DNA of 64,000 bases from Pseudomonas sp. M30-35 (lineage in GTDB: Bacteria; Pseudomonadota; Gammaproteobacteria; Pseudomonadales; Pseudomonadaceae): NCBI RefSeq assembly GCF_002163625.1, contig NZ_CP020892.1:1054001-1118000 (forward strand), written 5' to 3'. A program made the position numbers and the translations under genes. Shown here in pieces: positions 1 through 64,000 of the stretch (position 1 is its first letter; every line of letters begins with the position of its first letter). The notes below the pieces were generated by a model, which did no database searches, was not told where the DNA came from, and worked only from the letters and a program-made list of their open reading frames with translations.

Positions 1-874
1 GGGCTTCTCCGGTGCGGATCTGGCCAACTTGGTCAACGAAGCGTCATTGTTCGCTGCGCGTTCGGGCAAGCGCCTGGTCGAGATGAAAGAATTCGAGCTG
101 GCTAAAGACAAGATCATGATGGGCGCTGAGCGCAAAACCATGGTCATGTCGGATAAAGAAAAGCTCAACACCGCTTATCACGAAGCAGGCCACGCGATTG
201 TCGGCCGCCTGGTGCCTGAGCACGATCCGGTCTATAAGGTTTCGATCATTCCACGCGGCCGTGCGCTGGGTGTGACTATGTTCTTGCCTGAGGAGGATCG
301 TTACAGCCTCAGCAAGCGCGCCTTGATCAGTCAGATTTGCTCGCTGTTCGGTGGTCGTATCGCCGAAGAAATGACTTTAGGCTTTGATGGTGTAACCACC
401 GGGGCTTCCAACGACATCATGCGTGCGACTCAATTGGCTCGGAACATGGTGACCAAGTGGGGCTTGTCAGAAAAGCTCGGGCCACTGATGTATGCCGAGG
501 AAGAGGGTGAAGTATTCCTGGGTCGCAGCATGGGCAGTCAAAGCAGCAATATTTCTGGCGATACCGCCAAGCTGATTGACCAGGAAATTCGCAGCATCAT
601 CGATGGTTGTTACGATACTGCCAAGCGCATGCTTGAAGAGAATCGCGACAAGCTTGAAGCAATGGCTGAAGCCTTGATGAAGTACGAAACCATTGATGCT
701 GACCAAATTGAAGACATCATGTGTGGTCGCATACCGCGCGAGCCGCGTGACTGGCCGGGCGATGGCGGTGCAGGTACGCCTGTTGATCCAAGCCTGAATT
801 CGGATAACACGCCTGGTTCTGATAAGCCAGACACGCCTGAAAAACCGATTGGTGGCCCAGCGACAGAAGTTTAA
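1..874 (+). CDS. ftsH: ATP-dependent zinc metalloprotease FtsH, 3' part
   Basis: C-terminal part of FtsH, the membrane-anchored AAA+ protease that degrades membrane proteins and short-lived cytosolic regulators. The gene starts upstream of the window; the reading frame is open from base 2 ([14 protein letters not shown], the end of the AAA+ module). The M41 zinc-binding HEAGH motif is at about residue 60 of the fragment. A Pro/Gly/Asp-rich tail of about 40 residues follows, as is usual for FtsH C-termini. Transmembrane and Walker segments are outside the window. Next come an intrinsic terminator and then folP, the usual Pseudomonas order. The identification is secure. Confidence 0.97.
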
Positions 875-913
875 GGCTCTGTTGCTGTATCACTCGCAGT
901 CACTGTAAAAGCG

Positions 914-950
914 CGCCGGAATACTTCGTAGAGGAGTCTTCCGGCGTTTT
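914..950 (+). terminator. Rho-independent terminator after ftsH
   Basis: Eight-base stem (914-921 pairs with 939-946, CGCCGGAA/TTCCGGCG) followed directly by TTTT. It lies 40 bases past the ftsH stop and before folP, so folP may have its own promoter in the remaining gap. Confidence 0.8.
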
Positions 951-1035
951 GCTTTGCTGGTCAGTAAAGTTTGCTCGGTGATGCAGGCCGGGTAAAATGT
1001 TGGCTTGAGTTGCTCACGTTTTTTTCAGGTTCTAC

Positions 1036-1887
1036 ATGACGCTAAAGCACAGTTTCAGCCCGCTGCCTTGTGGTGGCCGGATTCTTGATCTGGCCCGTAC
1101 GCAAGTGATGGGTATCCTCAATGTGACACCTGATTCGTTTTCCGATGGCGGTCGTTTCAGTCAGCGCGATGCGGCGTTGCGTCATGCTGAGGCCATGTGG
1201 CGTGCAGGCGCTACGCTGATAGATATCGGTGGTGAATCAACCAGGCCTGGTGCACAGGCGGTGTCTGTCGATCAAGAGCTTGATCGAGTTGCTTCAGTGA
1301 TTGAAGTGATTGCGGCTGAGCTGGATGTGATTGTTTCGGTCGATACCTCAACCCCAGAGGTTATGATCGAGGCGGGGCGTCTGGGTGCAGGCTTAATCAA
1401 CGATGTACGCTCATTGCAGCGTGAAGGGGCCTTGGCGGCTGCTGCAACAACAGGTCTGCCTGTGTGTCTGATGCACATGCGAGGTGAGCCGACGACCATG
1501 CAGCAAAGCCCGCAATACGCCGATGTGGTTGCCGAGGTTGAAGGTTTTCTGGTTGAACGCATGCAGGCTTGTGCGGCCGCGGGTATTGCCAGCGATAAGC
1601 TGCTGTTGGACCCCGGTTTTGGCTTTGCTAAGACCCTTGAACACAACCTGAGCCTGTTCAAGCGCATGGAATCCCTTCACGGGTTGGGGCGGCCATTGTT
1701 GGTGGGCGTTTCGCGTAAAAGCATGATCGGCCGTGTGCTGGGTCATGAGGTCGATGGCCGTTTATCTGGCAGTCTGGCGCTTGCAGCGCTGGCAGTTACC
1801 AAAGGTGCGCACATCTTGCGGGTGCATGATGTGGCAGAAACAGTTGATGTAGTGCGGATGATTGCTGCGGTTGAGGCTGCAGAATAA
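1036..1887 (+). CDS. folP: Dihydropteroate synthase
   Basis: Condenses 6-hydroxymethyl-7,8-dihydropterin pyrophosphate with p-aminobenzoate to give dihydropteroate, the sulfonamide-sensitive step of folate synthesis. The 283-residue length is normal. Visible signatures are G-I-L-N-V-T-P-D-S-F-S-D-G-G near residue 26, D-I-G-G-E-S-T-R-P-G near residue 63, L-L-D-P-G-F-G-F near residue 194 and a terminal R-V-H-D-V. It is followed after 20 bases by glmM and is probably co-transcribed with it. A second folate gene, folK, is in this window at 33.3 kb. Confidence 0.96.
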   Translation: MTLKHSFSPLPCGGRILDLARTQVMGILNVTPDSFSDGGRFSQRDAALRHAEAMWRAGATLIDIGGESTRPGAQAVSVDQELDRVASVIEVIAAELDVIVSVDTSTPEVMIEAGRLGAGLINDVRSLQREGALAAAATTGLPVCLMHMRGEPTTMQQSPQYADVVAEVEGFLVERMQACAAAGIASDKLLLDPGFGFAKTLEHNLSLFKRMESLHGLGRPLLVGVSRKSMIGRVLGHEVDGRLSGSLALAALAVTKGAHILRVHDVAETVDVVRMIAAVEAAE

Positions 1888-1907
1888 CTATTTAGGGAAG
1901 ACGACTT

Positions 1908-3245
1908 ATGGCGCGTAAATATTTTGGTACTGACGGTATTCGTGGCCGTGTAGGTGACTATCCGATTACCCCTGACTTTATGCTCAAGCTGGGCTGGGCT
2001 GCCGGCATGGCATTTCGTAAGCAGGGTGTATGCCGAATTTTGATCGGTAAAGACACGCGCATTTCTGGTTATATGTTTGAGTCTGCGCTAGAGGCCGGGT
2101 TATCTGCTGCGGGTGCCGATGTGATGCTGCTTGGGCCTATGCCAACGCCGGCAATCGCCTATCTGACCCGTACTTTTCATGCCGATGCGGGCATCGTAAT
2201 TAGCGCGTCGCATAACCCGCATGATGACAACGGCATCAAGTTTTTCTCAGGGCAGGGCACCAAGCTGCCGGATGAGGTCGAGCAACTGATCGAAGATTTG
2301 CTGGATACGCCAATGACCGTGGTTGAGTCCGCCAAGTTGGGTAAGGTGTCGCGAATCAATGATGCTGCGGGTCGTTACATCGAATTCTGTAAGAGCAGTG
2401 TGCCTACCAGCACCAGCTTTGCTGGATTGAAAGTGGTTCTCGATTGTGCCCATGGGGCGGCATACAAGGTCGCGCCGAGCGTGTTTCGTGAGCTGGGTGC
2501 TGACGTAGTGGTGCTTTCGGCTGAACCTAATGGGCTGAATATCAACCATGGCTGCGGTTCGACGCACATTGAAAACCTGCAAGCTGAGGTCGTCGCGCAA
2601 GAGGCTGATTTGGGTATTGCTTTTGATGGTGATGCCGACCGGGTGTTGATGGTTGATCATACCGGCGCCTTGGTTGATGGCGATGAGTTGCTGTTTATCA
2701 TTGCGCGAGACCTGCAAGAGCGCGGCAAGTTGCAGGGCGGTATTGTGGGTACGCTGATGAGCAACCTGGGGCTTGAGCTGGGCTGTGCGGAGCTGAATAT
2801 CCCGTTCGTGCGAGCCAATGTCGGTGATCGTTATGTGATTGCTGAGCTGCTTGAGCGCGATTGGGTGTTGGGCGGTGAAAACTCAGGCCACATTGTTTGC
2901 TTCCAGCACACCTCGACCGGAGATGCGATTATCGCAGCCTTGCAAGTATTGCTGGCCGTGCGTCGTCGTGAGCAGCCATTAGCGCAGGCCCGTCAAGGGA
3001 TGCGTAAATGCCCACAAGTATTGGTTAATGTCCGTTTTAAAGGTGGTGTTGATCCGCTGGAACATCCTTCGGTTAAAGAAGCATGTGCGCGCGTGACGGA
3101 GAAAATGGCCGGTCGTGGGCGTGTTCTATTGCGCAAATCCGGCACTGAGCCGCTGGTTCGAGTGATGGTTGAAGGCGAGGAAGAAGCCCTGGTTCGCGGC
3201 TATGCCGATGAATTAGCTAAAATTGTTGCAGAAGTATGTGGTTGA
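1908..3245 (+). CDS. glmM: Phosphoglucosamine mutase
   Basis: Interconverts glucosamine-6-phosphate and glucosamine-1-phosphate, supplying UDP-GlcNAc for peptidoglycan and LPS. It has 445 residues, the standard length. The active-site phosphoserine is Ser101 in S-A-S-H-N-P; the metal-binding loop D-G-D-A-D-R is near residue 243; the sugar-binding G-G-E-N-S-G and the phosphate-binding R-K-S-G-T-E-P near the C-terminus are present. ATG start with the upstream purine run AGGGAAGA. The folP-glmM-tpiA-secG order is shared with other pseudomonads. Confidence 0.97.
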
Positions 3246-3309
3246 ACAGCTTGCCAGTCACGGCAGCGCTGGGTATCATCTGCGCCCTCTTTGATCGACG
3301 AGGTATTGC

Positions 3310-4065
3310 ATGCGTCGCCCCATGGTAGCTGGTAACTGGAAAATGCACGGTACCCGCGCTAGCGTCGCAGAGCTGATCAAGGGTCTTCGTCAGTTGGCGT
3401 TGTCGACTGGCGTAGATGTCGCGGTGTTTCCACCTTGTCTGTACGTTGGCCAGGTTGTAGAAGGTCTGGCAGGTAAATCGGTGGTGGTAGGTGCGCAGAA
3501 TTGTGCGTATGAGCCATTGCAGGGTGCCTTGACGGGTGAAGTGGCTGCGAGTCAGTTGCATGATGCGGGTTGTAAGATGGTTTTGGTTGGGCACTCTGAG
3601 CGACGTTTGTTGTTGGGTGAGTCTGATGAAGCCGTAGCACGCAAGTTTGCAGCGGCTCAGTCATGTGGTCTGACTCCGATTCTGTGTGTGGGTGAAACCC
3701 GCGAGCAGCGAGAGGCAGGCAAGACACTGGAAGTAGTAGGTCGCCAGCTTGATAGCGTCTTTGAGTCGCTGGGTGTTGGAGTGTTTGCGCAGGCCGTGAT
3801 TGCTTATGAACCTGTATGGGCGATAGGCACCGGTTTGACAGCTACTCCAGATGAAGCGCAAAGCGTTCATGCGGCGATACGCGCGCAGCTCGCGGCAGAA
3901 AATGCTGAAGTGGCACGTGGCGTAAGAATTTTATATGGCGGCAGTGTTAAGGCCGCTAATGCTGCCGAACTATTCGGTATGCCGGATATCGATGGGGGGC
4001 TTGTTGGTGGAGCCTCTCTGAATGCGGATGAATTCGGTGCGATTTGTCGCGCCGCGGGAAACTGA
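3310..4065 (+). CDS. tpiA: Triosephosphate isomerase
   Basis: Interconverts dihydroxyacetone phosphate and glyceraldehyde-3-phosphate in glycolysis and gluconeogenesis. It has 251 residues, forming one TIM barrel. Catalytic Lys11 is in N-W-K-M-H, electrophilic His95 in V-G-H-S-E-R-R, and the base Glu167 in [11 protein letters not shown]. The stop codon lies four bases before the secG start, so the two are coupled. Confidence 0.97.
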
Positions 4066-4069
4066 GAAA

Positions 4070-4450
4070 ATGCTGGAAACAGTCATAGTAGTACTTCATC
4101 TGTTGGGCGCTATTGGCGTTGTTGTGCTGGTTTTATTGCAGCAGGGCAAGGGCGCTGATGCGGGTGCATCTTTTGGTTCGGGTGCTTCGGCTACTGTGTT
4201 TGGTAGTCAAGGTTCCTCTACCTTTTTGAGTAGAGTTACTGCTATACTCTCAGCCGCTTTTTTCATTACTAGCCTGGGCTTAGCCTACTTAGCTAATGAA
4301 AAAGCTGATGTGTCAGCTCAAGTAGGTTTGCCAGATCCGGCAGTCTTGGAAACACCTCAGACTCAGCCGGTCATCGAAGATGTACCGGTGCTCGAAGAGC
4401 AAAATGCAGCTGATAAAGCCGCTGATGTGCCTCAAGCTCCAGAGCAGTAA
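4070..4450 (+). CDS. secG: Preprotein translocase subunit SecG
   Basis: Small membrane subunit of the SecYEG channel that helps SecA-driven export. The ATG at 4070 ([10 protein letters not shown]) is preferred over an in-frame upstream start at 4022, which lies inside tpiA. The product is 126 residues: a first membrane helix at about 2-22, the conserved loop [13 protein letters not shown], a second helix at about 52-72, and an acidic, Pro-rich tail that varies among species. The tRNA-Leu gene begins 14 bases after the stop, as in other pseudomonads. Confidence 0.95.
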
Positions 4451-4463
4451 TAAAGTAATATTT

Positions 4464-4549
4464 GCCGAGGTGGTGGAATTGGTAGACACGCAACCTTGAG
4501 GTGGTTGTGCCCATAGGGTGTAGGGGTTCGAGTCCCCTTCTCGGTACCA
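4464..4549 (+). tRNA. tRNA-Leu (anticodon GAG)
   Basis: 86 bases including an encoded CCA (4547-4549). The acceptor strand GCCGAGG pairs with TCTCGGT, with G-T wobbles. The anticodon loop is TTGAGGT between CAACC and GGTTG, which puts GAG at 4498-4500. A long variable arm, typical of class II tRNAs, and the T-loop GGTTCGAGTCC are clear. A strong hairpin follows at once. Confidence 0.96.
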
Positions 4550-4554
4550 ATTGT

Positions 4555-4585
4555 CAAGCAAGCCCGCTACATGCGGGCTTGCTTG
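4555..4585 (+). terminator. Hairpin downstream of tRNA-Leu
   Basis: Perfect 13-bp inverted repeat (4555-4567 with 4573-4585, loop TACAT) starting five bases after the tRNA. The following T-run is weak (TTGATGG), so it may work as a terminator or as a 3' processing and stabilising hairpin. Confidence 0.65.
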
Positions 4586-4647
4586 TTGATGGGGCTTTGG
4601 TTGACCCGTAGCAGGGTTCAGCCGTATAATCCGGCCCCCGGCTTTGA

Positions 4648-4724
<77 letters not shown>

Positions 4725-4734
4725 GTAGTAGCGG

Positions 4735-4757
4735 AGCCCCTTTGCAAGGGGCTTTTT
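4735..4757 (+). terminator. Terminator/attenuator 1 between tRNA-fMet and rimP
   Basis: Stem AGCCCCTT/AAGGGGCT (4735-4753) followed by a run of five T. It would end the tRNA transcript, or attenuate read-through into rimP-nusA-infB. Confidence 0.75.
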
Positions 4758-4807
4758 GCTAGCTGAGAGACAGCTTTACTTACCTTGCGAAGAGGTAAGC
4801 TAAATGG

Positions 4808-4833
4808 ATGGGCGTTTCGCCCATTTTTTATTT
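4808..4833 (+). terminator. Terminator/attenuator 2 in the rimP leader
   Basis: Stem ATGGGCG/CGCCCAT with loop TTT (4808-4824) followed by TTTTTTATTT. It is 25 bases upstream of the rimP GTG and forms a second intrinsic terminator in tandem with the one at 4735. A further hairpin, CTTACCT/AGGTAAG, lies between them. Such a leader may feed NusA levels back on this operon; that is inference. Confidence 0.75.
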
Positions 4834-4857
4834 GCACAGCATGCGCGAGGGGTTCGA

Positions 4858-5316
4858 GTGTCGAGCAAGCTAGAACAGTTGCAGGACTTGCTGGCCCCGA
4901 TAGTCGAGGAACTTGGCTATCAGTGCTGGGGCATTGAGTTTCTGTCCCAAGGGCGGCATTCGCTGCTAAGAATTTATATTGATCATGCTGATGGTGTTCT
5001 CGTCGAAGACTGCGAGAAAGTAAGTCGGCAGATCAGCGGTGTTTTGGATGTAGAAGATCCGATCACGGCTGAATACACCTTGGAAGTTTCATCTCCAGGT
5101 ATGGATCGACCACTTTTCACTTTGGCGCAGTTTGCTGCGTTTGCGGGTGAGCAAGTGAAAATCAAGCTGCGTTCGCCTTTCGAAGGGCGCCGTAACTTTC
5201 AAGGCCTTCTGCGTGGTATTGAAGAGCAGGATGTCGTGGTGCAGGTTGATGATCATGAATTCCTTTTGCCGATCGATATGATCGACAAGGCCAACATTAT
5301 CCCAAGGTTTGATTGA
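4858..5316 (+). CDS. rimP: Ribosome maturation factor RimP
   Basis: Needed for late 30S subunit assembly. The GTG at 4858 is chosen because the product then begins S-S-K-L-E-Q-L-Q and has 152 residues, as in other pseudomonads, and because GAGGGG precedes it by about eight bases. The upstream in-frame ATG at 4804 lies within a terminator hairpin and is unlikely. The conserved motifs [10 protein letters not shown] and I-D-K-A-N-I-I-P are present. nusA follows after 47 bases. Confidence 0.95.
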
Positions 5317-5363
5317 GACGCGGATCCCGCGGATCCAATGGATTGCGAAAGGCGAGGCGTACG

Positions 5364-6845
5364 ATGAGCAAAGAAGTATTGCTGGTTGTTGAGTCGGTAT
5401 CCAATGAAAAGGGCGTACCGGCGAGTGTGATTTTTGAAGCGCTGGAGTTGGCTTTGGCCACGGCGACCAAAAAACGATTTGAAGACGAAGTCGACCTGCG
5501 TGTAGCGATTGATCGCCACACCGGTAATTATGAGACTTTCCGTCGCTGGACCATTGTTGAAGATGCAGAGCTGGATGATCCAGCGCATCAACTGACTCCA
5601 GATATGGAACAAGCCATGAAATCCGACGCTAAAGTCGGTGAAGTGCTTGAAGAAAAAATTGATTCGATTGAGTTCGGTCGCATCGCTGCACAGACTGCTA
5701 AGCAAGTCATCGTGCAAAAGGTTCGTGAAGCAGAGCGCGCTCAAGTAGTTGAAGCGTATCGCGAGCGTTTGGGTGAGATCGTCGCTGGTACCGTTAAAAA
5801 AGTTACTCGTGACAACGTTATTGTTGACTTGGGTAACAACGCTGAAGCGCTGTTGGCTCGCGAAGATATTATCTCGCGTGAGACTTTCCGTGTGGGTGCG
5901 CGTCTGCGTGCACTGCTTAAGGAAATTCGCACTGAGAACCGTGGTCCGCAACTGATCCTTTCGCGTACTGCTCCTGAAATGCTGATCGAACTGTTCCGCA
6001 TTGAAGTACCAGAAATCGCTGAAGGGTTGATTGAAGTTATGGCTGCATCCCGTGATCCGGGGTCGCGCGCCAAGATTGCAGTTCGCTCGAAAGATAAGCG
6101 TATTGATCCTCAGGGTGCCTGCATTGGTATGCGCGGTTCGCGCGTTCAGGCGGTCTCTGGTGAGTTGGTTGGTGAGCGTGTCGATATCGTACTGTGGGAT
6201 GACAATTCTGCGCAGTTCGTTATCAACGCGATGTCCCCTGCTGAAGTCGCTGCAATCATTGTCGACGAAGATGCCCATGCCATGGACATCGCCGTAGGCG
6301 AAGACAACCTTGCTCAAGCAATTGGGCGTGGTGGTCAGAACGTACGTTTGGCGAGTCAATTGACTGGCTGGACGCTTAACGTAATGACTGAAGCGGATAT
6401 TCAAGAGAAACAACAGGCTGAGACTGGCGATATTCTGCAGCGTTTCATCGACGAGTTGGAAGTTGATGAGGAGTTGGCGCAGGTACTGGTTGAAGAAGGC
6501 TTTACCAGCCTGGAAGAAATTGCCTATGTGCCGATGGAAGAAATGCTCAGCATCGACGGTTTTGATGAAGAAATCGTTAATGAGCTGCGTTCACGGGCTA
6601 AAGATCGCCTGTTGACTCGTGCCATCGCCACAGAAGAAAAACTGGCAGACGCCCAGCCAGCCGAAGACCTGCTCTCACTTGAGGGTATGGAGAAAGGCCT
6701 GGCACAGGAACTGGCAGTACGCGGTGTGGTTACCCGCGAAGACCTGGCCGAGCAGTCGATTGACGACCTGCTCGACATCGACGGCATCGACGCAGATCGT
6801 GCCGGCAAGCTGATCATGGCCGCCCGAGCCCATTGGTTCGAGTAG
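5364..6845 (+). CDS. nusA: Transcription termination/antitermination factor NusA
   Basis: RNA-polymerase-associated factor controlling pausing, intrinsic termination and rRNA antitermination. The ATG at 5364 ([10 protein letters not shown]) gives the family-typical 493 residues. Order: N-terminal RNAP-binding domain (1-125), S1 domain (about 135-200, [15 protein letters not shown]), KH1/KH2 (about 200-345, with I-G-M-R-G-S-R and I-G-R-G-G-Q-N-V), then two acidic C-terminal repeats (about 360-490), each with an L-x-S-L-E/I-D-G helix-hairpin-helix pattern. It is co-transcribed with rimP and infB. Confidence 0.97.
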
Positions 6846-6870
6846 TTTTACGGCCTGAGGAGAGAAGTGC

Positions 6871-9378
6871 ATGACGCAAGTCACGGTGAAAGAACTGGCC
6901 CAAGTGGTCGACACACCGGTAGAGCGCCTGCTGCAGCAGATGCGTGAGGCGGGATTGCCGCACAGCAGTGCCGAGCAAGTTGTCACCGATAATGAGAAGC
7001 AAGCATTGCTTGCTCATCTCAAGAGTAGTCATGGCGATAAAAAGGCTGAAGAGCCGCGCAAGATTACTCTGCAACGCAAAACCACCAGCACGCTACGCGT
7101 GGCTGGCAGCAAAACTATCAGTGTTGAAGTGCGCAAGAAGAAAACCTTCGTTAAGCGTAGCGCTGAAGAGATCGAAGCTGAGAAGCAACGTGAGCTCGAA
7201 GAGCAGCGTGCTGCAGCTGAAGCTGCGCGCCTGAAAGCTGAGGAAGAAGCCAAGCGTAAAGCTGCTGAAGAAGCTAAAAAAGCTCCTGCAGCCGCTCAAG
7301 CCACTCCAGCTACTGTTGACGCACCTGCGTCAGCTGCTGAAGTGCCAGCGCCTGTTGCCACTCCGATGCCGGCTGACGTTCCTGCGGTTGATGAACGCAA
7401 AAAAGACGAGCCTCGCCGTCCTGATAAAACGCGCAATGACGATGATCGTCGTACCGAGCGTAAGTCGGGTTCGCATCGTCCAGCTGTTAAAGAGAAAGCG
7501 CCAGCTCCACGCGTTGCCCCTCGTACAGTTGACGAAGAGAGCGATGGTCACCGTCGTGGTGGTCGTGGCAAGTCGAAACTGAAAAAACGCAATCAGCACG
7601 GTTTCCAGAGCCCAATGGGCCCGGTTGTACGTGATGTTGCCATCGGCGAAACCATCACTGTTGGCGAACTCGCTGGGCAGATGTCGGTTAAAGCCGCTGA
7701 AGTTATCAAGTTCATGTTCAAGATGGGCACTCCGGTGACCATCAACCAGGTACTGGACCAGGAAACTGCCCAGTTGATCGCAGAAGAGCTGGGCCACAAG
7801 GTCAAGCTGGTTAGCGATAACGCACTTGAAGAGCAATTGGCTGCATCGTTGAAGTACGACGGTGAAGCAATCTCTCGTGCCCCGGTTGTGACCGTAATGG
7901 GTCACGTTGACCACGGTAAGACATCGCTGCTCGACTACATTCGTCGTGCCAAGGTGGCCTCTGGCGAAGCCGGTGGTATCACTCAGCACATCGGTGCCTA
8001 CCACGTAGAAACCGAGCGAGGCATGGTGACCTTCCTTGATACTCCGGGTCACGCTGCGTTTACGCAGATGCGTGCTCGTGGTGCCAAGGCGACCGACATC
8101 GTGATTCTGGTTGTGGCTGCAGACGACGGTGTAATGCCGCAGACCGAAGAAGCTGTTCAGCATGCGAAAGCAGCTGGCGTTCCATTGGTTGTTGCAGTCA
8201 ACAAGATCGACAAGCAAGGCGCTGATCTTGATCGCATCAAGAACGACCTGGCTGGCCGTGAAGTTGTTCCGGAAGAGTGGGGTGGTAACACTCAATTCGT
8301 ACCGGTTTCGGCTAAAGAAGGTACTGGCGTTGACGAATTGCTTGAAGCTGTATTGCTGCAAGCTGAACTGTTGGAACTCAAAGCTACTCCGTCGGCTCCA
8401 GGTCGTGGTGTAGTCGTTGAGTCGCGCCTCGATAAGGGCCGCGGTCCAGTTGCAACCGTACTGGTACAAGACGGTACGCTGCGTCAGGGCGACATGGTTC
8501 TGGTTGGTTCGAACTACGGCCGCATCCGCGCCATGATCGACGAGAACGGCAAGTCGATCAAAGAAGCGGGTCCATCGATTCCGGTTGAGATCCTTGGTCT
8601 TGACGGTACGCCAGAAGCTGGCGATGACATGACTGTTGTTGCTGACGAGAAGAAAGCCCGTGAAGTGGCTCTGTTCCGTCAAGGCAAGTTCCGTGAAGTT
8701 AAGCTGGCGCGTGCTCACGCAGGCAAGCTGGAAAACATCTTCGAGAACATGGGCCAGGAAGAGAAGAAGACGCTTAACATCGTCCTCAAATCTGACGTTC
8801 GTGGCTCGTTGGAAGCGTTGCAAGGTTCGCTTAGCGGTCTTGGTAACGATGAAGTACAAGTGCGCGTAGTAGGCGGCGGTGTCGGTGGTATCACCGAGAG
8901 CGATGCTAACTTGGCACTGGCTTCCAACGCTGTTCTGTTCGGCTTCAACGTTCGTGCTGATGCTGGCGCGCGTAAGATCGTCGAGCAAGAGTCGCTGGAT
9001 ATGCGTTATTACAACGTTATCTACGACATCATCGAAGACGTCAAGAAGGCCCTGACCGGCATGCTCGGCAGCGATGTTCGCGAGAACATTCTCGGTACTG
9101 CTGAAGTACGTGACGTGTTCCGTTCGCCTAAGTTCGGCGCCATTGCCGGTTGTATGGTTATCGAAGGTGTTGTTCACCGTAACCGTCCAATCCGTGTACT
9201 GCGCGACGACGTGGTGATCTACGAAGGCGAACTTGAGTCGCTGCGTCGCTTCAAAGACGATATGGCTGAAGTGCGTAACGGCATGGAGTGCGGTATTGGC
9301 GTCAAGAGCTACAACGACGTCAAGGTCGGCGACAAGATCGAAGTGTACGAGAAAGTCCAGGTGGCTCGTAGCCTGTAA
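6871..9378 (+). CDS. infB: Translation initiation factor IF-2
   Basis: GTPase that recruits fMet-tRNA to the 30S subunit and promotes subunit joining. It has 835 residues. The N-terminal part carries an IF2-N domain and a long charged, Ala/Lys/Glu-rich linker (about 90-250). The G domain starts near residue 340 with G1 G-H-V-D-H-G-K-T, G3 D-T-P-G-H-A and G4 N-K-I-D. Domains II-IV follow, and the C-terminal domain binds the initiator tRNA. SD AGGAGAG precedes the ATG. The initiator tRNA gene is at the head of the same transcription unit. Internal starts giving shorter IF2 forms are possible but cannot be decided here. Confidence 0.97.
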
Positions 9379-9397
9379 GGCTTCTGCCGCAACATGC

Positions 9398-9437
9398 AAA
9401 CGCCCGGCCCTGCTTATGCACGGCCGGGCGTTTGCCG
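9398..9437 (+). terminator. Hairpin between infB and rbfA
   Basis: Perfect 12-bp stem AAACGCCCGGCC/GGCCGGGCGTTT (9398-9409 with 9422-9433), then GCCGCTTTT. Because rbfA and truB follow in the same direction, it may act as a partial terminator within the operon. Confidence 0.65.
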
Positions 9438-9488
9438 CTTTTGAGTCTGATGCTTTTGTGGCTTCAGACGGGTAATTAGGTAGTAAAA

Positions 9489-9890
9489 ATGGCAAAAGAA
9501 TACAGCCGTGCCCAGCGTATCGGCGACCAGATGCAGCGTGAGCTGGCGCAGTTAATTCTTCGCGAAGTCAAAGATCCACGCGTCAGTGGTTTGGTAACTG
9601 TGACCGCTGTCGAAGTGAGTCGCGATGCTAGCCACGCCAAAGTGTTTATCACTGTGATGGGCGCTGAGATTGATGCCGAGAGCATTCGTCTGAGTGTCAA
9701 AGTGCTGAACGATGCCAGCGGCTTTCTGCGTATGCAGCTAGGCAAGGCGATGAAGCTGCGTAGCGTGCCAAACCTGCGTTTCCACTATGACGAAAGCGTC
9801 ATTCGTGGTGCTCAGCTGTCGGCGTTGATCGAGCGCGCAGTGACTGAAGATCGTCAGCATGACGACGAAGCAACTGATGCCAAGGAGTAA
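9489..9890 (+). CDS. rbfA: 30S ribosome-binding factor RbfA
   Basis: Assembly factor that binds free 30S subunits and supports 16S rRNA 5' maturation. It has 133 residues with the conserved start [13 protein letters not shown], then V-K-D-P-R-V and [11 protein letters not shown], and an acidic, disordered tail. It ends three bases before the truB start codon. Confidence 0.96.
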
Positions 9891-9893
9891 GTC

Positions 9894-10811
9894 GTGGCTC
9901 AGGTAAAACGTATTCGTCGCAAGGTTAACGGCATCATCCTGCTGGATAAGCCGAAGGGCTTCAGCTCCAATGCAGCACTGCAAAAAGTGCGCTGGTTGCT
10001 CAATGCCGAAAAGGCTGGCCACACCGGCAGTCTCGACCCATTGGCGACGGGTGTATTGCCGTTGTGCTTTGGTGAGGCGACCAAGTTTTCGCAGTATTTG
10101 CTCGATGCCGACAAGGGCTATGAAACCCTGATGCAGCTGGGCGTTACCACCACTACGGCAGATGCCGAAGGTGAAGTTATCGAGCGTAAGCCGGTCACTG
10201 TTGTGGGCGCTGATATTGAAGCTGTATTGCCGCAATTTCGGGGTGACATAAAGCAGATTCCACCGATGTATTCGGCGCTTAAGCGTGACGGTCAGCCATT
10301 GTACAAGCTAGCCCGAGCAGGCGAAGTGGTTGAGCGTGAGCCGCGTGCAGTGACTATTACCCGTTTGGAGCTGTTGTCCTGTGAGGCTGAAGTTGCAAGC
10401 CTTGCGGTAGATTGCACCAAGGGCACTTACATCCGCACGCTGGTTGAAGATATCGGCAATCTGCTCGGATGCGGCGCCCACGTTGCAGAGCTGCGCAGAA
10501 CCAAAGCCGGCCCGTTCAATCTGACTCAAACCGTCACTTTGGAAGAGCTTGAAGCGGTGCATGCAGATGGCGGTAACGAAGCCGTTGATCGCTTCTTGCA
10601 GCCAGTCGATAGTGGCTTGGAACACTGGCCACTGCTGCAGTTTTCCGAGCATAGCTCGTTCTACTGGCTGCAGGGTCAAGCGGTACGCGCCCCGGATGCG
10701 CCGAAGTTTGGCATGGTTCGGGTGCAGGATCACAACGGTCGCTTTATTGGTATCGGTGAAGTGAGCGAAGATGGCCGTATTGCACCACGTCGGTTGATTC
10801 GCTCTGAGTGA
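9894..10811 (+). CDS. truB: tRNA pseudouridine(55) synthase TruB
   Basis: Isomerises U55 in the T-loop of tRNAs. It has 305 residues and a GTG start preceded by AAGGAG, which overlaps the end of rbfA. The catalytic Asp is in the motif [12 protein letters not shown] (about 43-54). [11 protein letters not shown] is the second family motif, and a PUA-like C-terminal domain follows. It belongs to the nusA-infB-rbfA-truB-rpsO-pnp series. Confidence 0.96.
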
Positions 10812-11020
10812 ACAAACCGTAGTAGAATGCGCGGCCAGCGAATTTAGTAACCTAAGTTCCAGAAAGAATTTGAGAGCTGCTTAGAGCGCAGGCGCTATAA
10901 GTGGCTCTCACACAGAGGATGGCTGTTAATAGGCACGGTCACTCCTCACTTTAAAACATGGGAAGCAGTTCCCAGCCTATTGCGACCGTTTTGCGGTCGC
11001 CTGAATGAGAGGAAGCCACC
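10812..11020 (+). promoter_or_regulatory. Structured leader of rpsO
   Basis: The 209-base gap between truB and rpsO holds an inverted repeat TGAGAGC/GCTCTCA (about 10870-10909) and a hairpin GCGACCG/CGGTCGC (10982-11000) just ahead of the SD GAGAGGAAG. In other bacteria the rpsO leader is bound by S15 for autogenous control; by position this leader could be the same, but no specific S15 site is identified. Confidence 0.4.
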
Positions 11021-11290
11021 ATGGCACTCAGCGTTGAAGAAAAAGCCCAAATCGTAAACGACTACAAGCAAGCTGAAACTGATACTGGTAGCCCAGAAGT
11101 GCAAGTTGCACTGCTGTCTGCCAACATCAACAAGCTGCAAGGCCACTTCAAGGCCAACGGTAAAGACCACCACTCGCGTCGTGGCCTGATCCGTATGGTT
11201 AACCAGCGTCGTAAGCTGCTGGATTACCTGAAGGGTAAAGATGTTAGCCGTTACAGCGCCCTGATCGGTCGCCTGGGTCTGCGTCGCTAA
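11021..11290 (+). CDS. rpsO: 30S ribosomal protein S15
   Basis: Primary 16S rRNA-binding protein organising the central domain of the 30S subunit. It has 89 residues with the classic motifs [11 protein letters not shown][12 protein letters not shown] and D-Y-L-K-G-K-D, and ends G-L-R-R. Strong SD GAGAGGAAG. A terminator follows before pnp. Confidence 0.98.
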
Positions 11291-11317
11291 GCGATGCTTG
11301 CGCGTAGCTGAATGCTG

Positions 11318-11352
11318 AAGCTGGAAGTGGGTTTATCCCACTTCCAGCTTTT
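11318..11352 (+). terminator. Rho-independent terminator after rpsO
   Basis: Perfect 14-bp stem (11318-11331 with 11337-11350, loop TTTAT) running into TTTT. It separates rpsO from pnp; the 206 bases between terminator and pnp start form the pnp leader, the usual place for RNase III/PNPase autoregulation. Confidence 0.85.
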
Positions 11353-11558
11353 GTGTTTCAGCTACATGCATTTTGGACAGTCTCGGGCCGATTCCCGCAA
11401 CTGCCCACGAATTGTTTTACCCCTGTTACACAGGTAGAAAATTAGGAATCCTCGGAAAAGCTAGTGAGCGCAGGCAGGACATCTCAACGCCAAGCGCAGC
11501 CATTTTTCGCAGAGTTCCCGCAAGTTTCCCCCAAGGCAATATAGAGAAGGAAAACACC

Positions 11559-13664
11559 GTGAACCCGGTAATTAAGAAGTTTCAATTCGGTCAATCGACC
11601 GTAACCCTCGAGACTGGCCGTATCGCCCGTCAGGCCTCTGGCTCCGTGCTGGTCACCGTTGACGACGACGTTGCTGTTCTGGTTGCTGTAACCGGCGCCA
11701 AAACCGCTGACCCGAGCAAAGGTTTTTTCCCGCTGTCCGTGCACTACCAGGAAAAAACCTACGCAGCCGGTAAAATCCCTGGTGGTTTCTTCAAGCGTGA
11801 AGCACGTCCTTCCGAGAAAGAAACCCTGACTTCGCGTCTGATCGACCGTCCGATCCGTCCGTTGTTTCCAGAAGGTTTCCAAAACGAAGTGCAGGTTATC
11901 TGCACCGTTATCTCCACCAGCAAGAAGACTGATCCGGACGTCGCTGCGATGATCGGTACTTCGGCTGCTTTGGCTATTTCGGGTATCCCGTTCAATGGCC
12001 CAATCGGTGCTGCGCGCGTAGCTTTCCACCCGGAAACAGGCTACCTGCTGAACCCGAACTACGAACAGCTCAAGGCTTCGAGCCTGGACATGGTCGTAGC
12101 CGGCACCAAAGACGCCGTATTGATGGTTGAATCGGAAGCCAAAGAGCTGACCGAAGACCAGATGCTGGGCGCAGTATTGTTCGCCCACGACGAATTCCAG
12201 GTTGTAATCGACGCTGTTGCCGAATTGGCAGCCGAAGCCGCCAAGCCGACTTGGGACTGGCAGCCAAAGGCTGAGAACACTGCACTGCTTAACGCTATTC
12301 GTGGCGAATTTGGCGATGCAATCTCTCAGGCTTATACCATCACCGTTAAGCACGAGCGCTATGCGCGTTTGGGCGAGTTGCGCAATGAGGTCGTTGCCAA
12401 GTTCTCCGGTGAAGAAGGTCAGCCTACTGCTGGTGAAGTCAAAGAAGTATTTGGTGAGATCGAATACCGCACCGTGCGCGAGAACATCGTAAATGGTCAG
12501 CCGCGTATCGACGGTCGTGACACTCGCACTGTACGTGGCCTGAACATCGAAGTCGGCGTTCTGGACAAAACCCACGGTTCGGCGTTGTTCACCCGTGGCG
12601 AAACTCAGGCGTTGGTTGTTGCCACTCTGGGCACCGCACGTGATGCACAGCTGCTCGATACCCTTGAAGGCGAGCGTAAAGACCCGTTCATGCTGCACTA
12701 CAACTTCCCACCGTACTCGGTTGGTGAGTGTGGTCGTATGGGCGCCACTGGTCGCCGCGAGATCGGTCACGGCCGTTTGGCTCGTCGCTCTATCGCTGCC
12801 ATGCTGCCAAGCGCTGATGAGTTCCCGTACACCATTCGTGTGGTATCGGAAATCACTGAATCCAACGGTTCCAGCTCCATGGCTTCGGTCTGCGGTGCAT
12901 CCTTGGCACTGATGGACGCTGGTGTACCGATGAAGGCTCCAGTTGCTGGTATCGCCATGGGTCTGGTTAAAGAAGGCGAGAAATTCGCAGTTCTGACCGA
13001 CATCCTGGGTGACGAAGATCACCTTGGCGACATGGACTTCAAAGTAGCGGGTACCGATAAAGGTGTTACCGCGCTGCAGATGGACATCAAGATCCAGGGC
13101 ATCACCGAAGAAATCATGGAAATCGCTCTGGGCCAAGCCCTGGAAGCGCGCCTGAACATTCTCGGCCAGATGAACCAGGTTATTGCCCAGTCGCGTACAG
13201 AGTTGTCGGCTAACGCCCCAACCATGATCGCGATGAAGATCGATCAGGACAAGATCCGTGATGTGATCGGTAAAGGTGGCGCGACTATCCGTGCGATCTG
13301 TGAAGAAACCAAAGCTTCGATCGATATCGAAGACGACGGTTCGATCAAGATCTTTGGCGAAACCAAAGACGCAGCTGAAGCCGCTAGGCAGCGCGTTCTG
13401 GGCATCACTGCTGAAGCTGAAATCGGCAAGATCTATGTCGGTAAGGTTGAGCGCATTGTTGACTTCGGCGCCTTCGTAAACATCCTGCCGGGCAAAGACG
13501 GTCTGGTGCACATCTCGATGTTGAGCGATGCTCGTGTTGAGAAAGTCACCGACATTCTTAAAGAAGGTGAGGAAGTTGAAGTGTTGGTACTGGACGTGGA
13601 CAACCGCGGCCGTATCAAGCTGTCGATCAAAGACGTTGCTGCTGCTAAAGCATCAGGCGTTTAA
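11559..13664 (+). CDS. pnp: Polyribonucleotide nucleotidyltransferase (PNPase)
   Basis: Phosphorolytic 3'-5' exoribonuclease and degradosome component. The GTG at 11559 ([11 protein letters not shown]) is used because it gives the usual 701 residues and follows GAGAAGGAAA. Domains: first RNase PH domain (about 1-145), helical linker, second RNase PH domain (about 305-540, with [14 protein letters not shown] near 488), KH (about 550-610, I-G-K-G-G-A-T-I) and S1 (about 620-690). An in-frame open stretch from 11373 is leader sequence rather than coding. Confidence 0.97.
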
Positions 13665-13687
13665 TCGCGAGCAGTCTGTAGTGTAGA

Positions 13688-13714
13688 AAAGGGCCCCTTG
13701 CGGGCCCTTTTTTT
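13688..13714 (+). terminator. Rho-independent terminator after pnp
   Basis: Nine-base stem AAAGGGCCC/GGGCCCTTT (13688-13696 with 13702-13710) with seven T. It ends the large translation/RNA operon. Confidence 0.9.
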
Positions 13715-13760
13715 GCCTGTGACAGGCGCGTTTTCAACCGTGTCGGGAGAAAACGGCTGA

Positions 13761-14436
13761 TCAGCATTGAATGCCAAATTTTTTGCTCAGCTTGCTGGCC
13801 CCTTTAGGGGTTAAGGTGAGCGCTCTGGAATCGAGATGACGACTCATCCAGCCTTGTTTAAGCATCAAGTTAAGTAGTGCTGCTCCCAGTGCACCGCCGA
13901 GGTGGGGAGAACGTTCGCTCCAATCCATGCAGGGATAGGCCAAACGTCTGCGTTGGCTTAATGCGCTATCTACATCAAGCCCCATTTGGGCAAAGCTGTC
14001 TGCACCTTGTTCACTCAGGCAGTAGTCGTTGCCCTGTAAGTAAATCCAACCCTCCTGAAGCAATGCATCATGCAGCCCGACTGCAATTTCGCCGGCGCAA
14101 TGGTCATAACAGGTTCGCGCATGCCTCAAGGCTGACGGTGTGCTGGGTTTGAATGTCATTGCCCGGCGATCCGTGATCGACAGCAACGCCTCTAACGCTT
14201 CGGCTACTTGGGCATTGCTCAGCCGGTAATAACGATAACGACCCTGAACATGCATCTCGACCAAGCCTTGCTCACGAAGTCGCGAAAAGTGAGCGCTTGC
14301 GGTGGAGGCGCTTACATCGGCCAGTGCGGCCAGTTCAGTTGCCGTCGAGCAGCGCGCACAGCATTCTTGAGCGTGCAGGATCAGCAATTGCACCTGCCAC
14401 CGCTGCCAGAGAAAGATCCGCAGATTCAACATCCAT
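13761..14436 (-). pseudogene. ArsR-family regulator, frameshifted near the N-terminus
   Basis: Winged-helix repressor of the ArsR/SmtB type, divergent from the MFS gene. The expected N-terminus is read from the ATG at 14436 (M-D-V-E-S-A-D-L-S-L-A-A-V, then A-D-P-A-R-S-R-M-L-C-A-L-L-D-G) but meets TGA at 14335. The rest (T-A-T-E-L-A-A-L-A-D-V-S-A-S-T-A-S-A-H-F, then C-Y-D-H, D-W-S-E-R, H-L-G-G-A-L-G-A-A-L) continues to 13761 in another frame. The join lies at 14338-14346. Family members have about three extra residues there, so a deletion of about 14 bases, possibly between ACGGC repeats, would explain the shift (inference). The alternative reading, one continuous frame from 14519, gives an N-terminus unlike the family. 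A sequencing error is also possible. Confidence 0.7.
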
Positions 14437-14449
14437 AGTTCAGTTTTTC

Positions 14450-14484
14450 CCGAAGTGTCCATGTGCGAAATCATCATACTTCGG
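14450..14484. promoter_or_regulatory. Candidate operator between the ArsR-type gene and the MFS gene
   Basis: Inverted repeat CCGAAGT (14450-14456) / ACTTCGG (14478-14484), extended to 8 of 10 matching bases, inside the 73-bp divergent intergenic region. Arm centres are 28 bp apart. ArsR-type repressors usually bind such dyads over the promoter. The assignment rests on position and symmetry only. Confidence 0.4.
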
Positions 14485-14509
14485 TAAAAGCACTGGAAGG
14501 AATACGTTG

Positions 14510-15787
14510 ATGGGCGCATCGAGTTTTTTTGGTAAAAAGGTAGTGGCTGCGACTTTTTTGATGGCGGTCTTCGGCTGGGGTATTGGTTTTTATGGCCCGC
14601 CGATATTTATGTATGCCGTGATGCAGAAGACCGGCTGGTCTTTGGCACTGTGTTCGGCAGCGGTGACTGTGCACTTTCTGGCTGGCACCTTGATCGTCGT
14701 GAAACTGCCTGTTTTGTATAAGCGTGCAGGCATTCCCCTAACGACACTTCTCGGGGCGACGACCCTTGCTTTCGGTGTATATGGGTGGTCGATAGTCAGC
14801 CAGCCGTATCAGTTATTCATAGCCGCAACCCTCAGTGGGTTTGGTTGGGTCACGATGGGCGCCGCAGCGGTCAATGCAGTCATCGCTCCCTGGTTCATCA
14901 GCAAGCGCCCAGGCGCCTTGGCTATGGCCTACAACGGCGCGAGTATCGGTGGTGTCATCTTTTCATCTGTTTGGGTCTATCTGATTGGCCGGGTTGGGTT
15001 TTCATACGCCTCCATTGGGGTAGGGGCTCTGTCGGTAACAGTTATCGCTATGCTTTGCTTCTACGTTTTCAGGATTCGGCCCGGACAGATCGGCCAATAC
15101 CCCGATGGCGAATCTCACGAGCCAATTGAGCAGACGCAAGCACCCAGCACTTCAGCGATATCACTATGGCGTAATAGGCAATTCCTCACGTTGACGGTGG
15201 CAATGTCTCTCGGCCTGTTCGCTCAGATTGGACTGATTAGCCAGCTGTTCTTGCTGTTGGTGGGGCACGTCGCGGAACAAGAGGCTGGGCTGGCAATGGG
15301 GCTGGCAACGGCAAGCGCAATAGTGGGCAGGTTTTTGTCCGGCTGGCTGATATCACCCAGCACCAATCGCCGTACGGTCGCCGGCATAAGCTATGGTTGC
15401 CAGTTTGCAGGGTGCCTGACCTTGATGGGCATCAGCACTTTCCCTGAGCTGCTTTGGATCGGCATGATCCTTTTTGGCATGGGGATTGGTAACGCAACTT
15501 CCCTGCCGCCACTTATCGCTCAATCAGAATTTCCCCGCCAGCAAACTCAGCGCGTAGTGACGCTGATCGTTGCAACAGCACAGGGTTGCTACGCGTTTGC
15601 TCCGGTATTTTTTGGCGCGGCCAAATCACTGTTTACAGGGGCGACGGGGGAGTTATTCATATTGGCTTTGGCTGGATGTATTCAAGTTCTTGCAATACTC
15701 GCCCTTTTTGTTGGGAGCAAAGGCTCAGAGCAATCAGGGGTAATGCTCAAGTCGTCAGGCAATGATGGGCCAAGCCCAAATATCTAG
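14510..15787 (+). CDS. MFS transporter
   Basis: Twelve-helix major facilitator of 425 residues. The ATG at 14510 (M-G-A-S-S-F-F-G-K-K) follows GGAAGG by eight bases; an open frame extending upstream to 14297 runs over the divergent regulator and is not used. The first half ends in the central loop (about residues 190-215) and the second half begins S-L-W-R-N-R-Q-F-L. Features such as F-G-W-G-I-G-F-Y-G-P and M-A-Y-N-G-A-S-I-G-G resemble monocarboxylate-type MFS members. The substrate cannot be told. The divergent ArsR-type gene suggests repression by it, now possibly lost because that gene is frameshifted. Confidence 0.85.
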   Translation: MGASSFFGKKVVAATFLMAVFGWGIGFYGPPIFMYAVMQKTGWSLALCSAAVTVHFLAGTLIVVKLPVLYKRAGIPLTTLLGATTLAFGVYGWSIVSQPYQLFIAATLSGFGWVTMGAAAVNAVIAPWFISKRPGALAMAYNGASIGGVIFSSVWVYLIGRVGFSYASIGVGALSVTVIAMLCFYVFRIRPGQIGQYPDGESHEPIEQTQAPSTSAISLWRNRQFLTLTVAMSLGLFAQIGLISQLFLLLVGHVAEQEAGLAMGLATASAIVGRFLSGWLISPSTNRRTVAGISYGCQFAGCLTLMGISTFPELLWIGMILFGMGIGNATSLPPLIAQSEFPRQQTQRVVTLIVATAQGCYAFAPVFFGAAKSLFTGATGELFILALAGCIQVLAILALFVGSKGSEQSGVMLKSSGNDGPSPNI

Positions 15788-15898
15788 CGTGACGCGCTGC
15801 ATGGCCTTGGAGTTTTCTAGGTGCAGATAATGCCCGCTGGCATTACGCTATCGCACTGGATAGCTAAGTACATATTGAGCACTCAGGAAAAACCACTT

Positions 15899-17317
15899 AT
15901 GGACAAGACCGCTTGCCGCTATCACCCCGAGCAGCCTTCAACCTGGCTGTGCCGCTCGTGTGAGCGGAGCTACGGTGATTGTTGTATTCCCCTGAACATG
16001 GATGCGCCGGATGACGCGCCGCGTTGTCCCATGTGCAGTGGCCAGCTGGAGTTTTTGGGTGCGGCTAATACTGCGCAGCCGTTTTGGCAGCGCTTGCCAA
16101 CATTTTTCCTCTACGCCTTGCAGTCTGGGCCGCTGGCATTCGCCGCGCTGCTGGCCGTTGCCAGTATCTTCATGCCGCGTTCAATTATCTTGTGGGTGAT
16201 TCTGTTCAGTATTGCCACTAAGTATTTTCACAGCGTAATTGAGTCGAATAGCCTTGCGATAAAGGCAGCGCCAAGTTTGAGAAGCGCTTTTAGTGGCGAA
16301 GGCTTCAGCCTGTTTTTCAAGCAGCTTGCCGTGTTCCTGATCGCCTTTGCGGCGTTGTGGCTGGCGGCGGACTTCAACAGTGAAGCGCTTTATTGGTGTG
16401 TGAACATCGGACTGTTGCTGGTTATGCCCGCAAGCATTATCCGCTTGGCGTTGGATAAAGACTTGTCCTCGGCATTGAGCCCGGAACAAGTCTGGCAGGT
16501 CATTGCCGCAATGGGCTGGCGCTATCTGATTCTCTGCGCGTTCCTGTTTATCCTCTGGCAGTCGCCGGGTTGGGTTACTTATATGCTGTCTCATGGCTTG
16601 CCACGGGTGATTCTGTTACCGGTGATGGCCTTTGCATTCGCCTATTTCGGCGTGGTGATGTGCGCGATGATGGGCTATGCCGTATTCCAGTACCAAGGGG
16701 CGCTGGGTTATGTGATTGTTGATGAAGATAGCCATGCCGCGTTCCCTGCTGAGGAGTATCTGCGGCGTAAAGCCTTAGCTGAAACTGAGATTCGGCTCAA
16801 AGAAGGGCAGAGTGCTAATGCTCTGGAGACGCTGACCGCTGCACTGGAAAAGAATCCTGATGACCTCAAGCTCAATGAGCGCTTTCACCAGTTGCTATTC
16901 AACCTTAATGCCGCTGATCGCTGCTTGCGCCATATAGCGCATTACTTACCGCTAACGGCCAGGCTTAATCCGGCGCTTGGCGCCACCGCGTTGCTCAATG
17001 CGCGCAGGCTTAAGGCTGATTATCTGCCCTCAGAGCCTGAGGTGTGTGAACGTATTGCGGAGGCGTTGAGTAAGCGTCATAAAAATCGTGAGGCCTTGAG
17101 TCTATTGCGTAATTTGCATCAACGCGCGCCGGATTACCCACATATCCCGCGTGCATACCTGTTGGCTGCTCGTGTCTTTGCTGAGGGACTTGGGCAAGTT
17201 GAGCAAGCGCAAAAATTATTGCAGTTCGTTCGTGTGCGCTATCCACAATCACCATTGCTGGCTGAGGTGGTAAATCTCGAGGCGACGCTAGCCAAATTAT
17301 CGAGCATGCCGGGTTGA
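15899..17317 (+). CDS. Membrane protein with N-terminal B-box-like zinc finger and C-terminal TPR region
   Basis: I do not recognise a named gene. The start at 15899 (M-D-K-T-A-C-R-Y-H-P) follows CAGGAAAA; an earlier in-frame ATG at 15821 lacks a good SD. In order: a Cys/His cluster at about 5-55 (C-x2-H, C-x2-C, C-C, then C-P-M-C), resembling a B-box or treble-clef zinc site; four to six hydrophobic segments at about 75-285; and a soluble tail from about 300 with tetratricopeptide-like helices (A-L-E-T-L-T-A-A-L-E-K-N-P-D-D and R-E-A-L-S-L-L-R-N-L-H-Q-R-A-P-D-Y-P). This suggests an inner-membrane scaffold protein. Partners are unknown. Confidence 0.75.
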   Translation: MDKTACRYHPEQPSTWLCRSCERSYGDCCIPLNMDAPDDAPRCPMCSGQLEFLGAANTAQPFWQRLPTFFLYALQSGPLAFAALLAVASIFMPRSIILWVILFSIATKYFHSVIESNSLAIKAAPSLRSAFSGEGFSLFFKQLAVFLIAFAALWLAADFNSEALYWCVNIGLLLVMPASIIRLALDKDLSSALSPEQVWQVIAAMGWRYLILCAFLFILWQSPGWVTYMLSHGLPRVILLPVMAFAFAYFGVVMCAMMGYAVFQYQGALGYVIVDEDSHAAFPAEEYLRRKALAETEIRLKEGQSANALETLTAALEKNPDDLKLNERFHQLLFNLNAADRCLRHIAHYLPLTARLNPALGATALLNARRLKADYLPSEPEVCERIAEALSKRHKNREALSLLRNLHQRAPDYPHIPRAYLLAARVFAEGLGQVEQAQKLLQFVRVRYPQSPLLAEVVNLEATLAKLSSMPG

Positions 17318-17522
17318 GCTGAAGGTATCGTGCAATATGCCCGGTAGATTTTGATCGAACATGCGCATTGCACGAAAACTGAAAACTGGCAGTTTATGTA
17401 AGTGTATGATTTATATGAATTTATTTGTATTTTATAAGTTGGCACAGGGCCTGCAATAGTACTGGTGACGCTGCAGCTAGGATCTGGCATGCAGAATAAT
17501 CAAATGTACAGGAGCGATACCC

Positions 17523-17894
17523 ATGAAAATGCCAATTAATAAGTTCGCCTTTGCCGCTATCACCGCGACCGCCCTGAGCTTGCCGCTGGCGGGTACCGCA
17601 TTTGCCGATACCTCAAGCACTCTGCAACAGCCAACCATGCTGGCCGCCAACGACACCATGGATCAAGCCGGTGAAGTTGTTACCGATACCTGGATCACCA
17701 GCAAAGTGAAGTCGACCTTCCTTGCTGATGACAGCCTAAGCGTTTTGGATATCAAGGTTGAGACCAACAAAGGTGTTGTGTCGCTGTCTGGTGTTGTTGC
17801 CACTGAAGCAGAGCGTGACTTGGCGGTAGCCAAGACCAAGGACGTCAACGGTGTTAAAGCCGTTTCGGCTGATGGCCTGAAAACAGCTGACTAA
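17523..17894 (+). CDS. Periplasmic BON-domain protein
   Basis: 123 residues with an N-terminal signal peptide (M-K-M-P-I-N-K-F-A-F-A-A-I then a hydrophobic run, cleavage likely after A-F-A at about 28). One BON domain covers about 55-120: W-I-T-S-K-V-K-S-T-F-L, then V-E-T-N-K-G-V-V-S-L-S-G-V-V and A-E-R-D-L-A-V-A-K-T. BON proteins of the OsmY type bind the envelope and are often stress-induced. SD AGGAG precedes the ATG. The CsbD gene next to it is also of a stress-induced family, suggesting shared regulation (inference). A palindrome follows the stop at about 17911-17934. Confidence 0.88.
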   Translation: MKMPINKFAFAAITATALSLPLAGTAFADTSSTLQQPTMLAANDTMDQAGEVVTDTWITSKVKSTFLADDSLSVLDIKVETNKGVVSLSGVVATEAERDLAVAKTKDVNGVKAVSADGLKTAD

Positions 17895-18027
17895 TACAGT
17901 TTGCTAAGTTTGCCAGGTGCAATTGCATCTGGCGTCTTCAACGCTACTTAATGTACGCAATTTAGAGACTTCTGAAAGCTGCAGGGATTGCAGCCGTGTT
18001 TTCAGCGGTCTCAAATAGGAGCACACC

Positions 18028-18225
18028 ATGAATTCTGATGTAATCAAAGGTAAGTGGGAGCAGCTCAATGGCCGCATCAAAGAGCGTTGGGGCAACCTGA
18101 CTGACGACGATTTAGATGTAGCTGAAGGTCACAGCGAATACCTCGCAGGGAAGCTGCAAGAGCGTTACGGCTGGACCAAGGAAAAAGCTCAGGATGAGCT
18201 ACGTGATTTCAGCGATAAGCTGTAA
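18028..18225 (+). CDS. CsbD family stress protein
   Basis: 65 residues, highly charged and soluble. It carries the CsbD signature: [22 protein letters not shown], then D-L-D-V-A-E-G, then Y-G-W-T-K-E-K-A. Homologues are abundant under general stress in many bacteria; their biochemical role is not established. SD AGGAG at about eight bases. A strong terminator follows. Confidence 0.93.
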
Positions 18226-18240
18226 TCAGCGCAACAGTTT

Positions 18241-18272
18241 AAAAGGCCCGCAGCTAACTCTGCGGGCCTTTT
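18241..18272. terminator. Bidirectional terminator between csbD and the rhomboid gene
   Basis: Perfect 13-bp stem AAAAGGCCCGCAG/CTGCGGGCCTTTT (18241-18253 with 18260-18272). It has T-runs on both strands and so can serve both convergent genes. Confidence 0.88.
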
Positions 18273-18283
18273 GCATTTGAGTT

Positions 18284-19747
18284 TCAGTGGTTATTGAGGT
18301 GTTGCAGGTATATGCCGATTTGCGCAGTCTGCTCGCTATCCGGATAGGTGCGATTTAGAAACTGCGAGAGTTCGGCCACTGCTTTCAGGTCTTGCTGGCG
18401 ACCGAGCTGTTTCGCCAGTTGCAAGGTCATGGCCGGCAGCATCGGTGGACGTTGTTTGGTTTTGCAGAGCAAACGCCAGGAGGCGAGAGCAGAGGCGCCT
18501 TGATCGAGTCTCAGCAGCCGCTGTAATAGATGCAGTTGTACGTTTGGATGGCGGAGCAAAGATTGTTGCGCCGCCGTGCTGTCTGCCGCCAATCGCTTGA
18601 ACAGTAGCAGGCTCTGTGCTGAGTCGGGCAGCTTGAATAATTGCTTTAACACGGCGCTGAGCAGGGTTTTATCTTGGCGGTTGAGCGCCAGTGAATACAA
18701 CTTTTCCAACAACTCAGGACGGCTCGGGTAGCGCTCCAGCATGGCTAAGCCGCGGGTGCTGGCTTTTTCAAGTTCGAAGCTAGCAATTTGCTTGTCGAGG
18801 CCTGTTAGCTCACGTTTGAATTCGGCGTCTGGATCGGTTTTATTCAAATAGTCTTGATCGACGCTTAACCTGTTGCCGAGTTGAGCCAGGTAAATCGCTA
18901 CAAAACCGGCACCCAAACCACCCAGGTGCGCATAGTAGTTGGTGTTGTCATTGGCCATGAACAGTCCGTACAGCTCTTTGCCCATCCACACCGGTAAAAT
19001 CCATAGTGCTGGCGCACGAAAATAGCCAAACATCGGGCCTAGCCAGTAAAAGAAATTAATTCTACGCAGGCCGTAGAGCGCCAGATACATACCCATCAAA
19101 CCGGAAATTGCCCCCGAAGCGCCAACGCCAGTGATCCAGGCCGGGTCCATGACCCACCAGAGCAGATGAGAGGCGACGCCGCAGGTTAGATAAAGGCCAA
19201 GATAGAGCCAGCGGCCCAGCGCTATCTCCAGGGCAAAGCCGAAGATGAACAGAAAGAGCATGTTGCCTGCTAAATGGGCAAAGCTGCCGTGCAGGAACAT
19301 GGCGCCGAATAAGCCTTCAACGCTAAACCGTGCAGGGATAAAACCGAAGCGCATGCTGCTGATTTGGTCGCGCAGCTGCTCAACCTTGCTGCGCTGTGCT
19401 TGCCAATTGTTGTCGGCTAGATAATCCGAATTGTTGTGAATCGAGTTCTCAAACTGCAGGTCATACAGCACCATGCGCGCCATTTGGTTGCGGCGCACGT
19501 GCTCAAGCTGTGTGGTTGCGCTGGCTGTCAGCTCGTGCCGAGCGCTGAATGATTGAATAAATAGCGAGCGCTCCCGGCTGAGCAAACCCGCTTGCAGGTA
19601 GCTCTCGACTGCTTTCGCTTCGCGAGCGCTATCGCCACCTTGGTAACCGAAATAGATCAGCACGTTGAGGGCAATCAACAGCAGGGTCATGACTGGCGGT
19701 TTTTTCCAGTCAAGAGGGTGCTCAGCAGGAAGAATTAGCATCGACAA
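18284..19747 (-). CDS. Rhomboid-family intramembrane serine protease
   Basis: 487 residues. A first hydrophobic helix (about 19-36) is followed by a long hydrophilic loop, then a rhomboid core of membrane helices from about 140 to 300. The catalytic Ser is in G-A-S-G-A-I-S-G (about residue 213) and the catalytic His in Y-Y-A-H-L-G-G-L-G-A-G-F (about 272), with the conserved H-G-S-F-A-H-L-A-G-N-M in between the first core helices. The C-terminal 170 residues are soluble and helical, Leu/Gln/Ala-rich, TPR-like. Substrates are unknown. It converges with csbD over a shared terminator. Confidence 0.9.
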   Translation of the reverse strand: MSMLILPAEHPLDWKKPPVMTLLLIALNVLIYFGYQGGDSAREAKAVESYLQAGLLSRERSLFIQSFSARHELTASATTQLEHVRRNQMARMVLYDLQFENSIHNNSDYLADNNWQAQRSKVEQLRDQISSMRFGFIPARFSVEGLFGAMFLHGSFAHLAGNMLFLFIFGFALEIALGRWLYLGLYLTCGVASHLLWWVMDPAWITGVGASGAISGLMGMYLALYGLRRINFFYWLGPMFGYFRAPALWILPVWMGKELYGLFMANDNTNYYAHLGGLGAGFVAIYLAQLGNRLSVDQDYLNKTDPDAEFKRELTGLDKQIASFELEKASTRGLAMLERYPSRPELLEKLYSLALNRQDKTLLSAVLKQLFKLPDSAQSLLLFKRLAADSTAAQQSLLRHPNVQLHLLQRLLRLDQGASALASWRLLCKTKQRPPMLPAMTLQLAKQLGRQQDLKAVAELSQFLNRTYPDSEQTAQIGIYLQHLNNH

Positions 19748-19799
19748 CCGATCTGTGGTGGCATTTTGCCGAGGAGCCTAGCACTGGTGGTGCCTGGTG

Positions 19800-20099
19800 T
19801 CAGTTGCCGCGTTTACTGGTGACTCGTTTTAAGCGGTTGCCCTCAAAACGAATGAAATGATACATGCCACTGCGCGGCCCATAGGCCCATTCCTCAATCG
19901 CCACTTCATTGGTGTAGCCGAACGAGTCGACCGTTTGTTTATAGCCAAGAAAGTCGCGGCTGACAGGCTCGCCGCACTTGTCGAAGACCTCACTGGTCGA
20001 GTCGTCAGTGGTGACTAAAGCGCTGCCGCAGCGCAGGCTATCAGCCAAGGCGAGGCTGCTGAAGCTGAGTAATAGAGAGGCTGCCAACAATGACTTCAC
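19800..20099 (-). CDS. DUF2845 family secreted protein (copy 1)
   Basis: 99 residues. The GTG at 20099 (M-K-S-L-L-A-A-S-L-L-L-S) with upstream AGGA gives a clean signal peptide cleaved after A-L-A at about 19; the open frame continues upstream but overlaps the neighbouring gene. The mature part has the DUF2845 pattern: L-R-C-G-S-A-L-V-T-T, V-F-D-K-C-G-E-P, I-E-E-W-A-Y-G-P and F-E-G-N-R-L-K-R-V. Two conserved Cys may form a disulfide in the periplasm. It is paralogous to the gene just upstream. Function unknown. Confidence 0.82.
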   Translation of the reverse strand: MKSLLAASLLLSFSSLALADSLRCGSALVTTDDSTSEVFDKCGEPVSRDFLGYKQTVDSFGYTNEVAIEEWAYGPRSGMYHFIRFEGNRLKRVTSKRGN

Positions 20100-20124
20100 A
20101 TGCGTTCCTATTCTGACCACCAGG

Positions 20125-20415
20125 TTACTGGCGCTTGCGCTCAATATGCCGCAGTCGACTGCCTTCGAATGTGAGGATGCTATTGACGCCGTTATTAGGC
20201 CCGTAAACCCATTCTTCAATTTTCATTTCGCGGCGTTCATAAGGGCCAAGGGTGTAGCCGATTACGTCGCGAAAAGCCGGTGCACCACATTTTTCCTCGA
20301 CCTCGAATGCGCGGTCCCCGGTGCTAATCAGCTGGCTGCCACAGCGCATGGTGTCGTCGGCTTGAGCGACACCAGCACCAAGTGTGATAGACAGCAATAC
20401 CCATAAACGCTGCAT
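20125..20415 (-). CDS. DUF2845 family secreted protein (copy 2)
   Basis: 96 residues with a signal peptide (M-Q-R-L-W-V-L-L-S-I, cleavage after A-Q-A at about 19). Pattern M-R-C-G-S-Q-L-I-S, V-E-E-K-C-G-A-P, I-E-E-W-V-Y-G-P and F-E-G-S-R-L-R-H-I, aligning end to end with the downstream paralogue. It lies 11 bases after the DUF748 gene and 25 bases before copy 1, so the three may form one transcript. Function unknown. Confidence 0.85.
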   Translation of the reverse strand: MQRLWVLLSITLGAGVAQADDTMRCGSQLISTGDRAFEVEEKCGAPAFRDVIGYTLGPYERREMKIEEWVYGPNNGVNSILTFEGSRLRHIERKRQ

Positions 20416-20426
20416 AGGTTCTCCAG

Positions 20427-23400
20427 TTATTCACTGCCAAGTTGCAGCGGAGAGGCAACACGGCCATCAGTTGCGGCAGTACCTAGGCTGACATCGAGCA
20501 GGTAGATGCGCTCATCACTCAAGCCGTTCTGGGCCAAGTAATCCTTGATTGTTGCTGCACGTTCTTGGGCCAGTTTACGCAGCAGCAATTCGCTGCTGCT
20601 CCAGTGTGCGACGACTGCATCGCTAAGTTTTTTACTGCGCTGTTCCTTATCCAGCTCGGCCCATTCAGCAGGTGGCTGTTTTTTCAAGCGAGCACGGTAT
20701 ATGCCTTCAAGCATTGGCCCTTTGACGTCATCCGGTACTTCAAGCTCGTCGGCCTCACCAGGTACGGTATCGCCACGGCGTTGGAGCATCTTGTAGTAGG
20801 TCGATTGATATTCTCTCTGCAGGCGCTGCTCCGCCAGAAGCGGGCCGTCAGATGCTTGTGCGCTCATGCCTTCTACTTCAAGGCGCAAGGCCGGGCGTTC
20901 AGCAAGGGCTTTGATCAAGGTGTCGAGTGAGGTTTGCGCCGTCTTGTCGAGCTCGCTGCTGCCTGCGGCAAACTGCACGTTGCTCAAATCGACATCACTG
21001 CCGCCGGAAACCAGGCCGCCAATGAACTTGAATGGCGCTGTTGCCGCGCGAACCACCAGGTTACGCAAGGTCTGCCAAACGATTGGCATGACACTGAACT
21101 GCGGGTTGTTGAGGTCGCCCTGTACGGGCAGGGCCAAGGAGATTTTGCCATCGCTGTCTTTGAGCAGCGCCACTGCCAGCTTAATTGGCAGGTCCACTGC
21201 GCTTGGGCTGTCAACTTTTTCACCGAGTTGTAGCTGTTCTACGACCACACTGTTTTCGGCATTTAGCTTGCCGTTATTGATGCGGTAATGCAGATCAAGA
21301 TTGAGTCGGCCCTTGCGAATACGATACCCGGCGAACTTGCCGGAGTATGGCGTCAACGTGGTGAGCTCGACACGTTTGAACTGGGTGGCGATATCCAGAC
21401 TGGCCAGCGGGTCAAACGGATTCAAGCTGCCTTTGATGCTAACCGGTGCGTACTTGTCGACCTTACCGGCAATATTGATTTTCGCGGGTTTTGGCGCACG
21501 ACTATCAATGGTGCCGATCTGGCCGTTGAGCTGTTGGATCGCCGTAGCAAAGTTGGGCGTCAAGCTAAAGTCGGCAAAGTTAGCGGAGCCATCGGCAATA
21601 TTGATTTGACCAATATGGATACCCAGTGGCTTGCCTGCGGGTTCGGCTTTGGCATTTGGCTCGGCTGGCTGCGGGATCACCAGTTCACTGACGTTGGTGG
21701 TCAGGTCTTCGTTGATCAGGAAGCGCGCGTAAGGGTTGTCCAAGTTGACTTTGTCGATGCTCAGGCTGTCGCCGTGCTTATAGCTCAGGCCAGACAGGTC
21801 AAGCGTCTTCCAGCGTACAAAGTCGCGCTGCTTGAGCGTATCAAGCGTGTGTAGCTGGCTGACTTGAGCGTTACCGGTAACACTCAACTGCAATGGGGCA
21901 GTGCTGGTCAGCGCAACATTTAACTGGCTGCCAAGCATACCGCTGCGCAGCTCTAACCGCACAAATGGGTCCATGTAAGCCTGAGCGACACGCAGGTCAA
22001 TATTCTGGGTGGTGACGTTAAGGTTGGCCGTGGTTGGCGTCAGTTGTACTTTGCCTTCAGCCTGAAGCTTGCCTTGCTTGCCAAGCCCGGTATCGAGCTT
22101 GATATCAAAGGGTGTGGTGCCTTGGCTGTTAAAGTTTTTGATATCAAGGTTCAGCGGACCAAGCTCGAGCGCCAAGTCTTTCTCCGGCACCTTGTCGGCC
22201 AGATGCACTTGGTAGTCGCGTAATTGAACATCCTTGAGTAGCACAACCCATGGTTTGCTGGCTTCGGGGGTGGCGGCAGCTTGAGTCGCTGGTTTGCTTT
22301 CTGGAGCTTTATTGGCCGCAACCTGCTGGTCTTTGGCGTCTTGGTCTGTGGTGGCTGCTGTGCTGGTTGTTTCCGTGGTGCTGCTGTTTGCTGCTGTTTC
22401 TTCGGTTGCTGCAGTCTCGGTATCCGCTTGGGCTACAGCTTGAGGCTCATCGGCCTTGTTTGCCGCAGGCTCTGCGTTAGGCGCATTTGCGGCAGGCGAG
22501 GTTGGCATGGCAGCAGGTTTTTTCGGGGCTTTTTTAGCTGTGGGTTGGCTGGCAAAGAGTTTTTGCCAATCCAGTTCGCCATCGGCTTCACGACTGGCCC
22601 AGGTTTCGAGTTTTTGGCTGCGAATCTTGCCGACTACAACTTCTTGTTTAACCAGGTCTAAGGTTGTATCGCTAACTTCAAGGTTCTCAAGGTTGACCAG
22701 CGGACGCCCGTCCGGTGCTTTGATGGCGAAAGGTGAGACCTTTAGTTCGAGATTGTTCAGGCGCAGCTCTGTGCTTTTGGCCAGATCAAGCGTGTAGTCA
22801 CTCGACAGATTGAGTACGCCTTTTTCCAGATCAAGCGGCACAGCATCGCGCACGTATGGCCAGAAGCCTTTCATCTGCGCATCGGTGACTTTAATGCTGC
22901 CAGTTGAAGTGATGGGCACCAAGCTGACTTTACCGGTCCAGTCGATGCGACCGCCCCGTGGCCCTGTGGCTGACAGCGTCATCGCTGCGTTGTCGTCGGG
23001 CAGGGTGCTGAGGTTGTTCAGTTCAAGGTTTAGCGCGTCGTAAACGAAGTTGATCGGCTCGCTAGGGCGCAGGTCCTGAAAGTGCACATAGCCATCAACC
23101 AGCTTGATCCGGTCGATACGCACCGGGAAGGGCTCGCCAGGCGGCTCTTCGGTTGCAGGTTGCGGGCTTTCAGGCAGTTTGAATAATTGCGTGAGGTTGA
23201 GCCCGCCATCTTTGTCGAAAAGAATTTCGCTGTGGGCTTTATCCAGTTCAATGTCGGCAAGATGCAGCGCTTTAGTCCATGCGCTATCGGTTTCGACATT
23301 GGCATACAAGCGCTCGAAGGCAATGTGCTTGGTTTCACCGGCACCGACGCTCATCCCCCAAAGTTTCAACTCCAAGCTGAACGGGTTGAACTGCATGCGT

Positions 23401-23549
23401 TCAAGCTTGGCCGGTTGTGTGGCGTATTGCGCAAGCTGTTGATTGATCACGCGCAAACCAGCGCCTGGGATGATCAAAAAGCCCAGCAAGGCATACAAGC
23501 CAATGCCGAAAATCAGGGTGCCAGCGGTGTATTTCAGTCCTTTGTACAT
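20427..23549 (-). CDS. DUF748 (AsmA-like) envelope protein
   Basis: 1040 residues. One N-terminal membrane anchor (about 8-30, I-F-G-I-G-L-Y-A-L-L-G-F-L-I-I-P) is followed by a large periplasmic part with DUF748/AsmA-like repeats (N-x-x-F-S-L-E-L, L-D-I-A-T-Q-F-K-R-V-E-L). AsmA-like proteins are long beta-rich structures, several linked to phospholipid transport to the outer membrane; that role is inferred for this one. A low-complexity Ala/Pro/Thr/Lys/Glu segment at about 333-432 splits the conserved parts and is probably a flexible insert. The C-terminus (about 850-1035) includes a helical region with A-A-G-S-S-E-L-D-K-T-A. Confidence 0.85.
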   Translation of the reverse strand: MYKGLKYTAGTLIFGIGLYALLGFLIIPGAGLRVINQQLAQYATQPAKLERMQFNPFSLELKLWGMSVGAGETKHIAFERLYANVETDSAWTKALHLADIELDKAHSEILFDKDGGLNLTQLFKLPESPQPATEEPPGEPFPVRIDRIKLVDGYVHFQDLRPSEPINFVYDALNLELNNLSTLPDDNAAMTLSATGPRGGRIDWTGKVSLVPITSTGSIKVTDAQMKGFWPYVRDAVPLDLEKGVLNLSSDYTLDLAKSTELRLNNLELKVSPFAIKAPDGRPLVNLENLEVSDTTLDLVKQEVVVGKIRSQKLETWASREADGELDWQKLFASQPTAKKAPKKPAAMPTSPAANAPNAEPAANKADEPQAVAQADTETAATEETAANSSTTETTSTAATTDQDAKDQQVAANKAPESKPATQAAATPEASKPWVVLLKDVQLRDYQVHLADKVPEKDLALELGPLNLDIKNFNSQGTTPFDIKLDTGLGKQGKLQAEGKVQLTPTTANLNVTTQNIDLRVAQAYMDPFVRLELRSGMLGSQLNVALTSTAPLQLSVTGNAQVSQLHTLDTLKQRDFVRWKTLDLSGLSYKHGDSLSIDKVNLDNPYARFLINEDLTTNVSELVIPQPAEPNAKAEPAGKPLGIHIGQINIADGSANFADFSLTPNFATAIQQLNGQIGTIDSRAPKPAKINIAGKVDKYAPVSIKGSLNPFDPLASLDIATQFKRVELTTLTPYSGKFAGYRIRKGRLNLDLHYRINNGKLNAENSVVVEQLQLGEKVDSPSAVDLPIKLAVALLKDSDGKISLALPVQGDLNNPQFSVMPIVWQTLRNLVVRAATAPFKFIGGLVSGGSDVDLSNVQFAAGSSELDKTAQTSLDTLIKALAERPALRLEVEGMSAQASDGPLLAEQRLQREYQSTYYKMLQRRGDTVPGEADELEVPDDVKGPMLEGIYRARLKKQPPAEWAELDKEQRSKKLSDAVVAHWSSSELLLRKLAQERAATIKDYLAQNGLSDERIYLLDVSLGTAATDGRVASPLQLGSE

Positions 23550-23649
23550 AGCTAAGCGTCATCTATCCCGACAAGAAATGCTTTTGAGTATGGCACGCTT
23601 GGATGGGTTGAATGAAGCCAGTACTCGTTTGGTCGGCGATGCGATGCCC

Positions 23650-24666
23650 TTAAAACTGCAAAATCAGGGTTTTCAGCGGTGGTTGGCCATCATTTGATGG
23701 GAAGTCAGCTGCCGGGCTGATTACTTGCCAGTCACGCACGGGGCGCCCCAGTTTACTGGCACAGCGCAGTACTTGTTCGCGCCAATCGCTGATCGCCACT
23801 TTGGCCAGATTGTTACAGCAGATCAGTACACCGTCTTCAGCTGTGGCCAAAATCGCAGGCTTAAGCAGGCTTTGGTAATCACGCAGCAGATCGACTGTGC
23901 CAAATGCACTTTTCGCCCATGCGGGCGGATCAAGCAAAACCAAATCGAATTGCTGTGGGGTGAGTCGGGGATAACTCGGTAGCTTTTGTCCGCGACGCTG
24001 GGCAATAGGCAAGCCAGCGAGTTGGCGGATAGCCGGAAAGTAGTCCGACTGAATAAACTGCATCGGCACTAACTCTGGGTTCAGCGCGCTGTTTTCGCGG
24101 CCAACGGCAAGGTTGCCTTCAGCGAAATCAAGATTGGTCACCGCATTAGCACCGCCAGCAGCAGCCGCTAAACCGACGCCACAGGTGTAGGCGAATAGGT
24201 TGAGCACGCTTTTACCCGCGCTGTGTTGTTTAACCCAGCCGCGAGCGTTACGCAGATCAAGGAACAGCAGGGGATCTTGTCCGGCATGGCGTCCGCGCAC
24301 CCGGTACTTAAGCCCCCATTCATGGCCGATCAGGTCTTCGAGGGCTGCTTCCTGGGCTTTATACACAGGGTCTTGGCGGTCGATCCGCGAGTTACCTTTT
24401 GAGCGGTCGTTGTAGACCAGCAGCAGTGGCTGCTCAAGAAACTCACTGCATTTATCAGCGAGCTGTAAAAGCTCTTCTGTCGTTAGGCTCTGATGAAAGC
24501 TCTGAACCAGTAATTGCGGGCCATATCGGTCGATTGTTAAACCGCCAGCACCTTCTTGGCTGCCGTGAAACAGGCGATAGCAATCTGTGCCTTGGCTGTG
24601 CAGTTGTTCGATTAGCGGTTTACGGTTTGCCAGTGCGGCGCGCAGCGCCAGGATGAGAGCGGACAT
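23650..24666 (-). CDS. Class I SAM-dependent methyltransferase, RlmI-like
   Basis: 338 residues from the ATG at 24666 (M-S-A-L-I-L-A-L-R-A-A-L). A longer frame starting at 24741 runs through the terminator of the thiolase gene and is rejected. The N-terminal part has G-L-T-I-D-R-Y-G, seen in the RlmI/RlmK group. The Rossmann core includes V-L-N-L-F-A-Y-T-C-G-V-G-L-A-A-A (about 186-201), and the catalytic-type motif L-L-D-P-P-A-W-A-K-S is near 268, resembling the m5C-type 23S rRNA methyltransferases. The RNA target is not proven. Confidence 0.82.
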   Translation of the reverse strand: MSALILALRAALANRKPLIEQLHSQGTDCYRLFHGSQEGAGGLTIDRYGPQLLVQSFHQSLTTEELLQLADKCSEFLEQPLLLVYNDRSKGNSRIDRQDPVYKAQEAALEDLIGHEWGLKYRVRGRHAGQDPLLFLDLRNARGWVKQHSAGKSVLNLFAYTCGVGLAAAAGGANAVTNLDFAEGNLAVGRENSALNPELVPMQFIQSDYFPAIRQLAGLPIAQRRGQKLPSYPRLTPQQFDLVLLDPPAWAKSAFGTVDLLRDYQSLLKPAILATAEDGVLICCNNLAKVAISDWREQVLRCASKLGRPVRDWQVISPAADFPSNDGQPPLKTLILQF

Positions 24667-24703
24667 GCGCGACGACTCAAGAGGGGGAAGTGAGGCTAGT
24701 TTA

Positions 24704-24743
24704 TCAATAAAAATGCCGGTGCTGAGCGACAGCACCGGCATTT
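24704..24743 (-). terminator. Rho-independent terminator after atoB
   Basis: Perfect 13-bp stem AAATGCCGGTGCT/AGCACCGGCATTT (24711-24723 with 24731-24743). On the minus strand it runs into TTTTTATTG. Confidence 0.88.
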
Positions 24744-24764
24744 AAGGTTTAGCCCGGTTAGGGG

Positions 24765-24778
24765 GCTCTGAAAAAGGC
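24765..24778. repeat. Remnant of an inverted-repeat element end
   Basis: GGGGCTCTGAAAAA next to the atoB stop codon closely matches the 16-17 bp ends of the small element at 26140-26296. It is followed by GGCGGCGTTA, which recalls the ACGGCGTTA inside that element. It is probably a solo end left by loss of a second copy. Confidence 0.4.
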
Positions 24779-24786
24779 GGCGTTAG

Positions 24787-25968
24787 TTAATTGCGTTCAA
24801 TGGCAAGGGCAACACCTTGACCGCCACCAATGCACAGAGTGGCCAAACCTTTTTTCGCGTCACGCTTGATCATTTCGTGCAGCAGGGTGACCAATACCCG
24901 GCAGCCGGATGCGCCAATCGGGTGGCCGAGGGCAATCGCGCCACCGTTAACGTTGATCTTCTGAGCATCCCAACCAAGTTCCTTGTTCACCGACAGGGCT
25001 TGCGCAGCAAAGGCTTCGTTGGCTTCGATAAGGTCGAGGTCTTCGATTTTCCAGTTGGCTTTTTCCAGGCAGCGGCGAGTTGCGGAAACCGGACCTATGC
25101 CCATGATCGCTGGGTCGACACCGGCGTTTGCATAGCTGGCAATACGTGCCATGACGGGTAAGCCGAGCGCTTTGGCTTTGTCGGCGCTCATCAGCAGTAC
25201 TGCAGCGGCGCCATCGTTGAGGCTGGAGGCGTTTCCGGCGGTGACTGTGCCGTCTTTTTTGAATGCAGGCTTGAGCTTGCCCAGTGATTCGGCAGTCACA
25301 CCTGCGCGCGGGCCTTCATCCTTGGCGAAGGCAATCGGGTCGCCTTTACGCTGAGGGATCATGATCGGGGTGATTTCAGCGTCAAAACGTCCAGCTTCAG
25401 CGGCAGTCACGGCTTTTAGCTGTGACGCGGCGGCGAAAGCATCCTGCTGTTTACGGCTGATGTCATATTTTTCGACCAAATTCTCGGCGGTGATGCCCAT
25501 GTGATAGTCGTTGAACGCATCCCACAGGCCGTCGGTAATCATGCTGTCGATGATTTTCGTGTGGCCCATACGTAAGCCCGTGCGTGCTCCGGGCATTACA
25601 TAGGGTGCGAGGCTCATGTTCTCCATGCCGCCCGCAATGATGACATCGGCGTCACCGCAGCGAATCGCTTGAGCACCCAAGTGCAGAGCCTTGAGGCCAG
25701 AACCGCAGACCTTGTTCAGGGTCAGCGCCGGTACTGCATTTGGCAGCCCGGCAAGGATCGACGCCTGGCGAGCCGGGTTTTGGCCGGAAGCGGCGGTCAA
25801 TACTTGGCCGAGGATGACTTCGTCAACCTCAGCCGCATTAATACCGGTTTGCTCAAGTAGACGGCGAATAACCGCTGCGCCCAGTTCAGGCGCTGGAATG
25901 CTCGACAGCGCCCCTTGAAAGCTGCCAATTGCGGTACGTGTGGCAGCGACTATTACGACTTCTTGCAT
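24787..25968 (-). CDS. atoB: Acetyl-CoA acetyltransferase (thiolase II)
   Basis: Condenses two acetyl-CoA to acetoacetyl-CoA, or the reverse, in short-chain fatty acid and ketone body metabolism. It has 393 residues. The nucleophile Cys88 is in [10 protein letters not shown]; the catalytic His is in [14 protein letters not shown] (about 348) and the second Cys in L-C-I-G-G-G-Q-G (about 378). It has its own terminator, and no acetoacetate or hydroxybutyrate genes adjoin it. Element ends flank it on both sides. Confidence 0.93.
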
Positions 25969-26139
25969 GGTTCTGTCCTCATCCTCAAAGGGTGAACAAG
26001 GCGATGCTTGTCCACCATGATTGTGCGGCTAGCCGGGTGCCCGCAGGTACAACTGGCGGATGATGAAAAGCCTGGCTAGTGGCGCCTGTGCGCGAATGGG
26101 CCATATCTTGGCACACTGCTCGGCGACGCGACCAGCCTT

Positions 26140-26296
26140 AGGGAGCCTCTGAAAAATTACTGCGCTAGATATTACGGCGTTAAAAAACTGCTCAAAATGC
26201 TCACTTAGGCCACTAAAGTCGAGCGCGACCCCGGCCGTTTTTTCGCATTTTTTTGCCTTGTACTATCGTCGCTCGCTACCTTTTTCAGAGCTCCCT
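26140..26296. mobile_element. Small inverted-repeat element (MITE-like)
   Basis: 157-bp stretch bounded by AGGGAGCCTCTGAAAAA (26140-26156) and TTTTTCAGAGCTCCCT (26281-26296), which are inverted copies with a single extra base. The inside is AT-rich, with T-runs, and has no coding capacity. Flanks read CCTT on the left and TTAG on the right, so any target duplication is only two bases or unclear. It lies in the 333-bp gap between atoB and the MpaB-type gene; the rest of that gap (25969-26139) shows nothing recognisable beyond the atoB promoter region. Confidence 0.6.
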
Positions 26297-26301
26297 TTAG
26301 C

Positions 26302-27174
26302 TTATTTGACAATGCCTAAGCGGCGGCGCGCGCGGTGGATAGAGCCATTGCGCACAGCCCAGCGCAACAAGGGGGCAAGTCGGTTAATGCGTAGGCGAAT
26401 CCAACGGCTGTGCCGTTCGCTGATAGATTGCCCAAGCATGCTTTGCGCCCAATCCGGCAGCAGATCGATGCCGCCCTGCATAAATAACTTTGCCGCGAAG
26501 CCCGCCACAATGTTTGGGGCAGGTGCATTGAGTAAAATTCGCAGAATTTCCAGTGAGCGCTCGTCGCACAACAACTGCGGCCGCATATTGTCGAGGTATT
26601 GGCTAATCTCGGCTCGTGAGCGCGGTACCTTGGTTGCACCTAAGCGTTCGGCAATCTGCGCAACTTCGGTGTAATAACGATCCTGATCCGCACCTGATAA
26701 CTCTGGGTTGCGGTAGCGCAGATGTGACTGTAGAAAGCTGTGCACTTCGGCCACGTGAACCCAGGTTAGAAGCTCCGGATCACTGGCCGCGTAAGGGCGC
26801 CCATCCGGGGCAAAGCCGGTGACTTGCAAGTGAATGGTTTTGACCTTTTCGATCAGCCAGTCGGCATCGGCTTTAGCGCCATAGGTGGTGCCGGATATGA
26901 ATAGCCCGGTACGTCGCAAGCGGCCGAGCAAGTCTTCACGAAAGTTTGAATGATCCCACACCCCGGCCAGTGCCAGCGGATGCAACGCCTGCAATAACAG
27001 GGCGCTGATACCACCGACCAGCATGCTGGTGAAGTCGCCATGAACCTGCCAACTGACTGACTCCGGGCCAAATAAACCGGGGTCGCCTTTGGGCTTTTCA
27101 AAGTCAATTTGCCTCAGCGCGAGACCGCTGAGTGCTAAAATCTGACTTTCGATTTTTCGGCGAATATATTCCAT
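26302..27174 (-). CDS. Oxygenase MpaB family protein (DUF2236)
   Basis: 290 residues of the DUF2236/MpaB/latex-clearing-protein group, which are b-type haem oxygenases or related proteins. Conserved landmarks: G-D-F-T-S-M-L-V-G-G-I-S-A-L-L-L-Q-A-L-H-P near residue 50 with the haem-region His, R-R-T-G-L-F-I-S-G-T-T-Y-G, and W-V-H-V-A-E-V-H-S-F near 135. The physiological substrate is unknown. The stop is six bases from the small inverted-repeat element, whose insertion may have removed or replaced its terminator. Confidence 0.85.
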   Translation of the reverse strand: MEYIRRKIESQILALSGLALRQIDFEKPKGDPGLFGPESVSWQVHGDFTSMLVGGISALLLQALHPLALAGVWDHSNFREDLLGRLRRTGLFISGTTYGAKADADWLIEKVKTIHLQVTGFAPDGRPYAASDPELLTWVHVAEVHSFLQSHLRYRNPELSGADQDRYYTEVAQIAERLGATKVPRSRAEISQYLDNMRPQLLCDERSLEILRILLNAPAPNIVAGFAAKLFMQGGIDLLPDWAQSMLGQSISERHSRWIRLRINRLAPLLRWAVRNGSIHRARRRLGIVK

Positions 27175-27328
27175 GGTGCGAGTGTGCGGTTTATCTGCCT
27201 GAGCTACAAGATAAGCCCAAAAAGCCTCTTGTTATACAAGCCTTATCGCTGATCGTCCGCGCTATGATCTAGACGTCGCTCCCCCTGAAAAGACGCGTCA
27301 TGCGAGTTTTCAGGGGATAGTCCCAGCG

Positions 27329-29266
27329 TTAGCGATTGAGACGTTTATCGATTAAATCATCGACGACCGATGGATCTGCCAAGGTTGAAGTATCGCCCAA
27401 GGTATCAAGTTCATTGCAGGCAATTTTACGCAGGATACGCCGCATGATCTTGCCTGAGCGGGTCTTCGGCAAACCAGGCGCCCACTGCATCAATTCTGGC
27501 TTGGCGAAGCTACCAATTTCTTTGCTGACCAAGGCCAATAGTTCCTGCTGCAGGGCGTCGCTGACTTCCACTCCATTCATCGGGGTGACGAAGGCATAGA
27601 TCCCCTGACCTTTGAGGTCGTGCGGGTAACCGACGACCGCGGCTTCTGCGACCGCGTCGTGTAATACCAGTGCGCTTTCGACTTCTGCAGTGCCAATACG
27701 GTGGCCGGAGACATTGATCACGTCATCGACTCGCCCGGTTATCCAGTAATAGCCATCTTCGTCTCGGCGCGCGCCGTCGCCGCTGAAGTAATAGCCGGGA
27801 TAGGTTGAGAAATAGGTATCGATCATGCGTTGGTGATCGCCGTAGATGCTGCGAATCTGGCTCGGCCAACTGGCTTTGATCGCCAGAACACCTGAGCCAG
27901 CACCGTCGATTTCCTTGCCTTGCTCATCGAGCAAAACCGGCTGTACGCCAAAGAAAGGTCGTGTGGCTGAGCCGGGCTTGAGATCAGTCGCCCCCGGTAA
28001 CGGCGTGATCATTATGGCGCCGGTTTCGGTTTGCCACCATGTATCAACTACAGGACAGCGCTTGTCACCGACTACATTGAAATACCATTCCCAGGCTTCA
28101 GGGTTGATCGGCTCACCTACGCTGCCAAGCAACCGTAAGCTGCTGCGCGAGGTACTTTTGACCAGATCGTTTCCTTCACGCATCAGCGCGCGCAGGGCGG
28201 TTGGTGCGGTGTAGAAAATATTGACCTGGTGTTTGTCGATCACCTGCCAGAAGCGAGAGGCATCAGGGTAATTGGGTACGCCTTCGAAAATCAGGCTGGT
28301 CGCGGCATTCGCCAGCGGACCGTACACGATATAACTGTGACCCGTGACCCAGCCAACATCGGCGGTGCACCAGTAAATCTCGTCCTGGTGATAATCAAAT
28401 ACGTATTTGTGGGTCATCGCCGCTTGTAACAAATAGCCACCGGTGGTGTGCAGCACGCCTTTGGGTTTTCCTGTGCTGCCGGAGGTGTAGAGGATGAATA
28501 ATGGGTCTTCAGCATCCATCGGCTCTGGCGGGCAGTCAGCGCTCGCGTCGTGCATAGCTTCGTGATACCAGATGTCGCGGCCTTTAAACCATTGCACATC
28601 GCCTTCAGTGCGTTGTGCGACGATTACGGTTGAGACGTTCGGGCAACTTTGCAACGCTTTGTCGACATTGGCTTTAAGCGGTACATACTTCCCGCCGCGC
28701 ACCCCTTCGTCAGCGGTTATTACGGTGCGGCAATCTGCATCGAGAATGCGGTCGCGCAGGGCGTCTGGGCTAAAGCCGCCGAATACCACTGAGTGCACGG
28801 CGCCAATCCGTGTGCAGGCGAGCATGGCGTAGGCAGCCTCTGGAATCATCGGCATGTAGATACACACCCGATCACCTTTTTCCACTCCACGGCTTTTCAA
28901 CACGTTGGCCAGGCGGCAGACTTTATGGTGCAGTTTGTTGTAAGTGATATTGGCCGACTCTGCGGGGTTGTCGCCTTCCCAGATCAGCGCAATTTGCTCA
29001 CCATGCTCGGCAAGGTGACGGTCAATGCAGTTGAAGCTGACGTTCAATTTGCCGCCCTTGAACCAGCTGGCATGGCCCTTACGCATGTCAACCTTATGCA
29101 CGCTTTGCCAAGGCTCGAACCAGTCGAGGAAGGTCTTGGCCTGCTCAGCCCAGAAGGTTTCAGGCTGTTCGATTGATTGCTTGTACAAGCGCAAGTAGTC
29201 GTCGTTGTTGATGTGTGCACGCAAGCGGACATCATCGGCAACAGGGTGGCGAGTGATCTCAAACAT
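27329..29266 (-). CDS. acsA: Acetyl-CoA synthetase (AMP-forming)
   Basis: Activates acetate to acetyl-CoA through acetyl-AMP. It has 645 residues. The AMP-binding P-loop-like motif is [11 protein letters not shown] (about 265), with W-W-Q-T-E-T-G (about 414) and [11 protein letters not shown] (about 496). The regulatory acetylatable Lys is in R-S-G-K-I-M-R-R near residue 610. Acetate assimilation genes are commonly under carbon control, and the CbrAB/CrcZ system is 6 kb away, but no regulatory site is identified here. Hairpin CCCCTGAAAA/TTTTCAGGGG at 27282-27316 follows the stop. Confidence 0.96.
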
Positions 29267-29392
29267 GGCGGGTTCCTTATTTTTTGTATCCGCGACTGTT
29301 TTAGGTTAGCACCCCATGGCCTGCGATTGTCGATGTGCGCCGCGCTTCACGCTAAGTGGTAGCGTCTGGATACAGAATGAGTGCAGATAAGC

Positions 29393-29414
29393 AAAACCCC
29401 GGCAATTGCCGGGG
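29393..29414 (-). terminator. Rho-independent terminator after pgi
   Basis: Perfect stem CCCCGGCAA/TTGCCGGGG (29397-29414). On the minus strand it is followed by TTTTG. It sits between pgi and the acsA promoter region. Confidence 0.8.
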
Positions 29415-29438
29415 CCTGGATTGACGCAACAGCTGCTT

Positions 29439-31103
29439 TTAACCGCGATGGCGGGCGCGGAAAAAGTCGATTAAGCCTTGAGTTGATGGATCTTCAGCGA
29501 CATTTTGCTCGGCGCCGGTCAGGCGTGAGTAAACCCCTTTGCCGAGTTCTTTACCCAGCTCTACACCCCACTGATCGAAGGCGTTGATGCCCCAGATCAC
29601 GCTCTGGGTGAAAACCTTGTGCTCATACAGCGCAACCAGCGCGCCGAGGCGCCGAGGGCTGATACGCTCCAGCACCAGAGTGTTACTCGGGCGGTTGCCG
29701 GGAATCACCTTGTGCGGTGCCAGCTCGGCAACTTTATCTTCGCTCAGGCCTTGGTTGCGCAGCTCCGTTTGGGCTTCGTCAAAGCTCTTGCCGAGCATCA
29801 GCGCTTGGCTTTGTGACAGGCAGTTGGCGTACAGCCATTGGTGATGGTCAGCGACAGGGTTGTAGCTGACCACGGGCACAATGAAGTCAGCCGGGATCAG
29901 CTGTGTGCCTTGGTGCAGTAACTGGTGATAGGCATGCTGGCCATTACAGCCAACGCCACCCCAGATCACCGGCCCGGTCGCGCAGTTTACCGGGCTGCCA
30001 TCTTGCATCACCGATTTACCGTTGGACTCCATGTCGAGCTGCTGCAGGTGCTTGGTGATGTTTCGCAGGTAATGGTCGTACGGCAGAATCGCTTGGCTCT
30101 GGGCGTCCCAGAAGTTGCCGTACCATACGCCGAGCAGCGCCAATAGCACCGGCATGTTTTCTTCAAAGGGTGCGGTCTGGAAATGCCGGTCCATGCTGTA
30201 AGCACCGGACAGTAATTCCTTGAAGTTGGACATGCCGATGGTCATCGCAATGGGTAGACCAATCGCTGACCACAGCGAGTAACGACCGCCCACCCAATCC
30301 CACATCGGGAAAATGTTTTCTTCGCGAATACCGAAGGCGACTGCCGCCGTGGTGTTACTCGACACCGCAATAAAGTGCCGGTAGAGCTCAGCCTCACTGC
30401 CGCCCTGTGCCAGATACCAGGCGCGCGCTGCTTGTGCGTTCTTCAGGGTTTCCAGCGTGCTGAACGATTTTGACGAGACGATAAACAGCGTGGTTTCGGC
30501 GCGCAGTTTGGCGGATAACTCGTGAAACGAGCTGCCGTCGATATTGGCCAGGTAATGGCAGCGCACGCCGCGCTGAGCAAACGGTAACAACGCTTCGGAC
30601 ACCAGCTGCGGGCCAAGGAAGGAGCCGCCGATGCCGATGTTGACCACGTCGGTGATCGGTTTGTCGGTGTAGCCGCGCCACAGGCCGTCATGCACGCTGC
30701 CGACCAGGGCTGTCATTTTGTTGAGTACCTGCTGGACCTGCGGCATGACATCGATGCCGTCGACCATGACCTTGTCGCCAATTGGACGGCGCAGGGCGGT
30801 ATGCAGGGCCGGGCGACCTTCGGAGGCATTCAGGTGCTCGCCGCAGAACATCGCGTCAATGGCGGCCTGTAGATCAACATCGCGCGCCAGTTTCACCAAC
30901 AGGTCACGCGTTTCAGTGGTCATCAGGTTCTTCGAGTAATCGAGGAACAAACCGCATCCGCTCAGGCTAAAGTTTTCAAAACGCTGAGGGTCATTGGCAA
31001 ATGCATCGCGCATGCTGAAGTTCTGCAAGCTGGCTCGATGTTCCTGAAGTGCTTGCCAAATGGGCTGGGCAGTAACATCGAGGGGCTGCTGATAGTAAGG
31101 CAT
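29439..31103 (-). CDS. pgi: Glucose-6-phosphate isomerase
   Basis: Interconverts glucose-6-phosphate and fructose-6-phosphate. It has 554 residues. Motifs: [13 protein letters not shown] (about 152-164), [11 protein letters not shown] (about 211), [12 protein letters not shown] (about 270), the catalytic E-S-N-G-K-S (about 357) and the C-terminal [18 protein letters not shown]. It is transcribed away from panC, from which it is separated by 290 bases; panD is usually found there. Confidence 0.97.
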
Positions 31104-31393
31104 GGGCGCGGGCTTCCTTCTGGTGTGCGTGTGGGTGGTTCTTCCGAGGTTGACGGCATTTTGCTTCGGGGCAACTCAACAGGTCACGCTAAGATCAGGC
31201 CAACTGCACCGGTATTGCATCATGGCGAGGGCTGATTGGTTCGCTGGAGCCCTACACAGCATACCCGGCTTGAGAGGTTTCGGCTCGGCTTCGCTGCAAT
31301 GAACATATTCGCAGGTCATCACAGCGGCATCCGCCAACCTTGGCTGTATTTGCTGCTGTGATGGCCGGGTTCACCTGTAAGCGGGCTCGCTAT
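31104..31393. other. Gap between pgi and panC, lacking panD
   Basis: 290 bases with no gene-like reading frame in any of the frames inspected. Aspartate decarboxylase panD (about 126 codons) is found between panC and pgi in P. aeruginosa and would not fit here; no recognisable remnant such as K-L-H-R-A or N-G-A-A-A-H is seen. The region should hold the pgi promoter. Confidence 0.6.
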
Positions 31394-32254
31394 TTATGCA
31401 GGCGTGTCCAGATCAACCAAGAGGTTGTCGATCAGTCGGGTGTTACCGATAAATGCCGCCACTAAAATAACCAGTTGACGGTCTTCTGCTGTAACCGGGC
31501 GCAGGCTGTTCGCTTCGCGTATTTCAAGGTAGTCAGGGCGAAAGCCTGCTGCCGCGTGTTGGCTTTGCGCGTGAGCAATCAACTGCGCAGGATCATGCTC
31601 GGCGCTTTTCAGCCCACTGGCAATTTCTTGCAGTGAACGATAGAGCACGGTTGCGGCATGGCGTTGTTCATCACTCAGATAACCGTTGCGAGACGACAGC
31701 GCCAAGCCATCTGCTGAGCGTACTGTGGGCTCACCAATAATCTGGATCGGCATATTCAGGTCATTGACCAGTGTGCGGATGACCGCCAGTTGCTGGAAAT
31801 CCTTTTGGCCGAAGATCGCCAGGTCAGGCTGCACCATGTTGAACAGCTTGCTGACCACGGTCGCGACACCATCAAAGTGCCCAGGACGGCTGGCGCCGCA
31901 CAAGCCTTCGGATACACCAGGCACGCTGATCCGGGTTTGCACGTCCATGCCGTGCGGGTACATCTCTTCAACGCTGGGCGTGAACAGCAAGTGGCAACCG
32001 GCTTTGACCAGTGTTTCCTGGTCTGCAGCCAGGGTGCGCGGGTACTTGTCGAGGTCTTCGTTGGCCCCAAACTGCAGCGGGTTTACGAAGATGCTGGTCA
32101 CTACGAAGTCGCTACGCTGAGCGGCTTTCTCGACCAGCGCCGCGTGGCCAGCATGCAGGTTGCCCATGGTTGGGACCAGGCTGATGTGTTTACCTTCAGC
32201 ACGCGCTGCCGCAACAGCAGCGCGTAATTCGCGGACGGTTTTAACCGTGTTCAT
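31394..32254 (-). CDS. panC: Pantothenate synthetase
   Basis: Joins pantoate and beta-alanine with ATP to give pantothenate. It has 286 residues. The nucleotidyl-transferase-type motif is [11 protein letters not shown] (about 27-37), the second signature F-G-Q-K-D-F-Q-Q (about 147) and the KMSKS-like loop [10 protein letters not shown] (about 184). It overlaps panB by four bases (ATGA), so the two are translationally coupled. Confidence 0.96.
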
Positions 32255-33051
32255 GCAGAGAATCCATGTTCGGTAGCTGGGAAACTTTGGTCTTTTACCG
32301 CTCTGACATAGGCAGTAAGTGCACCTTGAATAGAGCTTTGCCCAACCATGAAGTTCTTCACGAACTTTGGCGTGCGACCCGTGAGGGAAAGGCCAAGCAT
32401 GTCATGTACAACGAGTACCTGGCCGTCTGTGCCTCCGCCAGCGCCAATACCAATCACCGGAATATTGACCGCTTGAGTGATCTCCGTCGCAAGTTCACTG
32501 GGTACGCATTCGAGTACCAGCATCGCCGCGCCAGCTTGCTCCAGAGCCATGGCGTCAGCCCGCATTTGCCGAGCCTGTGCTTCCTGGCGGCCTTGCACCT
32601 TATAGCCGCCCAGAACGTTTACCGCTTGCGGTGTGAGGCCCAGGTGCGCGCATACCGGAATGCCGCGCTCGGCTAGAAGCCGGGTAGGCTCAGCCAGCCA
32701 GACCGCACCTTCGAGCTTGACCATATGCGCACCGGCTTGCATTAGGGTTGCTGCATTGTTCAGGGTTTGCTCAATGGTGGCGTACGCCATGAACGGCAAG
32801 TCAGCGACAATAAGTGCACCTTGGTTGCCACGTTTGACACTGGCGACGTGGTACGCCATTTCAGCAGTGGTCACAGGTAGCGTGCTGTCGTGTCCTTGTA
32901 GAACCATACCCAGTGAGTCGCCGACCAATATCACATCAACACCCGCCTGACAGGCGGCGTGGGTGAAGGTGGCGTCGTAACTGGTCAACATGGCGATTTT
33001 TTCGCCACTTTGCTTGAGGCTTTGCAGAGTAGTCAGGGTTATATCAGGCAT
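32251..33051 (-). CDS. panB: 3-methyl-2-oxobutanoate hydroxymethyltransferase
   Basis: Forms ketopantoate from ketoisovalerate and methylene-tetrahydrofolate. It has 266 residues with [10 protein letters not shown] (about 21), [11 protein letters not shown] (about 43), K-L-E-G (about 112) and I-G-I-G-A-G (about 202), all metal- or substrate-binding segments. It is upstream partner of panC. A gap of 264 bases separates it from folK; this contains nothing recognisable. Confidence 0.96.
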
Positions 33052-33315
33052 TTAGATTGTCCTCACTCAGGCATTATTAAGCAGAAAGCTGCTCTAATTT
33101 GGCCTGCATTGGCCTCGGTTTGCACCGGTGCTGGGCAACGGGACGCCTATAGTCCTGATGACGAGGCGTTAAGTCAATTGCAGGTGTTACCGTCTTGTTA
33201 CCGAGGCATATCGCGCGGAGTGGCTTTAAGCGGTCTATACGCCAGAAAAACTGCCTGTACAGCGCGCTGCCGCAGCCTGTGTATCTGCAATAGAGCGGTA
33301 ACAACTCGCACGGGG

Positions 33316-33807
33316 TTAGCTTGCGCTGTTCAGTCGTTCAAGTCCTTCGAACGGGCAGGCTACCAGCAAATCCTGTAGCGTTCGCCCGTCGGGAAGTTGC
33401 AGCTCCGGGGCGATTTCGGCAAGTGGATAAAGGACAAATGCGCGTGCATGCATGTGATAGTGCGGAACCACCAAGCGTGGTTCATTAAGCACCAGTTGGC
33501 CAAACAGCAAAATGTCCAGATCAAGTGTACGCGGTCCCCAGCGCTGTTCTTTACGCTCGCGACCTTGTTCAAGTTCTATCGTTTGCAGGGCGTCGAGTAA
33601 CTGCAGAGGGCTCAGTTGGGTGTCGAGTGCCGCGACAGCATTGAGGTAGCGCGGCTGGTCTGCTGGGCCGAGTGGGTCGCTGGCATAGAAGCTTGATTGT
33701 GCGACTAAACGCGTTTGCTTAATCTCGGCGAGCGCCGACAACGCTGCATTTAGCTGCTGTTGTGGCGTTGCCAAGTTGCTGCCCAGGCCAATATAAACGC
33801 GTGTCAT
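33316..33807 (-). CDS. folK: 2-amino-4-hydroxy-6-hydroxymethyldihydropteridine pyrophosphokinase
   Basis: Pyrophosphorylates hydroxymethyl-dihydropterin, the substrate of FolP encoded at 1.0 kb. It has 163 residues. Signatures: Y-I-G-L-G-S-N-L (about 5-12), R-W-G-P-R-T-L-D-L-D-I-L-L-F-G (about 91-105) and V-P-H-Y-H-M-H-A-R-A-F-V-L (about 117). Its start codon shares one base with the pcnB stop, so the two are coupled. Confidence 0.96.
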   Translation of the reverse strand: MTRVYIGLGSNLATPQQQLNAALSALAEIKQTRLVAQSSFYASDPLGPADQPRYLNAVAALDTQLSPLQLLDALQTIELEQGRERKEQRWGPRTLDLDILLFGQLVLNEPRLVVPHYHMHARAFVLYPLAEIAPELQLPDGRTLQDLLVACPFEGLERLNSAS

Positions 33808-35222
33808 TAGTCGTTGCTTGGGGGTGGGCTGCTGTCGGCCGCAGGGTTGCGCTTGCGGCGATTGTTAGTGCGACGACGTTTGCGCGGTGCGCTGGTGCTG
33901 TCATCTTTGCTGCTGAGGTCGCGAATCATGTTGCGGCGTTCGCTGTCACTCGCATCCTGATAAGTCGTCCACCAATCGCCGAGGCCATTGGTTTGCTCGC
34001 CGGCGCTTTCACGCAGGAGTAAGAAGTCATAGCCAGCACGGAACCGAGGGTTTTCGAGCAGGGCGTCAGCGCGTTTACCGCTGCGGCGTGGCAAACGTTC
34101 CTGCATGTCCCATATTTCGCGGATCGGCATAGTGAAACGTTTGGGGATAGCAATGCGCTGGCATTGCTCGGCGATCAACTCGTGGGCGGCTTCTTGCATT
34201 GCCGGAATCGGTGGCATGCCGCGTTCCTGCAAGCGCAGTACCCGAGCGGGGAGAGCAGGCCAGAGCAGGGCCGCAAAGATAAATGCAGGGGTAACCGTTT
34301 TGCCCTGTTTAATCCGCAGATCGGTGTTCACCAACGCATTGTGGATCAGGTTGTCGGTGTAATCCGGGTCTTGTTTCAGTGCGGCGGCAGCGGCTGGGAA
34401 CAGTTGGCCAAACAGGCCGTAATCCACCAGCAATTCATAGGTGTAAACCGCGTAGCCAGCGAGAAATAGCTTCAGCACTTCATCAAATAGGCGTGCGGAA
34501 GGGATCTCATTCAGCAGTGGCGCCAGTTTGTAGATTGGCGCGGCGCTGTGTTTTTCGATGTCGAAGTCCAGTTTGGCCGCGAAGCGAATCGCGCGCAGCA
34601 TGCGCACTGGATCTTCCTGATAACGTTGAGTCGGATCACCGATCAGACGAATCAGGTTATTGCGAATGTCATGCGCACCGTTGGCGTAATCAAGAATCCG
34701 CTCGTTTGAAGGGTCGTAGTACAGCGCATTAATGGTGAAGTCGCGGCGCTGAGCATCGTCTTCAAGATTGCCATAGACGTTGTCACGCAGAATTCGACCG
34801 CTCTCGTTGCGCGAAGACAGGTTGCTATTTTCTTCCTCGTCACCTTGTGGGTGATTTGCACGGAAGGTCGCCACCTCGATGATCTCGCGGCCAAAGTGCA
34901 CATGCACCAGTTTAAAGCGACGGCCAATGACTCGGGCGTTACGAAACTCGGCGCGTACTTGCTCAGGCGTGGCGCTGGTTGAGACATCGAAGTCTTTCGG
35001 GTCGACATCAAGCAGTAAGTCGCGAACACAGCCCCCCACCAAAAACGCTTGATAGCCAGCGTTTTGGAGGCGCTCGACGACACTGATCGCGTAGCGACTG
35101 ATTTGTTTGCGCTCGATAGGGTGTTGGTTGCTATTGAGCACAACGGGAGTGCTGTGCGCTTGCTTGGCATGGCGCACTGGTGGGCGTAACGACTTGAACA
35201 GCTTTTTCAGCATGGGATGCAC
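33807..35222 (-). CDS. pcnB: Polynucleotide adenylyltransferase (poly(A) polymerase I)
   Basis: Adds poly(A) tails to RNA 3' ends, marking them for decay by PNPase and others. It has 471 residues. The nucleotidyltransferase core has L-V-G-G-C-V-R-D-L-L-L-D and K-D-F-D-V-S (about 60-80), then R-R-D-F-T-I-N-A-L-Y-Y (about 160) and D-P-V-R-M-L-R-A-I-R-F. The Arg/Lys-rich C-terminus (P-R-K-R-R-R-T-N-N-R-R-K-R-N) is probably RNA-binding. It is located right behind crcZ, as in other pseudomonads. Confidence 0.96.
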   Translation of the reverse strand: MHPMLKKLFKSLRPPVRHAKQAHSTPVVLNSNQHPIERKQISRYAISVVERLQNAGYQAFLVGGCVRDLLLDVDPKDFDVSTSATPEQVRAEFRNARVIGRRFKLVHVHFGREIIEVATFRANHPQGDEEENSNLSSRNESGRILRDNVYGNLEDDAQRRDFTINALYYDPSNERILDYANGAHDIRNNLIRLIGDPTQRYQEDPVRMLRAIRFAAKLDFDIEKHSAAPIYKLAPLLNEIPSARLFDEVLKLFLAGYAVYTYELLVDYGLFGQLFPAAAAALKQDPDYTDNLIHNALVNTDLRIKQGKTVTPAFIFAALLWPALPARVLRLQERGMPPIPAMQEAAHELIAEQCQRIAIPKRFTMPIREIWDMQERLPRRSGKRADALLENPRFRAGYDFLLLRESAGEQTNGLGDWWTTYQDASDSERRNMIRDLSSKDDSTSAPRKRRRTNNRRKRNPAADSSPPPSND

Positions 35223-35334
35223 TGTATAACGAAATGGCCGGCCAGAATTGATGATGACCGCAGGAATGGCGCGGATTCTAGCATTATGCGGGGATATGGT
35301 GTAGGCGAGAGGTGAATCATTCTGGAAACCCAGA

Positions 35335-35713
35335 AAGCACTGAGGGAGCCGAAGCTCCCTCTTAAATTGTTGCGTGCTTTATTTTTATTATTATTTCGGG
35401 CTTGTTGTTTTTGTTGAATTGCCCGTTCCTTCTGGTCAAAGACCTCAGGAAAACCTCTCAAGTTGAGAGTTAATAGCAAACGGATTTCTTTGGATGCTGA
35501 CAGTGCGATGATCATTCCGTGACCCAACCAGTTCAGGTGCTGCCTAAGAGCAGTTTTGTTGTTCTCTACCTGGTCGCGGGGCAAGCCCCAAAAGCATATC
35601 CTCTACCCAAAAGAATCAGTTTTCTGCGCCTCCTGTCCTATTGTTTTTATTGTACTGGAGTCGTTACGTTTTATTTTTATTGTCTTGTTTGCTGCTTGTT
35701 ATTGTTGTTGTGC
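35335..35713 (-). ncRNA. crcZ: CrcZ, Crc/Hfq-sequestering RNA
   Basis: The region between cbrB and pcnB is where Pseudomonas carries CrcZ, the RNA that titrates Hfq/Crc and relieves catabolite repression. On the minus strand it begins near G-35713 with GCACAACAACAATAACAAG and contains at least five A-rich CA motifs (AACAA-type) at about 35695-35713, 35668-35690, 35640-35653, 35554-35565 and 35401-35418. It ends near a GAGGGAGC-TTCG-GCTCCCTC hairpin (35342-35361). The size of about 380 bases is close to the known RNA (about 400). The start is set by the sigma-54 promoter just upstream; the exact 3' end is uncertain because the T-run after the hairpin is weak. Confidence 0.87.
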
Positions 35714-35722
35714 AATAGATAA

Positions 35723-35738
35723 AGCATTCGCCGTGCCA
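35723..35738 (-). promoter_or_regulatory. Sigma-54 promoter of crcZ
   Basis: Minus strand TGGCAC-GGCGA-ATGCT: an intact GG (-24) and GC (-12) ten bases apart, one mismatch to the TGGCAC-N5-TTGCW consensus. The -12 GC is about 12 bases from G-35713, the proposed first base of CrcZ. CbrB, encoded just upstream, is the expected activator. Confidence 0.8.
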
Positions 35739-35797
35739 GTTTTTTCAAGTCCTTTAAAATCAATGACTTAGCAATACTCACGATTCTCGGTAGGCAG

Positions 35798-35835
35798 AAA
35801 AAAGCCGGGTGACGTTACCGTAACTCCCGGCTTTT
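35798..35835 (-). terminator. Rho-independent terminator after cbrB
   Basis: Stem AAAAGCCGGG/CCCGGCTTTT with a run of T on the minus strand (35798-35835). It ends cbrA-cbrB transcription ahead of the separately promoted crcZ. The sequence between it and the crcZ promoter (35739-35797) would hold any CbrB enhancer site; none is clear. Confidence 0.82.
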
Positions 35836-35908
35836 GTTACTAAGTATTGAAACGGTAACAGTCTGTGGAACCCTTTTGCTGCTCCCGTGTCACGCTGCGT
35901 TGAGCGTG

Positions 35909-37345
35909 TTACTCACTGGTAGCACCTGATTTGCGCCGTGGAATGCCTAAACGTTGTCGACGCTCCCACAGGCATTTGCGACTTATGCCCAATTTGCGGG
36001 CCAGTTCGGTTTCGGTCATGTGGTCTTGATGTTCCAGTACGAAGTGCTGGAAGTAGTCTTCTAGCGACAGGTCTTCGGTAGGTTCATGGCTGTTGCTACT
36101 GGACTGGCCGTTACTTTGCTGGCTGCTGGAGAAGTCATCGTCTTCCATGTCATCCAGTTCAACATCTATACCTAGCAGCTCGGCGGTAATCAGCGGGCTT
36201 TCGCAAAGGATCACCCCACGCTCGATAGCGTTTTCAAGCTCGCGCACGTTACCCGGCCATGGGTATTGGCGAATGGCGTGTTCGGCATTCGCTGCAAAGT
36301 GCAGGTCTGTGCGGCCGATGCGAGTGGATTGCCGCTGGAGAAATGCCTGGGCGATTTCGAGTACGTCCTTGCCGCGTTCACGCAATGCTGGAAGCTTGAG
36401 CGCAATGACATGCAGGCGGTAATAAAGGTCTTCACGAAATTGGCCGGTTTTAGCCAGGGTTTTCAAGTCGCGGTGGGTCGCTGCAATCAGGCGTACATCA
36501 ACCTTCTGCGATTGCACGGAGCCAACTCGGCGAATCTCGCCCTCTTGCAGTACTCGTAACAGTCGCGCTTGAGCTTCAAGCGGCAACTCGCCGATCTCAT
36601 CGAGAAACAGGGTGCCGCCGTCAGCCGCTTCAACCAAACCTGCACGTGCTGCACTGGCGCCGGTAAACGCGCCTTTTTCGTGACCAAAAAGCTCGGACTC
36701 GATCAGGGTTTCTGGAATCGCTGCGCAGTTAACCGAGATCAGCGGTGCTTTGGCACGTTTGGATAGGTTGTGCAGGGCGCGGGCGACCAGTTCTTTACCG
36801 GTGCCCGATTCGCCCTGAATCAATACATTGGAGTCAGTCGGCGCGACCTTGCGGATTTTGCTGTAGAGCTCAAGCATGGATGGCGATGAGCCAATGATGC
36901 CGATCTCGCCATTGCAATTGTCTACGCTTTTGTCGGCACCCGATGGCGCGCCAGCCGAGCGTACAGGTGCGGCACTTAGATGGCTTTTGAGTGCCTGGTG
37001 GTCGCGTAAAATCCGTGCGACGGCCTGAAGCATTTCATCATGGTCAAACGGTTTGGCAATGTAGTCGACGGCACCCATCTTCATCGAATCGACAGCGGAG
37101 CGCAGGCTCGCGTAGCTGGTCATGATGAGCACAGGTGTGCCTTCCCCGAGTTTTATCAACTCGGTACCGGGTGCGCCGGGCAGGCGCAAGTCACTGACAA
37201 TCAGATCAAAGCTGGGGATACTGAAACGCTCTTGCGCTTCTTGTACTGATCCGGCTTCGCTGACTTCGTATTGGTTGCGCTCGAGTAAACGACGCAAGGC
37301 AGAGCGGATAATGGTTTCGTCTTCGACGATCAAAATATGAGGCAT
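35909..37345 (-). CDS. cbrB: Sigma-54-dependent response regulator CbrB
   Basis: NtrC-family activator, partner of CbrA, controlling carbon/nitrogen balance mainly by activating crcZ. It has 478 residues. The receiver domain (1-120) has phospho-acceptor Asp52 in S-D-L-R-L-P. The AAA+ domain (about 150-385) has Walker A G-E-S-G-T-G-K-E and the sigma-54-contacting G-A-F-T-G-A loop. After an acidic/Ser-Gln-rich linker (about 390-420) comes a Fis-type helix-turn-helix ([18 protein letters not shown]). It lies 34 bases downstream of cbrA. Confidence 0.96.
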
Positions 37346-37379
37346 TAATTCGGTCTCTCGACGGTCTCAGGTCGCTGGT

Positions 37380-40328
37380 TTAAGTCGCTATTGACGTCGC
37401 TTCAACATGCCGCGGCAATGTCACCCTGATTCGGGTGCCCCGTTGCAGTTCGGTATCAGCCGGGCTGTCGATTGTTATTTGTCCATAATGCTCTTCCACG
37501 ATGGAATAGACCAGCGCAAGGCCGAGTCCGGTTCCACTGCCCGGGTCTTTTGTAGTGAAGAATGGCTCGAATAAACGGTCCATTATGGCCTTGGGAATGC
37601 CGCTGCCCTCATCTTCTACAATGAGATCAACGGTATGCTCGAAAGCCTCGCTCTTGACCCGGATAGCCGTATTCGCGGAAGAGGCGTCGCGGGCATTGGA
37701 CAGTAGGTTGATCAGCACCTGTGCCAGACGTTGCGGGTCGCCCACGACCCAATGATCAGAGTCACATAAATTATAAAAGTGTACTTCAACACTTTGCCGG
37801 TTTAACGAGAGCAAGCCAATGGCGTCCTGCGCCACTTCGGCTAAACACACCGGTTCATCGGCGTGTTGATGGGAGCCTGAGTGGGCAAAACTCATTAGTG
37901 ACTGAACAATTCTGGACACGCGCTTGGTTTGCTCGATGATTTGTTGGCTGATCTCAGTTAGCTCATCATCATCTTCGCGTTCTTCACGCAGGTTTTGCGC
38001 TAAGCAGGCGATGCCGGTGATCGGGTTGCCAATCTCATGGGCCACGCCAGCGGCCAGTCGACCAATACTGGCCAGGCGTTCAGAGTGCACAAGTTTGTCT
38101 TCGAGCACCTGAGTGTCGGTCATGTCTTCTAGCAGGATCACCAGTCCACTGTTACCGGGAGCAAGGGGTTCGATAATTGCGGCTTTGTGCAGGCTCAACC
38201 AGCGGATCAGGCCGTCATCACTTAAGCGGTGTTTGTGCAGATGCTGGTCGGGCAGATCGACGAAGTCCATCAGCAGGCTGCGCCAAGGTTCACTCAGGGT
38301 GCTAAGGCGTGAGCCGACCACGCGCTGCGCCGGGATATCCGTGAGTTCCTCCATGGCTTTGTTCCACATCAGGATTTCTTGATCTTTTGCTAGCGAACAC
38401 ACACCCATTGGCAGTTCTTGCAGGGTTTGCCGGTGATAGCGGCGTAAAGCATCAAGCTCGGCTGCCAGCCCGGTAAGCCGTGAATGGTAGTCTTCCAGCC
38501 GGCTCTCTATAAAGTGTATGTCTTCGGTCACATAGGCTTCGCTGCCAGTCTTGAAGGGCAGAAAGGTTTCGACGATATCCTGTGACACGCTCGGGCCCAT
38601 CAAGCCAGACAAGTTGGCTTCTATGCGGTCACGCAGGCGGCGCAAGGCATATGGGCGGCTTTCATCGAAAGGCAGATGTAGGTCGCGTAGGGCTTGTTCA
38701 ATTTCACGTTGAGCTGTCTTGGCGCCTAACGGCTTGGCCAACTGGGTTGCGAATTCTTGCGGCGATGTAGCCAGCAGTTCACGCCGTTGCGGGCGGCGCA
38801 CGTTGTCTACTGCACAGGCTTGGGCGGCACTTTTTTCTTCTTCACTGGCATCGCTGAACAATGAAACCAGAGTGAATACCAGCACGTTAGCCGCGAGTGA
38901 GCCGGTAGCGGCAAGGTGCCAACTACTGTCGTTGAGCACATAAACCATATTGACGATAGGCAGGTAAATGTTCTGCAAGTTGCCCAGTAGCGGCATCAGC
39001 ATACTGACCGCCCATACGGCGATGCCTGCAAGGAGCCCGGCAATAAAGCCGCGTCGATTGGCAGTTGGCCAGTAAAGGACCGAAAGTACACCCGGCAGAA
39101 ACTGCAGGGTGGCGACAAAGGCGACAATACCCAGGTTGGCCAGGTCTTGTTCGGCGCGTAGCAGGGCATAGAAGCCGTAGCCGGCCATGATAATCACGAC
39201 GATCAGCGCACGCCGGGTCCATTTCAACCAACGGTAGATATTGCCCTCGGCCGGTGGCTGGTAAAGCGGCAACACGACATGGTTGAGCAACATGCCCGAG
39301 AGTGCCAGCGTGGTCACAATGATCAACCCGCTGGAGGCTGATAACCCTCCGACATAGGCGATTAAAACCAGTGCCGGGCTGTCCACCGCCATACCAAGGC
39401 CCAGGGTGAAATATTCCGGGTTGGTGGTTACGCCGAGTTTTAACCCCGCCCAGAGAATTAACGGTACAGCCAAGCTCATCAGCAATAGAAACAGCGGTAA
39501 GCCCCAACTGGCGCTGACCATTGCCCGTGGGTTGATATTCTCGGTAAAGGTCATGTGATACATGTGTGGCATGACGATCGCAGAGGCGAAGAATACCAAC
39601 AGCAGTGTCCGCCACGGCCCTTCTTGCAGCGGCGTGTGTAGGCTGGCTAGCGCAGCCTGATTTTGTACCAGCCATTGTTCAAGGTCATGGGGCCCATTAA
39701 ACACACCGTAAAGGGCATAGAGGCCGATGGCGCTGATCGACACCAGCTTGACTACCGATTCAAAGGCAATCGCGAACACCAGGCCTTCATGTTTTTCGCG
39801 GGTTGCGATGTGGCGTGCGCCAAAGAGGATGGTGAAGAGGATGATGAGCACACAGAAACTGATCGCAACGCGCGCCTGCATGGGCTCATGAGTGAGGATG
39901 CTGATGGTGTCTGCAACCGATTGAATCTGCAGGGCAAGTAGGGGTAAAACCCCTATAAACATGAAAATGGTGGTCAGTGCGCCAGCCCATGTGCTGCGAA
40001 AGCGAAAGGCAAATAAGTCAGCAAGCGATGAAAGCTGGTAGGTCCGCGTGATGCGTAATATCGGGTAGAGCAGCACCGGAGCCAGCAGGAATGCGCCAGA
40101 CACACCTAAATAGCTGGCTAAAAAACCGTAACCATATTGGTAGGCCAGGCCGACAGTGCCGTAGAACGCCCATGCGCTGGCGTAGACACCCAAGGAAAGT
40201 GTGTAGGTCAGCGGGTGACGGATGATTTTGCGCGGGATCAACCCGTGTTCGCTTGCCCAGGCCACGCCAAACAGCATGAGCAAATAAGCCGCACTGATGA
40301 GTATCAGTTGGCTAAGACTAAAGCTCAT
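37380..40328 (-). CDS. cbrA: Sensor histidine kinase CbrA with SLC5 transporter domain
   Basis: Membrane sensor of the CbrAB system. The ATG at 40328 (M-S-F-S-L-S-Q-L-I-L) is preferred over one two codons earlier because CGAG lies at proper SD distance only for the former. It has 982 residues: an SLC5/SSSF sodium-solute symporter-like domain with about 13 helices (1-500), a linker, a PAS domain (about 605-735), and a kinase core with the H-box V-A-H-E-I-G-N-P-I-T-G near 764 and G-boxes E-D-E-G-S-G-I-P and G-T-G-L-G-L-A near the C-terminus. The start overlaps the stop of cbrX by 11 bases, suggesting translational coupling. Confidence 0.95.
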   Translation of the reverse strand: MSFSLSQLILISAAYLLMLFGVAWASEHGLIPRKIIRHPLTYTLSLGVYASAWAFYGTVGLAYQYGYGFLASYLGVSGAFLLAPVLLYPILRITRTYQLSSLADLFAFRFRSTWAGALTTIFMFIGVLPLLALQIQSVADTISILTHEPMQARVAISFCVLIILFTILFGARHIATREKHEGLVFAIAFESVVKLVSISAIGLYALYGVFNGPHDLEQWLVQNQAALASLHTPLQEGPWRTLLLVFFASAIVMPHMYHMTFTENINPRAMVSASWGLPLFLLLMSLAVPLILWAGLKLGVTTNPEYFTLGLGMAVDSPALVLIAYVGGLSASSGLIIVTTLALSGMLLNHVVLPLYQPPAEGNIYRWLKWTRRALIVVIIMAGYGFYALLRAEQDLANLGIVAFVATLQFLPGVLSVLYWPTANRRGFIAGLLAGIAVWAVSMLMPLLGNLQNIYLPIVNMVYVLNDSSWHLAATGSLAANVLVFTLVSLFSDASEEEKSAAQACAVDNVRRPQRRELLATSPQEFATQLAKPLGAKTAQREIEQALRDLHLPFDESRPYALRRLRDRIEANLSGLMGPSVSQDIVETFLPFKTGSEAYVTEDIHFIESRLEDYHSRLTGLAAELDALRRYHRQTLQELPMGVCSLAKDQEILMWNKAMEELTDIPAQRVVGSRLSTLSEPWRSLLMDFVDLPDQHLHKHRLSDDGLIRWLSLHKAAIIEPLAPGNSGLVILLEDMTDTQVLEDKLVHSERLASIGRLAAGVAHEIGNPITGIACLAQNLREEREDDDELTEISQQIIEQTKRVSRIVQSLMSFAHSGSHQHADEPVCLAEVAQDAIGLLSLNRQSVEVHFYNLCDSDHWVVGDPQRLAQVLINLLSNARDASSANTAIRVKSEAFEHTVDLIVEDEGSGIPKAIMDRLFEPFFTTKDPGSGTGLGLALVYSIVEEHYGQITIDSPADTELQRGTRIRVTLPRHVEATSIAT

Positions 40329-40494
40329 CGGCATCTCGCTGACTCTGCAGAATAAATGTCACCACGATCAGAATCAGCCAAAGCAGATAAGGTCGATACC
40401 ACGCACCATTGGGGTCAATCCACCAATCCATGATGGCCGGGGAGAATAGGTAGATCCCGACCACCAGAATCAGCACGAGTCGATAGATATACAT
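40318..40494 (-). CDS. cbrX: Small membrane protein CbrX, upstream of and overlapping cbrA
   Basis: 58 residues: M-Y-I-Y-R-L-V-L-I-L-V-V-G-I-Y-L-F-S-P, a polar centre D-W-W-I-D-P-N-G-A-W-Y-R-P-Y, then L-L-W-L-I-L-I-V-V-T-F-I-L-Q and the tail S-Q-R-D-A-D-E-L. This predicts two membrane helices with a Trp/Asp/Pro loop. The TAG stop falls inside the first codons of cbrA (sequence ATGAGCTTTAG), so ribosomes finishing cbrX can restart on cbrA. A small gene at this place is known in Pseudomonas and named cbrX in P. putida. Its SD (AAAGAG) is moderate. Role in sensing is unproven. Confidence 0.85.
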   Translation of the reverse strand: MYIYRLVLILVVGIYLFSPAIMDWWIDPNGAWYRPYLLWLILIVVTFILQSQRDADEL

Positions 40495-40794
40495 GCCGCA
40501 TCTCTTTTCGTGAGTGTGCTGATGTTACCGGATGCGTGAGCGGCTGCGTAGTTTGCTGGTGTTTGATTGCTTGCTCGACCAAGGCACACGCTTGTATTGC
40601 CTGCGCACAATCTTTTGTTGGGAATGTTGCCGCAGGTTTTGGACCCTAATTTGTGCGTATGATCAGTAACCGATGTGCTGCTGCGCGGTTCTGGTGCTTA
40701 ATGGATTAGCCTTGAGCTTGCCCCCCAAGCGAATAGGGCTCTGGCATAAGTTTTGCGCAGCATTGTTATCGCTCAGGCTAGCAGGAGGCCCGCT
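40495..40794. promoter_or_regulatory. Divergent intergenic region between cbrX and the DUF2126 gene
   Basis: 300 bases holding the promoters of both cbrX-cbrA-cbrB and the transglutaminase cluster. A TATGAT hexamer at about 40658-40663 is a possible -10 for the plus-strand genes, without a convincing -35. No gene or terminator is seen. Confidence 0.35.
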
Positions 40795-43700
40795 GTGTCG
40801 ATCCATATCGCATTACATCACGTTACCCATTACCGGTATGACCGGGCCGTTAACCTCGGCCCGCAAATTGTGCGGTTACGTCCAGCGCCGCATAGCCGGA
40901 CCCGGGTGCTGTCTTATGCGCTGAGCGTCGAGCCGGGCGAGCACTTCATCAATTGGCAGCAAGACCCGCAGGGTAATTACCTCGCGCGCGTAGTGTTTCC
41001 GGAGAAAACCCGTGAGTTAAAAGTTGAGGTTGATCTGGTCGCGGAGATGGCGGTCTTCAACCCATTCGACTTCTTTTTAGAACCCTACGCAGAAAAAATC
41101 CCGTTCAAATACACCGAGAGTGAGCAACATGAGCTGGCGCCTTATCTGGTGACCTTGCCGGGTACGCCGCTGTTCGATAAATACTTGGCGGGGATTTCTC
41201 GCGAGCCGTTGCCGAGTATCGATTTTTTGGTGGCGATAAATCAGCGCTTGGCGGGTGATATCAAGTACTTGATCCGCATGGAGCCAGGCGTTCAAACACC
41301 TGAACTTACACTGGAAAATGCCTCGGGCTCATGCCGCGATACTGCTTGGCTGATGGTGCAACTGTTGCGCCACTTGGGTATGGCTGCACGCTTTGCTTCA
41401 GGTTATTTGATTCAGCTCACGGCTGATGTGAAGTCGCTGGATGGACCTTCGGGTACTGATGTCGACTTCACTGACCTGCACGCATGGTGCGAGGTTTATT
41501 TGCCGGGTGCAGGCTGGGTTGGCCTGGATCCTACCAGCGGCTTGTTTGCTGGCGAAGGACATATTCCATTGGCTTGCAGCCCTGAACCGTCATCAGCTGC
41601 GCCCATTAGTGGTGGGGTCGATGAGTGTGAGTGCGAGTTTTCTCACGAAATGCGCGTCGAACGCATCTGGGAGGCTCCGCGTGTCACCAAGCCTTATAGC
41701 GAAGCGCAGTGGCTGGCTATTAATAGCCTTGGTAAACAGATAGACACTGAGCTTAAAGACGCTGATGTGCGTTTGACCATGGGCGGTGAGCCGACGTTTG
41801 TGGCGCTTGATTATCCAGATGATGCTGAATGGAATACCGCAGCGCTGGGGCCGAATAAGCGCTTGCTGGCGGCTGATTTATTCCATCGGCTGCGCGAACA
41901 TTACGCGCCGAATGCGTTGGTGCATTTTGGCCAGGGTAAGTGGTATCCAGGCGAGCAATTGCCGCGCTGGTCGTTGAACTGTTTCTGGCGGCGTGACGGC
42001 CAGCCAATTTGGCGCGATGCCAAGCTGTATGCCGACGAACACCGTGATTACGGCGCCGATGAAACCCTGGCAGCAACGTTCCTGAAGACGCTTGCCGGGC
42101 GCTTGGGTATCTCGGCTGAACACCGTTTCCCGGCGTATGAAGATGGCTTCTATTACTTGTGGCGTGAGCGCAAGTTGCCCAGCAACCTTACGCCGGATGA
42201 CCCACGCCTGGCTGATCCATTGGATCGCGAGCGCTTGCGCAAGGTTTTTCAACAAGGGCTGGACAAGGTCATTGGTCATGTCTTGCCATTGGCGCGTAAC
42301 GCCGCTGAAACCGAATGGCTGACCGGCAGTTGGTACCTGCGAGAGGAACATTGCTGGCTGATCCCCGGCGACTCGCCATTGGGTTACCGCTTGCCGTTGG
42401 AGTCTCAGCCTTGGGTCAGCAAAGCTGATTATCCCTATGTGAATCCGGTCGACCCTTCACAGCGTCTGGCGCCTTTGCCAGCAACTGCGCAGGTTCAAAG
42501 CCAATTGCGCGGCGTGTGGCAAGGCGGTCAAAAGGCTCCGGCAAAGCGTCCGCAGTTGAACACCTCGGCTGACGATATTGTGCGCACCGCTTTATGTGCA
42601 GAGCCCCGCGAAGGGCGGCTGTACCTGTTTATGCCGCCATTGGTGCGACTTGAGGATTATTTAGAGCTGGTGGCCGCCATTGAAGTAACTGCCGTTGAGC
42701 TTGATTGTCCTGTGGTACTTGAGGGTTATGAGCCGCCCAATGATCCGCGCTTGCAGTTTTTCCGGGTAACCCCAGACCCGGGCGTGATTGAGGTCAATAT
42801 TCATCCGGCCGCAAGCTGGGATGAGCTGGTTGAACGCACGGAGTTTCTCTACGAGACAGCGCGTCAGTGTCGTCTGAGTAGCGAAAAATTCATGATTGAT
42901 GGTCGTCACACCGGAACCGGGGGCGGGAATCACTTCGTTCTGGGGGGCGCGACGCCACCGGACTCACCGTTTTTACGTCGTCCTGACTTGTTAAGAAGCC
43001 TGATCAGCTATTGGCACAATCATCCATCGCTGTCGTATCTGTTTTCGGGTTTGTTCATTGGTCCGACATCGCAAGCGCCGCGCGTGGATGAGGCGCGTAA
43101 CGATGCGCTGTATGAGTTGGAAATTGCCTTTGCGCAAATGCCTGAGCCGGGCAAGGACTGTGCGCCGTGGTTGGTCGATCGCTTGCTACGCAACTTGCTG
43201 GTCGACGTGACCGGTAACACTCACCGTTCCGAGTTTTGTATCGATAAACTCTATTCGCCAGACTCCGCTTCGGGGCGCCTCGGCCTGCTGGAGCTGCGCG
43301 CCTTTGAAATGCCGCCACATGCGCAAATGAGCTTGGCACAGCAGTTGTTGTTGCGCGCCTTGATCGCGCGTTTCTGGAAGCAACCTTATCAACCTGCAAG
43401 ATTGGTGCGTTGGGGCACAGAGCTGCATGATCGGTTCTTGCTCGCGCACTATGTTGAGCAAGACTTTAATGATGTCCTGCAGGAGTTGGGCGTAGAGGGC
43501 TACAAGTTTCGCGCCGAGTGGTTTGCGCCACACTTCGAGTTCCGCTTCCCGAAAGCCGGTGACTTTAATGTTAAAGGTATCGACTTGGAGTTGCGTCAGG
43601 CGCTTGAGCCTTGGCATGTATTGGGTGAAGAGGGCACGGCAGGCGGCACTGTCCGCTATGTCGACTCATCGCTTGAACGCATGCAAATCAAGGTGCGCGG

Positions 43701-44103
43701 CATGGCTCCGGATCGCTACGTGATTACTTGTAATGGCGTGCCTGTGCCGCTGCACTCAACCGGCAAGGTGGGGGAGTATGTCGCAGGTGTTCGTTATCGC
43801 GCATGGCAGCCTGCCAACTGTTTGCAGCCGACAATTGGTGTGCATGCGCCATTGGTGTTTGATGTGCTGGATACGTGGATGAATCGCTCATTGGGTGGCT
43901 GCCAGTATCATGTTGCGCATCCGGGAGGCCGCAACTATGAAACCCTGCCGGTTAATGCTTATGAGGCTGAAAGCCGGCGCTTAGCGCGTTTCTTCAGGCT
44001 CGGTCATAGCCCGGGTAAGCGTGTGCCAATGCCGGTGGTTGCAAATGGTGAGTTGCCGATGACTCTCGACCTGCGGCTTAGCCCAGCAGGTCGCAAAGAC
44101 TAG
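40795..44103 (+). CDS. Transglutaminase-like protein with DUF2126 domain
   Basis: 1102 residues from the GTG at 40795, preceded by a strong AGGAGG. N-terminal beta domain (about 5-100), transglutaminase-like cysteine protease domain (about 165-250: A-S-G-S-C-R-D-T-A-W with the catalytic Cys, then D-L-H-A-W-C-E-V-Y with the His and L-D-P-T-S-G-L with the Asp), and a large C-terminal DUF2126 (about 315-1100; G-G-E-P-T-F-V, F-G-Q-G-K-W-Y-P-G-E, G-G-G-N-H). It heads a cluster with an ATP-grasp/alpha-E protein and a second transglutaminase. Iyer, Aravind and colleagues proposed such clusters to make or modify peptides; the product is not known. Confidence 0.9.
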   Translation: MSIHIALHHVTHYRYDRAVNLGPQIVRLRPAPHSRTRVLSYALSVEPGEHFINWQQDPQGNYLARVVFPEKTRELKVEVDLVAEMAVFNPFDFFLEPYAEKIPFKYTESEQHELAPYLVTLPGTPLFDKYLAGISREPLPSIDFLVAINQRLAGDIKYLIRMEPGVQTPELTLENASGSCRDTAWLMVQLLRHLGMAARFASGYLIQLTADVKSLDGPSGTDVDFTDLHAWCEVYLPGAGWVGLDPTSGLFAGEGHIPLACSPEPSSAAPISGGVDECECEFSHEMRVERIWEAPRVTKPYSEAQWLAINSLGKQIDTELKDADVRLTMGGEPTFVALDYPDDAEWNTAALGPNKRLLAADLFHRLREHYAPNALVHFGQGKWYPGEQLPRWSLNCFWRRDGQPIWRDAKLYADEHRDYGADETLAATFLKTLAGRLGISAEHRFPAYEDGFYYLWRERKLPSNLTPDDPRLADPLDRERLRKVFQQGLDKVIGHVLPLARNAAETEWLTGSWYLREEHCWLIPGDSPLGYRLPLESQPWVSKADYPYVNPVDPSQRLAPLPATAQVQSQLRGVWQGGQKAPAKRPQLNTSADDIVRTALCAEPREGRLYLFMPPLVRLEDYLELVAAIEVTAVELDCPVVLEGYEPPNDPRLQFFRVTPDPGVIEVNIHPAASWDELVERTEFLYETARQCRLSSEKFMIDGRHTGTGGGNHFVLGGATPPDSPFLRRPDLLRSLISYWHNHPSLSYLFSGLFIGPTSQAPRVDEARNDALYELEIAFAQMPEPGKDCAPWLVDRLLRNLLVDVTGNTHRSEFCIDKLYSPDSASGRLGLLELRAFEMPPHAQMSLAQQLLLRALIARFWKQPYQPARLVRWGTELHDRFLLAHYVEQDFNDVLQELGVEGYKFRAEWFAPHFEFRFPKAGDFNVKGIDLELRQALEPWHVLGEEGTAGGTVRYVDSSLERMQIKVRGMAPDRYVITCNGVPVPLHSTGKVGEYVAGVRYRAWQPANCLQPTIGVHAPLVFDVLDTWMNRSLGGCQYHVAHPGGRNYETLPVNAYEAESRRLARFFRLGHSPGKRVPMPVVANGELPMTLDLRLSPAGRKD

Positions 44104-44330
44104 CGTTTAGTCAGGACTGAGCTTGGGCATAGGCAAAAATACTCAGGTCGGTTACCGGGATCTGAGTGTTTTTCAGGCCAATTGCGTTGGTTTCAGCCCG
44201 TGTCGACTTTCCAGCGAAGGCGCATCTGGCTGAGCAGGCGCATGTCTGTTGCTGAATTCTGTACAAGCCTCAAAACTAACGACGCGCAAATGCTAAAGTT
44301 TGCGCATGTAAATGACTGTCCGAGATTTTG

Positions 44331-46826
44331 ATGGCTGACCTACTTGCCGACTTTTCGCCCAATAATGCGATTTACCATGAACTGCTCGATACCGACGGGC
44401 AGGTTCGACCGCATTGGCGGCGAATTGTCGAGCAATTGCAGCGCAATACGTCGTTTCAGTTGCAACAACGTCAGGATCTGCTGTCACGGCAAATTCAAGA
44501 AAACGGCATCACTTACAACGTTTATGCCGACCCCGAAGGAGCTGATCGGCCTTGGGAATTGGATCTGCTGCCGAATGTGATCGCTGCAGACGAATGGCAG
44601 GTAATTGCCAAAGGAGTGGCCCAGCGCGCGGGTCTGCTCAATCAGGTTTTGGCTGATGTTTACGGCCCGCAAACCTTGCTTGCCGATGGCCTGCTTCCAC
44701 CCGAACTGGTCTTTGGTCACAATAACTTTCTTTGGCCTTGCCAAGGCATCGACGTGCCAGGCGGCACGTATCTGCACCTCTATGCAGTTGATCTGGTGCG
44801 TGCCCCGGATGGTCGTTGGTGGGTCACCGCTGACCGGACTCAGGCACCGTCTGGCGCGGGCTATGTGTTAGAAAATCGGCAGATTGTTTCACGCTCATTC
44901 CCGGATATCTTTCGTGAGATGCGTGTGCAGCACCTCACGAGCTTCTTCCGCACATTGCAAGAAACCATCGCTCGGCAAGCCCCGGCTGATGGCGAGACGC
45001 CGTTAGTGGTGGTGCTAACAGCGGGGCGTCTCAACGAAAGTTACTTTGAACACCTGTATCTTGCCCGGCAACTGGGTTATCCCTTGGTTGAAGGTACTGA
45101 CCTGACCGTACGTGATGCCACGGTTTACCTGAAAACCTTGGCCGGGCTACGTCGAGTTCATGCGATTTTACGTCGCCTGGATGATGATTTCTGTGACCCG
45201 CTGGAGCTGCGCCTCGACTCGGCACTTGGTGTGCCTGGTCTGCTCGATGCTGTGCGTCAGGGGCGTGTACTGGTCACTAATGCATTAGGTAGCGGTGTAC
45301 TCGAGTCACCCGGTTTTTCGAGCTTCTTGCCAGCCATCAGTGAAAAATTACTGGGTGAGCCTTTATTGCTGCCGAGCATCGCCAGTTGGTGGTGTGGAGA
45401 ACAGTCGGTGCTTGATGAGGTACTCAATAAGCTGCCCGAATTATTGATTCGCCCGAGTTTTCCCTCACAAAGCTTCAACTCCGTATTTGCAGGAGATCTT
45501 GATGGGCCGCAGCGTGAAGCGCTAGCGCAACGCCTTAAGGACAGGCCTTATGCCTACGTTGCGCAAGAAGTTGCAGAGCATTCGTTGGCGCCGGTCTGGC
45601 AGAGTGAAAAGGGCTGCTTGCAATCGCGCGCCATAGGCATGCGCGTGTTCGCTGTCGCTGGGCCAAACGGGTATTGGGTGATGCCGGGTGGGCTGACGCG
45701 GGTTGTAGCACAAGGGGATGTGGACGTTGGATCAATGCAGCGCGGCGGCGCCAGCAAAGATACTTGGGTGTTGGGCAGTCGCAACCATGACAGCGAGTCC
45801 TGGCAGGGCGCTCGACCTTTAGGGGTTGCCGATCTGGTGCGCAGTGACCCTTATTTACCCTCGCGGATAGTTGAAAACCTATTCTGGTATGGCCGTTATA
45901 GTTCTCGCTGCGAAGACAATGCGCGTTTGTTGCGGATCATGCTGTCACGCTATGTCGACGATGATGGCGACCCGCGTGCGCTCGAAGCCGCATTGAATCT
46001 GGGAGAGAGCAGGGGGTTGCTGCCGTCTGCTGAAGACGGCGATACCTTGGAGCAGCGACTCGAACAGGCTTTACTCGGTGATGAGTGGTCGGCTAGCCTG
46101 CGGGCAAACTTACAGCAGTTGATTTGGACTGCTGGCAGCGTGCGCGGCAAACTTTCTCAAGCCAACTGGCAGGCTTTATTAGAGCTACAAATTGAGGCGC
46201 AGGAGCTTGAGGTTCAGCAGGCTGACTTTGGTGAAGCCCTGGATTTCCTTAATGGCCTGGTGATGTCTCTCGCAGCACTTTCAGGTTTTGCCTTTGACGA
46301 TATGACCCGTGATGACGGCTGGCGCTTTCTGATGATCGGCCGCTGCATCGAGCGTTTGCAGTTTATGAGCGAGAGTATCGCCAGTTTTATTCGCAGCCCA
46401 ATGGCTGATGATCAATCTGCGCTGGAATGGTTACTCGACTTGGGTAACAGCAGTATCACCTACCGAACCCGCTACCTTGCGACAGCCCAGTTGATACCGG
46501 TTCTGGACCTGTTGTTACTGGATGATCAGAATCCGCACGCGGTGTTGTTTCAACTACGAACCCTGCTTAACTCGCAGGCGAGATTGGCCGAACGCTTCGA
46601 CCTACCTGTCGCGTCACGACTGGCCGGCTTGGAGCGTCAGCTCAGTGGTTTTAGTCTGGCTACCTTGGAAAACTCTTTGTTTGGACCTAGCAGTGTGCGT
46701 GCGGTTTTGAATGGTTTGGCGCAGTTGCTTGAGACTATCGCTCAAGCCAGCGCGGAAACCTCTGATCAGTTGGCGCTGCGCTTCTTCGCGCATGTTGATG
46801 CCAGCCAGCGGACGCAGTCGTCATGA
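44331..46826 (+). CDS. Circularly permuted ATP-grasp protein fused to an alpha-E domain
   Basis: 831 residues. The ATG at 44331 is used; a TTG one codon earlier is less likely. The first part (about 1-480) is a circularly permuted type-2 ATP-grasp amidoligase (Y-A-D-P-E-G, D-V-Y-G-P-Q, N-N-F-L-W-P-C, A-D-R-T-Q-A-P-S-G-A-G-Y, R-L-N-E-S-Y-F-E-H). The second part (from about 505) is an all-helical alpha-E domain (A-D-L-V-R-S, R-I-V-E-N-L-F-W-Y-G-R-Y, C-I-E-R-L-Q-F-M-S-E). It overlaps the next gene by four bases (ATGA), so the pair is coupled. The fusion supports joint action of ligase and alpha-E. Confidence 0.9.
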   Translation: MADLLADFSPNNAIYHELLDTDGQVRPHWRRIVEQLQRNTSFQLQQRQDLLSRQIQENGITYNVYADPEGADRPWELDLLPNVIAADEWQVIAKGVAQRAGLLNQVLADVYGPQTLLADGLLPPELVFGHNNFLWPCQGIDVPGGTYLHLYAVDLVRAPDGRWWVTADRTQAPSGAGYVLENRQIVSRSFPDIFREMRVQHLTSFFRTLQETIARQAPADGETPLVVVLTAGRLNESYFEHLYLARQLGYPLVEGTDLTVRDATVYLKTLAGLRRVHAILRRLDDDFCDPLELRLDSALGVPGLLDAVRQGRVLVTNALGSGVLESPGFSSFLPAISEKLLGEPLLLPSIASWWCGEQSVLDEVLNKLPELLIRPSFPSQSFNSVFAGDLDGPQREALAQRLKDRPYAYVAQEVAEHSLAPVWQSEKGCLQSRAIGMRVFAVAGPNGYWVMPGGLTRVVAQGDVDVGSMQRGGASKDTWVLGSRNHDSESWQGARPLGVADLVRSDPYLPSRIVENLFWYGRYSSRCEDNARLLRIMLSRYVDDDGDPRALEAALNLGESRGLLPSAEDGDTLEQRLEQALLGDEWSASLRANLQQLIWTAGSVRGKLSQANWQALLELQIEAQELEVQQADFGEALDFLNGLVMSLAALSGFAFDDMTRDDGWRFLMIGRCIERLQFMSESIASFIRSPMADDQSALEWLLDLGNSSITYRTRYLATAQLIPVLDLLLLDDQNPHAVLFQLRTLLNSQARLAERFDLPVASRLAGLERQLSGFSLATLENSLFGPSSVRAVLNGLAQLLETIAQASAETSDQLALRFFAHVDASQRTQSS

Positions 46827-47776
46827 GTGCAAAGCTGATGCCCAGCGAAGCGCCTGAGGTAAAGTTGGCGCGCTATCAGATCATTCATGATACGCATTAC
46901 AGCTACTCGGCCCCCGTCTCACTTGCGCAACAATTGGCGCACCTGGTGCCGCGGGATTGTGCCTGGCAGGTTAAACACCAATGCCAACTTGAAGTCAGTC
47001 CTAAGCCATGCAAGCGTCACGAGGGCCTGGATGTATTCGGCAACCCGCTGACACGTTTGGTTTTTGAACGGCCACATGACTCATTGAAAGTCAGCGCACA
47101 GATGCGCTTGGATGTATTGGCTCGTCCGGCTATTGCCTTGCAAGACTCGCCAGCGTGGGAGGATGCCTGCGCGGCACTGAGTTACCGCGCCGCGCCGCTG
47201 TCCGCTGGTTTGCTTGAGGCCAGCAAGTTTCGCTTTCAGTCGCCTTTCGTTCAGGTGAAGCATAATTTCGCTAAATATTCGGCAGATTGCTTTCCTCCAC
47301 GCAAACCGCTGCTACTGGCCGCCCAAGCGTTGATGAACAAAATATTCACCGAGTTCACCTTTGACGCAGTGGCCACACAGGTGGCAACGCCGTTGCTACA
47401 AGTGCTAGAGGAGCGGCGCGGGGTTTGTCAGGACTTTGCGCACCTGATGCTCGCCTGTTTGCGCTCGCAAGGCGTGGCAGCACGTTATGTCAGCGGTTAT
47501 TTATTGACGCAGCCGCCACCGGGACAGCCTCGATTGATCGGGGCAGACGCCTCACACGCATGGGTTTCGGTGTATTGCCCGAATCAGGGGTGGGTCGATT
47601 TTGATCCGACCAATAACATCCGACCAGCGCTTGAACACATCACCTTGGCTTGGGGACGTGACTTTGCGGATGTTTCACCCCTGCACGGGGTAATTCTTGG
47701 TGGTGGTAGCCATGACCCGGATGTCCAGGTGACGGTGCTCCCGCTCACCGAGGACGGTGCGATCGCACAATCTTGA
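46823..47776 (+). CDS. Transglutaminase-like family protein
   Basis: 317 residues, a second transglutaminase-like protein of the cluster: an N-terminal beta domain (Y-Q-I-I-H-D-T-H-Y-S-Y-S-A-P-V-S-L) then the catalytic core with Cys in E-R-R-G-V-C-Q-D-F-A-H (about 200), His in A-S-H-A-W-V-S-V-Y (about 240) and Asp in F-D-P-T-N-N. The catalytic triad is intact. No signal peptide is evident, so it is expected in the cytoplasm with its two neighbours. It may cleave or transfer the peptide products of the ATP-grasp enzyme (inference). Confidence 0.92.
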   Translation: MSAKLMPSEAPEVKLARYQIIHDTHYSYSAPVSLAQQLAHLVPRDCAWQVKHQCQLEVSPKPCKRHEGLDVFGNPLTRLVFERPHDSLKVSAQMRLDVLARPAIALQDSPAWEDACAALSYRAAPLSAGLLEASKFRFQSPFVQVKHNFAKYSADCFPPRKPLLLAAQALMNKIFTEFTFDAVATQVATPLLQVLEERRGVCQDFAHLMLACLRSQGVAARYVSGYLLTQPPPGQPRLIGADASHAWVSVYCPNQGWVDFDPTNNIRPALEHITLAWGRDFADVSPLHGVILGGGSHDPDVQVTVLPLTEDGAIAQS

Positions 47777-47857
47777 TCACATGTTTTGCGGCAAGTTTTT
47801 TTTCGCGTGCTAGCGTCTTTAGGGATAGCTGTACTTATCCCTGAATGGAGCACGGCC

Positions 47858-48706
47858 ATGGACGAAACAACCATCGTAAATGTGGGTACGGAAAAAGCGC
47901 ACGCGCTGTACAACTTTGCTACTCAGTACGGTGCCGCATTTGCTATAAAAATTCTTTCAGCCATCGCATTCTGGGTGATCGGCCGTTGGCTGATTGGGTT
48001 TGCAGTTGGCCTCGTGCAAAAAGCCTTGGGACGACAGCATGTTGACCCAACGGTATTACGCTACGTTGGCAATTTCATCACCGTGACCCTGAACATCCTT
48101 CTGGTCATCGGCATCCTCGGCTTCTTCGGCGTGCAGACTACAACCTTTGCTGCGCTGATAGCGGCTGTCGGTTTAGCGATTGGTATGGCGTGGTCAGGTT
48201 TGCTGGCAAACCTTGCCGCAGGCGGCTTCATTATCATATTGCGGCCGTTCAAGGTCGGCGACTTTATTTGTGCCGGAGGGGTAACCGGTACGGTCACCGA
48301 GATTGGCTTGTTTGTAACGGCTATCAACACGCCAGACAATGTGCTGACGCTGGTCGGTAACAACAAGATCTTCAGCGACAACATCCAGAACTTCTCGCAC
48401 AACGCATTCCGCCGGGTAGACCTGAAGGCCCAGCTTTCAGGCGCTGCAGACTATAAAGCGGCGGCCGCACTACTTAAGAAGCGAGTTTCCGAGATTGATA
48501 ATGTGCTGTCCGATCCGGCGGTTGAAGTTGAGATTCTTGAGTTCAACCTGGTCGGGCCAGTGATGGCGGTGCGACCGTATTGTCATACCGATAATTATTG
48601 GCAGGTGTATTTTGACACCAACAAAATGATCAAGGATGCGCTCGCTGAAGCAGACTTCCCTGCACCTATGCCCGCGCAGACGGTGATCATGCAGCAAGCC
48701 AGTTGA
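47858..48706 (+). CDS. Small-conductance mechanosensitive channel, MscS type
   Basis: 282 residues, the length of classic MscS. The ATG at 47858 follows GGAG by seven bases; an earlier in-frame start lies in the preceding intergenic hairpin. Three membrane helices are predicted, and the pore-lining one is visible as A-A-V-G-L-A-I-G-M-A-W-S-G-L-L-A-N-L-A-A-G (about 108-128), followed by the R-P-F-K-V-G-D beta-domain entry. The C-terminal cytoplasmic cage includes V-R-P-Y-C-H-T-D-N-Y-W. It releases solutes on hypo-osmotic shock. Confidence 0.92.
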   Translation: MDETTIVNVGTEKAHALYNFATQYGAAFAIKILSAIAFWVIGRWLIGFAVGLVQKALGRQHVDPTVLRYVGNFITVTLNILLVIGILGFFGVQTTTFAALIAAVGLAIGMAWSGLLANLAAGGFIIILRPFKVGDFICAGGVTGTVTEIGLFVTAINTPDNVLTLVGNNKIFSDNIQNFSHNAFRRVDLKAQLSGAADYKAAAALLKKRVSEIDNVLSDPAVEVEILEFNLVGPVMAVRPYCHTDNYWQVYFDTNKMIKDALAEADFPAPMPAQTVIMQQAS

Positions 48707-48732
48707 GTTTAAGTATGGCGAGCCTGTAAGCA

Positions 48733-48840
48733 GTAGGGCGGATAACCCATGTTATCCGCCACTGGGGCCTGTGGGCACTTGGACGATTGGCTTATCGTTG
48801 GTTGAGCAATGGCGGGCAAGCTGCGCGTTGCCCACCCTAC
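48733..48840. repeat. Paired palindromic repeat between convergent genes
   Basis: 108 bp starting GTAGGG and ending CCCTAC. Inside are two hairpins: GGCGGATAAC-CCAT-GTTATCCGCC (48737-48760, perfect) and GGCGGGCAA/TTGCCCACC (48811-48836, one mismatch). It resembles the bipartite intergenic repeats scattered through Pseudomonas genomes and may also stop transcription of the convergent mscS and DUF808 genes. Confidence 0.6.
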
Positions 48841-48872
48841 AAATGCCTTCGAACGGTAGTGTTCGCAATTCC

Positions 48873-49820
48873 TTAGCCTTTTACGGCTTTCCACAGTTTG
48901 CCCGCTAGCGTTACAACCACGAGCGCGATTGCCCCCGCAATAATCCCCGCTATACCGTTGAGCAGGACGGGCGCTGCGCTCGCCATCAGTTCGATTCCAG
49001 AGCCTTGCGCGATGAGTTCAGAGGTACGCTCTATCCAGTGATGCGCCGCTGGCACGCCGTGGGTGAGGATGCCGCCACCGACCAGGAACATCGCTGCAGT
49101 GCCGATAACCGAAAGGCTCTTCATCATGTACGGCGCTGCGACTAAAATGCCGTGGCCAAAGCTGCGTGTGGCGCGGGTGAACAAACCTTCACCTTCGCGC
49201 TGATTCAAATAAAGCCCGGCGTCATCGAGTTTGACAATGCCCGCGACCAGACCATAAACGCCAACGGTCATCACCAGCGCAATGCCGGCTACTACGATAA
49301 TCTGTTGCGTCAGTGGTGCGCCGGCGACCGTGCCCAGTGTAATCGCAATAATCTCGGCCGAGAGGATGAAGTCGGTGCGAATGGCGCCACCAATTTTTTC
49401 TGTTTCGAACGCCTTCAGGTCTTCCGAAGATTTACTCGCGGCCTCAAGCAACTCAGCTTTTTCTTGCTTTTGGTCTTCCTCGGCATGCAGGAACTTGTGT
49501 GCCAGCTTCTCGAAGCCTTCAAAACAGAGGAACGCACCACCGAACATCAGCAGCGGTGTAACGGCCCAAGGTGCTAAGGCGCTGATGACCAAGGCGGCTG
49601 GCACCAGAATAAACTTGTTGCGCATCGAACCCTTGGCGACAGCCCATACAACGGGTAACTCCCGGTCAGCGCGTACGCCGCTCACTTGTTGGGCATTGAG
49701 TGCCAGGTCATCACCCAGCACACCTGCGGTTTTCTTGGCTGCAACTTTGGTCATCAACGACACATCGTCGAGCACGGTTGCAATGTCATCCAAAAGGGTT
49801 AAAAGGCTGCTGCCTGCCAT
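48873..49820 (-). CDS. DUF808 (YedI-type) inner-membrane protein
   Basis: 315 residues from the ATG at 49820 ([14 protein letters not shown]); the open frame continues upstream without SD support. Conserved motifs: [52 protein letters not shown] and [10 protein letters not shown]. About six membrane helices follow from residue 78 on. Homologues are widespread and of unknown function. Confidence 0.88.
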
Positions 49821-50044
49821 GCAAGTGATTCCTTTAGTCTGCGAGGCTTGAAGTATCTGGGCAATACCATAGCCCAGCAAGCGTTTGAGCTTAAGTATTA
49901 AACGTGGTTGCATCCGTTGGATGTGTTGTTTTAGCCCCATATTGTTGACGTACTGCAAGCTAACGACACGCAAGTATTGTCCTATGGCGCTGTGTACGGC
50001 ACTCTTGGACTTCTTATATAAACCATGGACGGAGGTTAGGCACG

Positions 50045-52084
50045 ATGGATGCCAATCAAGCGCATATTTCGCTGACAGTTTCAGGTTTCTCCGCAGACTT
50101 GCAAGTGCTCAAGTTCGACGGTTCTGAAGCGCTCAATGAACTTTACGAGTTCGACATTGAGCTGGTTAGTGAGAAGCCCGATCTTGACCTCAATGGCTTA
50201 ATCAATCAGCCCGCCTACCTAAGCTTTGGCCCTGAACAAAAGGGCATCCATGGTGTTGTCTATGCGGCCGAGCAGGGCGATTCAGGCAAACGTCTGACTC
50301 GCTATCGCATAAGCCTTAGGCCGCAACTGGCGTATCTGGCGCATTGTTCTGATCAACGCATCTTCCAGCACATGACCGTGCAACAAATCATCAGCGATGT
50401 GCTCAACAAGCACGGGATCCAAGCGGATGCCTATCGCTTTCAGCTTGGGCCGTACGTCTACCCTGAGCGCGATTATTGCGTGCAGTACAACGAAACCGAC
50501 CTGCACTTTATCCAGCGCTTGTGTGAAGAAGAAGGCATCAGTTTTCACTTCCAGCACAGTGCCAGCGGCCATGTTCTGGTGTTTGGTGATGAACAAACGG
50601 TATTTCAGAAATTGCCGCCCCTGCAATATCAGCCCGACAGCGGCATGGCGGCGGATGGCGCAGTCATCAAATCATTGCTGGTGACCCTGGAGACGCGCAG
50701 CAGCGCAGCCAGTTACCGTGACTATAACTTCGAAAAACCTAAGCTGACCCTCGACGGCGAATATCAAGCAGAGTTCTTGCCTGCGCTTGAGGTATATGAA
50801 TATCCGGGTCGCTTTGCCGAACGCCCGCGGGGTAAACATTTAGCCAAGCGTGCGCTAGAACGACTGCGCAGCCGCTATGAGGTTGCCGCAGGCCGCAGTG
50901 ATGCAAGCCTAGTCAGCGGTAGCTTCCTGAGTATGACTAACCATCCTCGCGCGCAATACAACGACCTCTGGCTGATTCACTCCGTGGTGCACCAAGGCCG
51001 CCAGCCGCAAGTGCTTGAAGAGTCGGTTAGCGGCGACGTTAAAGCTGAGGACGGCTTCACCCAAGGCTATCGCAACAGTTTTGTCGCAACGCCGTGGGAC
51101 ATTCCATTCCGTCCTGCGCTCAAGCATCGCAAGGGTAAGGTTCAAGGTGCGCAAAGGGCTGTTGTTACGGGTCCCAAAGGCGAAGAGATTTATTGTGATG
51201 AATACGGCCGGGTCAAGGTTAAATTCTTTTGGGACCGAGTAGGCCAGGCGGATGAGCAAACCAGTTGTTGGCTACGGGTGAGTAACAGTTGGGCGGGTAA
51301 CAGCTATGGCGCGGTGACCATCCCGCGCATCGGCATGGAAGTGTTGGTGAGCTTCTTTGAGGGCGATCCAGACCAACCCATCGTCAGCGGTTGTCTGTAC
51401 CACAAAGAAAATGCCGTGCCTTATGCGCTGCCTGAAAATAAAACCTGCAGTACCTTCAAAACCAACAGCAGCCTTGGTGGCGCTGGGTTTAATGAATTGC
51501 GTATTGAAGATAAGGCCGGTCAGGAACAAATTTTCGTCCATGCCCAGCGTGATTGGGATCAGCGGGTTGAACACGACGAGAAAATCCGCGTCGGCAACGA
51601 GCGTCATGACACTGTTGAAGCCAATAGCTACAGCGACTTCAAGGCCGAAGAACACCGCATGACCCACCTCGACCGCAAAACAGCGGTAGACGCCAGCGAC
51701 CACCTGAATGTAGCGGTTACACAGCACGCCAAAATAGGCGTGGGCCAGTTCGTCGAAGCCGGTACGGAAATTCACTATTACGCGGGCAGTAAAGTCGTCA
51801 TCGATGCAGGCATGGAGCTGACCGCCAAGGGCGGCGGCAGCTTTGTCAAAGTAGATCCCAGTGGCATCACCTTCAGCGGTGCGACCATCAAGGTCAACTC
51901 CGGCGGTGCGGCGGGAGTAGGCTCCGGGATCGCGTTGTTGTTGCCCAAAATCGGCAAGCCAGCGGATCAGGCGATGCCGGGTGAGTTGCCCATGGCGCTA
52001 ACAGCCCGCCAAGTTGGCGCTAGCCGTTGCCCAATCTGTGAGGCGTGCGCTGGAGGTGTTTGTGAAACCGGCGTTGCCTCATGA
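50045..52084 (+). CDS. vgrG: Type VI secretion tip protein VgrG
   Basis: Trimeric spike protein (TssI) at the tip of the Hcp tube. It has 679 residues with SD GGAGG. Domains: gp27-like part (about 10-370; [31 protein letters not shown]), OB/gp5-like domain (about 395-470; [13 protein letters not shown] and [18 protein letters not shown]), and a beta-helix needle (about 500-620). The C-terminal tail of about 50 residues is Cys-rich (C-P-I-C-E-A-C) and follows a Gly/Pro stretch. No evident enzymatic extension, so the effector is encoded separately. It overlaps the adaptor gene by four bases. Confidence 0.96.
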
Positions 52085-52917
52085 ACAGTGTGCTGAGTGA
52101 TTGGCTGGTTGAACAGAGACGGCAGCAGCGCGAATTTATTCTAGTTATCGACAGCATGGCTGACCCTGACCCCATCAAGTATTTGTTCGGGGCCGATGTT
52201 ATGCATGACTACACGCGGATTTACACCAGTAGCCCGCTGGCAAGCTTTATTGAGGCTAGCCCTTGGTTGGTGCGCCTTAGTGGCCAGCAAATGAACTCGG
52301 TTAAAGCGTTGCTGGACAGCCCCGAAGCAAATTGGGGGTGGATAGCCAGCACCACGCAAAACGATCTTAACTTGCATACCCAGCATTGGCTGGACCGCGC
52401 CTTGATTGAGGATGGTGCCCAGCGCTGGCTGTATCGCCTACAAGATAACCGCGTCATGGCTCATCACTTAAGCACGCTAGAAATTGCGCAGCGGCCATTG
52501 CTACTGGGTTTAATGGACAGCGCAATATGCTGGGACGCAGAAAAGTGGGTCGTTATTGATAACCCACGACCTGATTTTTACCCCCAGCCATTCGCTACTC
52601 CGTGGCTAAATATTGCTGAACCGGAGTCAGTAGCCGATGCCATTGTCCACCACAACCTCAAGCAATGGTTGTGGGATGAACACCCTCACGCAACGACCGC
52701 GTTAAAAGACGCTCAACCCCTCGACCCTTGGCTGTATGAGCAATTGCAATTAGCAAAGACCTGGGGCTGGACTGACCAAGCTCAAATTGAGTTTTTGCTC
52801 ATTAATAAATTAAAGCCAGAAATAGCTAACCATCCTCAGTGGGCCAACGCTGACGGTGAGTCACCCGCGCAGCACTATGCCCGTTGCGTAGATCTGTTTC
52901 AGCGGGCCGCGATATAA
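52081..52917 (+). CDS. DUF4123 type VI effector adaptor/chaperone
   Basis: 278 residues. The DUF4123 domain is at about 20-145 (F-I-L-V-I-D-S-M-A-D-P, S-P-W-L-V-R-L, W-G-W-I-A-S-T, R-W-L-Y-R-L-Q-D-N-R-V). DUF4123 proteins (Tap/TEC) bind effectors and load them on a cognate VgrG, and their genes stand between vgrG and effector. The ATGA overlap with vgrG and the downstream lipase fit this. The C-terminal part (about 150-278) is less conserved, probably effector-specific. Confidence 0.92.
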   Translation: MNSVLSDWLVEQRRQQREFILVIDSMADPDPIKYLFGADVMHDYTRIYTSSPLASFIEASPWLVRLSGQQMNSVKALLDSPEANWGWIASTTQNDLNLHTQHWLDRALIEDGAQRWLYRLQDNRVMAHHLSTLEIAQRPLLLGLMDSAICWDAEKWVVIDNPRPDFYPQPFATPWLNIAEPESVADAIVHHNLKQWLWDEHPHATTALKDAQPLDPWLYEQLQLAKTWGWTDQAQIEFLLINKLKPEIANHPQWANADGESPAQHYARCVDLFQRAAI

Positions 52918-52976
52918 GCAATTTAAACGCTGGAATTTGAATGTCAGTCTGATAGCAAGGTTTGGGGTAAATTAGA

Positions 52977-53762
52977 TTGGAATATATCGTGGCTGTGCAA
53001 CGCAGCATATTGATTTGCATAAGTGCTGGTGTTTTGGCGGGCTGTAGTCTTATGGGTGATGCAGCCAAGGAGGGTGCGTTATCCCTTGTTTCATTCGGTG
53101 GGGCGGATACCTTTACTTTACGCGGTACGCTGCCCGCCAACTTCAAGATAAAAGCCCAAGCCTATTATGGTTCGGAAGATGGTGCATGCAGCGCGCGAGG
53201 TGATGCGAATAGCTATGAAAGTTCGCAGGATAAAACACCGCACAATTATAAGTTTAAAATCCCGGTTAGTTATCACAAAGGCTTATGTACGCTAAAGCTT
53301 GCTCGGGTGGCACTCTATACAACAGGCCGGTACGGCGAGAAAGATTGGCAACAAACCTATGATAATGGCGGTTTAAAGGTTGTTGATAAGTTACCTGCGA
53401 AGGCCCCTGGCTTTAATGTGCAGGGTGAGTTAGTCAAAGAGGCGCAGTGTACGTGGTGGTTTCAAATGACTAAGGCTAAATCGCGACAAGGTGAAATAAG
53501 CAAATTACTTGATTGTAAAGGTGATGGTGCTTATGTCGTTACTGAAAGTCTACCGGGAAAAATATTGACTATAAATATAAATGAAAACCCTGAAGAAGAA
53601 CCATATAGAGATAGTTACTGGGTAAAGACTGAGAACGGTTGGAAACCATGTACCGGTAGATGGGGGACTGACTACGAAGAGCTTTGCACATCTCCACCTA
53701 AATTTAGAACTTTTCGGATGAATGATCAAGAGTGCAGCGTTTATCCGAACTGTAAGGAGTAA
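52977..53762 (+). CDS. Predicted lipoprotein, probable type VI immunity protein (copy 1)
   Basis: 261 residues. The TTG at 52977 is aligned with the TTG starts of copies 2 and 3 and preceded by the same TAAATTAGA. The signal peptide ends in the lipobox L-A-G-C (Cys23) with Ser at +2, predicting an outer-membrane lipoprotein facing the periplasm. The mature part begins D-A-A-K-E-G-A-L-S-L; it has Cys-rich, beta-type sequence, e.g. Y-Y-G-S-E-D-G-A-C-S-A-R-G-D. Residues about 30-110 are nearly identical in all three copies; its C-terminus matches copy 3. It precedes a class 3 lipase gene, so periplasmic immunity against that effector is inferred. No family is recognised. Confidence 0.75.
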   Translation: MEYIVAVQRSILICISAGVLAGCSLMGDAAKEGALSLVSFGGADTFTLRGTLPANFKIKAQAYYGSEDGACSARGDANSYESSQDKTPHNYKFKIPVSYHKGLCTLKLARVALYTTGRYGEKDWQQTYDNGGLKVVDKLPAKAPGFNVQGELVKEAQCTWWFQMTKAKSRQGEISKLLDCKGDGAYVVTESLPGKILTININENPEEEPYRDSYWVKTENGWKPCTGRWGTDYEELCTSPPKFRTFRMNDQECSVYPNCKE

Positions 53763-53768
53763 ATTAGA

Positions 53769-54557
53769 TTGAACGTTATTTATCGTTTACAGCGTGGTTT
53801 ATTAATTTTTATCAGCGGCTTTACACTGGCAAGCTGTGGTTTTGCGGGTGATGCAGCAAAGGAGGGTGCGTTATCCCTTGTTTCATTCGGTGGGGCGGAT
53901 ACCTTTACTTTACGCGGTACGCTGCCCGCCAACTTCAAGATAAAAGCCCAAGCCTATTATGGCTCGGAAGATGGCGCGTGCAGCGCGCGCGGTGATGCGA
54001 ACTCTTATGAAAGTACGCAGGATAAAACACCACATAATTATAAGTTTAAAATACCGGTTAGTTATCACAAAGGCTTATGTACGCTAACCCTTGCTCGGGT
54101 GGCGCTCTATACAACAGGCCGGTACGGCGAGAAAGGTTGGCAGGAAATATATGATAATGGTGAGCTCAGGGTTGTTGATAAGTTGCCTGCCAAGGCCCCT
54201 GACTTTAATGCGCAGGGTGAATTGGTTAAAGTCGCACAGTGTAGATGGTTGTTTCAGCTAACTAAAGCTAAGTCCAGACTTGGTCAGATAGATAAGCAGC
54301 TAGATTGTAAGAGTCTCGGTGCTTATGTTGTTACTGAGAACCTACCGGGAAAAGTCTTAACTATAAATATAAATGAAAGTCCCGAAGAAGTGCCTGCGAT
54401 TGGTGATACATGGATTAAATTTCCACAGGGCTGGCGACCATGTTCGGAAAAGAAAACTGAGTCTGGCACGTGGTCGTGGTGTGAAACACCTCCTGAATTT
54501 AGAACGTTTAAAATGGGTGATAAGACGTGCACCTATTACCCAAATTGTACGGAGTAA
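53769..54557 (+). CDS. Predicted lipoprotein, probable type VI immunity protein (copy 2)
   Basis: 262 residues. TTG start with SD AAGGAG 11 bases upstream; it begins six bases after the copy 1 stop. The signal peptide has the lipobox L-A-S-C-G (Gly at +2) and is identical in its first 35 or so residues to copy 3. The central region is shared with both others, but the last 80 residues diverge (P-A-I-G-D-T-W-I-K-F-P-Q-G-W and K-K-T-E-S-G-T-W-S-W-C-E-T-P), keeping Cys positions and the end Y-Y-P-N-C-T-E. This may alter which effector it neutralises. The coding sequence is AT-rich compared with neighbouring core genes. Confidence 0.75.
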   Translation: MNVIYRLQRGLLIFISGFTLASCGFAGDAAKEGALSLVSFGGADTFTLRGTLPANFKIKAQAYYGSEDGACSARGDANSYESTQDKTPHNYKFKIPVSYHKGLCTLTLARVALYTTGRYGEKGWQEIYDNGELRVVDKLPAKAPDFNAQGELVKVAQCRWLFQLTKAKSRLGQIDKQLDCKSLGAYVVTENLPGKVLTININESPEEVPAIGDTWIKFPQGWRPCSEKKTESGTWSWCETPPEFRTFKMGDKTCTYYPNCTE

Positions 54558-54563
54558 ATTAGA

Positions 54564-55349
54564 TTGAACGTTATTTATCGTTTACAGCGTGGTTTATTAA
54601 TTTTTATCAGCGGCTTTACACTGGCAAGCTGTGGTTTTGCGGGTGATGCAGCAAAGGAGGGTGCGTTATCCCTTGCCTCATTTGATGGGGCGGATACCTT
54701 TATTTTACGCGGTACGCTGCCCGCCAATTTCAAGATAAAAGCCCAAGCCTATTACGGTTCGGAAGATGGCGCATGCAGCGCGCGCGGTGATGCGAATAGT
54801 TATGAAAGTTCGCAAGATAAAACACCACACAATTATAAGTTTAAAATACCGGTTAGTTATCACAAAGGCTTATGTACGCTAAAACTTGCTCGGGTGGCAC
54901 TCTATGCAACAGGCCGGTACGGCGAAAAAGATTGGCAGCAAACCTATGATAATGGCGGCTTAAGACTAGTTGATCCATTACCTGCGAATGCCCCTGATTT
55001 TAGTGAACAAGGGGAATTGCTCGTTAATTCACAGTGTACGTGGAATTTTAAAATGAGTCAGGCGATATCTAGGTCTGGTGAAATTAGCAAACTCTTAAAC
55101 TGCAAGAATCTGGGTGCTTATGTTGTTGGTGACACTCTCCCGGAAAAAGTGTTGACGTTAAATATAAATGAAAATTCTGAAGAAGAACCATATATGAATG
55201 GTTACTGGCTAAAGACCCAAAGCGGTTGGAAACCATGTACCGGTAGATGGGGGACTGACTATGAAGAACTTTGCACGTCACCACCGGAATTTAGAACTTT
55301 CCGGATGAATGATCAAGAATGCAGCGTTTACCCAAACTGTAAGGAGTAA
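54564..55349 (+). CDS. Predicted lipoprotein, probable type VI immunity protein (copy 3)
   Basis: 261 residues. TTG start, SD AAGGAG, and six bases after the copy 2 stop, i.e. the same junction AAGGAGTAAATTAGATTG-type sequence as between copies 1 and 2. The N-terminal 36 residues match copy 2 (lipobox L-A-S-C-G), the C-terminal 50 match copy 1 (K-P-C-T-G-R-W-G-T-D-Y-E-E-L-C-T-S-P-P), and residues about 145-195 are unique. It is thus a mosaic. The lipase gene follows seven bases downstream, so all are one transcript. Confidence 0.75.
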   Translation: MNVIYRLQRGLLIFISGFTLASCGFAGDAAKEGALSLASFDGADTFILRGTLPANFKIKAQAYYGSEDGACSARGDANSYESSQDKTPHNYKFKIPVSYHKGLCTLKLARVALYATGRYGEKDWQQTYDNGGLRLVDPLPANAPDFSEQGELLVNSQCTWNFKMSQAISRSGEISKLLNCKNLGAYVVGDTLPEKVLTLNINENSEEEPYMNGYWLKTQSGWKPCTGRWGTDYEELCTSPPEFRTFRMNDQECSVYPNCKE

Positions 55350-55355
55350 TCAAGG

Positions 55356-57512
55356 GTGAGTAACTCAGGGACGAATGCTAAGGTTGTTTCATTAAATTGC
55401 CCAAAGCGTAAAGCTTGGGTTAGTTTTCAATTCTTGGATGAGGGCGGTGAGGGCGCTGCATACGCTGGGCTTTCCTATACATTGACCGATGTACAGGGGC
55501 AAATACATTCCGGAAAGTTAGATGGTAGCGGCTGTGCGCGTATAGATGGGCTTGTCAGTGGGTTGTGCATGCTGTCTGTAACTGCTGGCTATGTTGGAGG
55601 AGATCAGTGGTATTCTGGTCTTTCAAGAAGAAAGAGATTCGCTATTCCTTTGACAGAACTCCAAGTGGCGGCTGAGCAAAATATACTAGGGCCGCGCTCG
55701 GCAAACCAGAAAACCTATTTGGCTGAACAGCATGCAGTCAAAGAAAACGCAAGATTTTACCGAGTTGAAGTCAGTGATTTTGTCGAGCACACCGGGCATC
55801 TTCCAGATACTGATTCCACGTGGGGGCCTAAACCCTCAGTCAAGTTAGTGCAGGCCAGTAATGCAACCACTGAAAAGTGTGTGGAGTTACAGCCCTGCCA
55901 ACATCATGTGTTTGAAGTAAAGGCACTGCGTGCCTACAGCCCATTATTCTCTCGGGATAAAGCCTTTTGCGCATTAAATGCATATCATCTGGCGGTAATG
56001 ACGACATTTGTCTATGCACCCTTTAGCACTGAAAGTGACCCTTACAAATCAGCACCGCCGCCTTATACGCAGCAAGGTTCTATTGGCAATGTACTGCGTG
56101 AACAGCTGGCTGCACTGAAAAAAGCCCAGCAGTTTAATGATGCAGGGCCTTACAACTTGCTTTATGAGGAGGTTGCCTACTCAAAGCGCTTGGAAGTAAT
56201 GCCTTATGACCCTGCGCTTTATGCTGAAGAAGCAGCAGAAGGGTTAAGAAATCCGGAAGATGTGCATTTTCTGTTTGATCAAGAGACTGAGAGCCAAGCG
56301 TTTATTACGCACAATGACAAAGTGGTTTTAATCTCAGTAAGGGGCACGGCTGGTGGGGCCGATGCGCTGCGCGATATGGACGCGCGACAAGTGCCCTATG
56401 CGGAAGGTGACGGGCAAGCTCACCGTGGGTTTTATAATGCGTTTTTAGCCGTGAAACCATTTGTAGAGCGCTATTTGAGTGCTTTTTATATCAAAGGTAT
56501 GACCGTTGTTGTATGCGGTCACAGCTTGGGTGGTGCTATTGCATTATTACTGGCTGAGTGGCTGCGCAGAGAGTTCTCAGGCGACGATACTTTGCTTTAC
56601 ACCTTCGGCTCCCCTCGCGCAGGGGATCAAGGCTTTGTTACTGGTGCGAGCGCACTGACCCACCATCGCTTGGTTAACCACAACGATCCGGTACCTTCCG
56701 TGCCAACAACCTGGATGGACGCTGAGTGGAAAGTTGCACTGGCGGGTACCGTTGTATTGTTGAGTTCGCCGCCAGTTGGTGCGGGTTTATTGCTGGGCGG
56801 GTTGATTAACCTTAAGGGTGATGATTACGAGCACCATGGGCAACAGCGCCACTATATGCCGCGTAAGCCTGAGGGCGGCAGCGAGGCATCGATTCTGTGG
56901 CAGCCGGGGTGTGAGTCTATTGATCAGCAGGCCTGCGCCGAATTTGCAGGACGCATAAGCCTGGAAGGCGATATGCCCAAACGCGCCGGATTTATCAGGC
57001 AAATCGTTAATATGGGTGAGCACTCCAGTGACACAGGTTATAGCCGGGCAGGGTTGACCACGTTAGTCCGCTGGTATGCCAGTGCGACCGAGCGTGAGGG
57101 GGCTTTGTTCACCCCACAAGAACTTAAAGATTTAGAGCCGCAAATCAAGCAAGTCGAGCAACAAGTAAACGCTTGGCAGGCCAACTCTTACTTGGATTTT
57201 AGACGTGCCACGCGAAACGATATGCGCTTCTACAGAAAAACCGATTTAGAACTGTTGGCGATGTATAACGACGGCATCTCTGAGGCGAAATCGTTGCAAG
57301 CCGTACAAAGCAAAAAGCTCAATCAAGTACGTGCGCGCTTACTGGCCGAAGCTCAACGGGTGGTCACCTTGCAGAGTGTTTTTGGTGAACACGCACAACG
57401 CGCGGATATGCATGAGCTTATGGCTGAGTGGCGTGAGCTTAAAGAAAACCAGGAAGCTGAGCGCTTGGCCCAGGTTGCTCCAGTCAGTAGCAATACGCCG
57501 CGTTATGCCTAG
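55356..57512 (+). CDS. Class 3 lipase, probable type VI phospholipase effector
   Basis: 718 residues, GTG start with SD AAGGAG. No signal peptide, as expected for a type VI cargo. The N-terminal 200 residues are an all-beta region without clear family. The alpha/beta hydrolase core (about 230-510) has the nucleophile Ser390 in G-H-S-L-G-G, Asp444 in H-N-D-P-V-P as probable acid and a His at 493-499 (Y-E-H-H-G-Q-Q-R-H-Y) as probable base, with the oxyanion-side V-S-V-R-G-T-A-G-G. The Lipase_3 fold is that of the Tle2 group (TseL of Vibrio cholerae). A short hydrophobic segment (about 468-487) and a charged helical tail (570-700) follow. Context (VgrG, DUF4123, lipoproteins) supports an antibacterial effector; phospholipase activity is inferred. 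Confidence 0.85.
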   Translation: MSNSGTNAKVVSLNCPKRKAWVSFQFLDEGGEGAAYAGLSYTLTDVQGQIHSGKLDGSGCARIDGLVSGLCMLSVTAGYVGGDQWYSGLSRRKRFAIPLTELQVAAEQNILGPRSANQKTYLAEQHAVKENARFYRVEVSDFVEHTGHLPDTDSTWGPKPSVKLVQASNATTEKCVELQPCQHHVFEVKALRAYSPLFSRDKAFCALNAYHLAVMTTFVYAPFSTESDPYKSAPPPYTQQGSIGNVLREQLAALKKAQQFNDAGPYNLLYEEVAYSKRLEVMPYDPALYAEEAAEGLRNPEDVHFLFDQETESQAFITHNDKVVLISVRGTAGGADALRDMDARQVPYAEGDGQAHRGFYNAFLAVKPFVERYLSAFYIKGMTVVVCGHSLGGAIALLLAEWLRREFSGDDTLLYTFGSPRAGDQGFVTGASALTHHRLVNHNDPVPSVPTTWMDAEWKVALAGTVVLLSSPPVGAGLLLGGLINLKGDDYEHHGQQRHYMPRKPEGGSEASILWQPGCESIDQQACAEFAGRISLEGDMPKRAGFIRQIVNMGEHSSDTGYSRAGLTTLVRWYASATEREGALFTPQELKDLEPQIKQVEQQVNAWQANSYLDFRRATRNDMRFYRKTDLELLAMYNDGISEAKSLQAVQSKKLNQVRARLLAEAQRVVTLQSVFGEHAQRADMHELMAEWRELKENQEAERLAQVAPVSSNTPRYA

Positions 57513-57581
57513 CGGGTAGCGGCGCTGCTTAAAAGCGCGTCGCAAGGCTGAGGTGCAAGTCCGGCAAGCTGTTCTGCCTGC

Positions 57582-57670
57582 GTGAGGCTGCCGGTTTTGC
57601 ATGAGCTCGAGACGTTCACGCAGCGCTGCAACATGGTGCGATGGTTGGCGCACACAAACAACTTCTCGAC
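57582..57670 (-). pseudogene. Decayed fragment of a LOG-family gene C-terminus
   Basis: The minus strand reads V-E-K-L-F-V-C-A-N-H-R-T-M-L-Q-R (57670-57620) and then, in another frame, L-R-E-R-L-E-L-M-Q-N-R-Q-P (57623-57582). The intact LOG protein at 58.8 kb ends [32 protein letters not shown]. The match covers about 30 residues with one frameshift, and DNA identity around A-N-H-R is roughly 75%. It is a leftover copy. The rest of the gap 57513-57893 shows only a probable promoter and leader for the next gene. Confidence 0.6.
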
Positions 57671-57893
57671 GGGGCGTTTTATAAGTTGTGAACAGTAGCA
57701 AACTGCTGGCACCGAGATGAATTAGAATGCCCGCCCGCTGCAGGCGTCGGAATGCTTATCTCCCTTTCATTCACGCACGCCCATTTTCATAAGAACAGTA
57801 CAGCGCCCCTTGTCCTCATAAAGCCCTCGCTTGCTTTGTGATCGATGTTCTTTTGATACCCGCCTGAAGGCGAAATAAGGAATTACCCTGTTT

Positions 57894-58667
57894 ATGAAAG
57901 GTTTTATGCGTGCGTTGCTGCTCGGTTGCAGCTTATTCATCAGCTGTGCAAGCTGGGCTCAGATGGCGACACTGGAAGCTATGAACATGGCTGGCTTGCA
58001 GCGCAGCCTTGGCCAGATCATTGCCAAGGATTACTTGATGATCGGTTCCGATGTGAAGGTGGAATCTGCCACACGGCAACGTGAGGAGAGTATTGCGCTG
58101 TTCGAGAAGCATCATCAGCAACTGAAAGATTATGCCCCAACTGATGAGATTCGCGCGTCGTTGGCGCAGGTTGAAGCGATCTGGGTCGAATATAAGCCTT
58201 TCATCACTGCCCAACCGGATAAGGCCCAAGCGGCACTTGTGTTGGCCACTGCAGAGAAGCTGGTTCAGGAATGCCAGCAAATGGTCGATCTGCTCGAGAA
58301 GCACAACGGCGATGCAGCATCCCACGCAATCAATCGCAGCGGTTGGAACCGCGTGCTAACCCAGCGCACGGCGATGTTCTACATGGCGCGTGTCTGGGGC
58401 GTGGATGCGCCGAACCTGGATGCTGACTTCAATGCATCCGTGCAGGAGTTCGGCGCGATCATGCAGGAGCTTCAGGCCAGCAAAGCACCTAACCCTGAAA
58501 TCGCCGAAGCGCTGCGTAAGACCGATGCTAAGTGGCAGTTTGCGAGCAAGGCTCTTTCTTCCAAGGATTTTGTGCCGACCATCGTTGCGATTAATGCAGA
58601 CTCGATGTTTCGTCAGCTCAACGAAATGACTCGTCTGTACGCAGGGCTAGGCACCGATAGCCTTTAA
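57894..58667 (+). CDS. Secreted PilJ-type N-terminal domain protein
   Basis: 257 residues with signal peptide M-K-G-F-M-R-A-L-L-L-G-C-S-L-F-I-S-C-A-S-W-A (cleavage near 22). The mature part is all-helical and matches the type IV pili chemotaxis-transducer N-terminal domain (PilJ_N): A-G-L-Q-R-S-L-G-Q-I-I-A-K-D-Y, R-Q-R-E-E-S-I-A-L-F-E-K-H-H, and R-S-G-W-N-R-V-L-T-Q-R-T-A-M-F-Y. It has the sensor domain without membrane helix or signalling domain, so it could be a periplasmic binding protein. Start at 57894 (AAGG about 13 bases upstream); Met5 is an alternative. Confidence 0.82.
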   Translation: MKGFMRALLLGCSLFISCASWAQMATLEAMNMAGLQRSLGQIIAKDYLMIGSDVKVESATRQREESIALFEKHHQQLKDYAPTDEIRASLAQVEAIWVEYKPFITAQPDKAQAALVLATAEKLVQECQQMVDLLEKHNGDAASHAINRSGWNRVLTQRTAMFYMARVWGVDAPNLDADFNASVQEFGAIMQELQASKAPNPEIAEALRKTDAKWQFASKALSSKDFVPTIVAINADSMFRQLNEMTRLYAGLGTDSL

Positions 58668-58756
58668 TAGGTGAACAAGACAGCCGCCCCGTTTGAATAC
58701 GGGGCGTGGTAATCAACTTAATTAGTACGCGCTTGCGGCCAGCGGTATGACGCCGT

Positions 58757-59344
58757 CTAGTCCGATTTGTTGTTCTGCCAGCGCGGCGCTTCCAGAGGTT
58801 GCCAGTTTTGCAGCAGCTTGAGCAGCTCACCCGGAGTCTCGCTGAGCTGCAGCATGGCGCGGTGATTAGCGCGCACGAACTGCTCTTCTACCAGTTGATC
58901 GAGAAACGCTCCCAGCTTGCTATAGAAACCGTTTACGTCGAGTAAGCCCAGTGGCTTGTTGTGGTAGCCAAGTTGCGCCCAGGTCCAAACTTCAAATAGC
59001 TCTTCGAGAGTGCCCAACCCGCCGGGCAATGCGATAAAGGCATCGCTAAGCTCAGCCATACGTGCTTTACGGGCATGCATGCCATCGACCACTTCCAGCC
59101 GGGTAAGGCCTTGGTGACCGACTTCAGCGCGTTTTAAGCTCTGTGGAATAATGCCAATTACCTCACCGCCTGCTGCCAGTGCTGCGTCTGCGACAATCCC
59201 CATCAGGCCTACAGCACCGCCACCGTACACGAGGCGGATGTTGTGCTGGGCAAGGTGCTGGCCGAGTCTTACTGCAGCTTCGCGGTAGATCGGATTGGCC
59301 CCGGTACTCGCTCCGCAGAACACACAGATCGAACGCAAGGTCAT
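58757..59344 (-). CDS. LOG family protein (cytokinin riboside 5'-monophosphate phosphoribohydrolase type)
   Basis: 195 residues of the TIGR00730 Rossmann-fold family, which hydrolyse nucleoside 5'-monophosphates to base and ribose phosphate. The motif [13 protein letters not shown] (about 107-119) contains the catalytic P-G-G-x-G-T-x-x-E; the N-terminal [14 protein letters not shown] and [13 protein letters not shown] are the nucleotide-binding segments. A decayed copy of its 3' end is present 1.1 kb away on the same strand. Confidence 0.92.
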
Positions 59345-59411
59345 GGCTTCACTCCTGAGTAATTAGCTGCTCAGGTTAGCCGTTCTAGCTGGGCAAAACC
59401 AAGGGCGTTTG

Positions 59412-59501
59412 TTAGTCGACGCTAACCCCGCTATTCCCACCTGCATAAGCGGCAAGCAGGCTTTGCAGCAACTGACTGAAATGACTCTGTTGGCTATTCA
59501 T
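59412..59501 (-). CDS. Candidate 29-codon small protein
   Basis: M-N-S-Q-Q-S-H-F-S-Q-L-L-Q-S-L-L-A-A-Y-A then G-G-N-S-G-V-S-V-D. The ATG at 59501 follows AAGGAG by seven bases, an excellent SD, and the reading frame has an amphipathic Gln/Leu-rich helix and a Gly/Ser tail. It is located between the LOG gene promoter region and the box array, in the orientation of the LOG gene. No family is recognised. It could be a real microprotein, a leader peptide, or chance. Confidence 0.4.
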   Translation of the reverse strand: MNSQQSHFSQLLQSLLAAYAGGNSGVSVD

Positions 59502-59594
59502 GATCTTGCTCCTTGTTGATAAAGCAAGCTTAGGCTCGGCAACGAGGGTTGGCTTGTTGATTGAATTGATCGCACCGATAGCTTTTCAGCACAG

Positions 59595-60713
59595 TTGCAC
59601 ACAAAGACTGTGGAACGAGCTGTGGGTAACATGGGCGTATGCCGCTGCACCCTAAGTAATTAGGGCGTTTGCAGTTGTTGTATGTTTTTTGACCAGCTTT
59701 TGAAAGTGCACAGTATTTGAGTCGTGAATGAGTTATCCACCTCCTGATTCCGCGGATTAAGTTGTCCACGACTACTGTGGGTAGCCCTGTAGATAACTAG
59801 GGTATGCATTGCTGCAGGCTCGTAAATACGCGGCATGCATGGAGTTGGTTGTTTTTTGAACAGCGTTTGGATCGGGTAAATTGCCCGGCTTTGCGTGCGC
59901 ATAGTCAAGCAAATCTTTAGCGATTCTCAGTTTGGGCGGAAGTTGCTATGCACAGTTATCCAACTTCTCTGTGGAGTGCCCTGTGCATAAGCTGCGGGCT
60001 AAGTCGTAGAAGCCTTGAAAGACTAGGTCTACAGGGTGATGTACGTTTTTTGATCGATAATGATTAAATAGTTGACTCAATAAGTTAATAACAGCTAAAT
60101 GGATGACTTGACGATAATCCATAGTTGTCCACGGCTACTGTGGGTAGGCTTGTTGATAACTATTGTATGTATTGTTACAGCCCAATGAAATCAAGCTTTT
60201 ACGACTATTGGTTGTTTTTTGATCAGTGCTTTTGCGGGTTAGAAATCTTGCTGGGAGGGCCAGATAGTCAAGCTTTTATTCAGTTATTTCAGGGCGTGGC
60301 GTAGATGATGTGCTCAGTTATCCAGTTTCTCTGTGCAGCATTCTGTGGATAACCTGCGTGCTAAGTCGTGCGAGCCTTGAAAGACTAAGCTTACGGCGTC
60401 TTGTGCATTTATTGATCAATACTGATTAAATAAGCAAATCAGAGAGTTACATAAGTAAGGATAGGGTTTGGCAGACTATTAACAGTTGTTCACGACTACT
60501 GTGGGTAGGCCTGTTGATAACTATTGTATGCATTGTCACAGCCCAATGAAATCAGGCGTTGCCGGCCGTTGGTTGTTTTTTAAACAGTTGTTTTGTGGCA
60601 AATACAGCTTGGCTTCAAGCCCCGATAGTCAAGAAATAATTCAACTATTTCAGTGGCTTGGCAATTAGGTGTGCACAGTTATCCCAGTTCTCTGTGTGTG
60701 GTTCTGTGGATAA
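59595..60713. repeat. Array of seven DnaA-box-like triplets with alternating spacing
   Basis: Non-coding array of seven 35-bp modules at 59595, 59762, 59956, 60125, 60318, 60486 and 60679. Each has a forward 9-mer like TTATCCACA, 5 bp, a reverse 9-mer like TGTGGGTAG, 3 bp, and a reverse 9-mer like TGTGGATAA. Perfect TGTGGATAA occurs at 60344 and 60705, and TGTGCATAA at 59982. Spacings are 167, 194, 169, 193, 168 and 193 bp, so two module types (A: 59762, 60125, 60486; B: the rest) alternate in units of about 361 bp. A T-run (GTTTTTTGA-like) follows each module by 55-65 bp, then AT-rich DNA. No convincing gene fits 59502-60803. Function unknown. Confidence 0.75.
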
Positions 60714-60803
60714 CCTGCGGGCTAAGCGGTGTAGGCCACGTAAGACTAAGCGCAGCCAAAGTTGTACGTTTTTTGAGCAGATGTAAGCCGCAGACTCTTT
60801 AGC

Positions 60804-61715
60804 TTATTCGCTAAGTGCGCTAATGCGTGTAGGGCGCCCTAGCAACTGCAGGGCGCGGTCGGGATAGTCGGTGATCAAGCCCTGAGCTCCGAGGTTCAGT
60901 AGTTTGCGCATCACTGGCTGCTCGTTGATTGTCCACAGTTGCACGCTCAAGCCTCGTGCTTTAGCCGATTCGAATAATGCGCTACTGGCAAGCTCCACGC
61001 CGCTGTGGCGTGGGGGAATCTGCAGTACCTGGTATGAGGGGGAAAGCACGCTGCTTAGCCCTAGCCAGTTCATGGCAATTAATAATCGTATTGAGCTGGG
61101 GCTGGCTGAGGTGGCCACACCGGGGCAACGCTCACGCAATCGTTGCAGGCTGGATTCATAGAAGCTGGCAATAATTACCCGGTCGCGCTGTGAATAGGTT
61201 TCTAGGCTCTGGCACAGTTTGTCCACAAGGGCGTTGTCAGCGACCTTTAACTCAATGACCTTGGCGATTGCGGGCTCAGCTTGCAGCACCGTTTCTAATT
61301 GCGGAATAACAATACCTTGATCGCGATATGGGTAGCTTTGACCGCCATTGGCAGTCCAGCTGTAGCCTGCATCCAGCTGTTGCAGTTGCTCTAGGGTAAA
61401 ACTGTCTACAAGGCCTTCGCCATCCGTGGTCCGGTCGACACTATCGTCATGGATAACCACGATTTGCCCGTCACTGGTTAGCCGCACATCCATTTCCAGC
61501 ATATCCACACCAAGTGCGCTGGCGCGCTGAAAGGCGAATAGGCTGTTTTCTGGCCACAATCCGCGGCCGCCACGGTGGGCAATAACCAAGGCTTGTTCGC
61601 CAAGTGAGCTGAGTACTTTTGGCGTTTGTGCGGGCTTGCTAGTCAGCGCCAGCACGGTGAGGGTGATGGCGACAAGCAACGTGGGAGCAATTAGAAAGCG
61701 GACGACGCGCAGCAT
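60804..61715 (-). CDS. Glycerophosphodiester phosphodiesterase
   Basis: 303 residues. An N-terminal membrane segment (about 5-25, L-I-A-P-T-L-L-V-A-I-T-L-T-V-L-A-L) acts as anchor or signal, so the enzyme lies at or beyond the inner membrane. The TIM-barrel active site has A-H-R-G-G (about 46-50) with the catalytic His, G-L-W-P-E-N-S with the metal-ligand Glu, E-M-D-V-R-L-T-S-D and I-H-D-D-S-V-D-R-T-T-D-G, all canonical GDPD motifs. It hydrolyses glycerophosphodiesters to glycerol-3-phosphate and alcohol. The box array lies immediately downstream. Confidence 0.92.
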   Translation of the reverse strand: MLRVVRFLIAPTLLVAITLTVLALTSKPAQTPKVLSSLGEQALVIAHRGGRGLWPENSLFAFQRASALGVDMLEMDVRLTSDGQIVVIHDDSVDRTTDGEGLVDSFTLEQLQQLDAGYSWTANGGQSYPYRDQGIVIPQLETVLQAEPAIAKVIELKVADNALVDKLCQSLETYSQRDRVIIASFYESSLQRLRERCPGVATSASPSSIRLLIAMNWLGLSSVLSPSYQVLQIPPRHSGVELASSALFESAKARGLSVQLWTINEQPVMRKLLNLGAQGLITDYPDRALQLLGRPTRISALSE

Positions 61716-61871
61716 GATTATTCCGACTGGTCTGAGTTATCACATTAGGGAGGCTGACTATGACAGAGCCGATACTATGTGGATTACGACCCAGAGCACA
61801 GTTGCGCGTGTTGCTGAAGAAAACCTACAGCCGCTCGGCTGCAGGCTGTATAGGCGACAGGCAGCTTTGAA

Positions 61872-62444
61872 CTAACTGGCAAGCAGCCATGCGCCGGTCA
61901 AGGCTGAGGCTGCGCCAGCAATGCGCACCAGAGGCGCCGCTGCTTGTGGCAGAAACCGCACCACCGCATAACCGCTGGCGTGCAGAGCTGCGGTGGCAGC
62001 GACAAAGCCGATTGCGTAGCTTGCAGGGCTCGTCAGTGCTGGCAGTTCAAGGCCGTGCGCAACTCCGTGGCTGAGGCCGAAAATCGCGGTGAGACTCAGC
62101 GCCAAGGCCGCTGGCAGGCGGGCGGCAACCGCAACCAGCAAGCCGAACGCCAGGACAGAACCGGCGATTGCAGTTTCCATCAACGGGATTTTTACGCCAC
62201 TAAAACCAAGCACGCCGCCGAGCAACATACAGCTGACAAAGGTTACCGGCAGGGTCCAGCGCGCTACGCCTTGTTGCTGAGCGGCCCATAAACCTACAGC
62301 CAGCATTGCAAGCAGGTGATCAAGGCCAAACACAGGGTGAGCGAGGCCCGCCATTAATCCAGATTCGTGGTGGCCGGGATGAGCAAAGGCCAGTGCTGGG
62401 CTGAGAAATAGAGCAACGGCAAACAGGGTCTTACGTAGGTTCAT
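61872..62444 (-). CDS. HupE/UreJ family metal transporter
   Basis: 190 residues from the ATG at 62444 (M-N-L-R-K-T-L-F-A-V, SD AAGGA). Signal sequence to about 21 (A-L-A-F-A), then the family's His-rich start H-P-G-H-H-E-S-G and the motif H-P-V-F-G-L-D-H-L-L-A-M-L-A-V-G-L-W-A (about 34-52). Six membrane helices follow. HupE/UreJ proteins import nickel. The position just after ureG supports nickel supply for urease. Confidence 0.92.
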   Translation of the reverse strand: MNLRKTLFAVALFLSPALAFAHPGHHESGLMAGLAHPVFGLDHLLAMLAVGLWAAQQQGVARWTLPVTFVSCMLLGGVLGFSGVKIPLMETAIAGSVLAFGLLVAVAARLPAALALSLTAIFGLSHGVAHGLELPALTSPASYAIGFVAATAALHASGYAVVRFLPQAAAPLVRIAGAASALTGAWLLAS

Positions 62445-62469
62445 GATAGGTGTCCTTGGAGTGTTCAAG

Positions 62470-63084
62470 TCAGGCTGCGTTGAGCATGCCGTGGCGTTCG
62501 ATGAAAGCGATGATGTCTTCTAGGCCCTGGCCAATCTTTTGGTTGCTGAAGACAAAGGGTTTGTCGCCGCGCATTTTTTTTGTGTCGCGGTCCATGACTT
62601 CGAGCGATGCGCCCACCAGCGGCGCGAGGTCGATTTTATTAATCACCAGCAAGTCAGACTTGCAGATGCCGGGTCCGCCTTTGCGCGGCAACTTATCGCC
62701 AGCGGATACGTCGATCACATAGATCGTCAGGTCAGAAAGCTCCGGGCTAAAGGTGGCCGACAGGTTGTCACCGCCTGACTCAACCAGAATGATATCGAGG
62801 CCGGGGAAGCGTTTATTCAGTTGATCAACCGCTTCGAGGTTGATCGAGGCATCTTCGCGGATCGCGGTATGTGGGCAACCGCCGGTTTCAACGCCGATGA
62901 TTCGCTCAGGCGCTAGCGCCTCGTTACGTACCAGAAACTGTGCGTCTTCCTGGGTGTATATGTCGTTGGTAACCACGGCGATGTTGTAACGTTCACGCAG
63001 GGCCAGGCACAGCGCTAAAGTCAGCGCGGTTTTGCCGGAACCGACCGGGCCGCCAATGCCGACGCGCAAAGGTTGGCTATTCAT
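62470..63084 (-). CDS. ureG: Urease accessory GTPase UreG
   Basis: Delivers nickel to urease with GTP hydrolysis, in complex with UreF and UreD. It has 204 residues. P-loop G-G-P-V-G-S-G-K-T (11-19), the nickel-binding Cys-Pro-His in [10 protein letters not shown] (about 66-75), the switch segment [11 protein letters not shown] (about 101), and N-K-I-D guanine recognition (about 150). Fourteen bases separate it from ureF. Confidence 0.97.
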
Positions 63085-63098
63085 GTTGGAGTTTCCTT

Positions 63099-63773
63099 TT
63101 AAGAGCGAAATAGTCGGCTGTACTGGCGCTCATGCGCCATGCTCATGAGCGCAAGGCCAAACGCGGCGCTGCCCCAATGAGCGGGTTCAGTTTGATTACA
63201 TTGTTGCTGGCATTGTTGTAGAGCCGGCAGCAGTGCTGATGTCAGGCGCTGTGCGGCTTGCTGGCCGAGTGGCAGGGTTTTCATCAGCACCGCCAGTTGG
63301 TTCTCAAGCCAGCCCCAAAGCCATGCGGCCAAAGCATCCTGCGAGTCTATTTGCCAGGCACGTGCTGCTAAGGCCCAACCGAGCGCTAGCCCCGGTTCTT
63401 GCTGGTGCTCGAACAATTCGCGGGCTGGCGCGTCGAGTTCGGGCAGGCCTTGCAACAGTTGCTGTATCGAATAACCCATTTGCCGACTTTCGAGGCGCAA
63501 TTCGCGGGTCTCGCGACTAGCGCGGTGTTGCTCCGAGAGCGACTTCAAGGCATCCCAGTCATCACGTTCTGCTGCTTGGCAGTGGGCGAGCAACAGTGGC
63601 GCTTCAAATCGTGCGAGATTGCACAGCAGTTGGTCGCTGATCCAACGTTGAGCGCTAGTTGCATCCTTGACGATGCCTTGCTCAACCGCCATTTCCAGAC
63701 CTTGTGAGTAGCTGTAGCCACCGATGGGGAGTTGTGGGCTGGCTAAACGTAATAGCGCCCAGGCTTTATTCAC
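63099..63773 (-). CDS. ureF: Urease accessory protein UreF
   Basis: 224 residues, all-helical. Characteristic [21 protein letters not shown] near the N-terminus (about 7-27), [14 protein letters not shown] (about 88-101) and the C-terminal Y-S-R-L-F-R-S. It gates UreG activity during nickel insertion. It overlaps ureE by four bases. Confidence 0.96.
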
Positions 63774-64000
63774 TTGCGCACACCAAACTGGTGCAGGCGC
63801 GGTGCATAGCTGAATTCGGCATCGCCTGCATGGGAGTGATGATGTCCTCCGCCATAAGCGCCATGCTCAGGCTGATAAGGCGCTTCGATCAATTCAACCT
63901 TGGCACCAAGCTGTTCGAGCATGGCTTTGAGTACGTAGTCATCGGGCAGGCGCAACCAACCATCACCCAGTTGCAAGGCGACATGTCGATTGCCTAAATG
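63770..64000 (-). CDS. ureE: Urease accessory protein UreE, 3' part
   Basis: C-terminal 76 residues of the nickel metallochaperone; the gene continues past the window edge. The visible part begins H-L-G-N-R-H-V-A-L-Q-L-G-D-G-W, the family motif including the interface His, then D-D-Y-V-L-K-A-M-L-E-Q-L-G-A, and ends in a moderately His-rich tail (G-G-G-H-H-H-S-H-A-G-D-A) that can bind extra nickel. Order ureE-ureF-ureG-hupE in one direction indicates one operon. Confidence 0.95.
   Translation of the reverse strand, partial: HLGNRHVALQLGDGWLRLPDDYVLKAMLEQLGAKVELIEAPYQPEHGAYGGGHHHSHAGDAEFSYAPRLHQFGVRK

Follow-up and report, generated by a model that had tools for sequence, protein, structure and literature searches.

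Why should a single intergenic gap of 1459 bp in the genome of Pseudomonas sp. M30-35 contain seven modules of DnaA-box-like 9-mers, all laid out to one measure? The gap lies in the window that we analyzed (the whole stretch of 64,000 nucleotides, whose numbering we use throughout), between a LOG-family (TIGR00730) gene assigned by family search (58757-59344, minus strand), with its start codon towards the array, and a glycerophosphodiester phosphodiesterase-like gene (60804-61715, minus strand; its matches fall under the curated cut-offs), with its 3′ end towards the array. In E. coli, where DnaA reactivation has been worked out, two non-coding sites recharge the initiator. Among the ideas put forward in a preliminary description of this DNA, reactivation of DnaA is the one that fits best, as DARS1 and DARS2 of E. 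coli share the layout and part of the flank, and the register holds genus-wide; going by these sequence features, we consider the region probably to be a tandem array of seven candidate DARS-like (DnaA-reactivating) elements.

Layout and history of the array

All seven modules, on the plus strand, consist of a forward 9-mer (box I), 5 bp, a reverse 9-mer (box II), 3 bp, and another reverse 9-mer (box III), and both this register and the seven module starts given in the preliminary description were recovered in full. Module 1 (59595-59694) has box I at 59595-59603, box II at 59609-59617, box III at 59621-59629 and a Fis-like site at 59680-59694. The others, with the starts of their three boxes in order, are module 2 (59762-59861; 59762, 59776 and 59788; Fis-like site 59847-59861), module 3 (59956-60055; 59956, 59970 and 59982; Fis-like site 60041-60055), module 4 (60125-60224; 60125, 60139 and 60151; Fis-like site 60210-60224), module 5 (60318-60417; 60318, 60332 and 60344; Fis-like site 60403-60417), module 6 (60486-60585; 60486, 60500 and 60512; Fis-like site 60571-60585) and module 7 (60679-60778; 60679, 60693 and 60705; Fis-like site 60764-60778). 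The distances from start to start are 167, 194, 169, 193, 168 and 193 bp.

Box III is the good box, with at most one mismatch to TTWTNCACA; the earlier statement that each module carries 9-mers close to the consensus is thus right for box III and too generous for boxes I and II, which have 2-3 mismatches. The perfect boxes that had been claimed are there, exact TGTGGATAA at 60344 (module 5) and 60705 (module 7), as is TGTGCATAA at 59982 (module 3). When a triplet was defined by at most one mismatch in box III, at most three in each of boxes I and II, and at most six in total, the gap yielded seven, as compared to a mean of 0.003 and a maximum of 1 in 1000 dinucleotide-preserving shuffles. A scan of 169 spacer combinations in the gap returned all seven triplets at 5/3, one at each of two other combinations and none at the remainder. 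Under the box III rule there was no triplet on either strand in the rest of the window; with that rule dropped, one extra triplet appeared, on the minus strand at 59617, where it overlaps module 1.

The alternation of two module types described earlier applies to modules 2 to 7, which alternate between types M (modules 2, 4 and 6) and B (modules 3, 5 and 7), but module 1 belongs to a third type rather than being a diverged copy of either: its identity is 73% with the first module of a relative and 48-60% with the other six modules of the window. In relatives, three modules are found next to LOG, glycerophosphodiesterase or urease accessory genes, and when 12 modules of four relatives were compared with the seven of the window, 10 were closest to the expected type (first modules to module 1, second modules to 2/4/6 and third modules to 3/5/7); the exceptions were two third modules (loci L010 and L043), which lean towards the second type or match it equally well. 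Given these matches, the array is best read as 1-(M-B)x3, in which the last two modules have been duplicated. Module 4 is 71% identical to module 2 and 87% identical to module 6. One relative (G041) has nine strict modules at this locus.

Two smaller features accompany the array. A 25-bp element starting ATAGTCAAG occurs at 59901, 60264 and 60625, 52-55 bp upstream of each type-B module, and has counterparts in relatives when these are compared by eye; it is a possible protein site. Between the array and the LOG gene is a 29-codon open reading frame (59412-59501, minus strand) with a Shine-Dalgarno-like AAGGAG. Similar short open reading frames with an LLxxLLxAYAxGxxG core turned up at the equivalent position in L049, L043, L050 and L041, four of the six other loci tried, and none was found at the remaining two, L045 and L051.

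The conserved unit and its Fis-like site

Conservation extends beyond the triplet. In an alignment of 42 Pseudomonas modules of our own choosing (A1, from which 16 modules were left out), 41 of the 42 are gap-free over 104 columns, with a mean column identity of 67%. Because this unit of approximately 104 bp reaches some 65 bp beyond box III, the array spans about 59593-60784. The T-run said to follow each module sits at one fixed column and is present in all modules of the window, but this does not extend to the whole alignment, in which six of 42 modules have fewer than five T, mostly with A instead. Also 3′ of box III is a partial dyad (columns 54-61 with 73-80), paired in 66% of cells. Its covariation score was 0.236 as compared to 0.174 in shuffles, with 2 of 500 shuffles as high, and pairs changed on both sides showed no excess over shuffles (312 of 500 as high); we interpret it as a weak dyad of the DNA duplex.

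At column 88 lies a Fis-like site, G-N2-YR-N5-YR-N2-C with an A/T-rich centre, in 7/7 modules of the window and 39/42 of the aligned modules (38/42 when counted independently of the alignment), and no other column between 38 and 96 carries such a site in three or more aligned modules. Box III and this site are 62 bp apart, centre to centre, which is about six turns of the helix. The site is found at column 88 in 11 of the 16 left-out modules and is absent there in five; among these modules, too, every other column stays below three. Because the modules of A1 were our own choice, we repeated the test on loci of the class picked by the core alone, a search that gave 27 matches in 23 of 274 genomes (the reversed pattern gave 0); columns 88, 89 and 90 hold 3, 11 and 3 Fis-like sites, that is, 17 of 29 cores, a total in which two cores are counted twice, L112 and L125 overlapping. 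In this set, three such sites occur at no other column in the range 41-131.

The count of 7/7 uses the relaxed YR rule for Fis sites. The strict published consensus, GnnYAnnnnnTRnnC, fits one of the seven (module 5), the other six having G at position 5. Elsewhere in the gap there is one further Fis-like match outside the modules, at 59403. A Fis homologue is encoded in the M30-35 genome (60% identity across the matched part), and one is present in 16/16 single-contig Pseudomonas genomes. IHF-like matches occur in the window, at no fixed module column.

Comparison with DARS1, DARS2 and datA

DARS2 of E. coli, in the region upstream of mutH, is 455 bp long, needs IHF and is activated by Fis in growing cells. 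In both DARS1 and DARS2, box I is opposite in orientation to boxes II and III and the spacing is equal, as described in a review (PMC5742627), and with the layout of the Pseudomonas modules we located the corresponding triplet at DARS1 (L056:1608) and in the DARS2 region (L057:1136, with a weaker second one at 1452). A sequence-only model, R1, built from the 42 Pseudomonas modules with zero E. coli sequence, was scanned against 115 kb of E. coli DNA, accepting matches at E 10 or better. Four matches were returned, and the top two were DARS2 (20.5 bits) and DARS1 (18.4 bits); the remaining two, at 8.7 and 6.0 bits, both lie in the gap before mutH. Neither datA nor oriC of E. coli gave a match at E 10.

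The likeness to DARS1 extends beyond the order, orientation and 5/3 spacing of the boxes: the alignment to R1 is gap-free over columns 1-87, and the dyad arms GCAAGC/GCTTGC of DARS1 fall at the same columns as the Pseudomonas dyad. These arms lie in the flank, as does the region of about 50 bp flanking DARS1 that is reported to enhance ADP release (PMC5742627). The lengths are similar as well, 101 bp for DARS1 (PMC5742627) and about 104 bp for the Pseudomonas unit. DARS1 differs in being a single copy, at bioD-uvrB, in having an exact box II whereas boxes I and II of the window modules have 2-3 mismatches, and in showing no Fis-like site near column 88. For DARS2 the match covers columns 3-64; the core layout is the same and Fis is used, but DARS2 has IHF-like sites at columns 96 and 112 followed by a Fis-like site at 148, whereas the Pseudomonas unit has its Fis-like site at 88 and no fixed place for IHF. 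Just before mutH (L057:1630-1651), a Fis-like stretch with a T-run matches the 3′ portion of the Pseudomonas unit; it is far from the DARS2 core and may be due to chance.

Other comparisons are looser. Like most of the Pseudomonas modules, datA (L058) is a non-coding cluster of DnaA boxes near oriC, but no triplet with the 5/3 layout was found in it at the threshold used, and it has no R1 match. The ColE1 origin is reported to carry a DARS of 70 bp whose three DnaA boxes reactivate DnaA (PMC5835720); it sits on a plasmid origin, and we liken it to the modules from that description. In E. coli ChIP-seq, DnaA is reported to prefer tandem boxes 2-3 bp apart, the pairs of DARS1 and DARS2 being among them (PMC11317965), and the box II-III pair of the Pseudomonas modules has the tandem arrangement of these DnaA-bound double boxes. 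Calculated from coordinates, the distances from oriC, as fractions of the E. coli genome, are 0.10 for datA, 0.21 for DARS2 and 0.33 for DARS1.

Distribution, competing explanations and proposed mechanism

R1 matched all 149 Pseudomonas genomes searched (E 1e-4 or better), with 4-18 modules in each and a median of 11, so that the search across Pseudomonas genomes proposed in the preliminary description bears out a register kept throughout the genus. Across the class, matches were found in 107 of 274 genomes, Pseudomonas sp. M30-35 included, and in a search of the phylum in 49 of 200, many of the matches in other classes spanning only the first 40-50 columns. The M30-35 genome is one contig, 4.93 Mb in length, in which dnaA lies at 5.9 kb with exact boxes upstream of it; the genome has 11 modules at four places (E 1e-4): two at 0.58 Mb, the seven of the array at 1.11 Mb, and one each at 1.65 and 1.67 Mb. 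The pair at 0.58 Mb (L054:5733-5952; 583.7 kb) and a pair in another genome (L144 of G036) lie in the gap that separates a gcvR-like ACT-domain gene from an EamA-family gene. Two modules also occur in Pseudomonas species with larger genomes, flanked by a liv-type transporter gene and by SDR or CDF genes; the neighbours at this two-module locus were assigned by family search to a liv-type branched-chain amino acid transporter, an SDR and a CDF protein, and an epimerase-like protein. Among 55 loci of the class, viewed to about 1.5 kb each way, there was no recognisable mutH, rppH or bioD beside the modules, and the three UvrB matches obtained were weak (31-33% identity). A blastn search for plasmid relatives gave no match.

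For a census of position we used 16 single-contig Pseudomonas genomes, in which 189 of 191 matches at E 0.001 could be placed: 146 of the 189 modules lie within 0.15 genome length of dnaA, 167 within 0.25 and 22 beyond. The share within 0.15 went from 125/153 to 146/189 on the addition of 36 matches, because weaker matches are more spread. Both chromosome arms carry modules in 15 of the 16 genomes; in M30-35, all 11 are on one side.

This ori-proximal placement is what one would expect if the modules were a titration or datA-like inactivation array, soaking up DnaA or speeding ATP hydrolysis soon after initiation, since modules near oriC double early. There are about 11 modules per genome, with three boxes in each, and enrichment of DnaA boxes near the origin has been called favourable for titration in E. 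coli (PMC12371093). However, datA has no R1 match while both DARS sites match, boxes I and II look weak, and simple titration would need less than a rigid unit of 104 bp that combines an opposed box I with a Fis-like site. We think the datA-like locus suggested earlier unlikely, if still the most serious competitor. That the modules are instead DnaA- and Fis-dependent regulatory sites for their neighbours (LOG here; gcvR-like, EamA, liv-type and other genes elsewhere) appears improbable: the array does lie upstream of the LOG gene, and in E. coli DARS1 is found upstream of uvrB and DARS2 upstream of mutH, DnaA being a regulator of genes (PMC11317965), but neighbours vary by cluster and species while the module is constant, and sigma-70-like promoter matches are not above those in shuffles.

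Still less probable is an array of structured repetitive RNAs or terminators, also among the earlier proposals. Each module has a T-run and short inverted repeats, one of the seven folds at z -2.3, and the covariation score of the dyad is above that of 498/500 shuffles; yet the other six folds have z-scores of -1.6 to +1.3, RNAalifold predicts no pairs from the 42 modules, the dyad is paired in just 66% of cells, the T-run becomes an A-run in some modules, the array has no Rfam match at gathering thresholds, and terminator matches, like those to promoters, are at chance level. A mobile or REP-like repeat, passively kept, would account for units repeated at several sites and is hardly credible for a unit with just 11 copies at four places in the M30-35 genome (E 1e-4), a module pair in the gcvR-like/EamA gap of two species, and gap-free alignment of 41/42 modules over 104 columns. 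As for an origin of replication, dnaA at 5.9 kb and the array at 1.11 Mb led us to reject the array as the main oriC, and we consider the second origin mentioned in the preliminary description unlikely, as dnaA and its neighbouring exact boxes are 1.1 Mb distant.

We thus favour reactivation over titration on account of the opposed box I, the rigid unit, and the likeness to DARS1 and DARS2 with none to datA. Four properties expected of a DARS were found: an opposed box I (7/7), the 5/3 spacing, sequence likeness beyond the boxes, and a Fis-like site. Against them stand the weakness of boxes I and II, the lack of a fixed IHF site, the fit of only 1/7 sites to the strict Fis consensus, and a position more like that of datA. 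Binding of DnaA to the modules is very likely and is the safest prediction, since E. coli DnaA favours sites of this kind, in which two boxes, one of them good, stand in tandem with 3 bp between them; from the likeness to DARS we infer, in addition, nucleotide exchange on DnaA, binding of Fis, release of ADP and an effect on initiation.

One could envision the following sequence of events for a DARS-like element of about 104 bp, in which a core with box I facing tandem boxes II and III, 3 bp apart, is followed by the dyad and then by the Fis-like site. DnaA would bind the II-III double box cooperatively, and DnaA on box I would meet DnaA on box II head to head through their AAA+ domains, loosening ADP, a mechanism that comes from work in E. 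coli (PMC8682772). Apo-DnaA would then depart and reload with ATP, the more abundant nucleotide. Fis would bend the downstream DNA, making the element active in growing cells as at E. coli DARS2, and the arrangement of modules in tandem, with some 11 per genome, would multiply the capacity for exchange and link it to the gene dosage of the oriC region. We regard as evenly balanced the broader proposition that the DnaA cycle of Pseudomonas is run by a distributed family of Fis-equipped DARS, about 11 per genome as compared to two in E. coli, grouped in clusters that range from one module to nine or more and recur at the same places, mostly around oriC, the 104-bp unit being an ancient gammaproteobacterial element of which DARS1 and DARS2 would be derived, partly stripped forms.

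DARS-like sequences are said to occur in many proteobacteria (PMC10380432), and conservation of DARS2 has been shown for species related to E. coli, including Vibrio and Shewanella (PMC8682772). In the part of the open-access literature that we searched, we found no account of DARS in Pseudomonas, of tandem DARS arrays, or of a Fis site at a fixed distance in each unit; what appears new is thus a multicopy, tandem form of DARS with a built-in Fis-like site, its DARS function being predicted from sequence. The presence of such modules throughout the genus, mostly near the origin, suggests that Pseudomonas may time replication with many sites where E. coli uses two. If this is true, genomes with 4-18 copies offer a natural series for asking how reactivation capacity, dosage and Fis time initiation, the 104-bp consensus indicates which parts of the DNA flanking DARS1 matter, and copy number would be an evolvable dial for the timing of initiation.

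Elsewhere in the window, two tandem, closely similar lipoprotein-like genes followed by a lipase-like gene (53769-55349, plus strand) were named by eye, and an Rfam search identified the Pseudomonas small RNA CrcZ, at full length, at 35307-35711 on the minus strand.
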